Notes under the pieces: generated by a model | Seen by the model: the letters and a program-made list of their open reading frames with translations, nothing else | Database searches by the model: none | What the model was told of the DNA's origin: nothing | Part shown: one piece after another, positions 1-55,562 of the stretch | Position numbering within the stretch: position 1 is the first letter of the stretch | Layout: each line of letters opens with the position of its first letter | Source of the DNA: Nitrospiraceae bacterium | GTDB taxonomy: Bacteria > Nitrospirota > Nitrospiria > Nitrospirales > Nitrospiraceae | NCBI GenBank assembly: GCA_013140715.1 | Contig: JABFSG010000022.1 | Span: 1-55,562, forward strand | Reading direction: 5' to 3' | DNA: 55,562 nucleotides | Made by a program: the position numbers and the translations under genes

Positions 1-86
1 CCTCTACCCCGAGCCGTACGTTACCCCCGATCATCCCTCTACCCCAAGCCTTACCCCGCCCCGCCGTCCCTATATCCCTTCATCCC
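1..86. repeat. C-rich heptamer-period array upstream of rfbB
   Basis: The C-rich leader of the window is a degenerate tandem array. The 15-mer CCTCTACCCCGAGCC at position 1 recurs with one change at 36, exactly 35 bases (5 x 7) away, and the intervening sequence also reads in sevens. It is probably one arm of a period-7 spacer whose other arm lies left of the window. The rfbB ribosome-binding site (GGAGG, about 87-91) follows directly. Confidence 0.6.
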
Positions 87-98
87 GGAGGATTCGCT

Positions 99-1172
99 GT
101 GCGAATCCTCGTAACCGGAGGCGCCGGGTTTATCGGCGCCAACTTTGTGTTGGACTGGCTGGCGCATCACAACGAGCCAGTCATCAATCTCGATAAACTC
201 ACCTACGCGGGCAATCTTGAGAATCTTGCCGGTTTGCAGGGCGATGAACGGCATATCTTCGTGCGTGGAGACATCGGAGAGACTGCACTGGTCGATAGAC
301 TGCTGGCCGAGCACCATCCTCGTGCCGTCATCAATTTTGCCGCTGAGAGCCATGTCGATCGCTCCATCCACGGTCCTGGTGAATTTATCCAGACCAACAT
401 CGTCGGTACTTTTCATCTGTTGGAATCGGTACGCGCCTACTGGAACAAGCTGGAGGGTGAGGCCAAAAGCCACTTCCGTTTTCTGCATGTATCCACCGAT
501 GAAGTCTACGGTTCGTTGCGGAAAGATGATCCAGCCTTCAAAGAAACAAATCGATATGAGCCCAATAGCCCCTATTCGGCCAGCAAGGCTGCCAGCGATC
601 ACTTGGTGCGTGCCTATCACCACACCTATGGTCTGCCAGTGCTCACGACTAACTGCTCCAACAACTACGGTCCCTACCAGTTCCCGGAAAAGCTGATTCC
701 GCTCGTCATCCACAACGCGTTGACAGGGAAACCGCTGCCTATCTATGGTGATGGCCAGCAGATCCGAGACTGGCTCTATGTCAAAGACCACTGTAGCGCC
801 ATCCGCCTGGTACTCGAAGCCGGACGGGTAGGGGCGGTCTACAACATCGGAGGCTGCAACGAAAAACCCAATATAGAAATCGTCCACACTGTGTGCGCGC
901 TGCTGGACGAACTCCGTCCACTTCCCACTTCCCACTCCCCACTCCCCACTTACCGCTCTTTAATCACATACGTCACCGACCGTCCAGGTCATGATCGTCG
1001 TTACGCCATTGATGCCGGCAAACTCGAACATGAGCTGGGTTGGAGACCTCAAGAAACCTTTGAAACAGGCATTCGCAAGACAGTAGCCTGGTATTTGGAG
1101 AACCAGGGTTGGGTCGCCAATGTTACCAGCGGCGCTTACCGCAATTGGGTCGAAAGGCAATATGGTAAGTAG
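99..1172 (+). CDS. rfbB: dTDP-glucose 4,6-dehydratase
   Basis: Second step of dTDP-L-rhamnose synthesis: NAD-dependent conversion of dTDP-glucose to dTDP-4-keto-6-deoxyglucose in the cytoplasm. The 357-residue protein opens with the Rossmann motif TGGAGFIG (residues 6-13), has the catalytic YxxxK pair (Y159, K163) and the conserved [11 protein letters not shown] block near the C-terminus. The GTG start follows a GGAGG site at a normal distance. Odd: residues 274-285 ([12 protein letters not shown]) are encoded by five perfect 7-base units (919-953) at a place where homologues have a short variable loop before the [14 protein letters not shown] block. The stop codon TAG lies inside the next period-7 array. 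First gene of a rhamnose/mannose nucleotide-sugar cluster. Confidence 0.95.
919..953. repeat. Period-7 array inside the rfbB coding sequence
   Basis: Five consecutive 7-base units: CACTTCC, CACTTCC, CACTCCC, CACTCCC, CACTTAC. They are read in the rfbB frame as residues 274-285. The same YACTNNC-type word makes up the right arm of the spacer arrays downstream of rfbB and rfbD, so this looks like the same repeat process acting inside a gene. Confidence 0.85.
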
Positions 1173-1339
1173 CAAGATGGTGAGTAGTGAGTGGCAAGTA
1201 GTTAGTGGAGAGTGGTCAGTTGGAAAACCTTGCACGTTGCCCATCTATTTCCCACTGCCTACTAGCCACTCGCAACTTCCTACTGACAACTTACCAGGCC
1301 CTGCAACTTGCCACTGGCTACCCCCTACTCACCACCGAG
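1165..1339. repeat. Period-7 inverted array between rfbB and rfbD
   Basis: Left arm (about 1165-1222) reads in sevens on GTGAGTA / GTGAGTG / GCAAGTA / GTTAGTG; the right arm (about 1250-1339) reads in sevens on the complementary CACTGCC / TACTAGC / CACTCGC words. The two arms could pair imperfectly over more than 50 bases. The rfbB stop codon (1170-1172) lies in the left arm; the right arm runs up to the rfbD start. Confidence 0.8.
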
Positions 1340-1340
1340 T

Positions 1341-2234
1341 ATGAAGATTTTGCTCCTGGGGAAGAACGGGCAGGTTGGCTTTGAGTTGCAGCGTGCGCTG
1401 GCTCCCTTGGGGGAAGTCTGTGCGGTGGACCAGCCTGAATGTGATTTAGCAGAGGCCTCTGCCATCCGAGAACTGGTGCGTTCGTTCAAACCGGACTTGA
1501 TCGTCAATCCCGCAGCCTATACCGCAGTGGACAAGGCAGAGTCCAATCAAGAGATGGCTCACGCACTTAATGCCGTTGCTCCCGGAGTACTCGGAGAAGA
1601 AGCAGCGAAACTTGGCGCATGGGTTATGCATTATTCCACCGACTATGTGTTCGATGGCATCAAGCCTGGCGCCTACACCGAAGATGACCCGACAAACCCG
1701 CAAAATGTCTATGGCCGCACCAAGCGAGCAGGCGAGATTGCACTCCAGCAAAGCGGGGCTCGACACTTGATCTTTCGCACGAGCTGGGTGGTTGGAGCGC
1801 ATGGTAGTAATTTTGCCAAAACCATCTTGCGATTGGCTGCGGAGCGAGAGGATTTGACCGTGGTGGCGGATCAGTATGGCGCGCCAACTTCTGCCGCCTT
1901 GCTGGCTGATGTAACCGCGCAGTTGGTTTGGCAGCGACAGCGTGCGGGGGGCGAAAGCTTCGGTTTTGGTTTGTATCACCTGGTGGCTGGTGGAGAGACC
2001 AACTGGTGCGACTATGCGAAGTTTGTTCTGTCGGAAGCTCTTGCCGCCGGTCAGCCGCTCAAGCTCTTACCGGATTCCATTCGTGCGATTACCTCTTCTG
2101 AATATCCCACGCCGGCTAAGCGTCCGGCCAATTCACGAATGGATACCAGCAAACTGCGCAGCACTTTTGGCTTGGAATTGCCCGACTGGAAAATCGGTGT
2201 CCGGCACATCCTTCAACAGATCTTGGGGAGGTAA
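1341..2234 (+). CDS. rfbD: dTDP-4-dehydrorhamnose reductase
   Basis: Last step of dTDP-L-rhamnose synthesis, NADPH-dependent reduction of the 4-keto group. The N-terminus MKILLLGKNGQVGFEL carries the GxxGxxG nucleotide-binding motif typical of RfbD, followed by the DLIVNPAAYTAVDKAE, STDYVFDG and YGRTK (catalytic YxxxK) blocks; the 297-residue length is normal. I chose the ATG at 1341 because the open frame upstream (from 1308) only translates repeat sequence. Stop TAA (2232-2234) lies at the edge of the following period-7 array. No rfbC (epimerase) gene lies between the rhamnose genes here, so that step must be encoded elsewhere. Confidence 0.95.
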   Translation: MKILLLGKNGQVGFELQRALAPLGEVCAVDQPECDLAEASAIRELVRSFKPDLIVNPAAYTAVDKAESNQEMAHALNAVAPGVLGEEAAKLGAWVMHYSTDYVFDGIKPGAYTEDDPTNPQNVYGRTKRAGEIALQQSGARHLIFRTSWVVGAHGSNFAKTILRLAAEREDLTVVADQYGAPTSAALLADVTAQLVWQRQRAGGESFGFGLYHLVAGGETNWCDYAKFVLSEALAAGQPLKLLPDSIRAITSSEYPTPAKRPANSRMDTSKLRSTFGLELPDWKIGVRHILQQILGR

Positions 2235-2306
2235 GTAGTGAGTGGTAAGTGGTGAGTAGGAAGTAGGTATCAAACTTTCAACTTACTACTCACTACTTAC
2301 CAGTAG
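2231..2306. repeat. Period-7 inverted array between rfbD and the four-helix-bundle gene
   Basis: Left arm GTAAGTA GTGAGTG GTAAGTG GTGAGTA GGAAGTA, a short turn near AACTTTC, then right arm AACTTAC TACTCAC TACTTAC. The arms are near-complementary and both keep a 7-base period. The beginning GTAAGTAGTGAG contains TAA, TAG and TGA in the three frames, and rfbD stops there. Confidence 0.85.
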
Positions 2307-2312
2307 CTAGCA

Positions 2313-2666
2313 ATGGGTAAACCACATGAACAACTGGAAGCGTGGAAGTTCGCGATGCAACTGGTCAAGGCTGTATATGAGCTCACGGCAGATTTTCCAG
2401 CGGAGGAACGTTATGGGCTTTCCCAACAAATGAGGCGAGCAGCCGTGTCTATACCGAGCAATATTGCCGAAGGCACAGGCCGCAATGGTGCAAAGGAGTT
2501 CTCGAATTTCATAGGAGTATCACGAGGCTCACTGGCTGAACTTGAAACCCAACTACAACTCGCAGTTATGCTCGGCTTCGCCGTGCCCGGCCACCCCGCA
2601 TTTGAATTGGCTAATGGCACCGGAAAGTTATTAACTGGTTTACACAAGAAATTGAGCACCACATGA
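2313..2666 (+). CDS. Four-helix-bundle protein (23S rRNA intervening-sequence family)
   Basis: A 117-residue protein with the family signature: [14 protein letters not shown] near the start, [21 protein letters not shown] in the middle and [16 protein letters not shown] later. The fold is a small four-helix bundle that forms oligomers; the biochemical role is not established. Members occur inside 23S rRNA intervening sequences and also, as here, as free genes in polysaccharide loci. Its stop codon overlaps the rfbA start (ATGA at 2663-2666), which suggests translational coupling. It sits between two period-7 arrays, so it may have arrived together with that spacer material. Confidence 0.85.
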
Positions 2667-3595
2667 CTCCACTCACTACTTCCCACTCACTACTTCCTAA
2701 GGGCTACTCCCCTCTCACCAGAAAAGGCATTATCCTCGCGGGAGGATCTGGGACCAGACTGCACCCGGCCACATTGGCTATCAGCAAACAGCTGCTGCCT
2801 GTGTTCGACAAGCCGATGATCTATTACCCGCTCAGCACCCTGATGTTGGCTGGGATCCGTGATGTCCTCATTATTTCCACGCCCCAGGACACCCCGCGTT
2901 TTCAGCAACTCCTCGGTAGTGGTGAGCAATGGGGCTTGAATCTACAATATGCCGTGCAGCCCTCGCCTGATGGTCTAGCCCAAGCATTTCTCATCGGCGA
3001 ATCGTTCATTGGAGACGATCTTTCCGCCCTGGTGCTGGGCGACAACATCTTTTACGGCCACGATTTCCACGACTTGTTGCGCAATGCCATGTCCCGCACC
3101 CAAGGCGGGACCGTGTTTGCCTACCACGTGCAGGATCCTCAGCGTTATGGTGTTGCCGAATTCGACTCAAATGGCAAGGTGCTGTCGCTGGAAGAAAAGC
3201 CCAAACAGCCAAAATCCAACTATGCCGTGACCGGTCTCTATTTCTACGATCGGCAAGTCATTGATCTGACCAAAAGCCTCAAACCCTCGAGTCGTGGTGA
3301 ATTGGAAATTACCGATCTCAATCGGCTGTATCTTGAACGGGACTTGCTCAATGTCGAAGTCATGGGCCGAGGCTATGCTTGGCTGGATACTGGCACGCAT
3401 GAATCGCTGCTCGAAGCCAGCCAATTCATTGCCACGTTGGAAAACCGGCAAGGCTTGAAGGTGGCATGTCCGGAAGAAATCGCCTACAGGTTAAAGTGGA
3501 TCGATGCTGCCCAACTGGAAAAGCTCGCACAGCCCTTGATCAAGAATGGTTACGGCCAATACCTGCTGCGGGTGCTCAAAGAAAAAGTATTTTAA
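2663..3595 (+). CDS. rfbA: Glucose-1-phosphate thymidylyltransferase
   Basis: Makes dTDP-glucose from dTTP and glucose-1-phosphate, the entry to the rhamnose pathway used by RfbB and RfbD. The nucleotidyltransferase signature [14 protein letters not shown] is followed by [33 protein letters not shown] and [20 protein letters not shown], giving a near-complete family match. The 310-residue length includes an extra N-terminal segment of about 19 residues ([19 protein letters not shown]) encoded by a period-7 array; normal homologues begin just before the RKGIILAGG block. No alternative start is visible closer to that block, so the repeat-encoded start at 2663, overlapping the upstream stop, appears to be used. 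Confidence 0.93.
2669..2710. repeat. Period-7 array encoding the rfbA N-terminus
   Basis: Units CCACTCA, CTACTTC, CCACTCA, CTACTTC, CTAAGGG, CTACTCC in register. Only the YACT-type (right) arm is present; no complementary left arm is seen in the preceding gene. It begins a few bases after the rfbA start codon and is translated. Confidence 0.75.
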
Positions 3596-3675
3596 CGAGG
3601 CTCAAGGGGTGAGCAGTTTTTTGTAGGCAGTTTAGGCAGTGTCGGTTAGGATAGCCAGGCGAAACGTAGAGAGAC

Positions 3676-3782
3676 GGTTTATCTGGTTTATTTCGTTTGT
3701 TTTGTTCATCTGGTTGGCCTAGTTCAACTAACCAACGAGATAAACCAAACAAGCCAAACAAACCGAATAAACCAGACGAACG
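3676..3782. repeat. Period-9 inverted array upstream of the KdsC-like gene
   Basis: Left arm units GGTTTATCT, GGTTTATTT, CGTTTGTTT, TGTTCATCT, GGTTGGCCT; centre AGTTCAACT; right arm AACCAACGA, GATAAACCA, AACAAGCCA, AACAAACCG, AATAAACCA. Every unit is nine bases. The arms are complementary in general pattern, giving a potential hairpin of about 50 bp. The KdsC-like start codon lies six bases after it, with no clear Shine-Dalgarno sequence. Confidence 0.85.
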
Positions 3783-3787
3783 ATCCC

Positions 3788-4357
3788 ATGGCCCGACGAG
3801 CAGCAACTAAGAAAACAGCTCGACCCAGGAAAGTAGCACGCAAGCTGCTTAATCGGATTCGTCTGTTTGCCACTGACGTCGATGGAGTCTTAACCGATGC
3901 CGGGATGTACTATGCCGAGTCGGGCGATGAGTGGAAGAAGTTCAACACGCGAGACGGCATGGGCATCAAGCTCTTGCAGAGGGCAGGCATCGTCACGGCC
4001 ATTGTCACGCAGGAACGGACAAAACTCGTGGCGCGGCGCGCCGAGAAGCTCGCGATTCCTGAGTTGCATCAAGGGGTGATGGATAAGCTGCCGTGTGTGC
4101 GTGAGATGGCAGCGCGCCATGGGTTTACGCTCGACCAGGTTGCCTATATCGGGGACGACATCAACGACCTTGAAACACTGAAAGCCGTGGGATTTTCTGC
4201 CAGCCCGGCCGACGGGATGCCCCTAATCGCTGCGGCGGTCGACTATGTCTGTCAGAAGAAGGGCGGGGAGGGGGCAGTCCGTGAAATCGTCGAGATGATT
4301 CTGGACGCGCAAGGGCGAAGTTCAAAATTTCAAGTGCCTGATAACGCTCGTAGGTAG
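3788..4357 (+). CDS. KdsC-like HAD phosphatase
   Basis: HAD-superfamily phosphatase of the KdsC (3-deoxy-D-manno-octulosonate 8-phosphate phosphatase) type. The catalytic DxD sits in FATDVDGVLTD (D30, D32), with the family blocks KKFNTRDGMGIKLL, VTQERTKLVARRAEKL and the metal-binding YIGDDINDLETL; total 189 residues, slightly longer than usual. The first 25 residues are rich in Lys and Arg (MARRAATKKTARPRK...), a basic extension absent from most KdsC proteins. It follows a period-9 array and shows no convincing ribosome-binding site. Its position among nucleotide-sugar genes fits KDO production for lipopolysaccharide, but other sugar-phosphate substrates are possible. Confidence 0.85.
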   Translation: MARRAATKKTARPRKVARKLLNRIRLFATDVDGVLTDAGMYYAESGDEWKKFNTRDGMGIKLLQRAGIVTAIVTQERTKLVARRAEKLAIPELHQGVMDKLPCVREMAARHGFTLDQVAYIGDDINDLETLKAVGFSASPADGMPLIAAAVDYVCQKKGGEGAVREIVEMILDAQGRSSKFQVPDNARR

Positions 4358-4369
4358 GAGAATCAGTCT

Positions 4370-5848
4370 ATGGCTTCTCTCAAACCTCGAACCTCAAACC
4401 TCAAGCTGCATAACCATCTTTACCCCGTGATCATGGCGGGCGGCAGCGGCACCAGGTTTTGGCCGCTCAGCCGGCAGCTGTTTCCCAAGCAGCTGTTGCG
4501 GATCATGGGAGATGAAACGTTGATTCAGCAGACCCTACGCCGCGTGGTTACTGCTTCGGCGCCTGAGCGGGTGATGATTTCCACGAATCCGGCCCAAGCA
4601 GAGTCCATTCGTGTCCAGCTAAGCGAATGGAAAGACGCGCTCAGAGATAATTTCGTGCTTGAGCCGGAAGGGCGTAATACCGCTCCGGCTATCGCTTTGG
4701 TCGCGTTAGAACTCGTCCGTCGGGATCCGGATGCCATCATGCTGGTTCTGCCTGCCGATCATATTGTAAAGGGTCAGCGCGATTTCGATGCGGCAGTATC
4801 GCTGGCTGCGAACCTTGCATTACAAGGCCTATTGGTCACGTTCGGTATTCAGCCGATTCGCCCTGAAACAGGGTATGGCTACATCAAGCCGAACCGGAAG
4901 ACCGTCCTGGCCACACGGGGCAAGCTTAAAGGCCATCCAGTGGCTCGCTTTGTCGAGAAACCGAATGAGGCCAAAGCGGCGCAATATCTCAAGGCGGGCG
5001 ACTATTATTGGAACAGCGGAATGTTTGTCTGGCGTGCCGCAACGATTCTTGATGAAATTCGTCGTCACCAAGCAGTTCTCTATCGTGGGATCGAGCATAT
5101 CAGCCGGCTGATGCAGCAGGGTGCATCGCGATCCGCGATCGATGACGAATATCGAAAATTGCCTTCGGTATCGATCGATACTGGAGTGATGGAGAAGTCC
5201 ACGAAATCCGCGATGGTGCCTGTGTCTTTTCAATGGTCTGACGTCGGGAGTTGGGGGAGTCTGGATGAAGTCGCGTCGAAGAATAAGGCCGGCAATGTCG
5301 TGGTCGGTCGCGTGGTCGATCTCGGAAGCCGACGATCGATCATCTACGGAGATCGACGAGTAGTGGCCACAATCGGTCTGACGGACATGGTGGTCGTGGA
5401 TACGCCGGACGCCACGTTAGTCTGTCCTAAATCCCGCGCGCAAGATGTGAAACAATTGGTCGAAGTTCTGAAACAGCAGAAAGCGCCGGAGTATCTTGAG
5501 CACATGACTGTCCAGCGGCCCTGGGGCTCCTATACCATTCTCGAAGAAGGACTCGGCTACAAGGTAAAGCGTGTGACGGTGAATCCCGGTGGGCGGTTGT
5601 CTTTACAGATGCACCACAAACGCAGCGAGCACTGGGTCGTGATTGCTGGAACGGCGCGCGTGACCAGGGGAGAAGAAGTCTTCGATCTCAAGATCGGCCA
5701 TAGCACAGAAATTCCTGTCGAGACCCGTCATCGGCTGGAAAATCATGGTCAGGAGATCCTGCATATCATCGAAGTGCAAAATGGGCCCTATCTTGGGGAA
5801 GACGACATTGTGCGGTTTCAGGACGACTATGGGAGAACGAAGACTTGA
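4370..5848 (+). CDS. manC: Mannose-1-phosphate guanylyltransferase / mannose-6-phosphate isomerase
   Basis: Bifunctional type II enzyme linking fructose-6-phosphate to GDP-mannose. The guanylyltransferase part has MAGGSGTRFWPLSR (residues 22-35), FPKQLL, EPEGRNTAPAIAL, LPADH and FVEKPN; the C-terminal cupin (about 375-492) has RPWGSY, LSLQMHHKRSEHWVV and ENHGQEILHIIEVQNG, the metal-site blocks of the isomerase. Length 492 is normal for the fusion. The first ~18 residues are encoded by CTCAAAC-type 7-base units (4374-4408), so the true start could be later, but no good internal start precedes the AGGSGTR block except the Met at residue 22. Followed by a phosphomannomutase gene, completing the GDP-mannose route. 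Confidence 0.95.
   Translation: MASLKPRTSNLKLHNHLYPVIMAGGSGTRFWPLSRQLFPKQLLRIMGDETLIQQTLRRVVTASAPERVMISTNPAQAESIRVQLSEWKDALRDNFVLEPEGRNTAPAIALVALELVRRDPDAIMLVLPADHIVKGQRDFDAAVSLAANLALQGLLVTFGIQPIRPETGYGYIKPNRKTVLATRGKLKGHPVARFVEKPNEAKAAQYLKAGDYYWNSGMFVWRAATILDEIRRHQAVLYRGIEHISRLMQQGASRSAIDDEYRKLPSVSIDTGVMEKSTKSAMVPVSFQWSDVGSWGSLDEVASKNKAGNVVVGRVVDLGSRRSIIYGDRRVVATIGLTDMVVVDTPDATLVCPKSRAQDVKQLVEVLKQQKAPEYLEHMTVQRPWGSYTILEEGLGYKVKRVTVNPGGRLSLQMHHKRSEHWVVIAGTARVTRGEEVFDLKIGHSTEIPVETRHRLENHGQEILHIIEVQNGPYLGEDDIVRFQDDYGRTKT
4374..4408. repeat. Period-7 array at the manC N-terminus
   Basis: Reads in sevens: TCTCTCA, AACCTCG, AACCTCA, AACCTCA, AGCTGCA. The unit differs from that of the rfb spacers while the period is the same. 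A possible partner arm around 4315-4335 (GAAGTTC AAAATTT CAAGTGC) is weak. Confidence 0.65.
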
Positions 5849-5865
5849 GTATCATAACGTCATCA

Positions 5866-5934
5866 TGACGTCTTTACAGTCGTCAAATCGACCCTTCACG
5901 ACCTTCAGTCTAATAACCTTCAGCCTTTCTACCT
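5866..5934. repeat. Period-7 array between manC and the phosphomannomutase gene
   Basis: CTTCAG words spaced in sevens (ACCCTTC ACGACCT TCAGTCT AATAACC TTCAGCC) after an ACGTCATCATGACGT palindrome near 5868-5875. Only one orientation is clear. The unit (TTCAGYC) is the same word as in the array at 9363-9439. Confidence 0.55.
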
Positions 5935-5946
5935 GAGCGAGGAACC

Positions 5947-7356
5947 ATGGGACTTTTTCGTGAATACGATCTACGCGGCATTGTCGGGCAGGAACTGACC
6001 GAGCCGATTGCCGAGCTGGTCGGTCGCGCCTATTGTACCTATGTGAAAGATCGTGGGGTCAAGACGATCTCGGTCGGTCGAGATGGCCGGCTGAGTTCGC
6101 CAGGACTCTACAAATCGCTTGTGCGGGGGCTCCTCGCCGGTGGATTGAACGTCGTGGACATCGGTATTTGCCCCTCACCGCTGGTGTATTTCTCCCTGTT
6201 TCAGTTGCCGGTTGACGGCGGCATTATGATCACAGGCAGCCACAATGCGGCTGAATATAATGGATTTAAGATTTGCATCGGGAAAGAGGCGATCCATGGA
6301 GAGGAGATCCAGGCGCTTCGCGCGGTGATGGAGGCAGGCTCGTTTGTCTCCGGAGCAGGGCAGTTATCGGAGCATCCCATCATTCCCGACTATCTCGCCT
6401 ACATCAAGAAGAGCTTCGCTCACGTCAATGCTCAGCGCTTGCATGTGGTCATCGATTGCGGAAACGGTGTCGCTGCTTTGGTGGCCCAACAGGCCTTGGA
6501 ATTCTTGGGCTGTCGCGTGACCGGGCTCTATTGCGATCTCGACGGGAGATTCCCCAACCATCATCCCGATCCCACAGTTTTGGAGAATCTCGACGATCTC
6601 GTTCAGGCCGTCAAACAACACAAAGCCGACGTCGGGATCGGTTACGATGGGGATGCCGATCGCATCGGGGCCATCGATGAGCAGGGGAATGTCTTATGGG
6701 GCGATCGCCTGCTGGTGATTTACGCGCGCGATATTCTGGAGGCCAAGCCAGGGAGTACGATCATCTCAGAAGTCAAATCGTCGCAAAGCCTCTATGACGA
6801 TATTGCAAAACGAGGGGGGCGACCGATCATGTGGAAAACCGGTCACTCTTTGATTAAGACGAAGATGAAGAGCGAGCAGGCTGTCTTGGCAGGCGAGATG
6901 TCCGGGCACATGTTTTTTGCCGATCGGTACTTTGGGTATGACGATGCAGTTTATGCTTCGTGCCGGCTCGTGGAGATTCTAGCTAAAACCACTCATCCAC
7001 TCTCTTCGTTGGTGGCGGATCTTCCACAGACGTCTGTGACTCCGGAAATTCGGGTTGACGTGTCCGACTCGATTAAGTTTGAGTTGGTCAGGCATGTGCA
7101 GGATCGATTGGCAGGTTGTGCGAAAACCCGCAAGGAGCTTGGTCCAGCCAAGCTGGTGATTCGTGACCTCGTCACCATCGATGGGGTGCGGGCCATTTTC
7201 AACGATGGATGGGGTCTGATCCGGGCCTCGAATACCCAGCCCGCGTTAGTATTGCGGTTTGAAGCCACATCGCCGGAGCGTTTGGGCGCCATCCGCTCAG
7301 TCATCGAAGCCGAACTGACTGAAGCCCAACGGGCTCTCATCGCACGTCGTTCGTGA
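5947..7356 (+). CDS. Phosphomannomutase/phosphoglucomutase
   Basis: Alpha-D-phosphohexomutase of the AlgC (PMM/PGM) type interconverting hexose 6- and 1-phosphates; here it most likely supplies mannose-1-phosphate for ManC and glucose-1-phosphate for RfbA. The protein begins FREYDLRGIVG, has the phosphoserine loop ITGSHNAAEYNG (S98), the metal-binding loop DGDADR (D234, D236, D238) and the C-terminal phosphate-binding segment around DGWGLIRASNTQPALVLRFEA. The 469-residue length is normal. A good GAGGAACC site precedes the ATG. It ends the sugar-nucleotide cluster and is followed by a period-9 array. Confidence 0.94.
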   Translation: MGLFREYDLRGIVGQELTEPIAELVGRAYCTYVKDRGVKTISVGRDGRLSSPGLYKSLVRGLLAGGLNVVDIGICPSPLVYFSLFQLPVDGGIMITGSHNAAEYNGFKICIGKEAIHGEEIQALRAVMEAGSFVSGAGQLSEHPIIPDYLAYIKKSFAHVNAQRLHVVIDCGNGVAALVAQQALEFLGCRVTGLYCDLDGRFPNHHPDPTVLENLDDLVQAVKQHKADVGIGYDGDADRIGAIDEQGNVLWGDRLLVIYARDILEAKPGSTIISEVKSSQSLYDDIAKRGGRPIMWKTGHSLIKTKMKSEQAVLAGEMSGHMFFADRYFGYDDAVYASCRLVEILAKTTHPLSSLVADLPQTSVTPEIRVDVSDSIKFELVRHVQDRLAGCAKTRKELGPAKLVIRDLVTIDGVRAIFNDGWGLIRASNTQPALVLRFEATSPERLGAIRSVIEAELTEAQRALIARRS

Positions 7357-7372
7357 GGTGCGAGAAACAGAT

Positions 7373-7480
7373 TGTTTCTCTTGTTCATTTGGTTTGTCTC
7401 GTTTGTTTGGTCGAATCGGACTAAGCAGAAAAACCAGAGAAACCAGAGAAACCAGATAAACAAAACACACCAGATGAACC
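7373..7480. repeat. Period-9 inverted array after the phosphomannomutase gene
   Basis: Left arm of GTTTGTYTB-type nonamers (TTGTTCATTTGGTTTGTC...), centre near GGTCGAATCGGACTAAGC, right arm of repeated AAACCAGAG / AAACCAGAT units. It occupies the whole spacer before the DUF3108 gene. Confidence 0.85.
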
Positions 7481-7502
7481 CGCCTTGCCTGTCCTCCCTT
7501 TC

Positions 7503-8282
7503 ATGAATCCAATCTTCCTTTCCCTCGTCCTGGTGAGCGCTGCCGTTTGGGATGTGCAGGATACGGTGGCGCTTGCAGCTGAGGCGACTCACAAACAGGC
7601 TATCCAGCCTGGCGAGCAGCTGACCTACGATATTTCCTGGGCGTTTATCACAGCCGGCACAGCCGTCATGGCTGTGCATGACGCCGGCACGGACGGAGAC
7701 CTATCCCAGGTGAAACTGCTCACCACGGCACAGTCGAGGCCTGCGATCACCAAATTCTTTCCCGTCGATAACCGTGTCGAGTCGCTTCTGGATCTCACCA
7801 CACTTTTCCCTGAGCATTTGACCTTCAGGCGGCGAGAAGGGAAGAAAAAAGAAGATATCGAGTATGCCTTCCATCAGAAAGAGGGGACGGTGACGGTCCT
7901 CAAAGGTGGGCTGACCGAAACATTGGATATGCCGACAGGCACCCAAGACGTCATCTCCTGTCTCTATTATGCACGCAGCGAATTATCGCTCCAGCCTGGA
8001 TCATCCCTGACAATGAACGTCTATCACGATAAGAAAAACCGCAAGGTGGAGGCGCGTGTTGAGGAAATTGAGACGATCGACGGACCGTGGGGGGAGGTTG
8101 AAACTGCTCGTGTCTTGGTCATCATGCCGTTTCAAGGTCTCTTCCTCAACCAGGGCAATATCCGCGTGTGGTTTACCAACGATGAGCGGCGTATTCCAGT
8201 TCGCATGAAGGCTAAAGTCATCATCGGGTCGATTGTGGCCGATCTTGTCGACGGATGGCAGGCCTCATCGCCCACGCAATGA
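7503..8282 (+). CDS. DUF3108 domain protein, exported
   Basis: Predicted periplasmic protein of the DUF3108 family, function unknown. The start at 7503 gives a hydrophobic signal peptide (MNPIFLSLVLVSAAVWDV...) and a 259-residue protein; a TTG at 7485 in the same frame is an alternative. Family features visible: PGEQLTYDISWAFITAGTAVM near the mature N-terminus, a central block QDVISCLYYARS and the closing VWFTNDERRIPVRMKAKVIIGSIVADL, which is typical of DUF3108 C-termini. The family is often found near lipopolysaccharide or outer-membrane genes, which fits the sugar-nucleotide cluster upstream; this is context, not proof of role. Confidence 0.85.
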   Translation: MNPIFLSLVLVSAAVWDVQDTVALAAEATHKQAIQPGEQLTYDISWAFITAGTAVMAVHDAGTDGDLSQVKLLTTAQSRPAITKFFPVDNRVESLLDLTTLFPEHLTFRRREGKKKEDIEYAFHQKEGTVTVLKGGLTETLDMPTGTQDVISCLYYARSELSLQPGSSLTMNVYHDKKNRKVEARVEEIETIDGPWGEVETARVLVIMPFQGLFLNQGNIRVWFTNDERRIPVRMKAKVIIGSIVADLVDGWQASSPTQ

Positions 8283-8337
8283 GGGAACGAGCCTTTCGTT
8301 GCCCGCCTTCTCCAAAACGGTTATACTCGCCTCTACC

Positions 8338-9351
8338 ATGGGACAGTTTCCTCTTACTTTAGGCAGATTTATCTCTCAGAAGCAGGCGGACGACCAGGGA
8401 GCTTCCGGAGGATTGCCCGGTCTTCTCGTTCAGGTCGGCTTGGTTGGGAAACTCATTGCGCAGGATCTCAGACGCGCGGGGCTTCTCAATATTCTGGGGA
8501 CGACCGGTCAGATCAATGTGCAGGGGGAGACGGTCAAGAAACTCGATGAGATTGCGAACGAGACCTTCGTCAAGGTATTTGAGCAGAACGGACTTGTCTG
8601 CGCGCTGGCGTCGGAAGAACTGGAAAAACCGGTCCTGTTTCCGGAGAATTGGCCGCAGACCAAGTATATGTTGCTCTTCGATCCCCTCGATGGGTCATCG
8701 AACACTGACAGCAACATGCCGCTCGGCGCGATCTTTTCTGTCGTGCGGTTCGAGAGCAAAGACCGGATGCCAACGGAGGATGCTTTGGCCCGCAAGGGAA
8801 CAGAGCAGGTGGCTGCAGGCTATCTCCTCTACGGGTCTAGTACAATGCTGGTCTATACGGTTGGACAAGGAGTTCATGGGTTTACGTTGGATCCCGGCAT
8901 CGGCGAGTATCTCCTGTCTCACGAGTCGATCCTCATTCCTGCGCGAGGCAAGGTCTATAGCGTGAACGAAGGCAACTATCAGAAATGGGCAGCCGGCACG
9001 AAACAGTATGTCGAGTATCTCAAGATTTTCGATACAGCCACGCGGCGGCCCTACAGTGGACGTTATTCCGGTTGTCTCGTGGCCGACGTACACCGGATTC
9101 TTCTCGATGGAGGTATCTATCTCTATCCCGGCGAGTTGGCCAAACCTGAGGGCAAGCTCCGGCTACTGTATGAAGCCAATCCATTGGCCTTGGTCGTGGA
9201 ACAGGCAGGAGGAAGAGCCAGCACCGGGACGATGCGAATCATGGATGTCGAGCCAAAGCAGCTGCATCAACGGGTGCCGTTGCTGATCGGCAGTTCGAAT
9301 GATGTGCGCGACGCGGAGGAATTTATCCAAGGGAAACGGCCAGGTGGATAG
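8338..9351 (+). CDS. fbp: Fructose-1,6-bisphosphatase, class I
   Basis: Gluconeogenic hydrolysis of fructose-1,6-bisphosphate to fructose-6-phosphate. The 337-residue protein has the class I metal-binding signature FDPLDGSSNTDSNMPLGAIFS, the upstream ASEELEKP block, the GRYSGCLVADVHRIL substrate segment and LYEANPLALVVEQAGG. I placed the start at the ATG of MGQFPLTLGRF, which matches family N-termini; the open frame begins earlier (8233), inside the DUF3108 gene, and that extension has no family similarity. The ribosome-binding site is poor. Followed at 9482 by an aldolase gene, so two consecutive gluconeogenic steps are encoded together, sensible for an autotroph using the reductive TCA cycle. 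Confidence 0.95.
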   Translation: MGQFPLTLGRFISQKQADDQGASGGLPGLLVQVGLVGKLIAQDLRRAGLLNILGTTGQINVQGETVKKLDEIANETFVKVFEQNGLVCALASEELEKPVLFPENWPQTKYMLLFDPLDGSSNTDSNMPLGAIFSVVRFESKDRMPTEDALARKGTEQVAAGYLLYGSSTMLVYTVGQGVHGFTLDPGIGEYLLSHESILIPARGKVYSVNEGNYQKWAAGTKQYVEYLKIFDTATRRPYSGRYSGCLVADVHRILLDGGIYLYPGELAKPEGKLRLLYEANPLALVVEQAGGRASTGTMRIMDVEPKQLHQRVPLLIGSSNDVRDAEEFIQGKRPGG

Positions 9352-9362
9352 GCTACGGGCAC

Positions 9363-9439
9363 AGGCTGAAGGCGTTTAGACTGAAGGTTGAAGTGTTCGA
9401 TCTCCGGCCTTCAGCCTAAAAGCCTTCAGTCTGAACACC
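9363..9439. repeat. Period-7 inverted array between fbp and the aldolase gene
   Basis: Left arm AGGCTGAAGGCGTTTAGACT followed by GAAGGTTGAAG; right arm GGCCTTCAGCCTAAAAGCCT then TCAGTCTGAAC. The GGCTGAA / TTCAGYC words pair between arms around a short loop near GTTCGATCTCC. Confidence 0.7.
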
Positions 9440-9481
9440 GGCGTAGGCACTAACGTTTTACGAATCCAGGGGGGGAGAGAC

Positions 9482-10405
9482 ATGGCTGATCGAGTGCAAG
9501 AGATTCTGAGTTGGTACAGCAGCGATAACGCCGGCACAAAAACGAATATTGCCCGTTTGTTGCGCCATGGGAAGTTAGCAGGGACAGGCAAGCTGGTGAT
9601 TTTGCCTGTGGACCAAGGATTCGAGCATGGTCCGGCCCGGAGCTTTGCAGTCAATCCTGGCGGCTATAATCCCCTCTATCATTTTCAGTTGGCGATCGAC
9701 GCCGGCTGCAATGCCTATGCTGCGCCGTTGGGATTCCTGGAGGCTGGCGCGAGTCAATATGCCGGGCAGATCCCTCTCATTCTGAAGCTCAACAGCCACG
9801 ATACGTTGCATGATGAAAAGGATCCATTGCCTTCCGTGACCGGCAGCGTCAACGATGCGCTACGATTAGGCTGTGCCGCGGTGGGTTTCACGATCTATCC
9901 TGGGTCTGCTCATTGTAATGCCATGTATGAACAGCTACGCGAGATTGCAGAAGACGCCAAGGACTGTGGCTTGGCGGTTGTCGTGTGGTCCTATCCGCGC
10001 GGGACGGTGCTCAGTAAGGAAGGGGAGACGGCGATCGATGTTGTGGCCTATGCGGCTCAAATTGCCGCCCAGCTCGGCGCCCATGTGATTAAGGTCAAGC
10101 TTCCCACTGCGCATCTTGAACAGGCTGCTGCGAAGAAGGTCTATGAATCGGCCAAGATTCCGATTGCTACATTGGCGGAGCGCGTCAAGCATGTGGTGCA
10201 GAGTTCCTTCGATGGACGTCGAATCGTCATTTTCTCCGGAGGAGCGAAAAGCGAGGATGCGAATGTGTTCGAAGAAGCTCGTGCCATTCGTGACGGAGGC
10301 GGGTTTGGCTCCATCATCGGGCGAAACTCGTTTCAGCGTCCTAAACCAGAGGCCATGAAGTTTCTCCACACCATCATGGGCATCTACTCCGGCGAGATAC
10401 AGTGA
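9482..10405 (+). CDS. Fructose-bisphosphate aldolase, class I (DhnA/archaeal type)
   Basis: Schiff-base aldolase of the DeoC/FbaB family interconverting fructose-1,6-bisphosphate and triose phosphates. Recognised from LVILPVDQGFEHGPARSF near residue 40, the AGCNAYAAPLGFLEAG segment, VVVWSYPRGT, the lysine-bearing strand HVIKVKLPT and the phosphate-binding IVIFSGGAKS near the C-terminus. 307 residues, normal for the DhnA type. A GGGGGGAGAGAC site precedes the ATG. With fbp immediately upstream it gives the route from triose phosphates to fructose-6-phosphate, feeding the sugar-nucleotide and GlmS pathways. Confidence 0.9.
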   Translation: MADRVQEILSWYSSDNAGTKTNIARLLRHGKLAGTGKLVILPVDQGFEHGPARSFAVNPGGYNPLYHFQLAIDAGCNAYAAPLGFLEAGASQYAGQIPLILKLNSHDTLHDEKDPLPSVTGSVNDALRLGCAAVGFTIYPGSAHCNAMYEQLREIAEDAKDCGLAVVVWSYPRGTVLSKEGETAIDVVAYAAQIAAQLGAHVIKVKLPTAHLEQAAAKKVYESAKIPIATLAERVKHVVQSSFDGRRIVIFSGGAKSEDANVFEEARAIRDGGGFGSIIGRNSFQRPKPEAMKFLHTIMGIYSGEIQ

Positions 10406-10471
10406 CGCACTCTGGTATCCTGTTTATGTGTGTTCGTTCGGGCTATGAGAGATGAAACGTAAGGAACACCT

Positions 10472-11995
10472 ATGAGACTCATTCGTGCGTGGCTGGTTCC
10501 GTTTACCCTGGTCACCGGGGGGATCGTCATCGGGGTTGTGGTGGCATCGAACATGGGTTGGCTGCCGACCGGCGCGGCCGGGCCTGAGCCGATTCCCAAC
10601 CCGATCGTTCGTCCTGTCGCTACCGCCCCGCAGCTGCCGATGGCAGGGGGGGATGGGAAAAACTTCGTCGAGATTGCCAAATCGGTAAAGCCGGCGGTGG
10701 TTAACATCGCCGCGACTCGGACCGGAAAGTCTGGGGATAATCCGCACAGTTCCCCGCTCGACGATCCATTTTTTCGCAAGTTCTTCGGCGATGAATTTTT
10801 GAAGCGCGATACCCCTCATCAACAACGGGAGCCCAAGGAGCGGGGGCAGGGGTCCGGGGTCATTGTGGAGTCCAACGGGTTGATCATCACGAACAACCAT
10901 GTCGTGAACAAGGCCGACGACATTCGGGTATTTTTGTCGGACAAAAGAGAGTTTAAAGGCAAGCTGATCGGAACCGATGCGAAGACGGATATTGCGATTG
11001 TCAAAATCGAAGCGACAGGGCTTGCAACCATTCCCTGGGCTGACTCAGACCAACTGGAGGTCGGGGAGTATGTATTGGCTGTAGGGAGCCCCTTTGGGCT
11101 GACCCAGACTGTCACGATGGGGATTGTCAGTGCCGTCGGACGAGCGAGCATGGGTATCGCCGAATACGAAGACTTTATCCAGACCGATGCAGCGATCAAT
11201 CCGGGCAATTCCGGAGGCGCCTTAGTGAACGTACGCGGCGAATTAGTCGGGATCAATACGGCGATTTTCAGTCAAAGCGGCGGCAGTATGGGGATTGGAT
11301 TTGCGGTGCCCAGCAACCTGTCGCGAGCCGTTATGGACCAGTTGGTACGGACTGGCAAGGTTGTTCGTGGCTGGCTCGGTGTCTCGATTCAAGATTTGAC
11401 TCCTGAATTGGCTTCCCAGTTCGGGATCATCGACACGAAGGGTGTGCTCGTCAGCGATGTCTTGGCGGATAGTCCTGCGAAGAAGGCTGGGTTCGAGCGG
11501 GCAGATGTCATCGTGGAATATGACGGCAAGTCGATGGATTCTCCGACACATCTTCGGAATGCCGTGGCACAGACCCCGATCGGGAAAAAGGTCTCGGTCA
11601 AGATGATCAGGGACAAGAAGCCCAAGACGATCGAGGTTACGATTGTGGAGCAACCGAAGTCGTTAGGCCAGCCAGGCGCAGAGGAGAGCAGGGAATCAGC
11701 TGTGCCAACCGGAGTTCTCTCGGATCTTGACGTGCGAGAGGTCAACGAGGAGCTGGCGACCCGGTATGGACTGAAGGGCGTCGAACGTGGCGTGGTGGTC
11801 GTCAAGATCAAGCCAGGAAGCACCGCGGAGGAAATGGGTGTGCGTGAGGGGGATATTATCCTCGAAATCAATCGTAAGGCAGTCACGTCGCTCAAGTCCT
11901 ATGAACAGGCCGCCTCTGGTCTAGCCAAGGATCACCCAGTGCTCTTGCTGCTCAAGCGGAAGGGCCAGACGATCTATCTTACGCTGAAACCGTAG
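10472..11995 (+). CDS. HtrA/Deg-family periplasmic serine protease
   Basis: Do-type endopeptidase for envelope protein quality control. The 507-residue protein has an N-terminal membrane/signal segment (WLVPFTLVTGGIVIGVVVAS), a trypsin-like domain with the catalytic triad H143 (TNNHVVNKADD), D173 (KTDIAIVKI) and S247 (NPGNSGGALVN), then two PDZ domains, the first near residues 300-390 (GWLGVSIQDLTPELA...) and the second near 425-500 (GVERGVVVVKIKPGSTAEEMGVREGDIILEIN, interrupted here only for description). The usual length and order of DegP/MucD are kept. The gene appears to be a single transcription unit between the aldolase gene and a period-9 array. Confidence 0.94.
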   Translation: MRLIRAWLVPFTLVTGGIVIGVVVASNMGWLPTGAAGPEPIPNPIVRPVATAPQLPMAGGDGKNFVEIAKSVKPAVVNIAATRTGKSGDNPHSSPLDDPFFRKFFGDEFLKRDTPHQQREPKERGQGSGVIVESNGLIITNNHVVNKADDIRVFLSDKREFKGKLIGTDAKTDIAIVKIEATGLATIPWADSDQLEVGEYVLAVGSPFGLTQTVTMGIVSAVGRASMGIAEYEDFIQTDAAINPGNSGGALVNVRGELVGINTAIFSQSGGSMGIGFAVPSNLSRAVMDQLVRTGKVVRGWLGVSIQDLTPELASQFGIIDTKGVLVSDVLADSPAKKAGFERADVIVEYDGKSMDSPTHLRNAVAQTPIGKKVSVKMIRDKKPKTIEVTIVEQPKSLGQPGAEESRESAVPTGVLSDLDVREVNEELATRYGLKGVERGVVVVKIKPGSTAEEMGVREGDIILEINRKAVTSLKSYEQAASGLAKDHPVLLLLKRKGQTIYLTLKP

Positions 11996-12012
11996 CAGGC
12001 AGCCGAAAAGCC

Positions 12013-12228
12013 GGTTCGTTTGGTTTGTTTAGTTTATTCGGTTTGTCTTGTTTGTTTAGTTGAATCAGACTGACCGCAAAAACTAGGGAAGGTCTGATTA
12101 ATTCAAAGTTCTAGATAGGGACCAATCAGATCCCCAGTGTTTTGCCTGTTGGCTGGCCACAATCGGGAATTAATCAGACCTTCCCTAGATGAACCAATCC
12201 AACCAAACAAACAAAACAAACCAGACAG
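12013..12228. repeat. Period-9 inverted array between htrA and ispD, split by a MITE-like insertion
   Basis: Left arm of nonamers GGTTCGTTT, GGTTTGTTT, AGTTTATTC, GGTTTGTCT, TGTTTGTTT, AGTTGAATC; right arm GAACCAATC, CAACCAAAC, AAACAAAAC, AAACCAGAC. The arms are interrupted by a separate 106-bp palindrome-ended element (12083-12188). The right arm runs into the ispD reading frame. Confidence 0.85.
12083..12188. mobile_element. MITE-like element with 22-bp perfect terminal inverted repeats
   Basis: The first 22 bases (CTAGGGAAGGTCTGATTAATTC minus the limit of quoting: 12083-12104) are the exact reverse complement of 12167-12188. The 62-base interior has no reading frame. It sits inside a period-9 array, and the flanks read through as a normal array if the element plus one CTAG is removed, so CTAG at both ends may be a 4-bp target duplication. 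A YTAR/CTAG target is known for the IS5 group, which suggests a non-autonomous relative; no transposase is in the window, so the family is a guess. Confidence 0.75.
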
Positions 12229-12935
12229 ACCACCGAGGCTCTTTGGTGGTGGCGCTTGTTCCAGCCGCAGGCCGGGGGCTTCGAATGGGAGGCTCCGTTC
12301 CCAAACAATTTCTTTCGATCGGCGGTGAACCGCTTATCGTTCAATCGTTGAGGGTATTACAGGCTGCTTCCGCGATCGACCAGATCGTTCTTGCCGTGCC
12401 ATCGGCAGACATCGAATATTGTGAGAGGGAGATTGTCGCACGGCATCGATTCACTAAAGTGACGAGGGTGGTGGCTGGCGGTGCAGAGAGACAGGATTCG
12501 GTGCGGTGCGCACTGGCGCAGATACCCTCCGATACCGAGATCGTGCTCATCCACGACGCAGTCCGTCCATTTGTGACCCAACGGATGGTCGAAGAGGTGG
12601 TGGCTGCGGCGAGGAAAGAGGGAGCGGCGATCATCGCCCTTCCAATGCGAGATACGGTGAAACAGGTACGGAAGGATGGGATGATCGAGCGCACGGTCGA
12701 TCGCAACCCCCTATGGCTCGCGCAAACTCCGCAGGCCTTTCGACGGGACTGGATCGAGACCGCTCACAGAAAAGGACAGATTGAAGGAGTTCAAGCTACT
12801 GATGACTCATTCCTGGTGGAATGGCTAGGCCATTCGGTGGCGGTGGTTGAGGGGAGCGGGGAGAATATTAAAGTCACGAGGCCCGAAGACATGGTGATCG
12901 GCGAAGCGATTCTGGCGGCACGAAAGGCACGTTAA
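12189..12935 (+). CDS. ispD: 2-C-methyl-D-erythritol 4-phosphate cytidylyltransferase
   Basis: Third step of the MEP isoprenoid pathway, forming CDP-methylerythritol. Signature blocks are LVPAAGRGLRMGG with K of PKQFLSIGGEPL, VVAGGAERQDSVRCAL, LIHDAVRPFV and AQTPQAFR, giving a normal IspD after residue ~19. The first 18 residues (MNQSNQTNKTNQTDHRGS) are encoded by the right arm of a period-9 array, and the ATG at 12189 abuts the end of the MITE-like element. GTG codons at 12246 and 12249 (or TTG 12243) would give a more standard N-terminus with a weak GAGG site just upstream, so the true start is uncertain. ispF follows 83 bases downstream. Confidence 0.92.
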   Translation: MNQSNQTNKTNQTDHRGSLVVALVPAAGRGLRMGGSVPKQFLSIGGEPLIVQSLRVLQAASAIDQIVLAVPSADIEYCEREIVARHRFTKVTRVVAGGAERQDSVRCALAQIPSDTEIVLIHDAVRPFVTQRMVEEVVAAARKEGAAIIALPMRDTVKQVRKDGMIERTVDRNPLWLAQTPQAFRRDWIETAHRKGQIEGVQATDDSFLVEWLGHSVAVVEGSGENIKVTRPEDMVIGEAILAARKAR

Positions 12936-13018
12936 ACGTTATTCGTGAATCGCAGGAGGAAGCGTTGTTTCGTTTACGTATAGCGATTCAGGTTTGACGA
13001 CTACCGAAAGGAAGACGT

Positions 13019-13501
13019 ATGCGCATCGGCTGCGGCTATGACATCCATCCATTAGGGGCCGGGCGAAAGCTGATTCTCGGCGGCATCGAGATCCCGCACA
13101 GCAAGGGTTTGCTGGGACATTCCGACTCCGATGCCCTGGTCCATGCCTTGTGCGATGCGATGCTTGGCGCGATGGGCGAGGGAGATCTGGGCCGGCACTA
13201 TCCCAGCTCCGATCAGCGGTTCAAAGATATTTCGAGCCTAAAATTGTTGGAGGATGTAGTCGGGAAGATGCGGGCGAAAGGGTATCGTGTCGTGAACGTC
13301 GACACGGTCATTATCGCGCAGGCTCCCCGGCTGAGTTCATACTTGGGCGCCATGCAGAAGCAGATGGCGCTGGTTCTTGGAGTCGATCAGGATCTTGTGA
13401 ATGTGAAGGTGAAGAGCGGAGAGGGAATCGGCATGATCGGCCGTGAAGAAGGGATCGCCGCCCAGGCAGTCTGTTTGATCGAACGGCCTTCAACAGCGTA
13501 A
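13019..13501 (+). CDS. ispF: 2-C-methyl-D-erythritol 2,4-cyclodiphosphate synthase
   Basis: Fifth step of the MEP pathway, cyclising CDP-ME 2-phosphate with release of CMP. The 160-residue protein starts MRIGCGYDIHPLG with zinc ligands D8 and H10, has GHSDSDALVHALCDAMLGA with the third ligand His, GDLGRHYPSSD, and the C-terminal KVKSGEGIGMIGREEGIAAQAV block. An AAAGGAAG site precedes the ATG. Close pairing with ispD is common; cysE begins 12 bases later, so ispD-ispF-cysE likely form one transcript. Confidence 0.95.
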   Translation: MRIGCGYDIHPLGAGRKLILGGIEIPHSKGLLGHSDSDALVHALCDAMLGAMGEGDLGRHYPSSDQRFKDISSLKLLEDVVGKMRAKGYRVVNVDTVIIAQAPRLSSYLGAMQKQMALVLGVDQDLVNVKVKSGEGIGMIGREEGIAAQAVCLIERPSTA

Positions 13502-13513
13502 GATATTTCCATT

Positions 13514-14167
13514 ATGGTGATGAAAGCCATCAGAGCAGATCTCCGGGCCGTATTCGACCGAGATCCGGCTGCGACCAGTTGGCTTGAAGTCGTGCTGACC
13601 TACGCCGGCTTCCATGCCGTGGTGGCCTACCGTGTATCCCATTGGTTCAAGACCCATCATATCCCGTTTTTCCCCCGCTTCATTTCTCAGACTGCTCGGA
13701 TATTGACAGGAATCGAAATCCATCCTTCGGCGACGATCGGTACCGGGTTCTTCATCGATCATGGAATGGGTGTGGTCATTGGCGAGACTGCCGAGATCGG
13801 GGATTACGTGACTCTCTTTCAGGGCGTGACGCTTGGCGGGACGGGGAAGGAACGAGGGAAACGCCATCCTACACTCGGCAATCACGTGGTCGTCGGGGCC
13901 GGAGCCAAGATTCTTGGCGGGATTACGATTGGCGACAATGTGAAGATCGGCGCCAACTCAGTAGTGCTCAAGCATGTCACTGCCAATTCTACCGTCATTG
14001 GCGTGCCGGCCCGTGTCATTAAAACTCAAGGTGAGCGGTTACCCGATGCTACGATGGACCACAGTAATCTTCCGGACCCGGTCAGTGACCGGCTCTTGGC
14101 GCTCGAGCAGGAGTTGATCGAACTACGCAAGAAGGTGGAGAACCAGGACTCCCCCCACCTCTTTTAG
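13514..14167 (+). CDS. cysE: Serine O-acetyltransferase
   Basis: Acetylates serine with acetyl-CoA for cysteine synthesis. Left-handed beta-helix (hexapeptide) protein of 217 residues, closer in length to the short EpsC/plant-type enzymes than to E. coli CysE. Diagnostic: [21 protein letters not shown] near the N-terminus, [23 protein letters not shown] (catalytic His), [24 protein letters not shown] and [26 protein letters not shown]. The C-terminal helix ends with [17 protein letters not shown]. Start is either 13514 (ATG preceded by a weak site) or GTG/ATG two codons later. Stop is followed after one base by a strong hairpin. Confidence 0.94.
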
Positions 14168-14168
14168 C

Positions 14169-14209
14169 CGGGGACTGGCTCCGCCTGTTTTCGGCGGTGC
14201 CTGTCCCCG
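14169..14209. terminator. GC-rich hairpin directly after cysE
   Basis: CGGGGACTGGCTCCGCC (14169-14185) pairs with GGCGGTGCCTGTCCCCG (14193-14209) at 15 of 17 positions around a TGTTTTC loop. There is no following T-tract, so it may be a REP-type palindrome or a 3'-end stabiliser rather than a classical intrinsic terminator. Confidence 0.6.
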
Positions 14210-14218
14210 TTCCCGTGC

Positions 14219-14325
14219 TGCTTGTTTCTTTAGTTTGTTTAGTTTTTTTGGTGCTTCGAACAAAACAAACCAAATGAACCGCACAAACGAGATGAACTTA
14301 TTGCGCACGTCTAGCTTGTCTCGCT
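14219..14325. repeat. Period-9 inverted array between convergent cysE and psiF
   Basis: Left arm TGCTTGTTTCTTTAGTTTGT then TTAGTTTTTTTGGTG, loop CTTCGAA, right arm CAAAACAAACCAAATGAACC then GCACAAACGAGATGAAC, followed by a GCTTGTCTCGCTCTC tail that is the complement of the GCGAGAC nonamer seen at 32185. It lies between the 3' ends of convergent genes. Confidence 0.75.
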
Positions 14326-14329
14326 CTCA

Positions 14330-14653
14330 TTAACTAGAAAGGCAGGTGCTCATAAACGTTTTGCGTTCTTCGCCCTTGAGTCCTTTTGTTCCCGCTTCTT
14401 TATTGCAAGATTTCATCTTGCTCTGCTGCTGAGTCCCACCAGCCTTCACCGCCTTTGCCGCCTTTGTAGAGAGGCATTCTTTCATGAATGCCCTTCGCTC
14501 ATCACCCTTCCCTTCGCCCAATCCCTTCGCGTTCGCTTCTTCGTTGCACGTTTTCATTTTATTTTGCTGAGCCGGTGCCGCCATGGCAAATGGCGCAACG
14601 CACAGCCCGGAGACAAAGAGGGAAACCACCAGGATGCCGGCTGTCTTCGTCAT
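14330..14653 (-). CDS. PsiF-repeat protein, exported
   Basis: Small secreted protein with two PsiF repeats, each of the form MK(T/S)CN(E/K)EA...GLKGEERK.FM..CLS, with paired cysteines. The family is named for the phosphate-starvation-inducible psiF of E. coli; biochemical function is unknown. Starting at 14653 gives a clean signal peptide (MTKTAGILVVSLFVSGLCVAPFAMA) and a 107-residue product, supported by an AAAGGAGC site just upstream; the open frame extends further upstream without meaning. The first repeat is followed by a Lys/Ala-rich linker. Monocistronic, convergent with cysE. Confidence 0.88.
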   Translation of the reverse strand: MTKTAGILVVSLFVSGLCVAPFAMAAPAQQNKMKTCNEEANAKGLGEGKGDERRAFMKECLSTKAAKAVKAGGTQQQSKMKSCNKEAGTKGLKGEERKTFMSTCLSS

Positions 14654-14844
14654 ATGGAGCTCCTTTGGTGAGAGGGGGGGTGAAAGAATGTGCATAGGAT
14701 AGCAAATCTTTTCTGATCTGTCTCCAGGAATTTTCGGCACCCGCTCGGCAGGTCGCTGAAGCACTGTTGAATTGTGAGAAATTTCTGAAAGCATGCCAGA
14801 CTTTCACTGGTCTGCATGTCTGAGAAAATGGAAGTATAAGCTAG

Positions 14845-14962
14845 CAGGCTGTTGACAAAGTCCGCCAACGGCGTTCTCGCGGCACTCAGAGGCTCAACGT
14901 ACTGCAACGCTTCGCTACTTCGCTTGCTGCGGCCTTGCTGGGCGGCCGTTCTGAACAGCCTG
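14845..14962. repeat. Dispersed palindromic repeat, CAGGCTGTT...AACAGCCTG type
   Basis: Begins CAGGCTGTTGACAAAGTCCG and ends GGCGGCCGTTCTGAACAGCCTG; the ends are inverted and the middle contains GGCGTTCTCGCGGC, a TACGTTGAG-complement and CTTGCTGCGGCCTTGCTGGGC. The same building blocks recur at 22717, 28503 and near 42940-43060. I recognise this as a repeat common in Nitrospira chromosomes. It fills most of the 385-base spacer between psiF and truA; the rest (14654-14844) holds the psiF promoter region and a CATGC...GCATG dyad near 14793-14819. Confidence 0.75.
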
Positions 14963-15038
14963 CGACGGCTGCTGAACGGGTCGGTGAGTATTCTGGCCTT
15001 GCGTTTCTGTCAGGTTCAAGTAGTTTGTCAATACGCTG

Positions 15039-15776
15039 CTACTCGTAATCGACGCGCATCAGGCAGAGTCCATGGGCCGGAGCAGTTTGGCCTGCTGCAG
15101 AGCGATTTCTAGCCTTCAAGATTTCTTCAAGGCTAGTGGGGGTTCGCCTGCCCAACCCCACTTCGACTACCGTTCCGACAATCGCACGGACCATGTGTTT
15201 CAGGAACCGATCTGCATAGGCCTCGATCTGAACCTGGTCGCCTTGGCGGATCACATCGAGTCTCTGTAGATGGCAGATGGGATTGGTATTGTCGGTGAGA
15301 CTTCCCTCGAAGGAGGAAAAGTCCTGTGATCCGATCAGTGATGTTGCCGCCTGTTGCATGGCACGGTCGTCGAGCGGCCTATAGATGTGCCATACGAATG
15401 CACGATCGATCGTTGGGCGGGTGGCGCGGTGGAGTATTCGGTAGGTATAGAGCTTGCCCCGGGCATCGTGTTGGGCATGAAACTGGGTATCGGCGAGGGT
15501 TGCGGAACGGACGGCAATATCCTTCGGTAGCACGGCATTGAGCGCCCGCATCCAGGTGAATGCGGGCCAATCGCGGTCTATCTGAAAGCTTGCAACCTGT
15601 CCGAGCGCATGCACTCCGGCATCAGTGCGGCCGGCGCCGATGACGGATACCGTGGCCTGGCTGACCTGCCGGACGGCTCCTTCGATCGCCTCTTGGATCG
15701 TAGGCTGATCGGGCTGTCGCTGCCACCCGGCATAACAGGTTCCATCGTACTCCAGCACTAACTTGACTGTAGGCAT
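15039..15776 (-). CDS. truA: tRNA pseudouridine(38-40) synthase
   Basis: Converts uridines 38-40 of the tRNA anticodon stem to pseudouridine. The 245-residue protein has the N-terminal KLVLEYDGTCYAGWQRQP, the catalytic aspartate D52 in GAGRTDAGVHALGQVASF, the FHAQHDARGKLYTYRI block and the C-terminal FLKHMVRAIVGTVVEVGLGR and APAHGLCLMRVDY. Length and order are normal. It is transcribed leftward, downstream of the amidase gene with a 28-base gap, so the two may share a transcript. Confidence 0.95.
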   Translation of the reverse strand: MPTVKLVLEYDGTCYAGWQRQPDQPTIQEAIEGAVRQVSQATVSVIGAGRTDAGVHALGQVASFQIDRDWPAFTWMRALNAVLPKDIAVRSATLADTQFHAQHDARGKLYTYRILHRATRPTIDRAFVWHIYRPLDDRAMQQAATSLIGSQDFSSFEGSLTDNTNPICHLQRLDVIRQGDQVQIEAYADRFLKHMVRAIVGTVVEVGLGRRTPTSLEEILKARNRSAAGQTAPAHGLCLMRVDYE

Positions 15777-15804
15777 CGACGTGGGGAGCAGGCCGGTGTT
15801 GGGG

Positions 15805-17094
15805 TCATCGCGTGGCGAGTTTTGAAGAGGTGAGGAACGTGTTGATGCCTTCCATGAGCGCTTCTGCTACGCGGGTGGTAAAGAGGCCGGTCCGGAGCAG
15901 ATCCTCTTCGCCGGAGTTCGAAATATAGGCGATCTCGGCCAGGATGCTGGGCATGCTGGTGAAGCGCAGCACATAGAAGGGTGCGGTCTTTACCCCGTGA
16001 TCCACCAGGGGGTAGTGGTTGTTGAGATTGCTCACCATGGCCTCTTTGGCGGTCCAGGCAAGTTCAAGCGATTCTTCGATTTTCTTCGCCGTCAGGAGAT
16101 CGGCGACAAGATATTCCCATCCCACGCCGGTGCTATTGAGCGGGGTTCCATTTTCACGGGCTGCCACTTCCAGCGCCCGTTGATCCTTGGCCTCTCCGAA
16201 GTGATAGATTTCGAGCCCTTTTACGGAACGTTGCGGATGCGAATTCACATGGATCGATACGAAGAGGTCAGCCGCCTGTTCATTGGCGAACTTCGCCCGC
16301 TCTTCCAGTTCGACGAACTGGTCCCGTTCGCGTGTCATCAGGACGTGAATCCCCGGTTGCCTCATCAAGAGATCGCGAAGCTTTAGCGCAACTTTCAATG
16401 TAATATCTTTTTCTTCCGTCCCTCGCTGTCCTCGTGCACCGGGGTCTCGTCCGCCATGTCCAGGATCGATCACGATAGTTTTCAGTGGCTTGGCCCGCGG
16501 CTGGGCAGGCTGAGGAGGCGTGGTGAGTGGAAGTCCTCGATCCGATATCGGTTCAGAAATTTGAGAGGCCAGAGGCTCACGAGCAGGCACCACGTCAATG
16601 ACAAGCCGATGAGGGTTCGACAGTGTCAGTAATTTATAGCTTTGAAATGAACCGGTTGGGAGAGAGACTTCGAGCGATCGTTCCGAGCTCTGGCTGATGA
16701 TAAAGTGTTTGGGAATCTTGCCGGCTGTCAGTTTTGCCTTGGCGGATTGGCTTAAAGTGGCATTGGGAATTTCGATCGTCAGCCCCTCGGGCTGGAGTTG
16801 AGGACTCTTCTTGGGGAGGGCCTTTGCATCGAGATCGAGCACGAGTCTCATCCACCCTGGCGCACTGGCTGTCCGGAGGTTCTGTACTGTGGCTAGGCTG
16901 AGCCCATTGGGAGACATGTGGACCGGAGCGGTACGTGACTTTGTGGGCGTAGCAGGGGGCTCCTGTTTGGTAGAACTCGTTGCCGCATAGGCATGGCCTG
17001 CATGAAACTGGTCGAGGGCAGGCCAGGGAATGTCGAAGAGTCCGACCAAGAAGGCGAGGATAAGGATGTGCCATCTGGCTGATCGCATGGGCAT
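15805..17094 (-). CDS. N-acetylmuramoyl-L-alanine amidase with AMIN domain
   Basis: Periplasmic zinc amidase that cleaves the peptide side chain from muramic acid during cell separation (AmiA/B/C type). 429 residues: signal peptide (WHILILAFLVGLFDIPWPAL...), an AMIN domain about residues 60-165 (targeting to peptidoglycan or the division site), and an amidase_3 domain from about 208 with IVIDPGHGGRDPGARG (zinc His), an acidic zinc ligand in the GTEEKDITLKVALKL segment, and LFVSIHVNSH. The catalytic C-terminal block SMPSILAEIAYISNSGEED is present. Clear orthologue of AmiC-like enzymes; the exact paralogue cannot be set. Confidence 0.93.
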   Translation of the reverse strand: MPMRSARWHILILAFLVGLFDIPWPALDQFHAGHAYAATSSTKQEPPATPTKSRTAPVHMSPNGLSLATVQNLRTASAPGWMRLVLDLDAKALPKKSPQLQPEGLTIEIPNATLSQSAKAKLTAGKIPKHFIISQSSERSLEVSLPTGSFQSYKLLTLSNPHRLVIDVVPAREPLASQISEPISDRGLPLTTPPQPAQPRAKPLKTIVIDPGHGGRDPGARGQRGTEEKDITLKVALKLRDLLMRQPGIHVLMTRERDQFVELEERAKFANEQAADLFVSIHVNSHPQRSVKGLEIYHFGEAKDQRALEVAARENGTPLNSTGVGWEYLVADLLTAKKIEESLELAWTAKEAMVSNLNNHYPLVDHGVKTAPFYVLRFTSMPSILAEIAYISNSGEEDLLRTGLFTTRVAEALMEGINTFLTSSKLATR

Positions 17095-17206
17095 TGATTA
17101 TATGTGATGGGAGATAGAGTTTCTCTCAAATGCCGGTGCGGTTGTCAAGGGGCGGTGCGATGGGGCTGGTTGACAGCGAGCGGTGTGAACGGTAGTTTCT
17201 CGAACT

Positions 17207-17740
17207 ATGGCACTCCATCTGATCGTCGATGGCTATAACCTCCTGGTTCAGGCAAGCCGGCTTGCTGGACGAGTGAGCCTGCAGTCCGAGATGGCGCGCG
17301 AATCGTTGTTGCGGGATTTAGCTCTTTATCGTCAACGAAAGTCCCATGCGATTACGGTGGTTTTTGACGGGTGGCAACAGGGATGGGGCACAGAACAACG
17401 GGAACATCGGCTCGGTCTCGAAATCATTTTTTCTCGGCGGGGAGAAAAGGCGGATCAGGTGATTCAACGATTGGCTGCCGAATTCGGATCCGCTTGCGCA
17501 GTGGTGAGTTCCGACCGTGAGATTATCGACTCTGCGAAGGCACAGGGGGCCTTCGTGATGAAGGCCCAGGAGTTTGCCGGGAAACTGCACGAGAGGCCGA
17601 GCGCGACCGGTGTCTCGGCGCACAAAGAACTGGATACAGGGGAAGATCTTCGTCCAAAGCGAGGTCCCGACAAGCGCGGGAACCCTCGTAAGTTACCCAA
17701 GTCGCTGCGGCAGCGCAGCAGCCAGCTCAAGCGATTTTGA
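17207..17740 (+). CDS. NYN (PIN-like) domain RNase, YacP family
   Basis: Putative endoribonuclease of the NYN/YacP (Rae1-related) family. N-terminal HLIVDGYNLL holds the first conserved Asp, followed by ITVVFDGWQQG, IIFSRRGEKADQVIQRL and AVVSSDREIIDSAKAQGAFVM, the four acidic-site strands of the PIN-like fold. The 177-residue length is typical; the last ~50 residues are basic and low in structure (DLRPKRGPDKRGNPRKLPKS) and may bind RNA. It overlaps the convergent tatD gene by 14 bases at the 3' end. Substrate unknown. Confidence 0.85.
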   Translation: MALHLIVDGYNLLVQASRLAGRVSLQSEMARESLLRDLALYRQRKSHAITVVFDGWQQGWGTEQREHRLGLEIIFSRRGEKADQVIQRLAAEFGSACAVVSSDREIIDSAKAQGAFVMKAQEFAGKLHERPSATGVSAHKELDTGEDLRPKRGPDKRGNPRKLPKSLRQRSSQLKRF

Positions 17741-18506
17741 ACAGGCGTTTCGCGTTCTCGGTCGTGATTCGCTCGATCCGGTCGATCGACAGGCCTTCAG
17801 CATCGGTATGAAGCTCCGCTAGTTTTTGCGCAACGAAGGAGACATAGGCCGGTTCGTTACGTTTTCCACGATGGGGCATAGGCGTGAGGTAGGGGCAGTC
17901 GGTTTCAATCAGGAGCCGATCGAGCGGAACAGTCTTCGCAATATCCCGTAGCATCGTCGCGTTCTGAAACGTGAGAATCCCGGAGAACGAAAGATAAAAA
18001 CCTAGATCCAGCGCATCCTTTGCCAGCCAGGCATCTCCTGAGAAGCAGTGAAAGACCCCGCCGATTTCCGATGCGCGCTCCTCTTTCAAAATTGAAATTG
18101 TGTCCTCTTGGGCTTCCCGGGTGTGAATGATCACCGGCAGCGTCAGCTCGCGTGCGAGCTGGACCTGTTCGCGGAATCGCTCGCGCTGTTCTTTCGGTGA
18201 GGAATGATTGTAGTGGTAGTCCAGGCCGATCTCACCGTAGGCGACGACCTTCCTGCTTTTCGCCAACTGGCGGAAGCCGTCGTACCAGTTGTCCTGGATA
18301 TGTTTCACTTCATGCGGATGGACGCCGACTGAGGCGTAGATATACGGGTGCTGTTCTGCCAGAGCGACCGCCGCTTGGCTGGTCGCCAGGTCGCAGCCGA
18401 TGGTCACGAAGGCTTCGACACCTGCTTCCCTGGCGCGGGCGATCATCGCCTCGCGATCATCATTGTAACGGGCATCGTCCAGATGGGTATGGGTGTCGAT
18501 GAGCAT
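17727..18506 (-). CDS. tatD: TatD-family metal-dependent hydrolase
   Basis: TIM-barrel metallohydrolase related to the 3'-5' exonuclease TatD. Metal ligands HTH in MLIDTHTHLDD (H6, H8), YASVGVHPHEV, GEIGLDYHY, LPVIIHTREA, GVFHCFSG and LLIETDCPYLTP follow in the order expected; 259 residues. E. coli TatD degrades 3' DNA/RNA ends and is linked to DNA fragment clearance. Starts next to a period-9 array (18512-18599) that separates it from aroG upstream. Confidence 0.93.
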   Translation of the reverse strand: MLIDTHTHLDDARYNDDREAMIARAREAGVEAFVTIGCDLATSQAAVALAEQHPYIYASVGVHPHEVKHIQDNWYDGFRQLAKSRKVVAYGEIGLDYHYNHSSPKEQRERFREQVQLARELTLPVIIHTREAQEDTISILKEERASEIGGVFHCFSGDAWLAKDALDLGFYLSFSGILTFQNATMLRDIAKTVPLDRLLIETDCPYLTPMPHRGKRNEPAYVSFVAQKLAELHTDAEGLSIDRIERITTENAKRLFKIA

Positions 18507-18511
18507 GGAGG

Positions 18512-18599
18512 TCTATTCGGTTGATTCGGTTTGTTTGGTTTATCTGGTTAGTCTGGTTCAACCAAATAAACCAAACAAACTAGACGAACCAAATAACCA
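18512..18599. repeat. Period-9 inverted array between aroG and tatD
   Basis: Left arm CGGTTGATT CGGTTTGTT TGGTTTATC TGGTTAGTC, centre TGGTTCAAC, right arm CAAATAAAC CAAACAAAC TAGACGAAC CAAATAACC. It fills the entire spacer between two leftward genes. Confidence 0.85.
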
Positions 18600-18600
18600 T

Positions 18601-19659
18601 TTAGGCGGGTTTGGTTACAATCATGTCAGCCAGTTCGGAAAGCAGAGATTCGGTTTCTGACCATCCAAGGCAGGCGTCGGTGATAGAGACACCGTGGTTC
18701 AGGGCCATACCCTGTTTCCAGGTTTGCTTGCCGGGATTCAGATTACTTTCGAGCATCAGGCCCATGATGGATCGGCGGCCTTCTCGGAATTGGCGGAGGA
18801 CGTCGCGCGCGACCAGAGACTGACGCCGATGGTCTTTACTGGAGTTATCATGTGAACAGTCGATCATGATGGGGCGCGGGATGCCCTCGCTTGCGACAAC
18901 GGATTCAGCGCGGGCTACATGCTCCGCTTCATAATTCGTTTTTCCCCCGCCGCCTCGCAGGACGATATGCCGGTCGGGGTTGCCGGTGGTCTTGATGATA
19001 GAGGTGAGACCGTCGGCGTTGATGCCCAGAAAATGATGCGGCTGTTTTGCTGCTACCATGGCATTCCAGGCGACCTCCAGGTTTCCCTCCGTGCCGTTCT
19101 TGAAGCCAACCGGCATGGACAGTCCGCTGGCCATTTCCCGATGCGGCTGACTTTCGGTGGTGCGGGCGCCGATGGCCACCCAACTCCAGAGATCGGCAAT
19201 GTATTGGGGCGATACCGGGTCTAAGGCTTCGGCTGCGCAGGGGACCTCTCGTTTGTTGATATTCAGGAGGATCGTTCGCGCGAGTTCCATGCCGGTGGCG
19301 ATGTCGCAGGTACCGTCCAAATGCGGATCGTTGATGAGTCCTTTCCATCCGACCGTGGTACGGGGCTTTTCGAAATAGGTGCGCATGACGATGAGCAACC
19401 GGTCGCGCAATGCATCGGCCACTGGTTTCAGTCGGTCGGCATATTCGTAGGCGGCTTCGGGATCATGGATCGAACAGGGGCCGACGATGACGAGCAGCCG
19501 TTCTCGGTCTTGGCCATGCAAAATACGGCGGACAGCGTCTCTGGTTTCCACGACCAGCGCGGCGGCTTGATCGGTAATCGGTAGTGCGGACTTAATCGTT
19601 CGGGGCGAGGGCAGTGGCTTGATTTCAATGATGTGCTGATTGTCGAGAGGTCTCTGCAT
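18601..19659 (-). CDS. aroG: 3-deoxy-7-phosphoheptulonate (DAHP) synthase, AroG/AroF type
   Basis: First step of the shikimate pathway, condensing phosphoenolpyruvate with erythrose-4-phosphate. Class I-alpha enzyme close to E. coli AroG throughout: LLVIVGPCSIHDPEAAYEYADRL (metal Cys), MRTYFEKPRTTVGWKGLINDP, WVAIGARTTESQPHREMASGLS, PVGFKNGTEG and HIVLRGGGGKTNY, ending with SITDACLGWSETESLL. The 352-residue length matches, including the N-terminal regulatory segment, so feedback inhibition by an aromatic amino acid is likely; which one cannot be told. Confidence 0.94.
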   Translation of the reverse strand: MQRPLDNQHIIEIKPLPSPRTIKSALPITDQAAALVVETRDAVRRILHGQDRERLLVIVGPCSIHDPEAAYEYADRLKPVADALRDRLLIVMRTYFEKPRTTVGWKGLINDPHLDGTCDIATGMELARTILLNINKREVPCAAEALDPVSPQYIADLWSWVAIGARTTESQPHREMASGLSMPVGFKNGTEGNLEVAWNAMVAAKQPHHFLGINADGLTSIIKTTGNPDRHIVLRGGGGKTNYEAEHVARAESVVASEGIPRPIMIDCSHDNSSKDHRRQSLVARDVLRQFREGRRSIMGLMLESNLNPGKQTWKQGMALNHGVSITDACLGWSETESLLSELADMIVTKPA

Positions 19660-19798
19660 AGTACTGCCTGTTCACATGGGAATCGCCTGTATTGGTCGAG
19701 TATGACGGAAACGATGCACGTTGGGTGCGTAAAAATATAACGTATATGAAAGGAAATATCCACTGGAGGCGATCCAGACAGCTGAAGGAGGTCTCGCT

Positions 19799-19822
19799 AT
19801 GTTTCGTAAGCCGATTATTTGA
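19799..19822 (+). CDS. Candidate 7-codon upstream reading frame (leader peptide)
   Basis: ATG TTT CGT AAG CCG ATT ATT TGA lies 8 bases after an unusually strong Shine-Dalgarno sequence (GAAGGAGG, 19784-19791), while the next gene (19839) has no comparable site. The frame ends 16 bases before that gene's ATG. It may be a translated leader coupling or attenuating expression of the metal-related operon, or the site may simply be a remnant. The peptide (MFRKPII) has no histidine or cysteine run that would point to a sensed ligand. Confidence 0.35.
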   Translation: MFRKPII

Positions 19823-19838
19823 CAAGCCGTGAAGACCT

Positions 19839-20192
19839 ATGTTACTTAGCTCGCCCGCAATGACTTTACGTACGTCCATGCGATGTCTGTCCGGCTTTCT
19901 GCGGGGCAGCCTGGCGATCGGCCTGACTCTCCTCCTGCTGGCTATTGCGCCATTTGCCGTGGCGCAGGATGTCCATCACGAGTTGGCGGCGGCTGATCAC
20001 GATGGGCACGAACATTCCGATACCGACCTCTGCCAGTGGGTACAGCACCACACATCCGGTTCTCTCGACGATGGCGCTCCTCTCTTCACGGCACAGGAAC
20101 TCGTAGCCCTGCTGGAACATCCAGCGGATTCCGTTCTCCTCTTGGTCGAACTCTCAACGCCCGGTCCGTCACGCGCCCCTCCACTCACCTAA
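19839..20192 (+). CDS. Small exported His-rich protein before the TonB receptor
   Basis: A 117-residue protein (or 110 if it starts at the ATG at 19860) with a strong signal peptide (GSLAIGLTLLLLAIAPFAVAQ) and a short mature part rich in His and Asp: VHHELAAADHDGHEHSDTDLC, then QWVQHHTSGSLDD. The arrangement resembles DUF2946-type small secreted proteins found beside TonB-dependent receptors, and the His/Cys cluster suggests metal binding, but I cannot assign a family firmly. The C-terminus ends in a Pro/Ser-rich tail. It is the first gene of the putative metal block and is followed by a hairpin with a T-run. Confidence 0.6.
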   Translation: MLLSSPAMTLRTSMRCLSGFLRGSLAIGLTLLLLAIAPFAVAQDVHHELAAADHDGHEHSDTDLCQWVQHHTSGSLDDGAPLFTAQELVALLEHPADSVLLLVELSTPGPSRAPPLT

Positions 20193-20208
20193 CCACGTCA
20201 GTCAAGTC

Positions 20209-20270
20209 AGGCCATTCTGCGACTATCGTCGTCCGGCTTCCCGTTGGGGGGATGGCCTAGTCTCTTTTTC
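20209..20270 (+). terminator. Possible terminator/attenuator before the TonB receptor gene
   Basis: AGGCCAT (20209-20215) and ATGGCCT (20252-20258) are exact inverted repeats followed by AGTCTCTTTTTC. The loop is long (36 bases) but contains a CCGG-rich inner part. It may partially end transcription between the small His-rich gene and the receptor gene. Confidence 0.4.
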
Positions 20271-20292
20271 TACGTGATTGGTGAGGGAAATT

Positions 20293-22716
20293 ATGCGGCC
20301 TATCGTATGGCGCTATCGCACTACCTTGGTGTCATGTTTTTGTGCCTGCCTCTGCCTTATGAGTCAGTGTCCTGCTTCTGCCGCTGAACCGAATCTCATT
20401 ACCGGATCGGTTCAGAACCAAGACCTTCGTCGGGTAGGGCAGGTGGTCGTCGAGGTGAAGGATCAAGAAGGGACGGTAGTAGCGGCAGGTGTCTCGAACG
20501 ATGTCGGGGAGTTCAGCATTCCCATCCCAGCCGATGGAACCTATTCCGTCAGTGCGGTCCGGGATATTTACCGGAGCGAATATATCGTGCTCAAGATCGG
20601 GGCTGAGGCGCCCCCCCCCATCGCCTTGACCCTGTCCAGCACCAAAGAGATTGCGCTGGAAGTGCGGTCGCGTCTTGCACCGATTCAATACAAGGCGTCT
20701 AGCGAGACCTACGCGGTGAGCCGAAAAGACGTTGAAGCGTTGCCGCGTGGCAATAATGTCGAGCTACAGGACGTGCTGCTTACGGTTCCGAGCGCCGTCT
20801 ATGGTTCGCTCAAACAAGTTCATATGCGGCAAGACCATGCGAATCTCCAGTTGCGAATCGACGGTGTGCCGATTCCGGATACGGTATCTTCAACCTTCTC
20901 GGATGTGATCTCGCCACGGGCATGGGAGCGGGCGGATATTATTCTGGGCGGTATGGAAGCCCAGTATGGAAACAAAACTGCAGCGGTGTTGGATATCACG
21001 ACGAAGATCGGCACCAAACCTGGATTCGGGTCTGCCCAAATGTTTGGCGGCTCGAACAATTCCATCAATCCGTCGTTTGAATATGGAGGCACAGTCGGCG
21101 AGAAATTCCGTTTTTACGCCTTGAACAGCTATACGGCGACAAACCGTGGCATCGAGCCGCCGACGCTGGGGCATTCGATTTTTCACGGGCAAAGTGAGCG
21201 TAATCAGACCTTCATTCGTGGCGACTATCAGCGAGACAATACGAACAATTTCTCGTGGGTATTCCTGAACTCTGTTGCGAAATATCAGATTTCGACGTTA
21301 CCGGGCCGAACGCTGGATCCCAGCGGGCAGTTATTGCCGCTACTCCAGGCGAGCCAGCCAGGATTCATCCCGGTGGCGTCTCAGGATGTGGATGAAAACC
21401 AAAAGGAGCATAACCAGTACGGGCACATGGTTTGGCGACACGATGTGAACAACAGCAACTTTTTCAGCCTGTCAGGGTATGTTCGCCAAACGAGGGCGAC
21501 CTTTCGGACTGATCCGTTCAATGTCCTGGCTTACACTTCAGATCCGACCGAACCGTTCTCCGCTGGGAGCCAGGACCGGAATGCCTATTCCGGTGGAGTC
21601 CGGCTGGACCACACCTATATTCCGAATACAGAACATGTGATCAAAGCAGGGTTTCAGATCGATCGGACTCAGACGGTGAACAAGACGAGACTGTTCACCT
21701 TCGCGGATGACGGGGCGGGCAACCCGGCGGGAAATTTGCTGGGGCTGAATGCCGACAATCGACTGATCGGTTGGCGCCAGGAATTCTGGATTCAGGATCA
21801 ATGGAGCCCGACCAATCAATGGACGTTCAATCTCGGCGTGCGGGCCGATGCAGTGCAGTACCAACGGCATGAGGGGCAAGTCAGTCCGCGGATCGGGGTG
21901 ACTTATAAGGCCGATCAGGCCAATGTGTTCCACGTCTTTTACGGGCGGCAGTTTACGCCGCCGAATCTCGAAGCGATTTCCTTCGCGAAACTCAATACCA
22001 CCGGTACGAAGGCAGCGCCGGACGATACGACGAATAATACAGTCCGGGCCGAGCGAGCGCACTATTTCGAAGTCGGCAGCTACCACGCCCTTTCACGCTG
22101 GGCGACCCTTCAACTGACCGGCTACTACAAACTTGCGCATTTTCTTTCCGACGCGGGCCAATTTGGCACCACTCCGCTCTTGAACTACTTTGCCTTCGAG
22201 CGGGGTTGGCAGCGAGGTATTGATGGCGCGCTGAGGCTGCAACTGATGGAGAACCTGTCCGCACGCGGAAATGTCGCCTGGGGGCAATGTAAGGGCTACG
22301 GGCTCCAATCTGGACACGTCTTGTTGGATCAGAAGGAGATCAGCGATATCAATTCTAGGGGTGGAGTATTTTGCGATCACTCACAGACGCTCACGAGCTC
22401 GGGGGTGGTGGCCTATCGTTTCTTGGAGCGGACGACACTTACAGGACAGATGCTGTTTGCGTCGGGGCTGCGTACGGCGGAAGCGGGGGGCAAAACCAAT
22501 TCTACCCATAGCCCCTCGTACACGATCTACAATATGTCCCTCACGCATGTTATCCCCTTGCCGTGGGACAATCAGAAGCTTCTCCTGGGTTTTGATGTGG
22601 TGAATTTATTGGACCAACAGTATCTTATCAACCAAGGCGAGGGAAGCATCGGTCTGGGCGTATCCCACGCGGGGATGCCGAGGTCATTTTTCTTCCGTGG
22701 CCAATGGTTTTTCTAA
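20293..22716 (+). CDS. TonB-dependent outer-membrane receptor
   Basis: Outer-membrane gated barrel for uptake of a scarce ligand. The 807-residue protein has a signal peptide (MRPIVWRYRTTLVSCFCACLCLMS...), a carboxypeptidase-regulatory-like beta domain (about 35-110; LITGSVQNQDLRRVGQVVVEV), a plug (about 130-240; VEALPRGNNVELQDVLLTVPSAV, LQLRIDGVPIPD, ERADIILGGMEAQYGNKTAAVLDI) and a C-terminal barrel ending in aromatic FFFRGQWFF. The ATG at 20293 follows a GGTGAGGG site. Substrate is not visible; a TonB_C-like gene, CobW GTPase and CDF exporter nearby favour a metal or metal-chelate, which is inference. Confidence 0.9.
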   Translation: MRPIVWRYRTTLVSCFCACLCLMSQCPASAAEPNLITGSVQNQDLRRVGQVVVEVKDQEGTVVAAGVSNDVGEFSIPIPADGTYSVSAVRDIYRSEYIVLKIGAEAPPPIALTLSSTKEIALEVRSRLAPIQYKASSETYAVSRKDVEALPRGNNVELQDVLLTVPSAVYGSLKQVHMRQDHANLQLRIDGVPIPDTVSSTFSDVISPRAWERADIILGGMEAQYGNKTAAVLDITTKIGTKPGFGSAQMFGGSNNSINPSFEYGGTVGEKFRFYALNSYTATNRGIEPPTLGHSIFHGQSERNQTFIRGDYQRDNTNNFSWVFLNSVAKYQISTLPGRTLDPSGQLLPLLQASQPGFIPVASQDVDENQKEHNQYGHMVWRHDVNNSNFFSLSGYVRQTRATFRTDPFNVLAYTSDPTEPFSAGSQDRNAYSGGVRLDHTYIPNTEHVIKAGFQIDRTQTVNKTRLFTFADDGAGNPAGNLLGLNADNRLIGWRQEFWIQDQWSPTNQWTFNLGVRADAVQYQRHEGQVSPRIGVTYKADQANVFHVFYGRQFTPPNLEAISFAKLNTTGTKAAPDDTTNNTVRAERAHYFEVGSYHALSRWATLQLTGYYKLAHFLSDAGQFGTTPLLNYFAFERGWQRGIDGALRLQLMENLSARGNVAWGQCKGYGLQSGHVLLDQKEISDINSRGGVFCDHSQTLTSSGVVAYRFLERTTLTGQMLFASGLRTAEAGGKTNSTHSPSYTIYNMSLTHVIPLPWDNQKLLLGFDVVNLLDQQYLINQGEGSIGLGVSHAGMPRSFFFRGQWFF

Positions 22717-22841
22717 CCAGATGCCGAACAACGTCACCAGCGGCGTTCTCAGTCGCCCGTCTCCTTGCGACGTACCACAAGGGTACGCCTCAGTCGCCGG
22801 ACTCCCTGCGGCCTTGCTGGATGACCTTGTTGGGCATCTGG
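22717..22841. repeat. Dispersed palindromic repeat copy (CCAGATGCC...GGGCATCTGG)
   Basis: Inverted ends CCAGATGCC (22717-22725) and GGGCATCTGG (22832-22841) enclose CCAGCGGCGTTCTCAGTCGC, GACGTACCACAAGGGTACG and CTGCGGCCTTGCTGG, the same modules as the copy at 14845. It begins at the stop codon of the receptor gene and ends just before the ribosome-binding site of the next gene. Confidence 0.75.
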
Positions 22842-22871
22842 TGGTATAAGCAAATCGTCGGAGAAGAGAGA

Positions 22872-23333
22872 ATGGAACGAGAGATTTGTAAGCGAATGAG
22901 ACCCTATCGCTTCATTGCACTATTATTGGGATTTTGTGTGTCTCTTTGGTCGGCTATGGCATTTGCGGTGGCCGGTGATGAGGCGACGCATGAGGACGAC
23001 CACGAGGAAGATGTACTGGAGTTGCCCGAGGTGCATGTCCACGGCCTGCCGCTCAATCAGGATCAACAACGCGCACCGGTTCCCAAAGTTACACCCTGGC
23101 CTGCCATTCCACCTGGATTGGACGGCAAAGAACTCGACGACTGGATGAAAGTGCGTGTGTTGGTCTCTAAGGGTGCGGCGGTGACGGTCGTTGTGTTGGA
23201 ACCGGCCAAACATCGGGAGCTCACCATCGCCGGCATGGTTGCATTGAGCCAATGGACATTCGACCCACAATTGAAAGGCGACGAGCCAGTAGATGGGGAA
23301 CTCACCGTACGTATCCATTTTCGCACCCACTGA
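22872..23333 (+). CDS. TonB C-terminal-like exported protein
   Basis: A 153-residue protein with a signal peptide or N-terminal anchor (FIALLLGFCVSLWSAMAFAVA), a His/Asp/Glu-rich stretch (DEATHEDDHEEDVLELPEVH) and a C-terminal TonB_C-like domain (VRVLVSKGAAVTVVVLEPAK...LTIAGMVALSQWTFDPQLKGDEPVDGEL described in parts, ending VRIHFRTH). It lacks the long Pro-rich spacer of classical TonB, so it may be a short TonB-like partner of the adjacent receptor or a periplasmic protein using the same fold. Start at 22872 follows GGAGAAGAG; the open frame upstream translates the palindromic repeat. The acidic/His stretch could bind metal. Confidence 0.7.
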   Translation: MEREICKRMRPYRFIALLLGFCVSLWSAMAFAVAGDEATHEDDHEEDVLELPEVHVHGLPLNQDQQRAPVPKVTPWPAIPPGLDGKELDDWMKVRVLVSKGAAVTVVVLEPAKHRELTIAGMVALSQWTFDPQLKGDEPVDGELTVRIHFRTH

Positions 23334-23343
23334 TCGCACAAGA

Positions 23344-23478
23344 GCTGATGGCTAATGGCGGTTAGCGCAGACCAGAATTATTCCAGGCAACCAGACGAAC
23401 CAGATAGACCAAACAAACGAGATAGACCGGATAGACCATTTTCGAGCTAGACGGTTGACGAATGACGGATGACGCTTT
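23344..23478. repeat. Composite spacer: two period-7 arrays around a period-9 arm
   Basis: Three arrays sit side by side: GCTGATG, GCTAATG, GCGGTTA (23344-23364, period 7); a one-sided period-9 arm CAACCAGACGAACCAGATAG, ACCAAACAAACGAGATAGAC (about 23389-23438); and ACGGTTG, ACGAATG, ACGGATG, ACGCTTT (23451-23478, period 7). No matching inverted arms are obvious for the nonamer part. Confidence 0.7.
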
Positions 23479-23490
23479 ATCGTCACCCCT

Positions 23491-24042
23491 ATGAGTGTGG
23501 ACGAATCAATTTTCCGTGCCATCAACAGCCTCACTGGACATTCCGACACGCTCGACTGGTTCGCACTCACCCTCTCTAACTCGAGCATTCTTTGGACGCC
23601 GGGGATTATTCTCACGGGCTATTGGTTGTGGCTATCCTGGCGTGAGGCTTTGCTCGGGGCGCCTCTTCTTGCGGCATCGATCGGATTGCTCGATTTCCTG
23701 GGGGCTAGGATTAAAGATCTCGTCGCTCGGCCACGTCCCTGCATGGCGCTTCTGGATATCAACCAGATCGAAGCCTGCGGCAAGACCTTTGGATTTCCAT
23801 CGAATCACGCGATCAATACCGCAACGGCGGCGGCCTTTTTCCAGGTACTCTATCCACGTTCAGGCTGGGTGAGTTGGCCGCTGGTCGGACTCATCGGTCT
23901 GTCGCGTGTCTATATCGGGGCTCACTATGTTACGGATGTACTGGGAGGGTGGACGATCGGCGGGTTGTTCGGAGCCGGTGTTGCCTGGCTGATTCTGCGC
24001 TACTCTCGTGTCCGCTCCTCACGCGAAAACCCTGCCGTGTAG
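23491..24042 (+). CDS. PAP2-family membrane phosphatase
   Basis: Integral membrane phosphatase of the PAP2 superfamily, which includes undecaprenyl-diphosphatases and lipid phosphatases. 183 residues with about five hydrophobic segments. The three catalytic motifs are visible: KDLVARPRP (KxxxxxxRP), FPSNHA (PSGH-type with Asn in place of Gly) and SRVYIGAHYVTD (SRxxxxxHxxxD). Likely acts on the periplasmic face on lipid diphosphates; the substrate cannot be told. Transcribed rightward and convergent with the cobW-like gene. Confidence 0.88.
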   Translation: MSVDESIFRAINSLTGHSDTLDWFALTLSNSSILWTPGIILTGYWLWLSWREALLGAPLLAASIGLLDFLGARIKDLVARPRPCMALLDINQIEACGKTFGFPSNHAINTATAAAFFQVLYPRSGWVSWPLVGLIGLSRVYIGAHYVTDVLGGWTIGGLFGAGVAWLILRYSRVRSSRENPAV

Positions 24043-24147
24043 CAGGGTGCTGAAAACGTCTGCCAGTTTCTCAATCGCGTCTATCTGGTCTATCTAGTTT
24101 GTTTGGTTGATTTGGACAACCAGATGAACCAGACAAACCAGATCAAC
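24043..24147. repeat. Palindromic-repeat fragment followed by period-9 inverted array
   Basis: AGCAGGGTGCTGAAAACGTC with TGCCAG (about 24043-24066) is a degenerate end of the CAGGCTGTTGACAAAGTCCG repeat. It is followed by nonamers GTCTATCTG GTCTATCTA GTTTGTTTG GTTGATTTG and the right arm ACAACCAGA TGAACCAGA CAAACCAGA TCAACTC. It separates convergent genes. Confidence 0.75.
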
Positions 24148-24150
24148 TCG

Positions 24151-25125
24151 TTAACGGTTATTGCTTTTCTGGCTTTCTAAACAACCCAACAATTCTGTTT
24201 GGCAACGTTCCTGGTCGTAGCCTCGTCCGATCAACACGATTGCGTGACTCGGTTCGTCGAGCAAGGTGATCGGCGTAGTGGTTGCGTTGCCAGGGGGGGC
24301 ATATTGAAATTCTTGGAGTTCCGGCCCCTTGGCGAAGCGGAAGAAGCCTTTTGCCCGTTCGAGTTCAGGGGGGAGAGTCTTTGTCCAGCGCAGGAATCGT
24401 TCAAGGTTCAAGGGGCCTGGCAGTCGAACCGTCGTGGCGATGGGATGATAGGAAGCCCTTGTGTTGGTCGTGGATGATCGCGGCCCGCCAAATTCCACAT
24501 TCACCGTCGGCGTTGATGCCATACGGGTGATGGGTTTGAGCAGCGCTGCAGGATCGACCTTAGCATGGCTGGTTTCCCAGACCCGCGCGTAGGGATTCTG
24601 GTCGGTGATCGAGGTCTTGAACCCCTCCCAATGGCCTGGGACATAGAGGTCTCGCTTATTGAGAATGAGTTCGTCGGCGCAGCGAATCGCCTGCCTGGTC
24701 ACAAAGCCTCCCATACTCTCCCGGTCTGTCGGGATCGGATGGAGCAAGGCAATGACTTTTTCCAAGTGTGTGAGCCGCGCCGTGTAGAGATCGGTGACGC
24801 CATCGATGACTTCAGCTGGATCAGCCATGCCGGAACATTCCAGAATGATTACATCCGACTCATAGTCCCGCACCAGTTGCGCAATCCCCCAGGACAGGTC
24901 TTCCTTCGTATCGCAACAGACACAGCCTCCGGCCAGGTTCATTACTTGTTGTGCGATGGTGCCGGCGCGCGGCCCATCGATACTCACTTCTCCCGCTTCA
25001 TTCATCAAGACGCCGGCCTTCTTGCCCTGGCCCTTCCAATATTCGAGCAGACGCATCAAGAGCGTGGTCTTGCCAGCGCCAAGAGAGCCGCAGAGGACAT
25101 AAAAGGGGATCGGGGAGGTGGACAT
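24151..25125 (-). CDS. CobW/COG0523-family metallochaperone GTPase
   Basis: G3E-family P-loop GTPase. 324 residues: Walker A GSLGAGKTTLL (K19), the metal-binding GCVCC motif (C68, C70, C71) in LAGGCVCCDTKEDL, the ECSGMADPAEVIDG segment, the NKRD specificity motif in ADELILNKRDL, and a C-terminal CobW_C-like part. COG0523 proteins deliver or mobilise Zn, Co or Fe depending on subgroup, using GTP hydrolysis. The next gene on the same strand upstream is a CDF exporter, separated by a period-9 array, which supports a role in Zn/Co handling. Subgroup and metal are not determinable by eye. Confidence 0.9.
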   Translation of the reverse strand: MSTSPIPFYVLCGSLGAGKTTLLMRLLEYWKGQGKKAGVLMNEAGEVSIDGPRAGTIAQQVMNLAGGCVCCDTKEDLSWGIAQLVRDYESDVIILECSGMADPAEVIDGVTDLYTARLTHLEKVIALLHPIPTDRESMGGFVTRQAIRCADELILNKRDLYVPGHWEGFKTSITDQNPYARVWETSHAKVDPAALLKPITRMASTPTVNVEFGGPRSSTTNTRASYHPIATTVRLPGPLNLERFLRWTKTLPPELERAKGFFRFAKGPELQEFQYAPPGNATTTPITLLDEPSHAIVLIGRGYDQERCQTELLGCLESQKSNNR

Positions 25126-25202
25126 CGTCTCAATCTACATTATTCATGAACAGTTCTACTGCATCGTCGATGCCTGACTCAAACGCGACGGGCGAGGCCA
25201 GC

Positions 25203-25283
25203 TGGTTTCTCTTGTTTATTTGGTCTGTTTGGTTTGTTTCGTTGAACTAGACCAACCAAATGAACAAAACAAACCAGATCAAC
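25203..25283. repeat. Period-9 inverted array between the CDF and CobW-like genes
   Basis: Left arm GGTTTCTCT TGTTTATTT GGTCTGTTT GGTTTGTTT, centre CGTTGAACT, right arm AGACCAACC AAATGAACA AAACAAACC AGATCAACC. All units are nine bases long. Confidence 0.85.
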
Positions 25284-25301
25284 CTCCCCCGTCCCGCGCG
25301 G

Positions 25302-26252
25302 TTAATGATGCACATGCACGAGCCGCTCATCCTTGTGCTGCGAGGCTAGCGTGGTGAGATCGCAGTGGATCTCTTCTTGGTGGCAACAGTGGGTGCCCAT
25401 TTGAATCGTCATATGGTTGATGCCGAAATCTGTGCTGACCCTGGCGCGGATGGCATGGAGCAGCTCATTGGTCAACGCCGAGTCGTCTCCTTCGACGAGT
25501 ATATGACAGGTCATCATAACCAAGCGAGGTTCGACCGCCCAGATATGGAGGTCATGGACGTTTCTCACACCGGGCAGAGATTCAATCGTCGCAGCGACGT
25601 GCGAGGCGCTGATCGTGGGAGGGGTGGATTCCAGCAACACGTCGAGGGATTCTTTGAACAGGGGCCAGGCTCCACGGAGAATAGCGCCGACCACGAGGAG
25701 ACTGATGAGTGGATCGAGCACCGCCCAGCCCGTCAATAGAATTGCGCCGCCGCTCAGGACGACGCCGAGCGAGACCCAGGCATCGCCCAGCATGTGCCAA
25801 AAAGCGCCACGGATGTTCAGATCGTCTTTCGCCCCGTGCTGGAGCAACAGGGCAATGCTGAGATTGGCCGCAAAGCTTACGGCGGCAATCACCATGATCC
25901 AACCGCCGTCCACTGGAACCGGCTGCATGAGTCGCTTGACTCCGATGAAGACGATGCCGAGGGCAGTCAGCAGGAGAATAAACGAATTGAGAAAGGCCGC
26001 AATGACGCCGGCGCGATGGTAGCCGAACGTTCTCGTTTCACTGGCCGGTCGCCTGGTGAGGATGTGCGCGTATAGAGCCAGAAAAAGCGAACCTTGATCG
26101 ACGAGGTTGTGTCCCGCATCGCTCATCAAGCCGATGCTGTTGAGCAACCACCCGCCGACAAACTCGGCAGCGATAATGACGGCATTCAGTCCGAGTGCCA
26201 GATGCAAACGCGAGCGCAGGTGCTCATAGGAGGTCAGGACAGTCATGCACAT
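25302..26252 (-). CDS. Cation diffusion facilitator (CzcD/ZitB-like)
   Basis: Proton-coupled exporter of Zn2+ or Co2+/Cd2+ in the inner membrane. Six hydrophobic segments; transport-site motifs SDAGHNLVD in the second and HMLGDAWVS in the fifth (HxxxD, matching the Zn site of CzcD/ZitB); cytoplasmic C-terminal domain with LPGVRNVHDLHIWAVEP, then a His/Cys-rich tail (GTHCCHQEEIHC and HKDERLVHVHH) likely to bind metal. The start at 26252 (316 residues) or ATG 26246 fits the family; the longer open frame upstream translates period-9 repeat sequence. It shares orientation with the CobW-like gene downstream. Confidence 0.92.
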   Translation of the reverse strand: MCMTVLTSYEHLRSRLHLALGLNAVIIAAEFVGGWLLNSIGLMSDAGHNLVDQGSLFLALYAHILTRRPASETRTFGYHRAGVIAAFLNSFILLLTALGIVFIGVKRLMQPVPVDGGWIMVIAAVSFAANLSIALLLQHGAKDDLNIRGAFWHMLGDAWVSLGVVLSGGAILLTGWAVLDPLISLLVVGAILRGAWPLFKESLDVLLESTPPTISASHVAATIESLPGVRNVHDLHIWAVEPRLVMMTCHILVEGDDSALTNELLHAIRARVSTDFGINHMTIQMGTHCCHQEEIHCDLTTLASQHKDERLVHVHH

Positions 26253-26351
26253 AGTGTCGCACGAGCCCGCCGATGCATCAAGCGTTGGAGAAATGACGGG
26301 TGAGGCTATTGCCGGTTGGCTGATCGAGTGGAGGAGTGCTGACTTCGGGCA

Positions 26352-26435
26352 GGTTATGTGGTTTGTTTGGTGTATCTGGTTTCTTTTGTGCGAGGTAGCG
26401 AGACAAACAAAAAAACGAAACAAGCCAATAAAATT
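26352..26435. repeat. Period-9 inverted array upstream of the CDF gene
   Basis: Left arm AGGTTATGT GGTTTGTTT GGTGTATCT GGTTTCTTT, loop TGTGCGAGGTAGCGAGA, right arm CAAACAAAAAAACGAAAC then AAGCCAATAAAA. More degenerate and AT-rich than other copies. Confidence 0.75.
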
Positions 26436-26474
26436 AAATCTCCGTTCTGCGCCGCGAAATGGTTTCCGTGTATT

Positions 26475-27161
26475 TTATTTCCCTGTGGTGGGGGCAAGAG
26501 CTTCAAGGTTTGTGACCCAGGAGTTAAAGTGCGGGCATTTGTTTCTTAAAGCTGAGAGGCCGATGGCAGCAGCAGCGGGCACGCCGACACGTACTTTACT
26601 TTTTTCATAGGTGGGCGCATAACGAATAATTCGCTTGCTGGGAGCTGTGGTTGCACCTTCATCAATTTCCTCTGGGGGGATGCCTTTGACTTCGTGCTCG
26701 AGCTTACGCAGGCCAACCTCTGATCCTGAAAGTCGTTTTTTGAGCTGTGAAAGATCACAGTAAAGTAATGCTTCAAATTCATGAAGTTGAATGTATGGCA
26801 TAAAACGGCGATCTGGGAAGTCAGCTTTAAGGGACTCTTCCAATTTTTTTATACGATCCTGTGGATGAGTTAGTTTCTTCGCTTCAGTCCAGCCAGGGAA
26901 TTGATTAGGCAATGCATACAGGTCAATCATAGTTGTGAATCGTGCGTCACTCTGCGGGTCTTCCTGCATGAGACGGTGCAGGTCACCTCGAATCTTATCG
27001 TAATCTATAATGCCTCCACGCTTTCCAAGTTTTCGGTTGGTGAGGACAACCCGTGCCCGTACATCTATGTAATAGATTGCTAGATGTGGGCCTAATACTT
27101 CTTCAGCAAACTTTCGCTCAGATTGTCCTTCGGCAGTAACGTAAAGGCGAACCCATTTCAT
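26475..27161 (-). CDS. DUF4276 protein, TOPRIM-like partner of the ATPase
   Basis: A 228-residue DUF4276-type protein. Conserved acidic positions are visible: VTAEGQSERKFAEEVL near the N-terminus (E11-G12, resembling the EG of TOPRIM domains), FTTMIDLYALP (D80) with PNQFPGW, and YIQLHEFEALLYCD (H127, E128, E130). DUF4276 proteins occur mainly next to AAA ATPases of the OLD/SMC-like group. Its start overlaps the ATPase stop by one base (TAATG), so the two are translationally coupled. By analogy with OLD nucleases and the PARIS AriB toxin it could be a nuclease-like effector controlled by the ATPase; that is inference. The genes look AT-richer than their neighbours, hinting at transfer. Confidence 0.75.
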   Translation of the reverse strand: MKWVRLYVTAEGQSERKFAEEVLGPHLAIYYIDVRARVVLTNRKLGKRGGIIDYDKIRGDLHRLMQEDPQSDARFTTMIDLYALPNQFPGWTEAKKLTHPQDRIKKLEESLKADFPDRRFMPYIQLHEFEALLYCDLSQLKKRLSGSEVGLRKLEHEVKGIPPEEIDEGATTAPSKRIIRYAPTYEKSKVRVGVPAAAAIGLSALRNKCPHFNSWVTNLEALAPTTGK

Positions 27162-28261
27162 TAGGGTTGGCCTCCCAGTTCATTTTTTTCCCACAACTGG
27201 CCTAAGGTGTACTCTTTGAGCCATCCTGCAAGGCGATCCTTGTCTTGACGCGCCAGAACCGTTTCACCGTTTTGATGGTTTGCGACAATTACCTGTTCAG
27301 GCTCGAACTCATCAAGCAATACTGACGATTGTGTCGAGACGATTAGTTGAGATCGGTCAGCTGCTTCATGTAGAAGGCTGGCTAAGAGTTTGATGGCTTG
27401 AGGGTGTAGTCCGAGCTCCGGCTCGTCTATGAGAATCGTCGAAGGTGGGTCTGGTTGCAGGAGAAGAGTAGCGAGGCAGATGTAGCGCACTGTTCCGTCG
27501 GAGAGTTGATGAGGGTAATAAAGAAGATCGGAGTACCGGTCTTTCCAGAGCAACTGGGTTTGTCCAGACCCCACTTTTTTAAGGACAAATGTGCCGAAGA
27601 ATGGGGCGACCTGGCGCACAGTCTCAAGAATTTGTTCGTAATGTTCTGGATAGCGACTAGACAAGTCCATGAGGAATGCAGCAATATTTGCGGCGTTGCT
27701 GTGTAGTACGTCGTTATCAACGATGTTGCACCTACCCATGACTGGGGCTGATGGGGAGGTGTCATGGAAGTGATAGACTCGCCAGTCTCGGATGGTGTTT
27801 GCCACCCACTGTTGTGAACTGCTGAGATTGGTCGAACGGGCCAAAGGGCTTTCAAGGTGTCCGCTGCCTTGTTCGTTCTTTATGTGACCAAAGCGAGGGC
27901 CTGCGGATGGTGCAGATTCTTGGGCAAAAAAGAGTGACCTATCGTCAGCCGCGCGCAAAGTGAACTTATATTCATTGAGCCCAAATTTCAAATGCGCTTT
28001 GAATTCTGGCGTTACTTTTATGCCTCGGAAAAGGAAGGCGTCAGCACGGCCACGGCTGCTGACGTAATTCTGCAATCCTTTGTTGGCATCCATGATGTTG
28101 CCAAGCAATTCAAAGAAGCGAATGAAGTTGGTTTTTCCTGAACCGTTGGCTCCGATGAGCACGTTGAGTCCACTATGCATTGGGAATGACTCAAGCTCCC
28201 GAAACGATTTGTAGCCGGAAAGAGAAATTTCTTCCAAGGGACGTTTTTCAGAAAATTTCAT
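27161..28261 (-). CDS. AAA-family ATPase (AAA_21/OLD-like) of a two-gene module
   Basis: ATP-binding-cassette-like AAA ATPase, 366 residues, alone without a fused TOPRIM domain. Walker A GANGSGKTNF (residues 37-46) follows SLSGYKSFRELESF; the signature region is QLSDGTVRYICLATLL; Walker B and D-loop are ILIDEPELGLHP (276-287); an H-loop-like segment LIVSTQSSVLLDEF comes after. This is the layout of RecF/OLD-type ATPases found in defence systems. The DUF4276 gene follows with a one-base overlap. A 13-bp dyad sits about 19 bases upstream of the start. Role proposed: sensor ATPase of an anti-phage or anti-plasmid pair. Confidence 0.8.
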   Translation of the reverse strand: MKFSEKRPLEEISLSGYKSFRELESFPMHSGLNVLIGANGSGKTNFIRFFELLGNIMDANKGLQNYVSSRGRADAFLFRGIKVTPEFKAHLKFGLNEYKFTLRAADDRSLFFAQESAPSAGPRFGHIKNEQGSGHLESPLARSTNLSSSQQWVANTIRDWRVYHFHDTSPSAPVMGRCNIVDNDVLHSNAANIAAFLMDLSSRYPEHYEQILETVRQVAPFFGTFVLKKVGSGQTQLLWKDRYSDLLYYPHQLSDGTVRYICLATLLLQPDPPSTILIDEPELGLHPQAIKLLASLLHEAADRSQLIVSTQSSVLLDEFEPEQVIVANHQNGETVLARQDKDRLAGWLKEYTLGQLWEKNELGGQP

Positions 28262-28279
28262 TAGCTATGAACTCTCAAT

Positions 28280-28312
28280 AATTCATGACCATAAGACGCA
28301 TGGTCATGAATT
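28280..28312. promoter_or_regulatory. 13-bp perfect dyad upstream of the ATPase/DUF4276 operon
   Basis: AATTCATGACCAT (28280-28292) and ATGGTCATGAATT (28300-28312) are perfect inverted repeats with a 7-base spacer (AAGACGC), ending 18 bases before the ATPase start codon. The size and position suit an operator bound by a dimer or an RNA hairpin in the leader. No gene for a dedicated repressor is seen beside it. Confidence 0.5.
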
Positions 28313-28502
28313 TGGTTCTTATCTGTTGGTCAAGGATACCCTTTTTGCTGTTAGAAATCATCCGTACAGAAGTAATTTCTAAGAGTGACGCGGGTAACCG
28401 AGTGTCGCTACTTGCTCTATTAATTCTCATTGAATGACATTCCCAAAGGGTTGTCGATGGTCTTTTGCCATGCGCATTGAGGAGCCACTGCTTCACTATA
28501 GG
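28313..28502. other. Spacer upstream of the ATPase operon, no gene recognised
   Basis: A 73-codon open frame on the minus strand (28275-28496) covers the dyad and this spacer but shows no family similarity, no good ribosome-binding site and overlaps the presumed promoter region, so I do not call it. The stretch presumably holds the promoter of the ATPase/DUF4276 operon. Confidence 0.4.
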
Positions 28503-28586
28503 GCCTCAGCGAGTGAAGGGCTGAGGCGTGCCCTTTGGGGTACGTTGAGGGTCTGAGCGATGCTGGCGGTCTTTATCGACAGCCTG
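28503..28586. repeat. Dispersed palindromic repeat copy next to the methyltransferase gene
   Basis: Contains CCTCAGC (28504-28510) with inverted GCTGAGG (28520-28526), then GGGGTACGTTGAGGGTCTGA, GCGATGCTGGCGG and the terminal CGACAGCCTG. These are modules of the copies at 14845 and 22717. It ends at the stop codon of the methyltransferase gene. Confidence 0.65.
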
Positions 28587-28587
28587 T

Positions 28588-29244
28588 TTATTTCGGCACG
28601 AATTCCAGAAAGTATTGTTTCGGTAGGAAACTGTGTTCGCGCGCTAGCTTGTACCCCGCTGCGGCCATTTCTTGAATGACCGTATCTCGCGAGACGAGAT
28701 GGTGTTTCGGGAAACCGAGGTCGCCGGATCGTTCGTCGGGATAGAAATCGATGATGGCGATGCGTGCTCCTATCTTTAAGGACGACCGGAGGTCGCGGAA
28801 GTATTTCGACCGCTCCTCAAGATGGTGGATGGTGTTGCAGACGAAGAGAAGATCGATCGATTCGAACGGCAGTTTGGGGCTGTCAGGCATGGCGAGGATG
28901 AACTCCGCTGTGTAGGCGGTGTGCATATGGATGACGCTCTCTTTGGCGTAGGCCAGCATCTCCGGTTCGATGTCGACGGCATAGACGATGCCGGTTTCGG
29001 TCACGGCTTCGACAAAGCGGCGCGTGAAGTATCCGGAACCGGAGCCAAGGTCGGCGACTGCCATTCCCGGTTTTACTTTGAGCGCATCAATCACCTGGGA
29101 AGGTTTCTGGTAGCGATCCCGCTCAGTACTGTCGAGCTGCTCCAGATATTGTTTGATGTCGTCCGGACGCCGATGCTGGTCTTGGGCGAATGCAGGTCCG
29201 GCGAGGAATGTGCAGAAGGCGAGTAGGAGGATGATGGTTTTCAT
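28588..29244 (-). CDS. Exported class I SAM-dependent methyltransferase
   Basis: A 218-residue class I methyltransferase fold: motif I VADLGSGSGYFTRRF (residues 63-77), VYAVDIEPEM (acidic loop binding the ribose), LPFESIDLLFVCNTIHHLEE (motif IV) and GARIAIIDFYPDE. Unusually it begins with a clear signal peptide (MKTIILLLAFCTFLAGPAFA, cleavage before QDQ), so the product should be exported, where S-adenosylmethionine is not expected. Similar signal-bearing methyltransferases exist in environmental bacteria; substrate unknown. It overlaps the upstream secreted protein gene by four bases, so both are likely co-translated. Confidence 0.85.
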   Translation of the reverse strand: MKTIILLLAFCTFLAGPAFAQDQHRRPDDIKQYLEQLDSTERDRYQKPSQVIDALKVKPGMAVADLGSGSGYFTRRFVEAVTETGIVYAVDIEPEMLAYAKESVIHMHTAYTAEFILAMPDSPKLPFESIDLLFVCNTIHHLEERSKYFRDLRSSLKIGARIAIIDFYPDERSGDLGFPKHHLVSRDTVIQEMAAAGYKLAREHSFLPKQYFLEFVPK

Positions 29245-30107
29245 GGCGTGCGCCTTTTCTGTGGTAATCGTTCGCTGAGCACGGGAAACATCGCTTGTCC
29301 GACGCCGATATTTCCGCTCGCGGGATCGGCTGCCACAACGCGGATGGTGACGCCGTCCAAGGCATCTGTGAGCGACGGCACGAAGAAGGGCGCTTCGAAG
29401 CCGGTATTGTCGCTGCCGTAGAACATCTGCAGCCGTTCAACGATGCGGTCGCCGATCAGTACCTCGCCATAGATCTGTATCTTTCGAGAGTCCCAATCCC
29501 CATGGGGTCTCACCAGCGCGCCGGATAATGTTCTGATGGTGGCGCGTAGAGTCACGTCGTCTTTTGCAATCAGTGACTCGCCTGATTGTGGCTGTTCGAT
29601 CTTCACGATGTATCCGTACAGTGCGAGCACGATGCCGTCATTGGTCATGTCCTGGCCCGGAATGAGCCAGGTGCGTGTTGTGGCACGTTGAGTTGCAGCC
29701 GGATAGCCCAGCGGACCTTCTGCCGCAATATCCACGAGTACCGGATGGGGCAACTTCAAGATGGTGGTGAATGAAGCGGAGGCGCGTGAGCTGTATAACG
29801 GTTCTCCCATCAACCGGGGTGTGCGCATGATTTGATTCTGATCGCCCGCGTCACCCTGCTGAAGACCAGAGGCGAGGATCTGCCCGCTGGCAACATCCGT
29901 GATCGTGACGCGAGCCCCTCCCACATCCTTCCCTAGCACCATCGATCCATGTGCGACGATTCGGACGAGAATCGTGGTGGGCTTCGGCTCGTTTAACCGT
30001 TGGTCTTGTGACGGAGTCGTTTCAGCCGGGACGGCGAGACAGGGTAGGGCAATCAGAGTAATGGCGACCAGAAGGGTAATGCGGAGCCTGATGCCAGCTC
30101 GGTTCAT
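29241..30107 (-). CDS. Secreted hypothetical protein
   Basis: I do not recognise the family. The 288-residue protein has a signal peptide (IRLRITLLVAITLIALPCLAV) and a beta-rich mature part: ILVRIVAHGSMVLGKDVGGARVTI described in parts, then VLVDIAAEGPLGYPAATQRATTRTWLIPG, a segment listing modes of modification (SGESLIAKDDVTLRATIRTL) and a final GVTIRVVAADPASGNIGVGQ. The pattern suggests two immunoglobulin-like beta domains. It lies directly after metG and overlaps the exported methyltransferase gene, suggesting joint function in the periplasm. Confidence 0.7.
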   Translation of the reverse strand: MNRAGIRLRITLLVAITLIALPCLAVPAETTPSQDQRLNEPKPTTILVRIVAHGSMVLGKDVGGARVTITDVASGQILASGLQQGDAGDQNQIMRTPRLMGEPLYSSRASASFTTILKLPHPVLVDIAAEGPLGYPAATQRATTRTWLIPGQDMTNDGIVLALYGYIVKIEQPQSGESLIAKDDVTLRATIRTLSGALVRPHGDWDSRKIQIYGEVLIGDRIVERLQMFYGSDNTGFEAPFFVPSLTDALDGVTIRVVAADPASGNIGVGQAMFPVLSERLPQKRRTP

Positions 30108-32119
30108 TTCACTTTGGTGCCGGGATCGACTTCTTCCAGGATGGTGGCGAGGCCACGAACTTCGCTGTCGCCTGCGGCCAGGACCATGCCTTGCGATTCG
30201 ATGCCCATGAGCTTCGCCGGTTTCAAGTTGGCAACAATGACGATCGTTTTTCCGATCAAGGTTTCTGGTTCGTATTTCTTGCCGATGCCTGCCACGATCT
30301 GCCTTTGCTCGCTGCCGATAGAGACTTGCAACTTGAGTAACTTTTCCGACTTCGGAACACGCTCTGCGCTCAAGACCTTCGCAGTCTTAAGCTGAATCTT
30401 CATGAACTCGTCGATGGTGATCTGTGCTGGGGGAGCGGCTTGTGTCGCGGGGCTAGGGGCATTAGGCGATGGAGATTGCGGGATGGCAGCTGCCGCTGTT
30501 GCTGGTGTGGCAGCGGCTGGCGGCAGAGGTTTCGGTGTATCGCTCACGGTGTTAGCTCCTTGTGATTTTGATTCGATGCGGGGGAAAAGGCCTGGGCCTT
30601 TGCAAATCTTGACTCCTGCGATTGGAGCATTCCACTCATAGGAATTTTCAGGCAGTGCCTTGGAGAAATCGAATGCAAACCCCAGCTGTTGCGTAAGCTG
30701 CGCAGCGGTTTGCGGCATGTAGGGGTATAGCAGCACGGCCAGCAGGCGAAGGGCTCTTGCGGTGGTATTGAGAACGGTTTTGAGCTGCCCATGATTATCC
30801 GGGTTTTTTGCCAATTTCCAAGGGGCTGCCTTGTCGATGTATTCGTCGCAGTGCCCGATGAGTTCCCACGCGCTCTGAATATTGTCCCGGAAGGCCAGCT
30901 CGGTAAATCCTCTCTCGATTCGCTGAGGCAGGGTGCGTGCGACCTGGGCGATCTGTTCCTCCAGCGTTGGCAAGGCCGGCTGATCTGCTGCGGGAATAGT
31001 GCCCTCCGCAAACCGCTCGATCATGGTCAGTGTGCGGCTCAAGAGATTGCCGACTCCGTTGGCCAGATCGCTGTTGATGCTGCCGACCATGGCAGCTTGG
31101 GAGAAGTCGCCATCCTGCCCGAATGGAACCTCTCGAAAGAGGAAATACCGGAAGGCATCGACGCCGAATTCATCGACCATCTTGTTCGGGTCCACGACGT
31201 TGCCCCGGCTCTTGGACATCTTCTCTCCATCCACCGTCCACCAGCCATGCGCGAAGATCGTCTCCGGTAGTGGCAGGTTAAGGGCCATGAGCATCGTGGA
31301 CCAATAGACTGCGTGGGTGGTGAGAATATCCTTTCCAACCAAGTGGACCGATGCCGGCCAATAGCGATCTTGTGATGGAGTCGGGGCAAGATAGTCCAAT
31401 GCCGAGATGTAATTTACCAGCGCATCGAACCAGACGTAGGTGACGTAGTCCTTGTCGAATGGTAATTCGATGCCCCAGGAGAGGCGAGATTTCGGTCGTG
31501 AAATGGACAGGTCGCTGAGCTTCTGCGTAGTCAGGAATCCCAGGACTTCATTGCGGCGCGATTCGGGGCGGATGAAGGTTGGATGTTGCGTGATGTATTC
31601 GATCAGGCGATCCTGATACTGCCCCATCTTGAAAAAATAATTGTGCTCGCTGATCTGCTCAACCGGCCGTTTACAGTCGGGACAGAGGCCATTCTCTACA
31701 TCTTTTTCAGTCCAGAACCGCTCGTCGAACGTACAGTACCATCCTGTGTAGTCAGCCTTGTATATCAGTTGGTTATTATGAAGTGTTTGAAGATATTGTT
31801 GAACAGTATCTTTATGCTGTTGATCGGTGGTCCTGATGAAGGCGTTGTTGGAAATATTCAGCCGTTTCCAGAGGGTTTGGAATTGGGGCGCCAGCTTGTC
31901 GCAATGGGCTTGCGGGTCGATGCCGACTTTGGCCGCAGCCTGCTGAACTTTTTGACCATGCTCGTCGAGCCCGGTGAGAAAGAAGACGTCACGCCCTCGC
32001 AGACGCCAGTAGCGAGCCAGGACATCGGCAGCCACGGTGGTATAGGCATGTCCGATATGCGGCACATCGTTGACGTAATAGATCGGCGTTGTGATGTAGA
32101 AACTGTTGGGAGTACTCAT
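30104..32119 (-). CDS. metG: Methionyl-tRNA synthetase with C-terminal tRNA-binding domain
   Basis: Charges tRNA-Met. 671 residues from the ATG of MSTPNSFYITTPIYYVNDVPHIGHAY (an ATG four codons upstream is an alternative). HIGH motif H21-H24, KMSKS in GEKMSKSRGNVVDP, zinc-type Cys pair in NGLCPDCKRPV, anticodon-binding helical domain, then a ~50-residue Ala/Pro/Ser linker (KPLPPAAATPATAAAAIPQS...) and a C-terminal EMAP/Trbp111-like domain (FMKIQLKTAKVLSAERVPKS...LKPAKLMGIESQGMVLAA). Its stop overlaps the next gene by four bases. Confidence 0.95.
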   Translation of the reverse strand: MSTPNSFYITTPIYYVNDVPHIGHAYTTVAADVLARYWRLRGRDVFFLTGLDEHGQKVQQAAAKVGIDPQAHCDKLAPQFQTLWKRLNISNNAFIRTTDQQHKDTVQQYLQTLHNNQLIYKADYTGWYCTFDERFWTEKDVENGLCPDCKRPVEQISEHNYFFKMGQYQDRLIEYITQHPTFIRPESRRNEVLGFLTTQKLSDLSISRPKSRLSWGIELPFDKDYVTYVWFDALVNYISALDYLAPTPSQDRYWPASVHLVGKDILTTHAVYWSTMLMALNLPLPETIFAHGWWTVDGEKMSKSRGNVVDPNKMVDEFGVDAFRYFLFREVPFGQDGDFSQAAMVGSINSDLANGVGNLLSRTLTMIERFAEGTIPAADQPALPTLEEQIAQVARTLPQRIERGFTELAFRDNIQSAWELIGHCDEYIDKAAPWKLAKNPDNHGQLKTVLNTTARALRLLAVLLYPYMPQTAAQLTQQLGFAFDFSKALPENSYEWNAPIAGVKICKGPGLFPRIESKSQGANTVSDTPKPLPPAAATPATAAAAIPQSPSPNAPSPATQAAPPAQITIDEFMKIQLKTAKVLSAERVPKSEKLLKLQVSIGSEQRQIVAGIGKKYEPETLIGKTIVIVANLKPAKLMGIESQGMVLAAGDSEVRGLATILEEVDPGTKVK

Positions 32120-32184
32120 GGGGCGTGCCAAAAGATATCAGGTAATAAACGGTGAAAGCTAGGCGAGTATTGGAGCAACATCGT

Positions 32185-32311
32185 GCGAGACATGCGGGAC
32201 GAGCGGGACAGGCGAGACGGGGTGATCTGGTTCAACCAAACACACGAGGCAAAGCACTTAGGCCAGGCAGACAAAAACAACCAAACAAACCCAAGAAACA
32301 AGAGGAACAAG
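32185..32311. repeat. Period-9 arrays, GC-rich and AT-rich, between holB and metG
   Basis: Two adjacent nonamer arrays. 32185-32220 is four perfect nine-base units of a GC-rich kind: GCGAGACAT, GCGGGACGA, GCGGGACAG, GCGAGACGG. 32221-32311 is the usual AT-rich kind with a truncated left arm (GGTGATCTGGTTCAACCAAA) and a long right arm (AGACAAAAACAACCAAACAA, ACCCAAGAAACAAGAGGAAC). Confidence 0.8.
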
Positions 32312-32317
32312 TCCGTG

Positions 32318-33346
32318 CTAGGCGGGCAGTGGGATGGACGATGCGGTCAGCGCATCGCGCAGGCGGAGCAAGATCATTTCCAGCGCCATGTGGAGGTTGA
32401 GGTGCCGAGTGGCTCGTTGCTCGGTCAGTTCAATTTCACGGAGCAGCTCCAATAGTAAATCGGTGTTGGCCTGTTTCGCATAGGCCTCCAGCGTTGTGAG
32501 ATCGTCGAGATAGAGCACCTGGTCACGATCTCCTCCGATTTGAATCAAGACGAGATCGCGGATCCATCGAGCCAGCCAGACGAGCATGTCCTGTGCGCGG
32601 TCGGCCTTTGCAATCGCTTCCGCCGATGAGAGGATTGATCCGATCGACTGCAAGGACTGAGGCCGGACCAAATCCACGAGTTCCTGTTGGCGTGAACGAA
32701 CGTCTTTGACGTCTGCGGTGAGGGCTTCCCCGATACGGCTCTCGCTGATGATGGCAAGAAATCGCGCGTCTGCCGGTGGGATTTCACGTTGTAGGATGAG
32801 CGCGGCTTCCACCTGCGTGCGAGCCGGTGTCGTGAAGCGGAGACTCTGACAACGGGATCGAATGGTGGCCGGTAGGGCGGCGGGGCGACTCGACATCAGG
32901 AGAAAGAGACTATGTGCCGGAGGCTCTTCCAGTGTTTTCAACAGTGCGTTGGCCGCACCGATCGTCATGCGGTCGGCATCGTCGATCAGACAGATTTTTC
33001 GCTCGCCGACAAGCGGGTGGTACATGATCTGGTGTTCGATCTCGCGAACCTGTTCAATCTTGATTTGCTGGGTGGCCTGTTCTCGGTCCGGTTCAATGAC
33101 AAAAAAGTCGGGATGCGTGCGGGCGTCGATCTGTCGGCAGGACCGGCAGGCGCCGCAACTGTCGAGGCTTTCCGCATCGGGAGGCTGTTCGCAGCTGAGC
33201 GCCTGCGCCAGGCGAATGGCCGTCAGTCGTTTTCCGATCGCGTCTTCGCCGTGGAACAGGTAGGCGTGAGCCAGGCGCTCATGATTGACGGCTGCCTGCA
33301 AAAAAGCGATGGATGTTTGATGGCCGATACAGTCGCGAAAGGGCAT
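32318..33346 (-). CDS. holB: DNA polymerase III delta-prime subunit
   Basis: Clamp-loader subunit. 342 residues: RDCIGHQTSIAFLQAAVNHERLAHAYLFHGEDAIGK at the N-terminus (described in two parts) with a degenerate P-loop lacking the usual GKT, as expected for delta-prime; a four-Cys zinc module including CGACRSCRQID; the KICLIDDADRMTIGAANALLKTLEEPP block; and RSRCQSLRF, the SRC-containing sensor motif that serves as arginine finger. It begins one base after the tmk stop, forming a tmk-holB operon as in many bacteria. Confidence 0.93.
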   Translation of the reverse strand: MPFRDCIGHQTSIAFLQAAVNHERLAHAYLFHGEDAIGKRLTAIRLAQALSCEQPPDAESLDSCGACRSCRQIDARTHPDFFVIEPDREQATQQIKIEQVREIEHQIMYHPLVGERKICLIDDADRMTIGAANALLKTLEEPPAHSLFLLMSSRPAALPATIRSRCQSLRFTTPARTQVEAALILQREIPPADARFLAIISESRIGEALTADVKDVRSRQQELVDLVRPQSLQSIGSILSSAEAIAKADRAQDMLVWLARWIRDLVLIQIGGDRDQVLYLDDLTTLEAYAKQANTDLLLELLREIELTEQRATRHLNLHMALEMILLRLRDALTASSIPLPA

Positions 33347-33347
33347 G

Positions 33348-34022
33348 CTAACTCCGGCGTGGAGAACGACGCGGTCGAGTCATCCAGCCTAGCACGATCT
33401 CGGTGATCTCGTCCTGCACCTGTTTCACGGGCCGATTCGCATTCACGATCTTCATGCGGGTAGGTTTTTCAGCGGCAAGGGTTAGAAATCCCCGGCGCAC
33501 TTTTCGATGAAAATGTTCCGCTTCACGGTCCAGTCGATTCTGTTGGCCACGATCGGCCCGTCTCCTGGCCAAACCTGATGAAACCGGGAGGTCGAGCAGG
33601 AGAGTGAGATCCGGTGTCAGCCCGCCTGTTGCGATTGCATTGGTTGCCCGCAACCATTGAAGGTCGAGGCCGCGCGCGAACCCCTGATAGGCAAGGGTGG
33701 AATCGGAAAATCGGTCGCATAACACGATAGTGCCTTGCTGAAGCGCCGGCATGATGAGATGCGTGACGTGCTGACATCTTGCCGCCAAGATCAGCAGGGC
33801 TTCGGCTTGGGGTGTGACCGGTTCGTGAGAAGATGCGGTGAGGAGGATATGGCGAATCGCTTCCGCGGTCGCCGTGCCACCCGGTTCTCTGGTTTTGAGC
33901 ACTGTGTGCCCTGCCTGAGTCAGAAGATTTGCGAGGTGAGAAATCTGGGTACTTTTCCCACTGCCTTCGATTCCCTCCAGGGTAATAAACAGGCCACGAG
34001 TCCGCTGCTTCTTTGCCCCCAT
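33348..34022 (-). CDS. tmk: Thymidylate kinase
   Basis: Phosphorylates dTMP to dTDP. 224 residues from MGAKKQRTRGLFITLEGIEG; P-loop GIEGSGKST (17-25), TREPGGTATAEAIR, the DR(x) motif in IVLCDRFSDSTLAYQGFARG and the lid region ARRRADRGQQNRLDRE. I chose 34022 as start because the open frame from 34112 adds 30 residues without family similarity and overlaps the putative promoter region shared with the divergent DUF502 gene. Arg/Ser-rich tail (RPRRSPRRS) is unusual but short. Confidence 0.94.
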   Translation of the reverse strand: MGAKKQRTRGLFITLEGIEGSGKSTQISHLANLLTQAGHTVLKTREPGGTATAEAIRHILLTASSHEPVTPQAEALLILAARCQHVTHLIMPALQQGTIVLCDRFSDSTLAYQGFARGLDLQWLRATNAIATGGLTPDLTLLLDLPVSSGLARRRADRGQQNRLDREAEHFHRKVRRGFLTLAAEKPTRMKIVNANRPVKQVQDEITEIVLGWMTRPRRSPRRS

Positions 34023-34153
34023 TGCACGACACCCTAGTCGGTAAAGAAAACGGGCGGGATGGTATTCCAAGTTGTTGAAAATAGCAATAAAAGGCTTGCG
34101 AGGCCTGCGCAATTCTCTGTATGATGACCCTCTACCTTCGTCTGCGTGTATTT

Positions 34154-34822
34154 ATGCTGAAAACCTTGCTAAAACGCTACTTTCTGACGGGCTTGCTCGT
34201 GATTATCCCTATCTGGGGAACCATCCTCATTTTGAAGGCTCTTTTCGTAGCGGTCGATGGGATTCTCGGGGATCTCCTGATCCGGTTGGTGCCGAGTCAT
34301 TATGTGCCGGGTCTTGGGATTCTAGCCTTAATTGTCTTGGTCTTTGCGGCAGGTCTGTTCGCCACCAATTTTATGGGCCGGCGAATCGTGAAATGGTGGG
34401 AGGACTTGCTGAACCGTGTGCCACTCGTGCGGGGAATCTACTCGACGCTAAAATCCATGATGGATATCTTGTCGGTCTCGGATCAGGCTTCATACAACCG
34501 CGTCGTGCTGATTCAGTTTCCTAAGAATGGGCACTATTGCATTGCCTTTGTCACAGGGGTGACCAAAGGGGAAATGCAAGACATTGCGCAGGAGCCGCTG
34601 GTCCATGTGTATGTGCCGACCTCGCCGAATCCAACGTCCGGCTATTTCCTGCTGGTGCCGGAACATGAAGTCACCTCTGTCGATATGACAGTCGAAGAGG
34701 CGATGAAGCTCATCGTCTCGGGCGGGCTCTGTTCACCGTCCGCGTCTCTGTCATCGGCGGTGACTGCCGCAACGAAGTGGAGTGACGTCAAACAGCCTGA
34801 AACGGGAGTACCGATCGGATGA
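34154..34822 (+). CDS. DUF502 membrane protein
   Basis: Two-transmembrane-segment protein of the DUF502 family, function unknown. 222 residues from MLKTLLKRYFLTGLLVIIPIWGT, with a second hydrophobic segment LGILALIVLVFAAGLFATNF and the family block PLVRGIYSTLKSMMDILS, followed by the soluble part VVLIQFPKNGHYCIAFVTG and VPTSPNPTSGYFLLVPEHEV, a diagnostic stretch. In plants relatives are LIKE-COV proteins tied to vesicle or vascular processes; no bacterial role is settled. The stop overlaps the glmU start (ATGA). Confidence 0.88.
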   Translation: MLKTLLKRYFLTGLLVIIPIWGTILILKALFVAVDGILGDLLIRLVPSHYVPGLGILALIVLVFAAGLFATNFMGRRIVKWWEDLLNRVPLVRGIYSTLKSMMDILSVSDQASYNRVVLIQFPKNGHYCIAFVTGVTKGEMQDIAQEPLVHVYVPTSPNPTSGYFLLVPEHEVTSVDMTVEEAMKLIVSGGLCSPSASLSSAVTAATKWSDVKQPETGVPIG

Positions 34823-36438
34823 GCCGTATGCTCGCCACTGAAATCCCGATGGGGAAAAAGCAGGTCAACTCCGATCGGCAAGGGAAGATCGCCGGCCTTG
34901 CGGTGGTTGTGATGGCTGCGGGGCTTGGGAAGCGCATGTGCTCGAAGCAGGCGAAAGTGCTGCATCGGGTGGCAGGCCAGGCGATGGTGCTCTATTCAGT
35001 AGGGCTTGGGCTGCGTGTTGCGGGGGATCGTGTGGCGGTCGTGGTGGGGCATCACGCCGATCTGGTGCGCCAAGTGATCGACCGAGCGACGTCAGGAATG
35101 AGCGGCGAAGCTGCTATTGCGATCGTTGAACAGCGAGAGCAATTGGGCACAGGCCATGCGGTCTTGCAGAGCCGACCGGTGTTTGCAGTAGGCAAGCGAG
35201 GCGCTCCGTCCAACTATCTCATTCTGAACGGCGATACGCCGTTACTTCAAGAATCAACCGTGCGCGAACTGCTTCGTGTTCACGGAGAGAATCATGCGAC
35301 TGTGACGGTTCTTACTGCAGTGCTCGAAGACTCAAGCGGATATGGACGGGTGGTACGCGCCCATTCAACAGAGCAGGGTGTCGCTCGCATTGTCGAGGAT
35401 CGTGACGCGAATGCAGAAGAGCGGGCGATCCGAGAAATCAATGTGGGCACCTATGTGGTCGACGGCGAATTTCTCTTCAGTGCCTTGGAAAAGCTCGATC
35501 CCAGTAATGCCCAAGGGGAATATTATCTGACGGATATCGTCCATCTTGCGGAACAATCCGGACGGCACGTGGCCGCTGTGGTACTCGATAATCCCGACGA
35601 AGGGCTTGGGGTGAATACACGCCGACAGCTTGCCGAGGCTGAGCAGGTGGTGCGACAACAGATTCGAGAACGTTGGCTGGATGCAGGGGTGACGATGATC
35701 GATCCCGCCTCAACCTGGATCGATGCCACAGTGACGATCGGCAAAGACACGGTGCTGTATCCTCACGTGACACTCGAAGGGACGACGGTCATCGGGGAAG
35801 ATTGTGTGCTGCGGTCTTCGGCACGTCTCACGAATTGCATTGTCGGGAACGGTGTGGAGATTCTGGATCACTGCCTGTTTACCGATTCTCACATTGAGGA
35901 CGATGCGCATTTGGGTCCATTCGTTCATTTGCGCCCCGGTGTGGTGGTGCGGAAGAAGGCCAAGGTTGGGAATTTTGTCGAGATGAAGAAAACCGATCTG
36001 GGTGAAGGGTCGAAGGCGAACCATCTGAGCTACTTGGGGGACACAACGATTGGGAAAGGGGTCAACATCGGCGCCGGCACCATCACCTGTAACTACGACG
36101 GTGTGCAAAAATTTCAGACGGTGATCGGGGATGGAGTCTTTCTCGGTAGCGATACCCAGTTGATCGCCCCGGTGACGGTGGGAGCAAGAGCCATCATTGC
36201 AGCCGGCACAACGGTGACAGAGGACGTGCCGGAAGATGCCTTGGTGATTGCGCGCGTGGCGCAAGTCAATCGTGCGGGGTGGGCTGCTCGCCGGCGGGCA
36301 TTACAAGACAGAACAAGTCCTGAAGCGCTGAAGGTGAAACGTGACGCGAAATCTGCTCGTCAGGCTTCTGACGTCTCACGCCTCACGAAGAAGCAACCGT
36401 CGGTTTCAAAAGGCAAGCAAGCCAAGAAACGTAAATAG
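34819..36438 (+). CDS. glmU: Bifunctional GlmU: GlcN-1-P acetyltransferase / GlcNAc-1-P uridyltransferase
   Basis: Makes UDP-GlcNAc for peptidoglycan and lipopolysaccharide. 539 residues, longer than the usual ~460. The uridyltransferase part has VVVMAAGLGKRMCSKQAKVLH, where the common L-P-K is A-K after a Gln-Ala, then EQREQLGTGHAV and LNGDTPLL. The left-handed beta-helix acetyltransferase part has PFVHLRPGVVVRKKAKVGNFVE, LGDTTIGKGVNIGAGTITCNYDG and SDTQLIAPVTVGARAIIAAG. Extra length comes from an N-terminal segment of ~25 residues and a Lys/Arg-rich C-terminal tail of ~50. glmS follows 10 bases later, so consecutive amino-sugar steps are in one operon. Confidence 0.95.
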   Translation: MSRMLATEIPMGKKQVNSDRQGKIAGLAVVVMAAGLGKRMCSKQAKVLHRVAGQAMVLYSVGLGLRVAGDRVAVVVGHHADLVRQVIDRATSGMSGEAAIAIVEQREQLGTGHAVLQSRPVFAVGKRGAPSNYLILNGDTPLLQESTVRELLRVHGENHATVTVLTAVLEDSSGYGRVVRAHSTEQGVARIVEDRDANAEERAIREINVGTYVVDGEFLFSALEKLDPSNAQGEYYLTDIVHLAEQSGRHVAAVVLDNPDEGLGVNTRRQLAEAEQVVRQQIRERWLDAGVTMIDPASTWIDATVTIGKDTVLYPHVTLEGTTVIGEDCVLRSSARLTNCIVGNGVEILDHCLFTDSHIEDDAHLGPFVHLRPGVVVRKKAKVGNFVEMKKTDLGEGSKANHLSYLGDTTIGKGVNIGAGTITCNYDGVQKFQTVIGDGVFLGSDTQLIAPVTVGARAIIAAGTTVTEDVPEDALVIARVAQVNRAGWAARRRALQDRTSPEALKVKRDAKSARQASDVSRLTKKQPSVSKGKQAKKRK

Positions 36439-36448
36439 GGGTTAAGCT

Positions 36449-38278
36449 ATGTGTGGAATTGTCGGGTACGTGGGCGATCAGGAAACAGTGCCGATTCTTA
36501 TTGCCGGTCTTGCCAAGCTGGAATATCGAGGTTACGACTCGTCCGGTGTGGCGGTCCTGCAAGGCGGCAAAATCGAAATTCGGCGCACGGTCGGAAAACT
36601 TTCCAATCTTCAGAAGTCGCTCAAGGAAAAAGCCCTCAACGGCACCGTTGGCATTGGCCATACGCGATGGGCGACACACGGGAAACCCTCGGAACAAAAC
36701 GCCCACCCGCACCGTTCGAAAGGCTGTGTGCTCGTGCATAACGGCATCATCGAAAACTATCAGCCGTTGAAACAACAATTGGAGAAAGAGGGCTACAAAT
36801 TTCATTCGGAAACGGACACCGAAGTCGTGGCACATCTGATCGACCGATATCTCCAGCAGGGTATGAAGTTGGCTGCGGCGGTACGAGCCGCCACGAAGGA
36901 TGTGCGAGGCAGTTATGCCCTCGCCGTCATTTCTGAGCGGGAGCCTGGGACGATGGTGGCGGCACGCGCTGGATGCCCGCTGGTCGTTGGCACAGCTGCC
37001 AAGGCATCGTTCGTGGCGTCCGACGTGATGGCCATGCTGGCCCACACCCGTTCCGTGACCTACCTCGAAGAGGGCGATGTGGCGGTCGTGACCGCGACGG
37101 ACATCCATTTTACCGATATCGAAGGCCGTCCGGTAAAGCGGAAACCGACCAAGATTACCTGGGATGCCTCTGCGGCGGAAAAGAGCGGATTTCCGCACTT
37201 CATGCTGAAGGAGATTCACGAACAGCCGCAGACGATTCTCGATACAATGCGCGGGCGCTATTCCTACGACACCGGCGAGGCGGATCTGCCGGATATCGGA
37301 TTGACGCCCAAACAGTTTGCGGCGATCGACCGCATCTGGATCGTGGCTTGCGGGACTTCGTGGCACTCGGGACAGGTGGGGAAGTATCTTTTGGAGGAAA
37401 TGGTTCGTACGCCGGTGCAGGTCGATATCGCCAGCGAATTCCGCTACCGTGATCCGTTGGTCGGCAAAGAGGATCTGTTTATCACGATCTCGCAGTCCGG
37501 CGAGACGGCGGACACATTGGCCGCCGCTCGTGAAGCGAAGGAGAAGGGGGCGCGTGTCGTCTCAATCGTGAATGTGGTAGGCAGTACCCTGGCTCGGGAA
37601 TCGGACGGCGTCCTCTATACCCATTGCGGGCCTGAGATAGGGGTTGCTTCAACCAAAGCCTTTACTGCTCAACTCACGGCACTCTATCTCCTCGCCTTGC
37701 ATTTGGGCCGCGTGCGCGGAACCCTGTCAGTCGCAGATGGAAAGGCCTGGCTTGATCGCCTGGTTCGGCTTCCGATGCTGGTCGAGCAGGTGCTTGGTCG
37801 TGAGGCGGAAATTGTCGCGATTGCCAAACGGTATTACAAAAAGCGCAACTTCTTGTTTCTCGGTCGAGGTATCAATTTTCCGATCGCGTTAGAAGGAGCC
37901 TTGAAGTTGAAAGAGGTGTCCTATATCCATGCCGAAGGCTACGCAGCAGGGGAGATGAAACATGGCCCGATCGCACTCATCGATAAGGACATGCCGGTGG
38001 TTGTGCTGGCGCCGAAAGATCGGCTGTATGAAAAGACTGTGAGCAATCTGATGGAAGTGAAAGCCCGGCACGCGCCGGTCATCGCATTCGTGGCGGAAGG
38101 CGAGCGGGAGTTGGGGAAGATTGCCGATGCAGTCTTCACGATTCCCGACACCCATCCCTTGCTCTCTCCGATTTTATTCACGATCCCATTGCAGTTCTTG
38201 GCCTATCACATTGCAGTGCTGCGCGGCGCGGATGTGGATCAGCCGAGGAATCTGGCGAAGAGTGTCACAGTGGAGTAG
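36449..38278 (+). CDS. glmS: Glutamine-fructose-6-phosphate aminotransferase (isomerizing)
   Basis: Forms glucosamine-6-phosphate from fructose-6-phosphate and glutamine. N-terminal nucleophile Cys2 (MCGIVGYVG), glutaminase blocks GHTRWATHGKPSEQNAHPH and SYALAVIS, two SIS domains (LIACGTSWH-type segment WIVACGTSWHSGQVGKY, ISQSGETADTL and FLGRGINFPIALEGALKLKE) and the C-terminal DQPRNLAKSVTVE. Length 609 is normal. Directly downstream of glmU, and supplied with fructose-6-phosphate by fbp/aldolase elsewhere in the window. No ribozyme-type leader is visible in the 10-base gap. Confidence 0.96.
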   Translation: MCGIVGYVGDQETVPILIAGLAKLEYRGYDSSGVAVLQGGKIEIRRTVGKLSNLQKSLKEKALNGTVGIGHTRWATHGKPSEQNAHPHRSKGCVLVHNGIIENYQPLKQQLEKEGYKFHSETDTEVVAHLIDRYLQQGMKLAAAVRAATKDVRGSYALAVISEREPGTMVAARAGCPLVVGTAAKASFVASDVMAMLAHTRSVTYLEEGDVAVVTATDIHFTDIEGRPVKRKPTKITWDASAAEKSGFPHFMLKEIHEQPQTILDTMRGRYSYDTGEADLPDIGLTPKQFAAIDRIWIVACGTSWHSGQVGKYLLEEMVRTPVQVDIASEFRYRDPLVGKEDLFITISQSGETADTLAAAREAKEKGARVVSIVNVVGSTLARESDGVLYTHCGPEIGVASTKAFTAQLTALYLLALHLGRVRGTLSVADGKAWLDRLVRLPMLVEQVLGREAEIVAIAKRYYKKRNFLFLGRGINFPIALEGALKLKEVSYIHAEGYAAGEMKHGPIALIDKDMPVVVLAPKDRLYEKTVSNLMEVKARHAPVIAFVAEGERELGKIADAVFTIPDTHPLLSPILFTIPLQFLAYHIAVLRGADVDQPRNLAKSVTVE

Positions 38279-38291
38279 TCAGGGGCAGTGT

Positions 38292-38350
38292 GTCCGGTTT
38301 GTCTCGTTCCTTTGGTTGAACCAGACACACAAAACAAACTAAACAAACCA
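38292..38350. repeat. Period-9 inverted array between glmS and gatC
   Basis: Left arm TCCGGTTTGTCTCGTTCC, centre TTTGGTTGAACCAGA, right arm CACACAAAACAAACTAAACA then AACCAAAGG. The terminal AAAGGAG doubles as the gatC ribosome-binding site. Confidence 0.8.
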
Positions 38351-38363
38351 AAGGAGCCTTCCT

Positions 38364-38666
38364 ATGGAGATAACGCAGCAAGAAGTTGAAAAGGTCGCAA
38401 AGCTGGCCCGGCTGGCGTTGACGGATATTGAAAAAGCGGCCTTTGCGAAACAGTTGAGCCAGATCCTCACTCATGTGGAGACTCTGAAACAGTACGACAC
38501 GACAGGCGTCGTACCCACGGCGACCATGCCGGGACAAATGAACGTGTTTCGCCCAGACATGGTACGGCCATCTCTGCCTGTCGATAGTGCGGTGGCCAAT
38601 GCACCTGAGTCGGTCGACGGATTCTTTGTGGTTCCAAAGATTATTGAGGATCGACAACCCCTTTAA
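38364..38666 (+). CDS. gatC: Glutamyl-tRNA(Gln)/Asp-tRNA(Asn) amidotransferase subunit C
   Basis: Small subunit of the GatCAB complex, which amidates misacylated Glu-tRNA(Gln) or Asp-tRNA(Asn). 100 residues: EVEKVAKLARLALTDIEKAAFAKQLSQILTHVETL (given in outline), the diagnostic LxRLxLTxxE helix, and the C-terminal FRPDMVRPSLP ... FFVVPKIIE. An AAAGGAG site formed at the edge of the period-9 array precedes it. It begins a cluster gatC-panD-gatA-DUF948-YtxH-gatB. Confidence 0.94.
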   Translation: MEITQQEVEKVAKLARLALTDIEKAAFAKQLSQILTHVETLKQYDTTGVVPTATMPGQMNVFRPDMVRPSLPVDSAVANAPESVDGFFVVPKIIEDRQPL

Positions 38667-38677
38667 ACGAGGTTCGA

Positions 38678-39043
38678 ATGTTCAGGCAAATGTTACGGTC
38701 GAAAATTCATCGGGCCACGGTGACGGAGGCCTGCCTCGACTACGAAGGCAGTCTGACCATTGATGAGGATCTGATGGAGGCTGCGGGGATTTTGCCTTAC
38801 GAAGCCATCGTCTGTTCCAATTTGAATAACGGGGAGCGTTTCATGACCTATGCCGTGGCAGGCACACGTGGAGCGGGCGAGATTATCCTCAATGGGCCGA
38901 CGGCGAGGAAAGGCGCAGTGCGCGATCAAATTATCATCTTCTGTTACGAGTATTACTCAGAGGAAGAAATCACGCGGCATGCTCCCAAGATCGTCCGAGT
39001 CAACGAGAAGAACAGGATTGTGCCGGGGAAGACAAAGCACTGA
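38678..39043 (+). CDS. panD: Aspartate 1-decarboxylase precursor
   Basis: Pyruvoyl enzyme converting aspartate to beta-alanine for pantothenate/CoA. 121 residues, with the self-cleavage site Gly24-Ser25 in [15 protein letters not shown], active-site Lys9 in [12 protein letters not shown], and [29 protein letters not shown] (in parts). Normal length. It is inserted between gatC and gatA: 11 bases after gatC, and its TGA overlaps the gatA ATG (TGATG), so all three are probably co-translated. That placement is not obvious biochemically. Confidence 0.95.
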
Positions 39044-40509
39044 TGTCGACTCATAAACTCTCGCTCTATGAGCTCCATGAAAAGTTTGCTGCCGGCGAAG
39101 TGACGGCCGTAGAAATCGTGCGCGCCTACGGATTGCGAATGAGCCAGGTGGAGCCGAAGGTGAAGGCCTATATCACACAGGTAAAAGATACGGCAATTGC
39201 GCAAGCAAGCGCGCTCGATGCCTCCTTGAAAGGATGGCGCAAGACATTGCCGATGATGGGCATGCCATTGGCGATCAAGGACAACATCTGTACAGAGGGA
39301 GTGCTGACGACCTGTGCTTCCCGCATGCTCGGGAATTTCGTTCCACCGTACGATGCGACAGTGATTGCCAAGTTGCGCGCCCAGGGGTATTTGCTGCTTG
39401 GGAAGACGAACCTGGATGAGTTTGCGATGGGTTCCTCAACCGAGAATTCCGCTGTAGGGCCCAGTCGGAATCCCTGGAACTTGCAGTGTGTGCCTGGTGG
39501 GTCCAGTGGGGGATCCGCTGCGGCTGTAGCGGCAGACGAATGCGCCGCGGCGCTGGGGTCCGATACAGGCGGATCGATTCGTCAGCCTGCAGCCTTCTGC
39601 GGAGTGGTAGGACTCAAGCCGACCTATGGAAGGGTTTCCCGGTATGGTTTGATCGCGTTTGCTTCTTCACTCGATCAAATCGGACCGATTACCAAAGATG
39701 TGCGGGACGCAGCATTCCTTCTTGGAGCCATTGCTGGCCACGATCCGCTGGATTCGACATCGGCGGATGTTCCGGTGCCGGATTATCTGAAGGCGCTTAA
39801 GAAGAGAGATCTCAAGAAACTGAAGATCGGTGTACCTGCCGAGTTCTTTGCAGAGGGGCTGGACCACGAAGTAGAGCAAGTCGTGCGGGCGGCGATTCAG
39901 CAGCTGAAAGAATTGGGAGGGGAGATCAAGGAAATCCAGCTGCCGCAGACCGGTGCCGCAGTAGCGACCTATTATGTGATTGCCACGGCTGAAGCCAGTT
40001 CGAATCTGGCCCGCTATGATGGAGTGAAGTTCGGGCTTCGCGCCAAGGAGACTAAGAGTCTGCTTGAGTTGTATATGAAGACCAGGCAGGAAGGTTTCGG
40101 GCCGGAAGTAAAACGCCGGATCATGCTGGGAACCTATGTGCTCAGCGCCGGTTATTATGACGCCTATTATGGCAAGGCGCAGGCGGTGCGAACATTGATT
40201 CGTCAAGATTTCGAGGCGGCGTTTCAGGATGTCGATCTCATCGCGACGCCTGTGACCCCGACGCCGGCGTTCAAGTTCGGCGCAAAGGCCGACGACCCAT
40301 TGCAGATGTATCTGTCGGACATTTTCACTATTTCAGCGAATCTGGCCGGTGTGCCGGCTATCTCGGTGCCTTGCGGATTCAGTCAGGCAGGGCTCCCCAT
40401 CGGGTTCCAGCTGATCGGTCGCCCATTCGAAGAGGAGACGCTTTTGCGCGCGGCCCATGCCTACGAACAGAGTACGCAATGGAGAGCGAAGAAACCGACT
40501 ATACGGTAG
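39043..40509 (+). CDS. gatA: Glutamyl-tRNA(Gln)/Asp-tRNA(Asn) amidotransferase subunit A
   Basis: Amidase subunit that releases ammonia from glutamine. 488 residues with the amidase-signature catalytic triad: K79 in [12 protein letters not shown]154 in [13 protein letters not shown] and S178 in [11 protein letters not shown]. Also present are [17 protein letters not shown] and [25 protein letters not shown] (in parts), both typical of GatA rather than other amidases. Starts with one-base overlap to panD. Presence of gatA, gatB and gatC implies indirect synthesis of Gln- and/or Asn-tRNA. Confidence 0.96.
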
Positions 40510-40510
40510 A

Positions 40511-40599
40511 GCGTGAATCGTTAAACGTAAGAATGTGACGCAAAAAGTGAGCCTGTTCCTCCACTTCTTGCGGTTCACGTTTAACGGTTCGCGTTTTAG
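40511..40599. repeat. Period-7 inverted array after gatA
   Basis: Left arm GCGTGAA TCGTTAA ACGTAAG AATGTGA CGCAAAA, loop around GTGAGCCTGTTCCTCCACTT, right arm CTTGCGG TTCACGT TTAACGG TTCGCGT. The arms are complementary (CGTTAAACG / CGTTTAACG). Confidence 0.8.
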
Positions 40600-40609
40600 G
40601 GGGGACGTT

Positions 40610-41017
40610 ATGACTATTGTTGAAATAGCCGCGATTATTGTGGCGATCGCCTTTGCGGTGCTGGTGGCCTGCCTCGTGCCCATGGTGCTTCAAGTTCGCA
40701 AGACCGTAGCGGAGTCCGAGCAGCTTCTGGCCAAAATGAACGATGATCTGCCGCCGTTGATCGGTGAACTTCGCGAGATGAGTCACCGTGTGAACGATCT
40801 GACCGAGCAAGCCCGCATGGGAGTCGAGCATGCAGCCGTGCTCTTGCATGCGGTCGGAGAAGTGGGGGAGTCGGTTCAGCATGTGCACAATGTTGTGAAG
40901 GGATCGAGCGGATCGATGCTAACCAATATGGCAAGCGTGGTCGCCGGATTTAAGGCTGCCAGCCATGTCATGAAGGAACGGTTTCGAGGGGAAGGAGGGC
41001 ATCACAATGGCGGATGA
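40610..41017 (+). CDS. DUF948 membrane-anchored protein
   Basis: A 135-residue protein with one N-terminal transmembrane helix (IVEIAAIIVAIAFAVLVACLV) followed by a long amphipathic helical region (QVRKTVAESEQLLAKMNDDL ... RVNDLTEQARMGVEHAAVLL), the layout of DUF948 proteins, which resemble methyl-accepting-type coiled coils without known function. Start at 40610 follows GGGGGGACG. It overlaps the next gene by 11 bases; such DUF948-YtxH pairs are common and suggest a shared envelope or stress role. Confidence 0.82.
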   Translation: MTIVEIAAIIVAIAFAVLVACLVPMVLQVRKTVAESEQLLAKMNDDLPPLIGELREMSHRVNDLTEQARMGVEHAAVLLHAVGEVGESVQHVHNVVKGSSGSMLTNMASVVAGFKAASHVMKERFRGEGGHHNGG

Positions 41018-41330
41018 TCGAGGTACTTCATCGTCAGGAATCTTGCTGGCATTTTTAAGCGGTGCAGCGTTAGGCGCGGTGGCAGCGTTGTTACTCACCC
41101 CACAAGCAGGGCGGGAATCGCGCGAGCAATTGCGCGGCTATGCCCGTCGCGCAGAGGGTAATCTTCGTGACCTGGCCGTCCAGGCGGGTGAGACCTTCGA
41201 AGAGGTTGTGGGGGAAGGGAAAGAATACGTCGACTCCAAGAAGTCGGTTCTGCGCGAAGCGTTCGATGCAGGCCGTGAGGCAATGAGGCGTGAGCGGGAT
41301 CGGTTGCATGGAGAAGAGGACCGTGGCTAA
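41007..41330 (+). CDS. YtxH-family protein
   Basis: A 107-residue YtxH-type protein: short N-terminus, one hydrophobic segment ILLAFLSGAALGAVAALLLTP followed by the family PQAGRESREQLRGYARRAEG and a helical tail. Related B. subtilis YtxH is a general-stress protein of unknown function. It overlaps the DUF948 gene upstream and precedes gatB by 3 bases, so the pair is inserted into the gatCAB cluster. Confidence 0.85.
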   Translation: MADDRGTSSSGILLAFLSGAALGAVAALLLTPQAGRESREQLRGYARRAEGNLRDLAVQAGETFEEVVGEGKEYVDSKKSVLREAFDAGREAMRRERDRLHGEEDRG

Positions 41331-41333
41331 CCG

Positions 41334-42761
41334 ATGATCTACGAAGTCGTTATCGGAGTCGAAGTGCATGCGCAGTTGCGGACGAAGTCCAAACTGTTTT
41401 GCGGCTGTGGGACGATGTTCGGACTTTCGGCGAATAGTCAGACCTGTCCCCTGTGTTTGGGGCTCCCCGGCACGTTGCCGGTGATCAACCGGGTTGCGGT
41501 CGAAATGGCGGTGCGTGCGGGGCTGGCGCTGAATTGCACGATCAGCGCGAATAACCTGTTTGCGCGGAAAAACTACTTCTATCCGGACCTGCCCAAAGGC
41601 TATCAGATTTCGCAATATGAGGCGCCTATCTGCGAGCATGGCTGGATCGAGATTGCAGCGAGCGAAGGTAAGAAACGCGTCCGCATCCGCCGCGCCCACT
41701 TGGAAGAAGATGCGGGGAAGAGTGTTCATGTGACCGGTATGAATGGGAGCCGTGTCGATTTGAATCGGGCGGGAACCCCACTGCTGGAAATTGTAACGGA
41801 ACCGGACTTACGGTCGGCCGATGAAGTCGTGGCTTACTTGAGAGGCCTCCGCGATGTGCTGATGTATCTCGAGGTTTGTGACGGAAACATGGATGAGGGA
41901 AGCTTCCGGTGCGAGCCGAACTTGTCGTTGCGTCCATTGGGGCAGCGGGAATTTGGCACCAAAGTCGAACTCAAGAACATTAACTCCTTCAAGTTCGTAA
42001 AGGACGCCGTCGAATACGAAATCAAGCGTCAGACGAAGGTCTTGAACGAGGGAGGCAAGATTCATCAAGAGACTCGTCTCTGGAATCTCGATCGCGGCGA
42101 GACGGCAGTGATGCGCTCCAAGGAAGAGGCGCATGATTACCGCTACTTCCCCGATCCCGACCTGGTGCCGCTCAAGTTGGATAAGGAATGGATCGAGGGT
42201 TGTCGTAAACAGGTCATTGAATTGCCGGCAGCCAGAATGCAGCGATTCGTCGATGACTTTACCCTGTCCGAGTACGATGCGGGAGTATTGACGGCATCGA
42301 AGGCGGTGGCCGACTACTTCGAAGCCTGCGTAACATTGTTCAATCAGCCGAAGACCGTGAGCAATTGGGTCATGGGCGAACTCACGAGGGAGCTGAATAA
42401 CTCGGGGGCTGACGCGAGTGCTTCACCGGTGTCTCCTGAACGGTTGGTCGATCTTCTTCGGTTGGTCGAGCAGGGGACGATCAGCTTGAAAGCCGCGCGC
42501 GAGATTTTTTCCGAAGTCTACAGCAGCGGTAAGACTCCGGAGCAAATCGTTCAAGAGAAGGGGCTTGTGCAAGTTTCCGACGAAGGGGCGCTCGATAAAA
42601 TTATCGAGGATGTACTTGCAAAGAATCCGACGCAGGTGGCGCAGTTCAAAGAGGGGAAGCAGCAAGTGTTGGGTTTCCTCGTTGGGCAGGTCATGAAGGC
42701 TTCTGGGGGTAAAGCAAACCCCGGGAAAGTGAATGAGTTATTGAAGAAGAAGCTGGGATGA
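41334..42761 (+). CDS. gatB: Aspartyl/glutamyl-tRNA amidotransferase subunit B
   Basis: Kinase/tRNA-binding subunit of GatCAB, activating the misacylated aminoacyl group with ATP. 475 residues: [23 protein letters not shown], zinc Cys set CGCG...[13 protein letters not shown], the [18 protein letters not shown] block, [13 protein letters not shown], and a C-terminal YqeY-like tail ([44 protein letters not shown]). The full family pattern is present and the length is normal. Last gene of the cluster before a repeat-filled spacer. Confidence 0.96.
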
Positions 42762-42842
42762 GGCTGGGTGCCTTCTTTGCTCGCGGAACGCGCACGATGA
42801 GACGGTGCTCATTCGACGCGCGCAGTCGAAGGCAACCCAGCC
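42762..42842. repeat. Palindromic repeat after gatB
   Basis: GGCTGGGTGCCTTC (42762-42775) and GAAGGCAACCCAGCC (42828-42842) are inverted with a one-base bulge, enclosing CTCGCGGAACGCGCACGATG and GACGGTGCTCATTCGACGCG. The gatB stop codon directly precedes it. It could end transcription or be a REP-type element; there is no T-run. Confidence 0.65.
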
Positions 42843-44354
<1,512 letters not shown>

Positions 44355-44370
44355 TGACGAGCGAACGACG

Positions 44371-44700
44371 ATGATCATTAAGCGGAATCGTGGACCTCAG
44401 TGGCTCGGTTGGCAGCGCCGTATGCTGACAGGCGCGCACTACGTCGGAGTTGCTGGCTGTCTGCTGCTGCTGGTTGTGTTGGTTTTTGGCGATATGGGAC
44501 TTCCGCGGTACTTCTCCATGCGTGAGCATGCTCAACAGCTGGAGGTGGACTTACAGGAATTGCAGAGGACGACCCGTACGTTACAGGGACATATCGATCG
44601 GCTGGAACACGACCCCGCAAAAATCGAGCAGTTGGCGAGAGAACAGCTGGGCTACGTTCGTAAAGGGGAAACCGTGTATCAATTGATTCCATCGCCATGA
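44371..44700 (+). CDS. FtsB/DivIC-type septum formation initiator
   Basis: Bitopic division protein that links the FtsQ/FtsL complex. 109 residues: basic N-terminus, one transmembrane helix (VGVAGCLLLLVVLVFGDMGL), then a coiled coil (REHAQQLEVDLQELQRTTRT ... HIDRLEHDPAKIEQLAREQLGY) with the family DPxxIExxAREQLG(Y/M)VRKGE signature. Located after eno, the usual place for ftsB in many bacteria. The upstream open frame (from 44194) overlaps eno and is not meaningful. Stop overlaps era start (ATGA). Confidence 0.9.
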   Translation: MIIKRNRGPQWLGWQRRMLTGAHYVGVAGCLLLLVVLVFGDMGLPRYFSMREHAQQLEVDLQELQRTTRTLQGHIDRLEHDPAKIEQLAREQLGYVRKGETVYQLIPSP

Positions 44701-45608
44701 CAGAAACGGAACAGCATAGCATCATGAAATTTGGAACAGTTGCGATAATCGGCCGGCCGAACGTCGGCAAATCGACATTGCTCAATCGGTTGCTCGAGCA
44801 GAAGATTGCGATTGTGTCGGACAAGCCGCAAACTACGAGGACGAGAATTCTAGGGATCGTGCATGTACCGGGGGCGCAGATCGCATTGCTCGATACCCCG
44901 GGGTTGCACAAGCCGCAACATCTGCTTAATCGTCGGATGGTCCGCACCACCGTCGAGGTATTGGAGGAGGCGGATATCTTGTACGTGTTGATGGACACGA
45001 CGGGTTCGCCTGGTCCCGGCGATCTATTGGTCATCGACCATGTGAAGGGGGCGGTCAGGAAGCGTCCGCGTCCGGTGATTCTGGTGCTGAATAAGGTGGA
45101 TTTGGTGAATAAGCTCAAATTGCTTCCGGTGATGGAAACCTACGCCAGATTATTCGCTTGGACAGACGTGGTGCCTGTATCGGCCGAAACCGGCGACAAT
45201 GTCGATCGATTGTTGTCCGTCACTGTGGCTCATCTTTCGGAAGGGGATGCGGCCTACGATGCAGACACGGTTACAGATCAGTCTATGAGGACCTTGGCGT
45301 CTGAGATGATTCGAGAGAAGATTCTGCATCAGACCTATGAGGAAGTGCCTTACTCGGTTGCCGTGGAGATCGATGAGTTTGTCGAGGAGGGGAAGCTCGC
45401 GCGCATCAGCGCGACGGTCTTGGTCGAGCGGGAGTCTCATAAGGCGATCCTGATCGGGAAGCACGGAGAGAGACTCAAGGCAGTCGGGACCGATGCACGA
45501 CGCGACATGGAACAGATCTTTGAGATGAAAGTGTATCTGCAGCTGTGGGTGAAAGTGCGGGAGGCGTGGCGAGAAGATGAGCATGCCCTCACGGAATTAG
45601 GTTACTAG
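44697..45608 (+). CDS. era: GTPase Era
   Basis: Ribosome-assembly GTPase binding the 3' end of 16S rRNA. 303 residues: G1 GRPNVGKS (19-26), G2/G3 KPQTTRTRILGI and DTPGLHKP, G4 LNKVDLV, G5 VSAETGDNVD, and a C-terminal KH domain including GKHGERLKAVGTDARRDME and the closing VKVREAWREDEHALTELGY. All normal. An internal Met at residue 10 (MKFGTVAIIGRP) is a plausible alternative start; the ATGA overlap with the ftsB-like gene supports 44697. Confidence 0.95.
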   Translation: MTETEQHSIMKFGTVAIIGRPNVGKSTLLNRLLEQKIAIVSDKPQTTRTRILGIVHVPGAQIALLDTPGLHKPQHLLNRRMVRTTVEVLEEADILYVLMDTTGSPGPGDLLVIDHVKGAVRKRPRPVILVLNKVDLVNKLKLLPVMETYARLFAWTDVVPVSAETGDNVDRLLSVTVAHLSEGDAAYDADTVTDQSMRTLASEMIREKILHQTYEEVPYSVAVEIDEFVEEGKLARISATVLVERESHKAILIGKHGERLKAVGTDARRDMEQIFEMKVYLQLWVKVREAWREDEHALTELGY

Positions 45609-45615
45609 CAGGATT

Positions 45616-47079
45616 GTGATGCAGCCGACCGACCGTATAACAGAATCGAATCCAACGGATCCACGCCCGCGGCCAGGGGATAAAGATCTTCTCCGCGATA
45701 CCTTGCGCGATCAGGCGGATAGAGGCCGGACCAAGTCCGACATCGTGCTGTTGTCGGTGCAACGGCTGTTGCACCGGGGTGCGATCACCAATCTTGCCAA
45801 GATGCTGGGCCGGATGCATCAGGCCGATATCGCACAAGTGATTACGCACCTGTCGTCCCCCAAGGAAAAAAGGGAAGTGTTTGAGCTGGTGCGAGGCGAG
45901 TCGAAGCGCGGCCAAGTGCTGAGCGAGCTCGATAGCGACAGCATCAATCAGGTGCTGGCGGATCTGCTGCATTCGGATATCGCTTGGCTGATCAAAGATC
46001 TCGGCCCTGACGACGCGGCATACCTCCTCGGTGTGTTGCCTGAAGAACGAGCCAAAGAGATCCTTGCGCTGATGCGGAAGGAAGACTCCACAGAAGTCGC
46101 CGACCTCCTGAAGTATCCGAAGGGTACAGCCGGCGGCATTATGACCACGGAGTTTTTTGCGCTGCCGGAAGATGCAACGGCGCACGATGCCATCCAACGC
46201 CTCCAGTTGGCGACCGATACCGAGATGGTGTTTTATATTTATGTGATCGACAAGGATGAGCGCCTAGTCGGGGTCCTTTCGTTGCGACGATTGCTGACGG
46301 TTCCTCCTTCAACGCCTCTGAAAAACTTTGTGACGCGAGACATCATCAGCGTGACGGTCGACATGGATCAAGAAGAAGTGGCCCGCCAGGTGGCAAGCTA
46401 TAACCTGCTCGCGATTCCGGTCCTCGATAACGACAATCGATTGGTCGGTATTATTACAGTCGACGACGTCGTAGACGTGATCAGAGAAGAAGCGACTGAA
46501 GACATGCTCAAGATGGCCGGCGCAATTGAAGAGGGCTCGGTCCCAAAATCCTCCAGTGTGGCGTCGGCAAAACATCGTCTTCCATGGCTCTTTACGAATC
46601 TGGTCGGCAGTCTCTTCTCGGGCGCGATTCTGTGGGAGTTTCGATATACGATTCAGGAAGTGGTGGCCATCGTGAGTTTTATTCCGGTCATCGCCGCCAT
46701 GGGTGGGAATGTGGGCCTCCAGTCTTCGACCCTTATCATTCGCGGTTTGGCGACAGGGGTGATCGAGCTGACGGATGTGCGTGCCGTATTTTTGAGAGAA
46801 ATAAAGGTCGGGCTGCTGATGGGGGTTGCGTGCGGCATCATTCTCACGGTGGTCGGCTGGATTTGGCATCAAGAGTTTCTAGGCATGGTCGTGGGGGTGT
46901 CGCTGATTCTGGCGTTTATGGTCTCGACCAGTATGGCGACGTTCATGCCGATCCTGCTGAAGCGAATGGGGGTAGATCCCGCCGTAGCAGCCGGCCCCTT
47001 TGTGACGACGGCGAATGACATCACGGGCATTACGATTTATCTTTCTCTGGCCACGCTATTCATGGAATATCTCCGCTAA
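45616..47079 (+). CDS. mgtE: MgtE-type magnesium transporter
   Basis: Mg2+ channel/transporter gated by intracellular magnesium. 487 residues: MgtE N-domain (about 35-140, with LARMLGRMHQADIAQVI-like repeat and LLGVLPEERAKEIL), two CBS domains (about 150-270; VTRDIISVTVDMDQEEVARQVASYN, LVGIITVDDVVDVI), a plug helix, and five C-terminal transmembrane segments with the pore motif PVIAAMGGNVGLQSSTLIIRGLA and PFVTTANDITG. GTG at 45616 or ATG at 45619 may be the start, seven to ten bases after era. Confidence 0.95.
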   Translation: MMQPTDRITESNPTDPRPRPGDKDLLRDTLRDQADRGRTKSDIVLLSVQRLLHRGAITNLAKMLGRMHQADIAQVITHLSSPKEKREVFELVRGESKRGQVLSELDSDSINQVLADLLHSDIAWLIKDLGPDDAAYLLGVLPEERAKEILALMRKEDSTEVADLLKYPKGTAGGIMTTEFFALPEDATAHDAIQRLQLATDTEMVFYIYVIDKDERLVGVLSLRRLLTVPPSTPLKNFVTRDIISVTVDMDQEEVARQVASYNLLAIPVLDNDNRLVGIITVDDVVDVIREEATEDMLKMAGAIEEGSVPKSSSVASAKHRLPWLFTNLVGSLFSGAILWEFRYTIQEVVAIVSFIPVIAAMGGNVGLQSSTLIIRGLATGVIELTDVRAVFLREIKVGLLMGVACGIILTVVGWIWHQEFLGMVVGVSLILAFMVSTSMATFMPILLKRMGVDPAVAAGPFVTTANDITGITIYLSLATLFMEYLR

Positions 47080-47083
47080 TGAG

Positions 47084-47175
47084 AACCGTGAAACGTCAGG
47101 CGTCAGGCGTGAAACGTAGAACTGTCGAATTCTCTTCATCCGAGGCGGCTCACGCTTCATGCTTTACGTCTCATG
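47084..47175. repeat. Period-7 inverted array between mgtE and recO
   Basis: Left arm ACCGTGA AACGTCA GGCGTCA GGCGTGA AACGTAG, loop ACTGTCGAATTCTCTTCATC, right arm CTCACGC TTCATGC TTTACGT CTCATGA. CGTGAAA-type word; the same word appears at 40511 and 48966. Confidence 0.8.
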
Positions 47176-47185
47176 AGTTTTCCCC

Positions 47186-47938
47186 ATGCCGCTGATCAAG
47201 ACCGCGGCTATTACGCTGAAGAGCCGGAAGTGGGGTGATGCGGATCGTATCGTGACCTTTTATACCAAGGAAATGGGAAAGGTTCGTGGTGTGGCGCGAG
47301 GGGCTCGCCGGATGAAGAGCCGGCTCGGCGCGTCACTCGAGCCGCTCACCATCTGCCATCTGAACCTCTTCGAAAAGTCAGGAGATTCACTCTATAGAAT
47401 TTCACAAGTCGATCTCGTAGAGCCGTTTATGAGGTTTCGCGAAGACTTGGGGCTCATGACCGCTGCCGCACGGATGGTCAATGTGGTGGGTGCTGTGACG
47501 CCGGACGGGGATCCTGACCCGCAGCTCTTCGAGACGCTCGAACAGGGTCTGCGCGCATTAGTTACGAGCCAAGACCCGGCATTGACGGCACTGCTGTTTC
47601 AGATTCGACTGTTGGGCCTTATTGGGTTTCGTCCTCAGACTGATCATTGCGCCGCCTGCGGTAAGGGCCGACTGCTGGGAGAACCGCAGTTCTCGCCTCT
47701 GTCCGGAGGCTTGGTCTGCGTCGCTTGTGCGTCGCGCCAGGTCTTCCGTTGTGTGCCGCTTTCACGAGGGAGTCTGGCATTTCTTCAACAGGCGTTACGA
47801 CTTTCGCCTTCTGTGATCGACCGTCTGAAGGCTGCAGGGCAAGTTCGTCACGAGGTGGAGAAGGCAATCGAGGGGTATGTTACGGTTGTGGCGGGAAGAC
47901 AATTGCCTCCAGTAAATTTTCTATCGTATCCGTCATAA
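47186..47938 (+). CDS. recO: DNA repair protein RecO
   Basis: Recombination mediator in the RecFOR pathway that loads RecA on gapped DNA. 250 residues: N-terminal OB fold (LIKTAAITLKSRKWGDADRIVTFYTKEMGKV in outline, KGARRMKSR-like basic stretch), helical middle, and a zinc module CAACGKGRLLGEPQFSPLSGGLVCVAC (quoted only for its CxxC pairs). C-terminus HEVEKAIEGYVTVVAGRQL. The era-mgtE-recO order puts recO near era, as in many bacteria. Confidence 0.93.
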   Translation: MPLIKTAAITLKSRKWGDADRIVTFYTKEMGKVRGVARGARRMKSRLGASLEPLTICHLNLFEKSGDSLYRISQVDLVEPFMRFREDLGLMTAAARMVNVVGAVTPDGDPDPQLFETLEQGLRALVTSQDPALTALLFQIRLLGLIGFRPQTDHCAACGKGRLLGEPQFSPLSGGLVCVACASRQVFRCVPLSRGSLAFLQQALRLSPSVIDRLKAAGQVRHEVEKAIEGYVTVVAGRQLPPVNFLSYPS

Positions 47939-47957
47939 GGATTTGTACGCATGACGG

Positions 47958-48057
47958 GTTGATCTGGTTTGTTTTGTTCATCTGGTTGATTTGATTCCTC
48001 TGGTTTTTCCGATTAGTCTGATTCAACCAAACAAACTAAATAAACAAGAGAAACCAA
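47958..48057. repeat. Period-9 inverted array between recO and the DUF971 gene
   Basis: Left arm TTGATCTGGTTTGTTTTGTT then CATCTGGTTGATTTGATTCC, centre GATTAGTCTGATTCAACC, right arm AAACAAACTAAATAAACAAG then AGAAACCAAAGG. The trailing AAAGGAA serves as ribosome-binding site for the next gene. Confidence 0.85.
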
Positions 48058-48070
48058 AGGAACTCTTAAG

Positions 48071-48427
48071 ATGACCGAGACTGTGTGTGAACCGCGAGAC
48101 ATGGCCTGGATTGAGAAGGGCGTATTGGGCATCGAATGGAGCGATGGGCATAAGGCTGTCTACCCTGTCCGGTATCTCCGTCAGCAATGTCCCTGCGCAG
48201 CCTGTGTGGATGAGTGGTCCGGCGCGCGGAGGCTGCAACCGAACGATGTGCCGCTCTTAATCATGCTGCAGGACGTGCAGCCGGTCGGGCGGTATGCGCT
48301 GCAATTCTCCTGGAGCGATGGCCACGATACAGGGATTTACTCTTATGCCCTTCTTCGGCGGCTTTGTCAGTGCGATGTCTGTCAGCCTGTAAAGCCTGTA
48401 GAGCCAAGGAGCCGGCGCCTCTTGTGA
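48071..48427 (+). CDS. DUF971 (GBBH-like) domain protein
   Basis: A 118-residue protein with one DUF971 domain: LGIEWSDGHKAVYPVRYLRQQCPCAAC, then LQPVG-type middle (DVQPVGRYALQFSWSDGHDTGIYSY given in outline) and LLRRLCQCDVCQP. Relatives form the N-terminal domain of gamma-butyrobetaine hydroxylase and occur fused to or next to Fe-S cluster carriers. The two Cys-rich elements CPCAAC and CQCDVC are more cysteines than usual and could bind zinc or iron. Its stop overlaps the start of the next gene. Confidence 0.85.
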   Translation: MTETVCEPRDMAWIEKGVLGIEWSDGHKAVYPVRYLRQQCPCAACVDEWSGARRLQPNDVPLLIMLQDVQPVGRYALQFSWSDGHDTGIYSYALLRRLCQCDVCQPVKPVEPRSRRLL

Positions 48428-48948
48428 TGAAACGTTCAGGTATGCTCAGGCCGACCTGGTGCGGCGCGCATCGGTTTCTGAGTCTTGATTTTCTGATGCG
48501 TTCGGGATGGGTCGGAGTGGTTTTTGTCATTGCGATCGGATCGGTTCTCGGTTGCAGTAGGATGCCTCCTTTGGAAGAACAAGAGCGCTATGTGCGAAAC
48601 AACGATCTGGCGCTCAATCGATTGACGCCCCGCGCATTTGTCGGGGCATGGGGAACGCCGACGTACCATCATGCTGAGTTTATGCAGTTTTTCGGGATGA
48701 AAGACGACTCGCTGATTCCACGGTCGAGATTGGCGAGTGGAGAACCCCCGCGTGGATGGGAGATCAGCATGGAAGCCGGCGAAGCGCTGTTTCTGGCTTA
48801 CCCGGATCGTGGCTGGTTGGTAGTATTTTATGAAGAACGGCTGGTCTATCGCGAAGCGCTGACCTCGGCAGAACTCCATGCGTTGGGACGCAGCTGGAAG
48901 CATGAAGAGAAGTTTCGCTCCAGGTTCGAAGTGCCTGCTGCCCAATAA
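48427..48948 (+). CDS. Putative lipoprotein
   Basis: Family not recognised. From the ATG at 48427 it has 173 residues; an ATG at 48496 would give a textbook lipoprotein signal (MRSGWVGVVFVIAIGSVLGC, lipobox VLGC), so the mature N-terminus is probably that Cys. The rest is soluble: LALNRLTPRAFVGAWGTPTY resembles outer-membrane assembly-factor-like (SmpA/OmlA) lipoproteins where a short folded domain starts this way, but the match is weak. Overlaps the DUF971 gene by one base. Confidence 0.7.
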   Translation: MKRSGMLRPTWCGAHRFLSLDFLMRSGWVGVVFVIAIGSVLGCSRMPPLEEQERYVRNNDLALNRLTPRAFVGAWGTPTYHHAEFMQFFGMKDDSLIPRSRLASGEPPRGWEISMEAGEALFLAYPDRGWLVVFYEERLVYREALTSAELHALGRSWKHEEKFRSRFEVPAAQ

Positions 48949-48965
48949 TGTGATGAGTCCATCCC

Positions 48966-49197
48966 CCGTGAAACGTGAAGCGTTCCTCGTGAAGCATATC
49001 TCATTATTTGTACGAGACTTGCGAGGCACATCCTGGTGCGTGAGGCGCGGGGCTAGCGAGATTTTGAGTTCCGAGCTTCCGAAAACCCAGAACCCAGAAC
49101 CCAGAACCCAGAACTTCTGGTTGTGCTTGTCTCGCTCACAATTCACGAACGACGAGTTACGCTTCACGCTTCACGCTTCACGGCTCGCGGCTCCTGG
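48966..49197. repeat. Nested period-7 arrays upstream of glgA
   Basis: Outer array: CGTGAAA CGTGAAG CGTTCCT CGTGAAG on the left (48966-48993) and ACGAGTT ACGCTTC ACGCTTC ACGCTTC ACGGCTC GCGGCTC on the right (about 49150-49191), complementary words. Inner array: four perfect CCCAGAA units (49086-49113) followed by CTTCTGG, facing GAGTTCC GAGCTTC. A GCGAGAC/GTCTCGC nonamer pair (about 49016 and 49128) lies between them. No gene is present in 48949-49218. Confidence 0.8.
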
Positions 49198-49218
49198 GAG
49201 CATCCTATTGGGTTTCCC

Positions 49219-50721
49219 GTGACACAGCAGCCTCTGAATCTGCTCATGGTCGCCTCCGAAGCGGTTCCCTATGCAAAGACGGGCGGCCTTGCCGATGTCA
49301 CGGGCGCGTTGCCTCTTGAGTTGGCGAAGCTTGGACATGATGTCATTCTCCTCCTTCCGCGCTATCGTTGCCTGAACGAGTCAGGCAGATCATTCCATCC
49401 CGTCTGTTGGTTGCGGGTACCGACACCTCAAGGGCCTGTCGATACGCTGGTTGAAGAAGATATTCTTCTGGCCGGCCAAGGCGATGGTCGGCTGAGGGTC
49501 TGGACGATTCAAAACCAGGCTTTGTTCGATCGGCCGGGGCTGTATCAAAATCAGGGGCTTGATTACCCTGATAATCTCGACCGGTTTTCATTTTTCTGTC
49601 GGGCAACGATAGAAGTGATAGCCTATCTTCGAAGCTCGTGCCGGTGGAATACCGATCTTCTCCATCTCCATGATTGGCAAACAGCGCTCTGTGCGGTCTA
49701 TCTCAAGACCATTGCGCAGGATCGGCAGGATGTCGCTGCTCCAGAAGTACGTAGTGTGCTGACATTGCATAATGTGGGGTACCAAGGTCTGTTTCCTGGA
49801 GGGCAGTTCGAACACACCGGTCTACCTCTATCGCTTTTTAATCCTGAAGCCCTCGAGTATTACGCTTCGGTGAATTTGCTCAAGGGGGGAATTATCTACG
49901 CCGACTATGTGACGACGGTGAGTCCTACCTATGCGCGAGAAATCCTTACGCCAGAATTCGGTTTTGGGCTTGAGGGTGTGTTGCGCAATCGTGAGGACCG
50001 ACTCCTGGGTATTCTTAACGGTATCGATATCGATCGATGGAATCCGGAAACCGATTCCTATTTGCCAGCCAACTACTCTGTCAGTGACCGTGCGGGGAAA
50101 ATGGCCTGCAAGCAGTCGCTTCAGCGGGAGTTTCAGTTGCCGGAAACATCGGCTCCGGTTCTTGGCATGATTGCACGGTTGACGTCGCAGAAGGGCTTAG
50201 ACCTTGCGGCAACCATTATTCCTGAACTCATGGCGATGGATGTGCAGTTAGTGCTCTTGGGAACCGGCGAGCCAGACCTCGAAGCCACGTTTAAGGCGCT
50301 TCAGGCTCGTTATTCCCATCGGATAGGCCTTCGAATCGGTTTCGATGAAGGACTCGCACATCGTATTGAAGGCGGAGCCGATGTGTTTGTGATGCCGTCT
50401 CGATATGAGCCCTGTGGTCTTAGCCAGCTATACAGCCTTCGTTATGGCACGGTTCCAGTTGTGAGAAAAACAGGCGGATTGGCAGATACAGTTGTGCCTC
50501 TGATCCCGCAGGCTCGGCATGCGGGGCGGGCGACGGGGTTTTATATTGAAGCAGACAGGGCAGATGCTTTGCTGGCTGCTTTGCGAAATGCTGTGAAAGT
50601 TTATCAGGACCGGCCAATATGGGAGGGGCTGATTGAAGCCGGGATGACGACGGATGTGTCCTGGGCTCGTTCGGCAAACGATTATGACAGGCTATTTGTA
50701 ACGTTAGTCAGGGAAGGATAG
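49219..50721 (+). CDS. glgA: Glycogen synthase (ADP-glucose, GT5)
   Basis: Extends alpha-1,4-glucan from ADP-glucose. 500 residues from the GTG of MTQQPLNLLMVASEAVPYAK, the usual N-terminus; the longer open frame (from 49123) translates repeat DNA. Signature KTGGLADVTGALPLEL (substrate-binding Lys), LLHLHDWQTAL, LTLHNVGYQGLFPG, VTTVSPTYAREI, GILNGID, ARLTSQKGLDL and VMPSRYEPCGLSQLYSLRYGTVPVVRKTGGLADTV (outline) are all in place. It is isolated from other glycogen genes in this window. Confidence 0.94.
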   Translation: MTQQPLNLLMVASEAVPYAKTGGLADVTGALPLELAKLGHDVILLLPRYRCLNESGRSFHPVCWLRVPTPQGPVDTLVEEDILLAGQGDGRLRVWTIQNQALFDRPGLYQNQGLDYPDNLDRFSFFCRATIEVIAYLRSSCRWNTDLLHLHDWQTALCAVYLKTIAQDRQDVAAPEVRSVLTLHNVGYQGLFPGGQFEHTGLPLSLFNPEALEYYASVNLLKGGIIYADYVTTVSPTYAREILTPEFGFGLEGVLRNREDRLLGILNGIDIDRWNPETDSYLPANYSVSDRAGKMACKQSLQREFQLPETSAPVLGMIARLTSQKGLDLAATIIPELMAMDVQLVLLGTGEPDLEATFKALQARYSHRIGLRIGFDEGLAHRIEGGADVFVMPSRYEPCGLSQLYSLRYGTVPVVRKTGGLADTVVPLIPQARHAGRATGFYIEADRADALLAALRNAVKVYQDRPIWEGLIEAGMTTDVSWARSANDYDRLFVTLVREG

Positions 50722-50773
50722 CCGAACGCATCGTGATGCTGTTCCAGCAGATCCATCGGATCGAAGATGGTAG

Positions 50774-51262
50774 CTAGGGGAGGTTGAGTGTAATCTCGAT
50801 GGGGTTCATCTCAAGTTCCGAGAGCAGCGTTTTCGCCTGTAAGGTGTAATAAGCATATTCGGAGTGGGGTTGGTAACCGAGAATCGTCTGCAGGATGCCT
50901 TTAGCAGCATCAATCTTTCCTGCCTCCACTGCTGCAGAAGCAGCCCGCAAAGAACAGGCTGCGGCCATTGCCTTCACGTCTACCGCAAATCGAGCTGCAG
51001 GCGTCGATACAAGTTTTTCAAGCTTGCTTGGTAGGGGGAGGACAAAGGTTTCCTGGTCGAGCGAGTGATTGGCTGCGGCTGTCAGGGTGGATGCGTTTTT
51101 GCTCAGTTGGTCTAAATTAGTGGTTGCTTGGCAGTTGGAGTAGGTATTCCATAGGGTCATGAAGCTTACGTTGTCAACGGCTGCCGCTTCTGTTGGTTGC
51201 CCAGTAAGATACCCAGTCACTGAAACCAAGATACTCAGTACTATTAAACGAAGGGTCTTCAT
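50774..51262 (-). CDS. Secreted hypothetical protein
   Basis: I do not recognise the family. The 162-residue product has a signal peptide (LRLIVLSILVSVTGYLTG) and a helical mature part with two cysteines (SNCQATTNLD and AAACSLRAAS) and a C-terminal repeat-like stretch, AAVEAGKIDAAKGILQTILG followed by YYTLQAKTLLSELEM, reminiscent of a TPR-like helix pair. It ends close to the glgA terminus, convergent to it. Upstream (51263-51461) no gene is visible. Confidence 0.65.
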   Translation of the reverse strand: MKTLRLIVLSILVSVTGYLTGQPTEAAAVDNVSFMTLWNTYSNCQATTNLDQLSKNASTLTAAANHSLDQETFVLPLPSKLEKLVSTPAARFAVDVKAMAAACSLRAASAAVEAGKIDAAKGILQTILGYQPHSEYAYYTLQAKTLLSELEMNPIEITLNLP

Positions 51263-51461
51263 GCTACCTCATGCCTTGTTCTGCCAGAGTCTTGTTAGTT
51301 CAGAGTAGACCGACCAGTTTCGCCTGATGGTATTGCAATCAGCAGACCAAAGTCTTTCATCGCAAGTATCTGATATTATGTCAGAATATTAGCTATAGGC
51401 GGATAGCCGCTGTGTTGAAGATCGCGCACTGTGGTGTTTTTAACACGGGTACTGTGGCAGA

Positions 51462-52070
51462 TTATGAATTGAAGACGTGAACGAGGATTCCTGTCCTAGT
51501 CGTCGAATTGGTCTTTCTCATTATATGTTTAATGTGTTCTTTTACGGTCTGTTCTGTAATCTCTAACGCATTTGCGATTTCTTTGTTGGTCCATCCCTTA
51601 GCGAGGTGCTCGATAACCGATTGCTCGCGATTCGTTAACTGAAATTTTTCTTTAGCTTGATCGGTATTAAGCTGTTGTCGCCGCGCAAGTTCTTCCAACG
51701 TGACCACAAGCCTCGCATGTTGGACTCCACCTCGATCTGGAAGGCCGAATCCTCTTAATAAAATTGGCTTTTCAGGGTTTCCTGCCACACGCTTGATCTC
51801 GAACTGCTCCCAGTCTTTTGCTTCGGTGCGAACATGGAGAGCCTTGATGATTTCTCCGCAGAGTTCTGTCAGCGCGGTAGGCAGGACTCCATGGGCAGAT
51901 TTCCTGTTTCCTGCCGTATGTTCTGCCGCGTTAATCAACTTCGACAGCTCTGAGGCCTGGCGATTCATATGGAGCAGTTGCATGGAGGCTGAGAGGACGA
52001 TGATTCCTGAACCCACGCGCTGATCGGCGAGATTGTCTGTTTGGTCAACGGAGGGCGATAAATCACTCAT
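51462..52070 (-). CDS. LuxR-family transcriptional regulator with PAS-like N-terminus
   Basis: DNA-binding regulator of 202 residues. The N-terminal half starts RVGSGIIVLSASMQLLHMNR, which resembles the opening of a PAS domain, and continues with LVVTLEELARR; the C-terminal LuxR-type helix-turn-helix is FQLTNREQSVIEHLAKGWTN with KEIANALEITEQTVKEHIKHI (about 140-195). Such regulators often control exopolysaccharide genes in Nitrospira-like clusters. It is divergent from the PilZ gene; the shared region contains two CC(N)TTTTGGGGGA direct repeats. No receiver domain is present. Confidence 0.85.
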   Translation of the reverse strand: MSDLSPSVDQTDNLADQRVGSGIIVLSASMQLLHMNRQASELSKLINAAEHTAGNRKSAHGVLPTALTELCGEIIKALHVRTEAKDWEQFEIKRVAGNPEKPILLRGFGLPDRGGVQHARLVVTLEELARRQQLNTDQAKEKFQLTNREQSVIEHLAKGWTNKEIANALEITEQTVKEHIKHIMRKTNSTTRTGILVHVFNS

Positions 52071-52185
52071 GGTTGGGGGAATGCTTTCGAAGTCGTTAGA
52101 GGAACAAAGCTAATTAATTCGCCACGTTCTTACGCTAGCACATTGATGCTAAGAACGGAACCTAAGAGTGGAAATATTACCTAAC

Positions 52186-52215
52186 CCTTTTGGGGGAGTC
52201 AACCATTTTGGGGGA
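52186..52215. promoter_or_regulatory. Direct repeat in the LuxR-PilZ divergent region
   Basis: CCTTTTGGGGGA-type motifs at about 52186-52198 (CCCTTTTGGGGGA) and 52203-52215 (CCATTTTGGGGGA) lie 17 bases apart, a little over one and a half helical turns. They may be binding sites for a regulator, possibly the LuxR-type product itself. Two TATAGGG(T/C)CC motifs at about 52320 and 52345 are the other visible repeat in this 335-base gap (52071-52405). Confidence 0.35.
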
Positions 52216-52405
52216 AATCGATACCCACACTTAGGAGGAGCGAAGCCTACGTCATCGGTATTGTCTCTCGTTCTATCCCAGCCTATAGTGTGAAAAATAA
52301 TGAAGGGAATGGCTTATCTATAGGGTCCAGTGTTTCGAGACATTATAGGGCCCCAACTCTGACAGAAAATCTTGAACCATCATCAAATTGACACGAAGTA
52401 TTTCC

Positions 52406-52777
52406 ATGCAACAACAGAGGAGGCGCGACGTGGGACAGACAGAGTGGGATTGGCCAATGGCAGATTCTCAGAAAAGTCATAGTGAGCGGGCGGCTCTACT
52501 CAGAGCGATACCGTACGAGATGACGATGCCTCCAGAATCCTCGCCCGCATCGATGCAAAGTGGGAAAGCTCTCTCGCTGAACATCAGTAGCGGAGGAATG
52601 TTGGTCTTGATGGACCAGTCTCCTGAAATTGCGCAGGTACTAAAGATTTATGTGCCCACACCTATTCTGTTGGCAGAAACGCCGACCCTCGCCGAAGTGC
52701 GTTGGACAAAAAAACTATCGTTGGGGAAGCCCACTGGTAGCGGGGTGTATTTTGTTGGGTTGAGGTTCATGTTTTAG
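52406..52777 (+). CDS. PilZ-like protein
   Basis: A ~123-residue protein with a PilZ fold signature near residues 55-65: LNISSGGMLV (the NxSxxG motif that contacts c-di-GMP) followed by strands LKIYVPTPILL, LAEVRWTKKL and VGLRFMF at the C-terminus. The RxxxR motif that normally precedes it is not in standard form: SERAALLRA has two Arg spaced by four, so binding is uncertain. Start taken at ATG 52406; an in-frame TTG lies at 52388. Next to an export gene cluster, it may couple polysaccharide output to cyclic di-GMP. Confidence 0.7.
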   Translation: MQQQRRRDVGQTEWDWPMADSQKSHSERAALLRAIPYEMTMPPESSPASMQSGKALSLNISSGGMLVLMDQSPEIAQVLKIYVPTPILLAETPTLAEVRWTKKLSLGKPTGSGVYFVGLRFMF

Positions 52778-52875
52778 TGCAAGCGACGAAAAGAAGACGG
52801 CCTCGATTCTCTGTCGACCCTGATGATTTCTAAACTTCGACATATGATCTTTTCCAGGGATCTAGGAGGAATCGC

Positions 52876-52962
52876 ATGATCGATACTATGTTGTATGTGG
52901 GCGTCTCGATCGTCTTCTTCGCTGGACTCATGGTGATGGGTATGGGGATGGTTGGAGGATAG
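52876..52962 (+). CDS. 28-residue hydrophobic peptide (small membrane protein)
   Basis: A reading frame of 28 codons preceded by a perfect AGGAGGA site at 52864-52870, five bases from the ATG. The product, MIDTMLYVGVSIVFFAGLMV then MGMGMVGG, is one transmembrane helix ending in a Met/Gly-rich tail. The strong site and clean single-helix composition make translation plausible. I know no family; it is too short to classify. It sits 98 bases after the PilZ gene. Confidence 0.55.
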   Translation: MIDTMLYVGVSIVFFAGLMVMGMGMVGG

Positions 52963-54124
52963 TGATTCTTGGATAAGTTTCATGTGAATCGTGTTTAGAA
53001 TTTACTCTTATTCGCCGATACCTCGCAGCATGCGACGGGGTACGTCATTGATCATCACCTAGCTCTCTTCACCGGAGCGAGCTGCCGTTCCGCCTGTCCC
53101 ACCATGATTACAGTGAGGCCTCACGTCATTCCCGTCTAACCAGGCACTTTTTGCGCGCATCCTTTCAGTAGAGCCGCATCCTATCCAGCTACCGCCGGGG
53201 TATCGTATTTCCTCATGTGGGTTTGATGGACAGCCGCTGTGCATAATCTGTGAGATCATCGATTTCTTGTGCAGGCCCTCCGATGCCCTTCCTAAAGGGG
53301 ATCCTTGTGGCGAGGGTCAGTGTCTGGCGGTTCAGATTGATCACGCGCCGCTCCTAGATTCGCGATGCTCTTCTAAGGGGAGCTGCCCGAACTCTTCCAC
53401 CATTGGGGCAATTCGCTCTGCGAATGTGTTGGAGTTGAGGTGAGCTAGTACCAAAGCCTATAGCCGCATGTCGATTCTCGTCGCGTGGACCACTGGTTAT
53501 CGTTCCGATGGAGCATTCTACGGAAGGAACTGCTCATCGAACATCGACGGAGCTGAGTAGCCCAGCATAGCTGCGCTTCCCTGAAAGGCATGGCTATTTA
53601 CTCAGCTTCAAAGTGCCACTTAACAGATTGAAAGAAGGTGTTCAGCAACTCGTGGCATACCCTACTTTAGTGGGGAATAGCCCCCTGAATGGGTAGGTTG
53701 TCACATGCGTTTTTCCAGTTACGATGCAAGCGCACAAGAGGGGGGATGTTTTTTAACCGGCATAGGGTTGCGTCCAATCAGGTGGCTGTGAATAGCAAGA
53801 CCATCAACTGCTTCGCATCCATGACCACCCAACTTGGTTGGCTGAGTGCTGATCACGAACACCATAGGTGGCCAATACATTGTTACTCATTGAGCCGCGT
53901 TGTCAGTGGGTCAAGTAGTACTGCCTACGGCTGCTGTGGCAGGCGGTCTTTTAGATTGGGATCAAAACCTAGAATGGAGGAGATGTTTCGCAACTTCTGA
54001 GGGGGAAGAACCCCTCGGAGTAGGAATTTGCTCCAGGAGCATTCCAGGCTATAGATAGGTGGACAAAAGAAGTCGCGTGTTTCTGTGGGTAGCCCGGCGT
54101 GAGCTTAATCAGAAGAAGGTAGCC
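52963..54124. other. Gene-poor stretch upstream of the export genes
   Basis: About 1.16 kb with no convincing gene. Open frames at 53059-53259 (minus) and 53689-54000 (plus) lack family similarity and ribosome-binding sites. Small inverted repeats are visible: ATTCGC/GCGAAT near 53416-53430, CCTAC...GTAGG enclosing GGGG/CCCC (53661-53697), GAGGGG/CCCCTC (53999-54016) and GGAAT-GCTCC/GGAGC-ATTCC (54023-54045). It is free of the 7- and 9-base arrays. It may hold a long 5' leader, small RNAs or decayed genes. Confidence 0.45.
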
Positions 54125-54781
54125 ATGACTATGAGAAGAAGCGGTATGGCGATCATGGGTCTGGTGGGTGTGATGGCCACCACGGCATTGGCGCAACCGA
54201 TACCGACCGTAATGAGTCCCATCTACGACTCATCACAGGAGAAGTCTTCGCTGATCGTGACGTCAGACTACATTATTGGGCCGGAGGATGTGCTGGATAT
54301 CACTGTGTGGAAAAATGCGGATCTTTCCAAGACGGTGCAAGTGCGTCCCGATGGCAGGATTTCCTTGCCGCTCATTGGAGACATCGCAGCGGTCAGCCGG
54401 ACCAGTACGCAACTGACCGATGAGATCTCCACGCGATTAAAGTCTTATATGGAAAATCCTACGGTATCCATCGTGGTGAAAGAGGTTAATAGCTATGCCA
54501 TTTTTGTAATGGGCGAAGTAGCTAAGCCAGGCCGCTACCCGTTGAAGAGTAAGACGACATTGCTCCAGGCGATCACACTCGCGAGCGGACTTACGCCGGT
54601 AGCGTCCAGGAATAAGATGGTCATTTTTCGTTTTGGCAAGGATGGCGATCCGTTGATGAAGATCAAGGCAAGTTATGACGACATAGTTCTGCGAGATGGC
54701 ACAGATCAGAACATCGAGCTCAAGCCTGGCGACACCATCGTCGTACCGTCTGAGTCGATGGTAATTATTCCAGGGCGATAG
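54125..54781 (+). CDS. Polysaccharide export protein (Wza/SLBB type), paralogue 1
   Basis: Periplasmic/outer-membrane export component. 218 residues from the ATG at 54125, giving a signal peptide (MAIMGLVGVMATTALAQP); the open frame extends to 54059. Poly_export domain: YIIGPEDVLDITVWKNADLSKTVQVRPDGRISLPLIGDI in outline, then an SLBB domain VVKEVNSYAIFVMGEVAKPGRYPL with TTLLQAITLASGLTP. No Cys lipobox, so it is probably soluble or anchored otherwise. About 50% similar by eye to the next gene, so a tandem duplication. Stop overlaps a possible GTG of the next frame. Confidence 0.88.
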   Translation: MTMRRSGMAIMGLVGVMATTALAQPIPTVMSPIYDSSQEKSSLIVTSDYIIGPEDVLDITVWKNADLSKTVQVRPDGRISLPLIGDIAAVSRTSTQLTDEISTRLKSYMENPTVSIVVKEVNSYAIFVMGEVAKPGRYPLKSKTTLLQAITLASGLTPVASRNKMVIFRFGKDGDPLMKIKASYDDIVLRDGTDQNIELKPGDTIVVPSESMVIIPGR

Positions 54782-54864
54782 TGGCGTTCTGGCGCACGTT
54801 CAATCGGACCGACAGCAGCAGTATGACGCATGAGTGCCAGGTCGTTTTGAGAAGGAGGAGTCAG

Positions 54865-55464
54865 ATGCGTTTCGTCACTAGTTGTTTCCTCATTGCAGTG
54901 ATGGCATTCGGCGCGGCTGGCTGCGTGGCCGACCAAGTCTACTACAAGGTCGACCTGGTTCCGCCTGGTGAGTTTCTCTTGGGTCCGGAAGACGTGCTGG
55001 TTGTGACGGTTTGGAAAAATCAGGATCTTTCGCGGGAAGTGGTGATTCGTCCTGATGGAATGATCTCAATGCCGCTGATCGGCGATGTGCCTGCAGCGAA
55101 TCTGACAGCCAATCACTTGGCCAAGCGTATCGCCGAACGATTAACAGAGTATATGGCGTCTCCTATTGTGTCTGTGCAACTTAAAGAAGTGAATAGTTAC
55201 TTTATCTATGTCTTGGGCGAGGTCCCGAAACCAGGCAAATATCCGCTGAAGTCTTACGCCAATGTCATGCAAGGGATTTCCCTGGGCGGTGGATTTACTC
55301 CGTTTGCGAAGAAAAACAAGATTAAAGTCCTGCGGTCGACGACGGATGGGTCGAGCGACAAATCACAGATCGAGATTCCCGTCCAGTATGACGAGATTTT
55401 GCAGGGCCATGCCGCTGTCGGAAATTTTTATCTCAAGTCTGGCGATGTCATCGTGGTGCCGTAG
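54865..55464 (+). CDS. Polysaccharide export lipoprotein (Wza/SLBB type), paralogue 2
   Basis: Outer-membrane polysaccharide exporter of the Wza family. Starting at 54865 (AGGAGG site at about 54853) the 199-residue product begins MRFVTSCFLIAVMAFGAAGC with lipidation Cys20, the normal Wza-type lipobox. Domain order matches its upstream paralogue: FLLGPEDVLVVTVWKNQDLS ... PDGMISMPLIGDVPA then SLBB VNSYFIYVLGEVPKPGKYPLKS. The longer open frame from 54781 (GTG) is less likely. A third gene starts immediately after. Confidence 0.9.
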   Translation: MRFVTSCFLIAVMAFGAAGCVADQVYYKVDLVPPGEFLLGPEDVLVVTVWKNQDLSREVVIRPDGMISMPLIGDVPAANLTANHLAKRIAERLTEYMASPIVSVQLKEVNSYFIYVLGEVPKPGKYPLKSYANVMQGISLGGGFTPFAKKNKIKVLRSTTDGSSDKSQIEIPVQYDEILQGHAAVGNFYLKSGDVIVVP

Positions 55465-55562
55465 GTGCATCAGGGGGGGCGACATTACGGTGTTGTCGGA
55501 ATAGTTTTGCTGGGGCTGCTGGGGCTGGTGTCGGTGGGCGAAGCCCAGGTGGGGAGCGGCCC
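55465..55562 (+). CDS. Partial exported protein at the window edge
   Basis: GTG directly after the preceding TAG opens a frame MHQGGRHYGVVGIVLLGLLG then LVSVGEAQVGSG that runs off the end. It is a signal peptide with predicted cleavage after GEA. In such export clusters the next gene is often an outer-membrane beta-barrel or a chain-length protein, but nothing past the signal is visible. Confidence 0.6.
   Translation, partial: MHQGGRHYGVVGIVLLGLLGLVSVGEAQVGSG

Follow-up and report, generated by a model that had tools for sequence, protein, structure and literature searches.

Concentric 7- and 9-mer arrays as separable layers of a dispersed, hairpin-forming Nitrospira repeat

Introduction

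Cyanobacterial STRR sequences are intergenic tandem heptamers. Tandem GGGNATC heptamers lie between genes of Xanthomonas and Nostoc, with frequent four-unit runs able to form G-quadruplexes; the available part of that account presents direct arrays and describes no inverted nested partner (PMC4692102). In Geobacter metallireducens, each site holds three to five tandem 7- or 8-mers, in opposite-strand pairs at variable distance, and the sites are dispersed; as far as the consulted part of the source goes, they are read as protein-binding sites, and family nesting, syntenic gain or exchange and 9-mer arms do not appear there (PMC2700814). Larger intergenic repeats have other architectures. Streptococcal BOX is a modular element with a predicted stem-loop, in which outer boxA and boxC enclose a variable number of boxB modules (PMC3049150). 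ERIC, YPAL, RUP and NEMIS are short, hairpin-forming and dispersed, with filled and empty sites (PMC2229807). Inverted repeats can also change in place, as template-switch mutagenesis rewrites one arm as the reverse complement of the other (PMC8794818, PMC7202029).

Here we describe a spacer that shares traits with each of these systems and combines them differently. It lies before glgA in the window, the whole 55,562-nt stretch of DNA analysed here, and is one rearranged copy of a dispersed, non-coding, hairpin-forming Nitrospira repeat that we name NHR1. NHR1 resembles BOX in being modular, intergenic and predicted to form a stem-loop, a comparison of architecture only: BOX modules are not described as inverted 7- or 9-mer arrays, and NHR1 can hold unrelated inner families within one outer arm pair (PMC3049150). 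It shares small size, hairpin formation, dispersal and filled and empty sites with the ERIC-like repeats, but unlike MITEs and palindromic mobile elements it consists of concentric tandem arrays, and no terminal repeats with a fixed target duplication have been seen in it (PMC2229807). The Geobacter class 3 unit, MTYCTGA in the part of the source consulted, resembles TTCTGAG arrays that we find at L002 and L007 (PMC2700814). That class is defined by five tandem MTYCTGA units per site, paired; the window instead carries CCCAGAA (four units, on one side) and CGTGAAG, and TTCTGAG occurs only at L002 and L007. On the minus strand of the window, (GGGTTCT)4 is likewise a four-unit G-quadruplex candidate, comparable to the GGGNATC heptamers as the available account presents them (PMC4692102). 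Template switching acts locally and on its own would not place members of a dispersed family in a loop (PMC8794818, PMC7202029). In the literature we found, with incomplete coverage, layered, exchangeable inverted heptad and nonad arrays are undescribed, as are these repeats in Nitrospira.

Results

The glgA spacer consists of repeat layers set one inside another. It occupies 48949..49218 (270 bp, strandless), as defined by synteny of its two neighbours: a small lipoprotein-like gene (48427..48948, plus strand), for which an NCBIfam search returned no match, and the co-directional glycogen synthase gene glgA (49219..50721, plus strand; TIGR02095, E 8e-164). A first-pass annotation had reported period-7 arrays with inverted arms before glgA, and both the gene assignment and the array coordinates hold. 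All of the layers are given on the plus strand. The outer left arm (48967..48994) matches the 5' end of NHR1 and reads CGTGAAA-CGTGAAG-CGTTCCT-CGTGAAG, with CGTGAAA at 48967 and CGTGAAG at 48974 and 48988. Opposite stands the outer right tip, a perfect (ACGCTTC)3.4 found by TRF at 49159..49182, equivalent to a three-unit CGCTTCA array. Inside the left arm lies a degenerate NHR1 left middle arm (CATATCTCATTATTTGTACGAGACTTGCGAGGC...GCGAGATTTTGAG, 48995..49070), delimited by alignment to the G019 orthologue and the NHR1 consensus; on the right, the middle and outer arm (GTGCTTGTCTCGCTCACAATTCACGAACGACGAG, 49123..49156) is conserved with G019. Innermost is (AACCCAG)4.4 (49084..49114; TRF, 100% matches), whose four CCCAGAA units at 49086, 49093, 49100 and 49107 are all perfect. 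TTCTGG follows at 49115, part of a lone opposing unit, TTCTGGT (49115..49121), found by sequence scan. The annotation's intermediate pair, GCGAGAC/GTCTCGC, survives in one half: GTCTCGC occurs exactly once, at 49129, but exact GCGAGAC is absent from the spacer, which holds only its relatives ACGAGAC (about 49012), GCGAGGC (49021) and GCGAGAT (49056).

Repeat and folding statistics set this spacer apart from shuffled sequence. Its longest lag-7 match run is 24, and none of 300 dinucleotide shuffles exceeded 7. In folding, the whole 241-nt strand beats every one of 200 shuffles (z -2.8 as DNA, -5.2 as RNA). The lone perfect inverted pair of 10 bp, CGTGAAGCGT/ACGCTTCACG, is not significant by itself (shuffle maximum 12). 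In syntenic spacers from seven genomes, 32 kb in total, match runs of at least 8 are in excess at lag 7 (17 observed, 0.0 expected), lag 9 (23, 0.2) and lag 15 (14, 0.2); lags 2-6 and 10-13 show no comparable excess. Perfect tandem runs in the same spacers concentrate at lags 7, 9, 14, 15 and 18, with fewer at 20-21 and few elsewhere. A search for intrinsic terminators or promoters gave nothing above chance, with one weak terminator site against 0.4 expected. The (GGGTTCT)4 run, on the minus strand at 49084-49113, fits the G-quadruplex pattern; the window has five such matches on its minus strand and none on its plus strand.

NHR1 is a family with a fixed order of layers. A search with a clean copy recovered the layered sequence at many unrelated loci. 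Its outer layer consists of CGTGAAG-type heptads and its middle layer of GCGAGACNN nonads; these enclose a loop, which often bears a further array of TTCGAAC, AACCAAACA or CTGAAGG units. The consensus is CGTGAAGCGTATCTCGTTATTCGCGCGAGACTCGCGAGACTTGCGAGAAAAGCGGGACGGGTCGGAAGTTTCATCTTCGCGAGTCGCGCCTGTCGCGCACGTCTTGCTTGTCTCGCTCACAATTCACGAACGACG, followed in some copies by further CTTCACG-type heptads. With at most 104 candidates scored per genome, covariance-model scanning gives 30 copies here and 0 to 88 in each of 32 congeners, 30 of which have matches. DNA-query matches in a class-wide sample are confined to one family, and the named exact-pattern matches are Nitrospira MAGs. We found no match in viral contigs (exact pattern) or in plasmids and dropped a viral or plasmid origin; no Rfam family scored above its gathering threshold.

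NHR1 is a short dispersed repeat able to fold as a hairpin (consensus z -2.0). For at least one outer-only arm pair, that of G011, folding does not surpass that of shuffles (z 0.05). The core shows too little covariation to serve as proof of structure (covariation term -0.06; double changes in 5 of 20 pairs). Hairpin formation in the cell is thus not proved by sequence, and the family can be explained without selection on RNA structure. The outer ends of copies differ by 7-bp units, and no target-site duplication is visible at the glgA or badF sites. A RAYT/Y1 transposase was considered as the mover and rejected, as Y1/HUH transposase counts do not track NHR1 counts; PF01797 (Y1 transposase, RAYT) was not detected in G018, G023, G012 and G024, several of them incomplete, which carry 25-67 copies.

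Copies vary in steps of whole units and mainly in the loop. The 143 strong full-length matches peak at lengths of 135 (60 copies), 126 (32) and 117 (10), a clustering that indicates loss of whole 9-mers, and in the alignment either arm can have gaps of exactly 9 nt. Array tips vary by heptads: the tips of L029 and L058, its orthologue in G003, are 14 bp apart in length, with one and three CGTGAAG units at the orthologous copies. Long copies make up 30 of the 143. For 18 of 20 long copies, most of the added sequence is in the loop, which spans positions 58-84 of the 135-position consensus; this count carries no probability, because these copies were picked for length and many are related. This sequence is mostly the inverted array GGTTCGAGGTCCGAAGTTCGAGGTTTTCGGAACTTCGAACCCAGAACTTCGAACTTCG or a CTGAAGG relative. 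The TTCGAA module has a single polarity inside NHR1 in all 18 clear cases and is reversed at G013 accD, so both orientations exist in different contexts. The motif GAACCCAGAAC within this module may have been the seed of the CCCAGAA array in the window.

The same glgA site is empty in most relatives and filled to different degrees in others. We found glgA in 19 congeners, mostly draft MAGs like the other genomes compared, and the upstream gene adjoins it wherever the contig is long enough. The spacer is empty in 16 of the 19: 23-30 bp, about 24 bp in most, and -4 in one. In G019 it holds 277 bp of related insert with outer and middle layers but no CCCAGAA array, including a regular NHR1 copy (model match G019:C7:12033-12157, E 1.4e-23). 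The G016 spacer contains a related insert of at least 170 bp with only the outer parts, CGTGAAG and GAACGAGGAGATACG, and looks outer-only. Both (CCCAGAA)4 and the amplified CTTCACG tip are found at glgA only in the window, in neither G016 nor G019. The sister genome G003 yielded no match to glgA, which leaves the split from G016 and G019 as the sole bound on the age of (CCCAGAA)4. A MITE-like family, CTAGGAGCCTGTCCGGCATTG...CAATGCCGGACAGGCTCCTAG, occurs at L011 (the G019 glgA spacer), in the G011 accD spacer (L210) and in a G025 insert at the 32131 spacer. At G019 glgA it may enclose the NHR1 copy; the alignment score of its flanks (78.8, shuffle maximum 66.4) is suggestive only. In G005 the glgA spacer (L012) has an insert of 339 bp that differs in kind and carries GGGGGCCGGCCCCC hairpins.

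Three further syntenic sites display the layers in other combinations. All four sites lie between co-directional genes, just 5' of a start codon. The badF-like site is empty in 14 genomes, outer-only in 7, outer plus middle in 4, outer plus half middle plus inner in 1 (G031) and degraded in 1; the outer-only alleles of G011, G018 and G002 have one loop sequence in common across clades. The recO spacer is short in 7 genomes, outer-only in 6, three-layered in 4 (G005, G018, G029 and G030) and outer plus inner with no middle in 1 (G004). One more has outer arms with another insert, and 3 hold MITE-like hairpins, with arrays in the loops of two. The window's own recO spacer is outer-only, with a second CGTGAAA outer-family hairpin at 47088..47171 (plus strand). 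At accD, states run from empty and short core to core arms around TTCGAAC arrays (G002, G031, G027), around AACCAAACA 9-mers (G008, G016) and arms around ATCTGAC units (G021), among others. In G027 the outer GCGGGACTCG and its flank are kept and everything between is replaced. Here the interior was replaced jointly with some of the arm sequence, a pattern resembling exchange with another copy. A MITE-like family, AGGATGCTGAAAAAGTCC...GGACTTTTTGAGCATCCTGC, is present in the recO spacers of G019, G010 and G031 (L173, L181, L177) and at L029 and L061, and its interior sometimes contains NHR1 or array hairpins.

The layers are separable modules: one site is empty, outer-only, outer plus middle or outer plus inner in different genomes. 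All of them belong to dispersed families common to several loci and genomes, and several unrelated inner-array families occupy the same loop. The first-pass annotation had proposed looking in relatives for outer arms without the inner array. Such arms exist, at glgA itself in G019 and, by its appearance, in G016, and a constant pairing of inner and outer parts at fixed lengths was not seen.

A five-gene tree places three gains or replacements of inner arrays on terminal branches inside clades of simpler hairpins. G031 (core plus inner) groups with outer-only G002 and G015 at badF, G004 (outer plus inner) with outer-only G009 and G017 at recO, and G027 (inner array) with short-core G014, G028 and G026 at accD. 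With state labels assigned by eye, changes on the tree are numerous at all three sites: 15 at accD, 9 at badF and 11 at recO. States at badF and recO fit the tree only slightly better than shuffled labels, which leaves room for loss and horizontal exchange.

Discussion

We propose that NHR1 is built of concentric inverted arrays, that an existing hairpin acquires interiors from dispersed copies and that slippage alters unit number, an account whose chances we judge to be about even. The existing hairpin would be the acceptor, its arms supplying short homology to other dispersed copies; replication stalled at the hairpin, or short-homology recombination, would then copy a new interior in. Slippage would afterwards add or remove whole units, yielding the 7- and 9-bp steps. 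At glgA the outcome would be (CCCAGAA)4 inside a degenerate core, together with amplified CGTGAAG/CTTCACG tips. The annotation had suggested growth by insertion or amplification at the loop of an existing hairpin. Its emphasis on the loop agrees with where most extra sequence of long copies lies, but the arrays do not arise in place, loop by loop, and length also changes in the outer tips and in the arms. Loop insertions, 9-bp arm steps and 7-bp tip steps taken together argue for gain or exchange of interiors between dispersed copies plus slippage, rather than growth at the loop alone. Because the inner arrays are families and not local inventions, the interiors come from elsewhere in the genome.

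Several observations would also suit layers that are themselves mobile, MITE-like hairpin modules preferring the loops or dyad symmetry of existing hairpins, with nesting by repeated insertion. Different families (TTCGAAC, AACCAAACA, ATCTGAC) share the accD loop, NHR1 copies and 7- and 9-mer arrays lie inside MITE-like hairpins, and modules occur in both orientations in different contexts, as the reversed G013 accD case shows; YPAL, whose targets span or adjoin dyad symmetry, is a precedent (PMC2229807). We nevertheless consider this explanation unlikely, though a serious candidate, given that NHR1 and its inner modules show no clean target-site duplication (glgA and badF-like sites), that polarity inside NHR1 is constant, that G027 is a replacement of arm and interior and not an insertion, and that Y1/HUH transposase counts do not track NHR1 counts, none being detected in four genomes with 25-67 copies. 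Constant TTCGAA polarity and the G027 replacement make exchange, through short homology or template switching, more likely than repeated free insertion, and we infer recombination or template switching, as against loop-targeted transposition, as the molecular mechanism. Clean insertion is possible in some cases. Decay of a single ancestral three-layer element, leaving outer-only and short forms as deletion derivatives, is improbable. The fixed layer order, the loss of whole 9-mers from arms and the resemblance of the short loop GTCGGAAGTTTCATCTTCGCGAG to both ends of the long interior fit such decay, and the short loop might be what a deletion left of a longer one. Against it stand the several unrelated inner families inside the same outer arms at accD, the single loop sequence of the outer-only alleles of G011, G018 and G002 across clades, and the terminal-branch inner arrays in clades of simpler hairpins.

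Function at the RNA level could in principle maintain the hairpins, with layers kept or added to control the downstream gene through mRNA stability, attenuation or translation. Strong strand folding as RNA and the position of all four sites between same-direction genes, just before a start codon, accord with this, and ERIC and BIME supply precedents for effects on mRNA (PMC2229807, PMC3049150). NHR1-type elements, lying between co-directional genes, are probably transcribed. Yet there is no Rfam match, covariation is weak, terminators are at chance level and the element is missing from these genes in many congeners, so that selected RNA function appears highly improbable as the explanation of the layers.

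Interior exchange between dispersed NHR1 copies may be one instance of something wider. Nitrospira might possess a genome-wide system in which the interior of an intergenic hairpin accepts other hairpin arrays and spacers become onion-like stacks of exchangeable 7- and 9-mer cassettes, through a putative loop- or arm-directed recombination activity; we hold this broader reading tentatively and lean against it. The natural series of empty, outer, outer-plus-middle and outer-plus-inner states at the same sites opens the birth and enlargement of hairpin repeats in bacteria to genome comparison. In Nitrospira, structured repeats rebuild even the spacers of closely packed co-directional genes, which matters for annotation, for transcript reading and for the use of spacers as markers.

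Other parts of the window hold further arrays. A 9-mer hairpin family (AACCAAACA/AACCAGATA and complement) occurs at 47958-48060, 18528-18593, 38319-38352, 12013-12061 and 23390-23439, standing alone in the window and nested in other hairpins in G008, G016 and G031. At 32132-32317 the window carries a 186-bp insert where five congeners have 25-27 bp. GCTAGGC flanks it on both sides and it contains half a GCGAGAC array and a AACCAAACA array; in G025 this position is taken by a MITE-like insert of a different sort. Further heptad hairpins, for example AAGTCGTCAAGTCTTCAAGTC...GACTTGACGACTT, are found in G008 (L104-L106) at a spacer that contains a 9-mer hairpin in the window, showing that different species can have different unit families at a single site.
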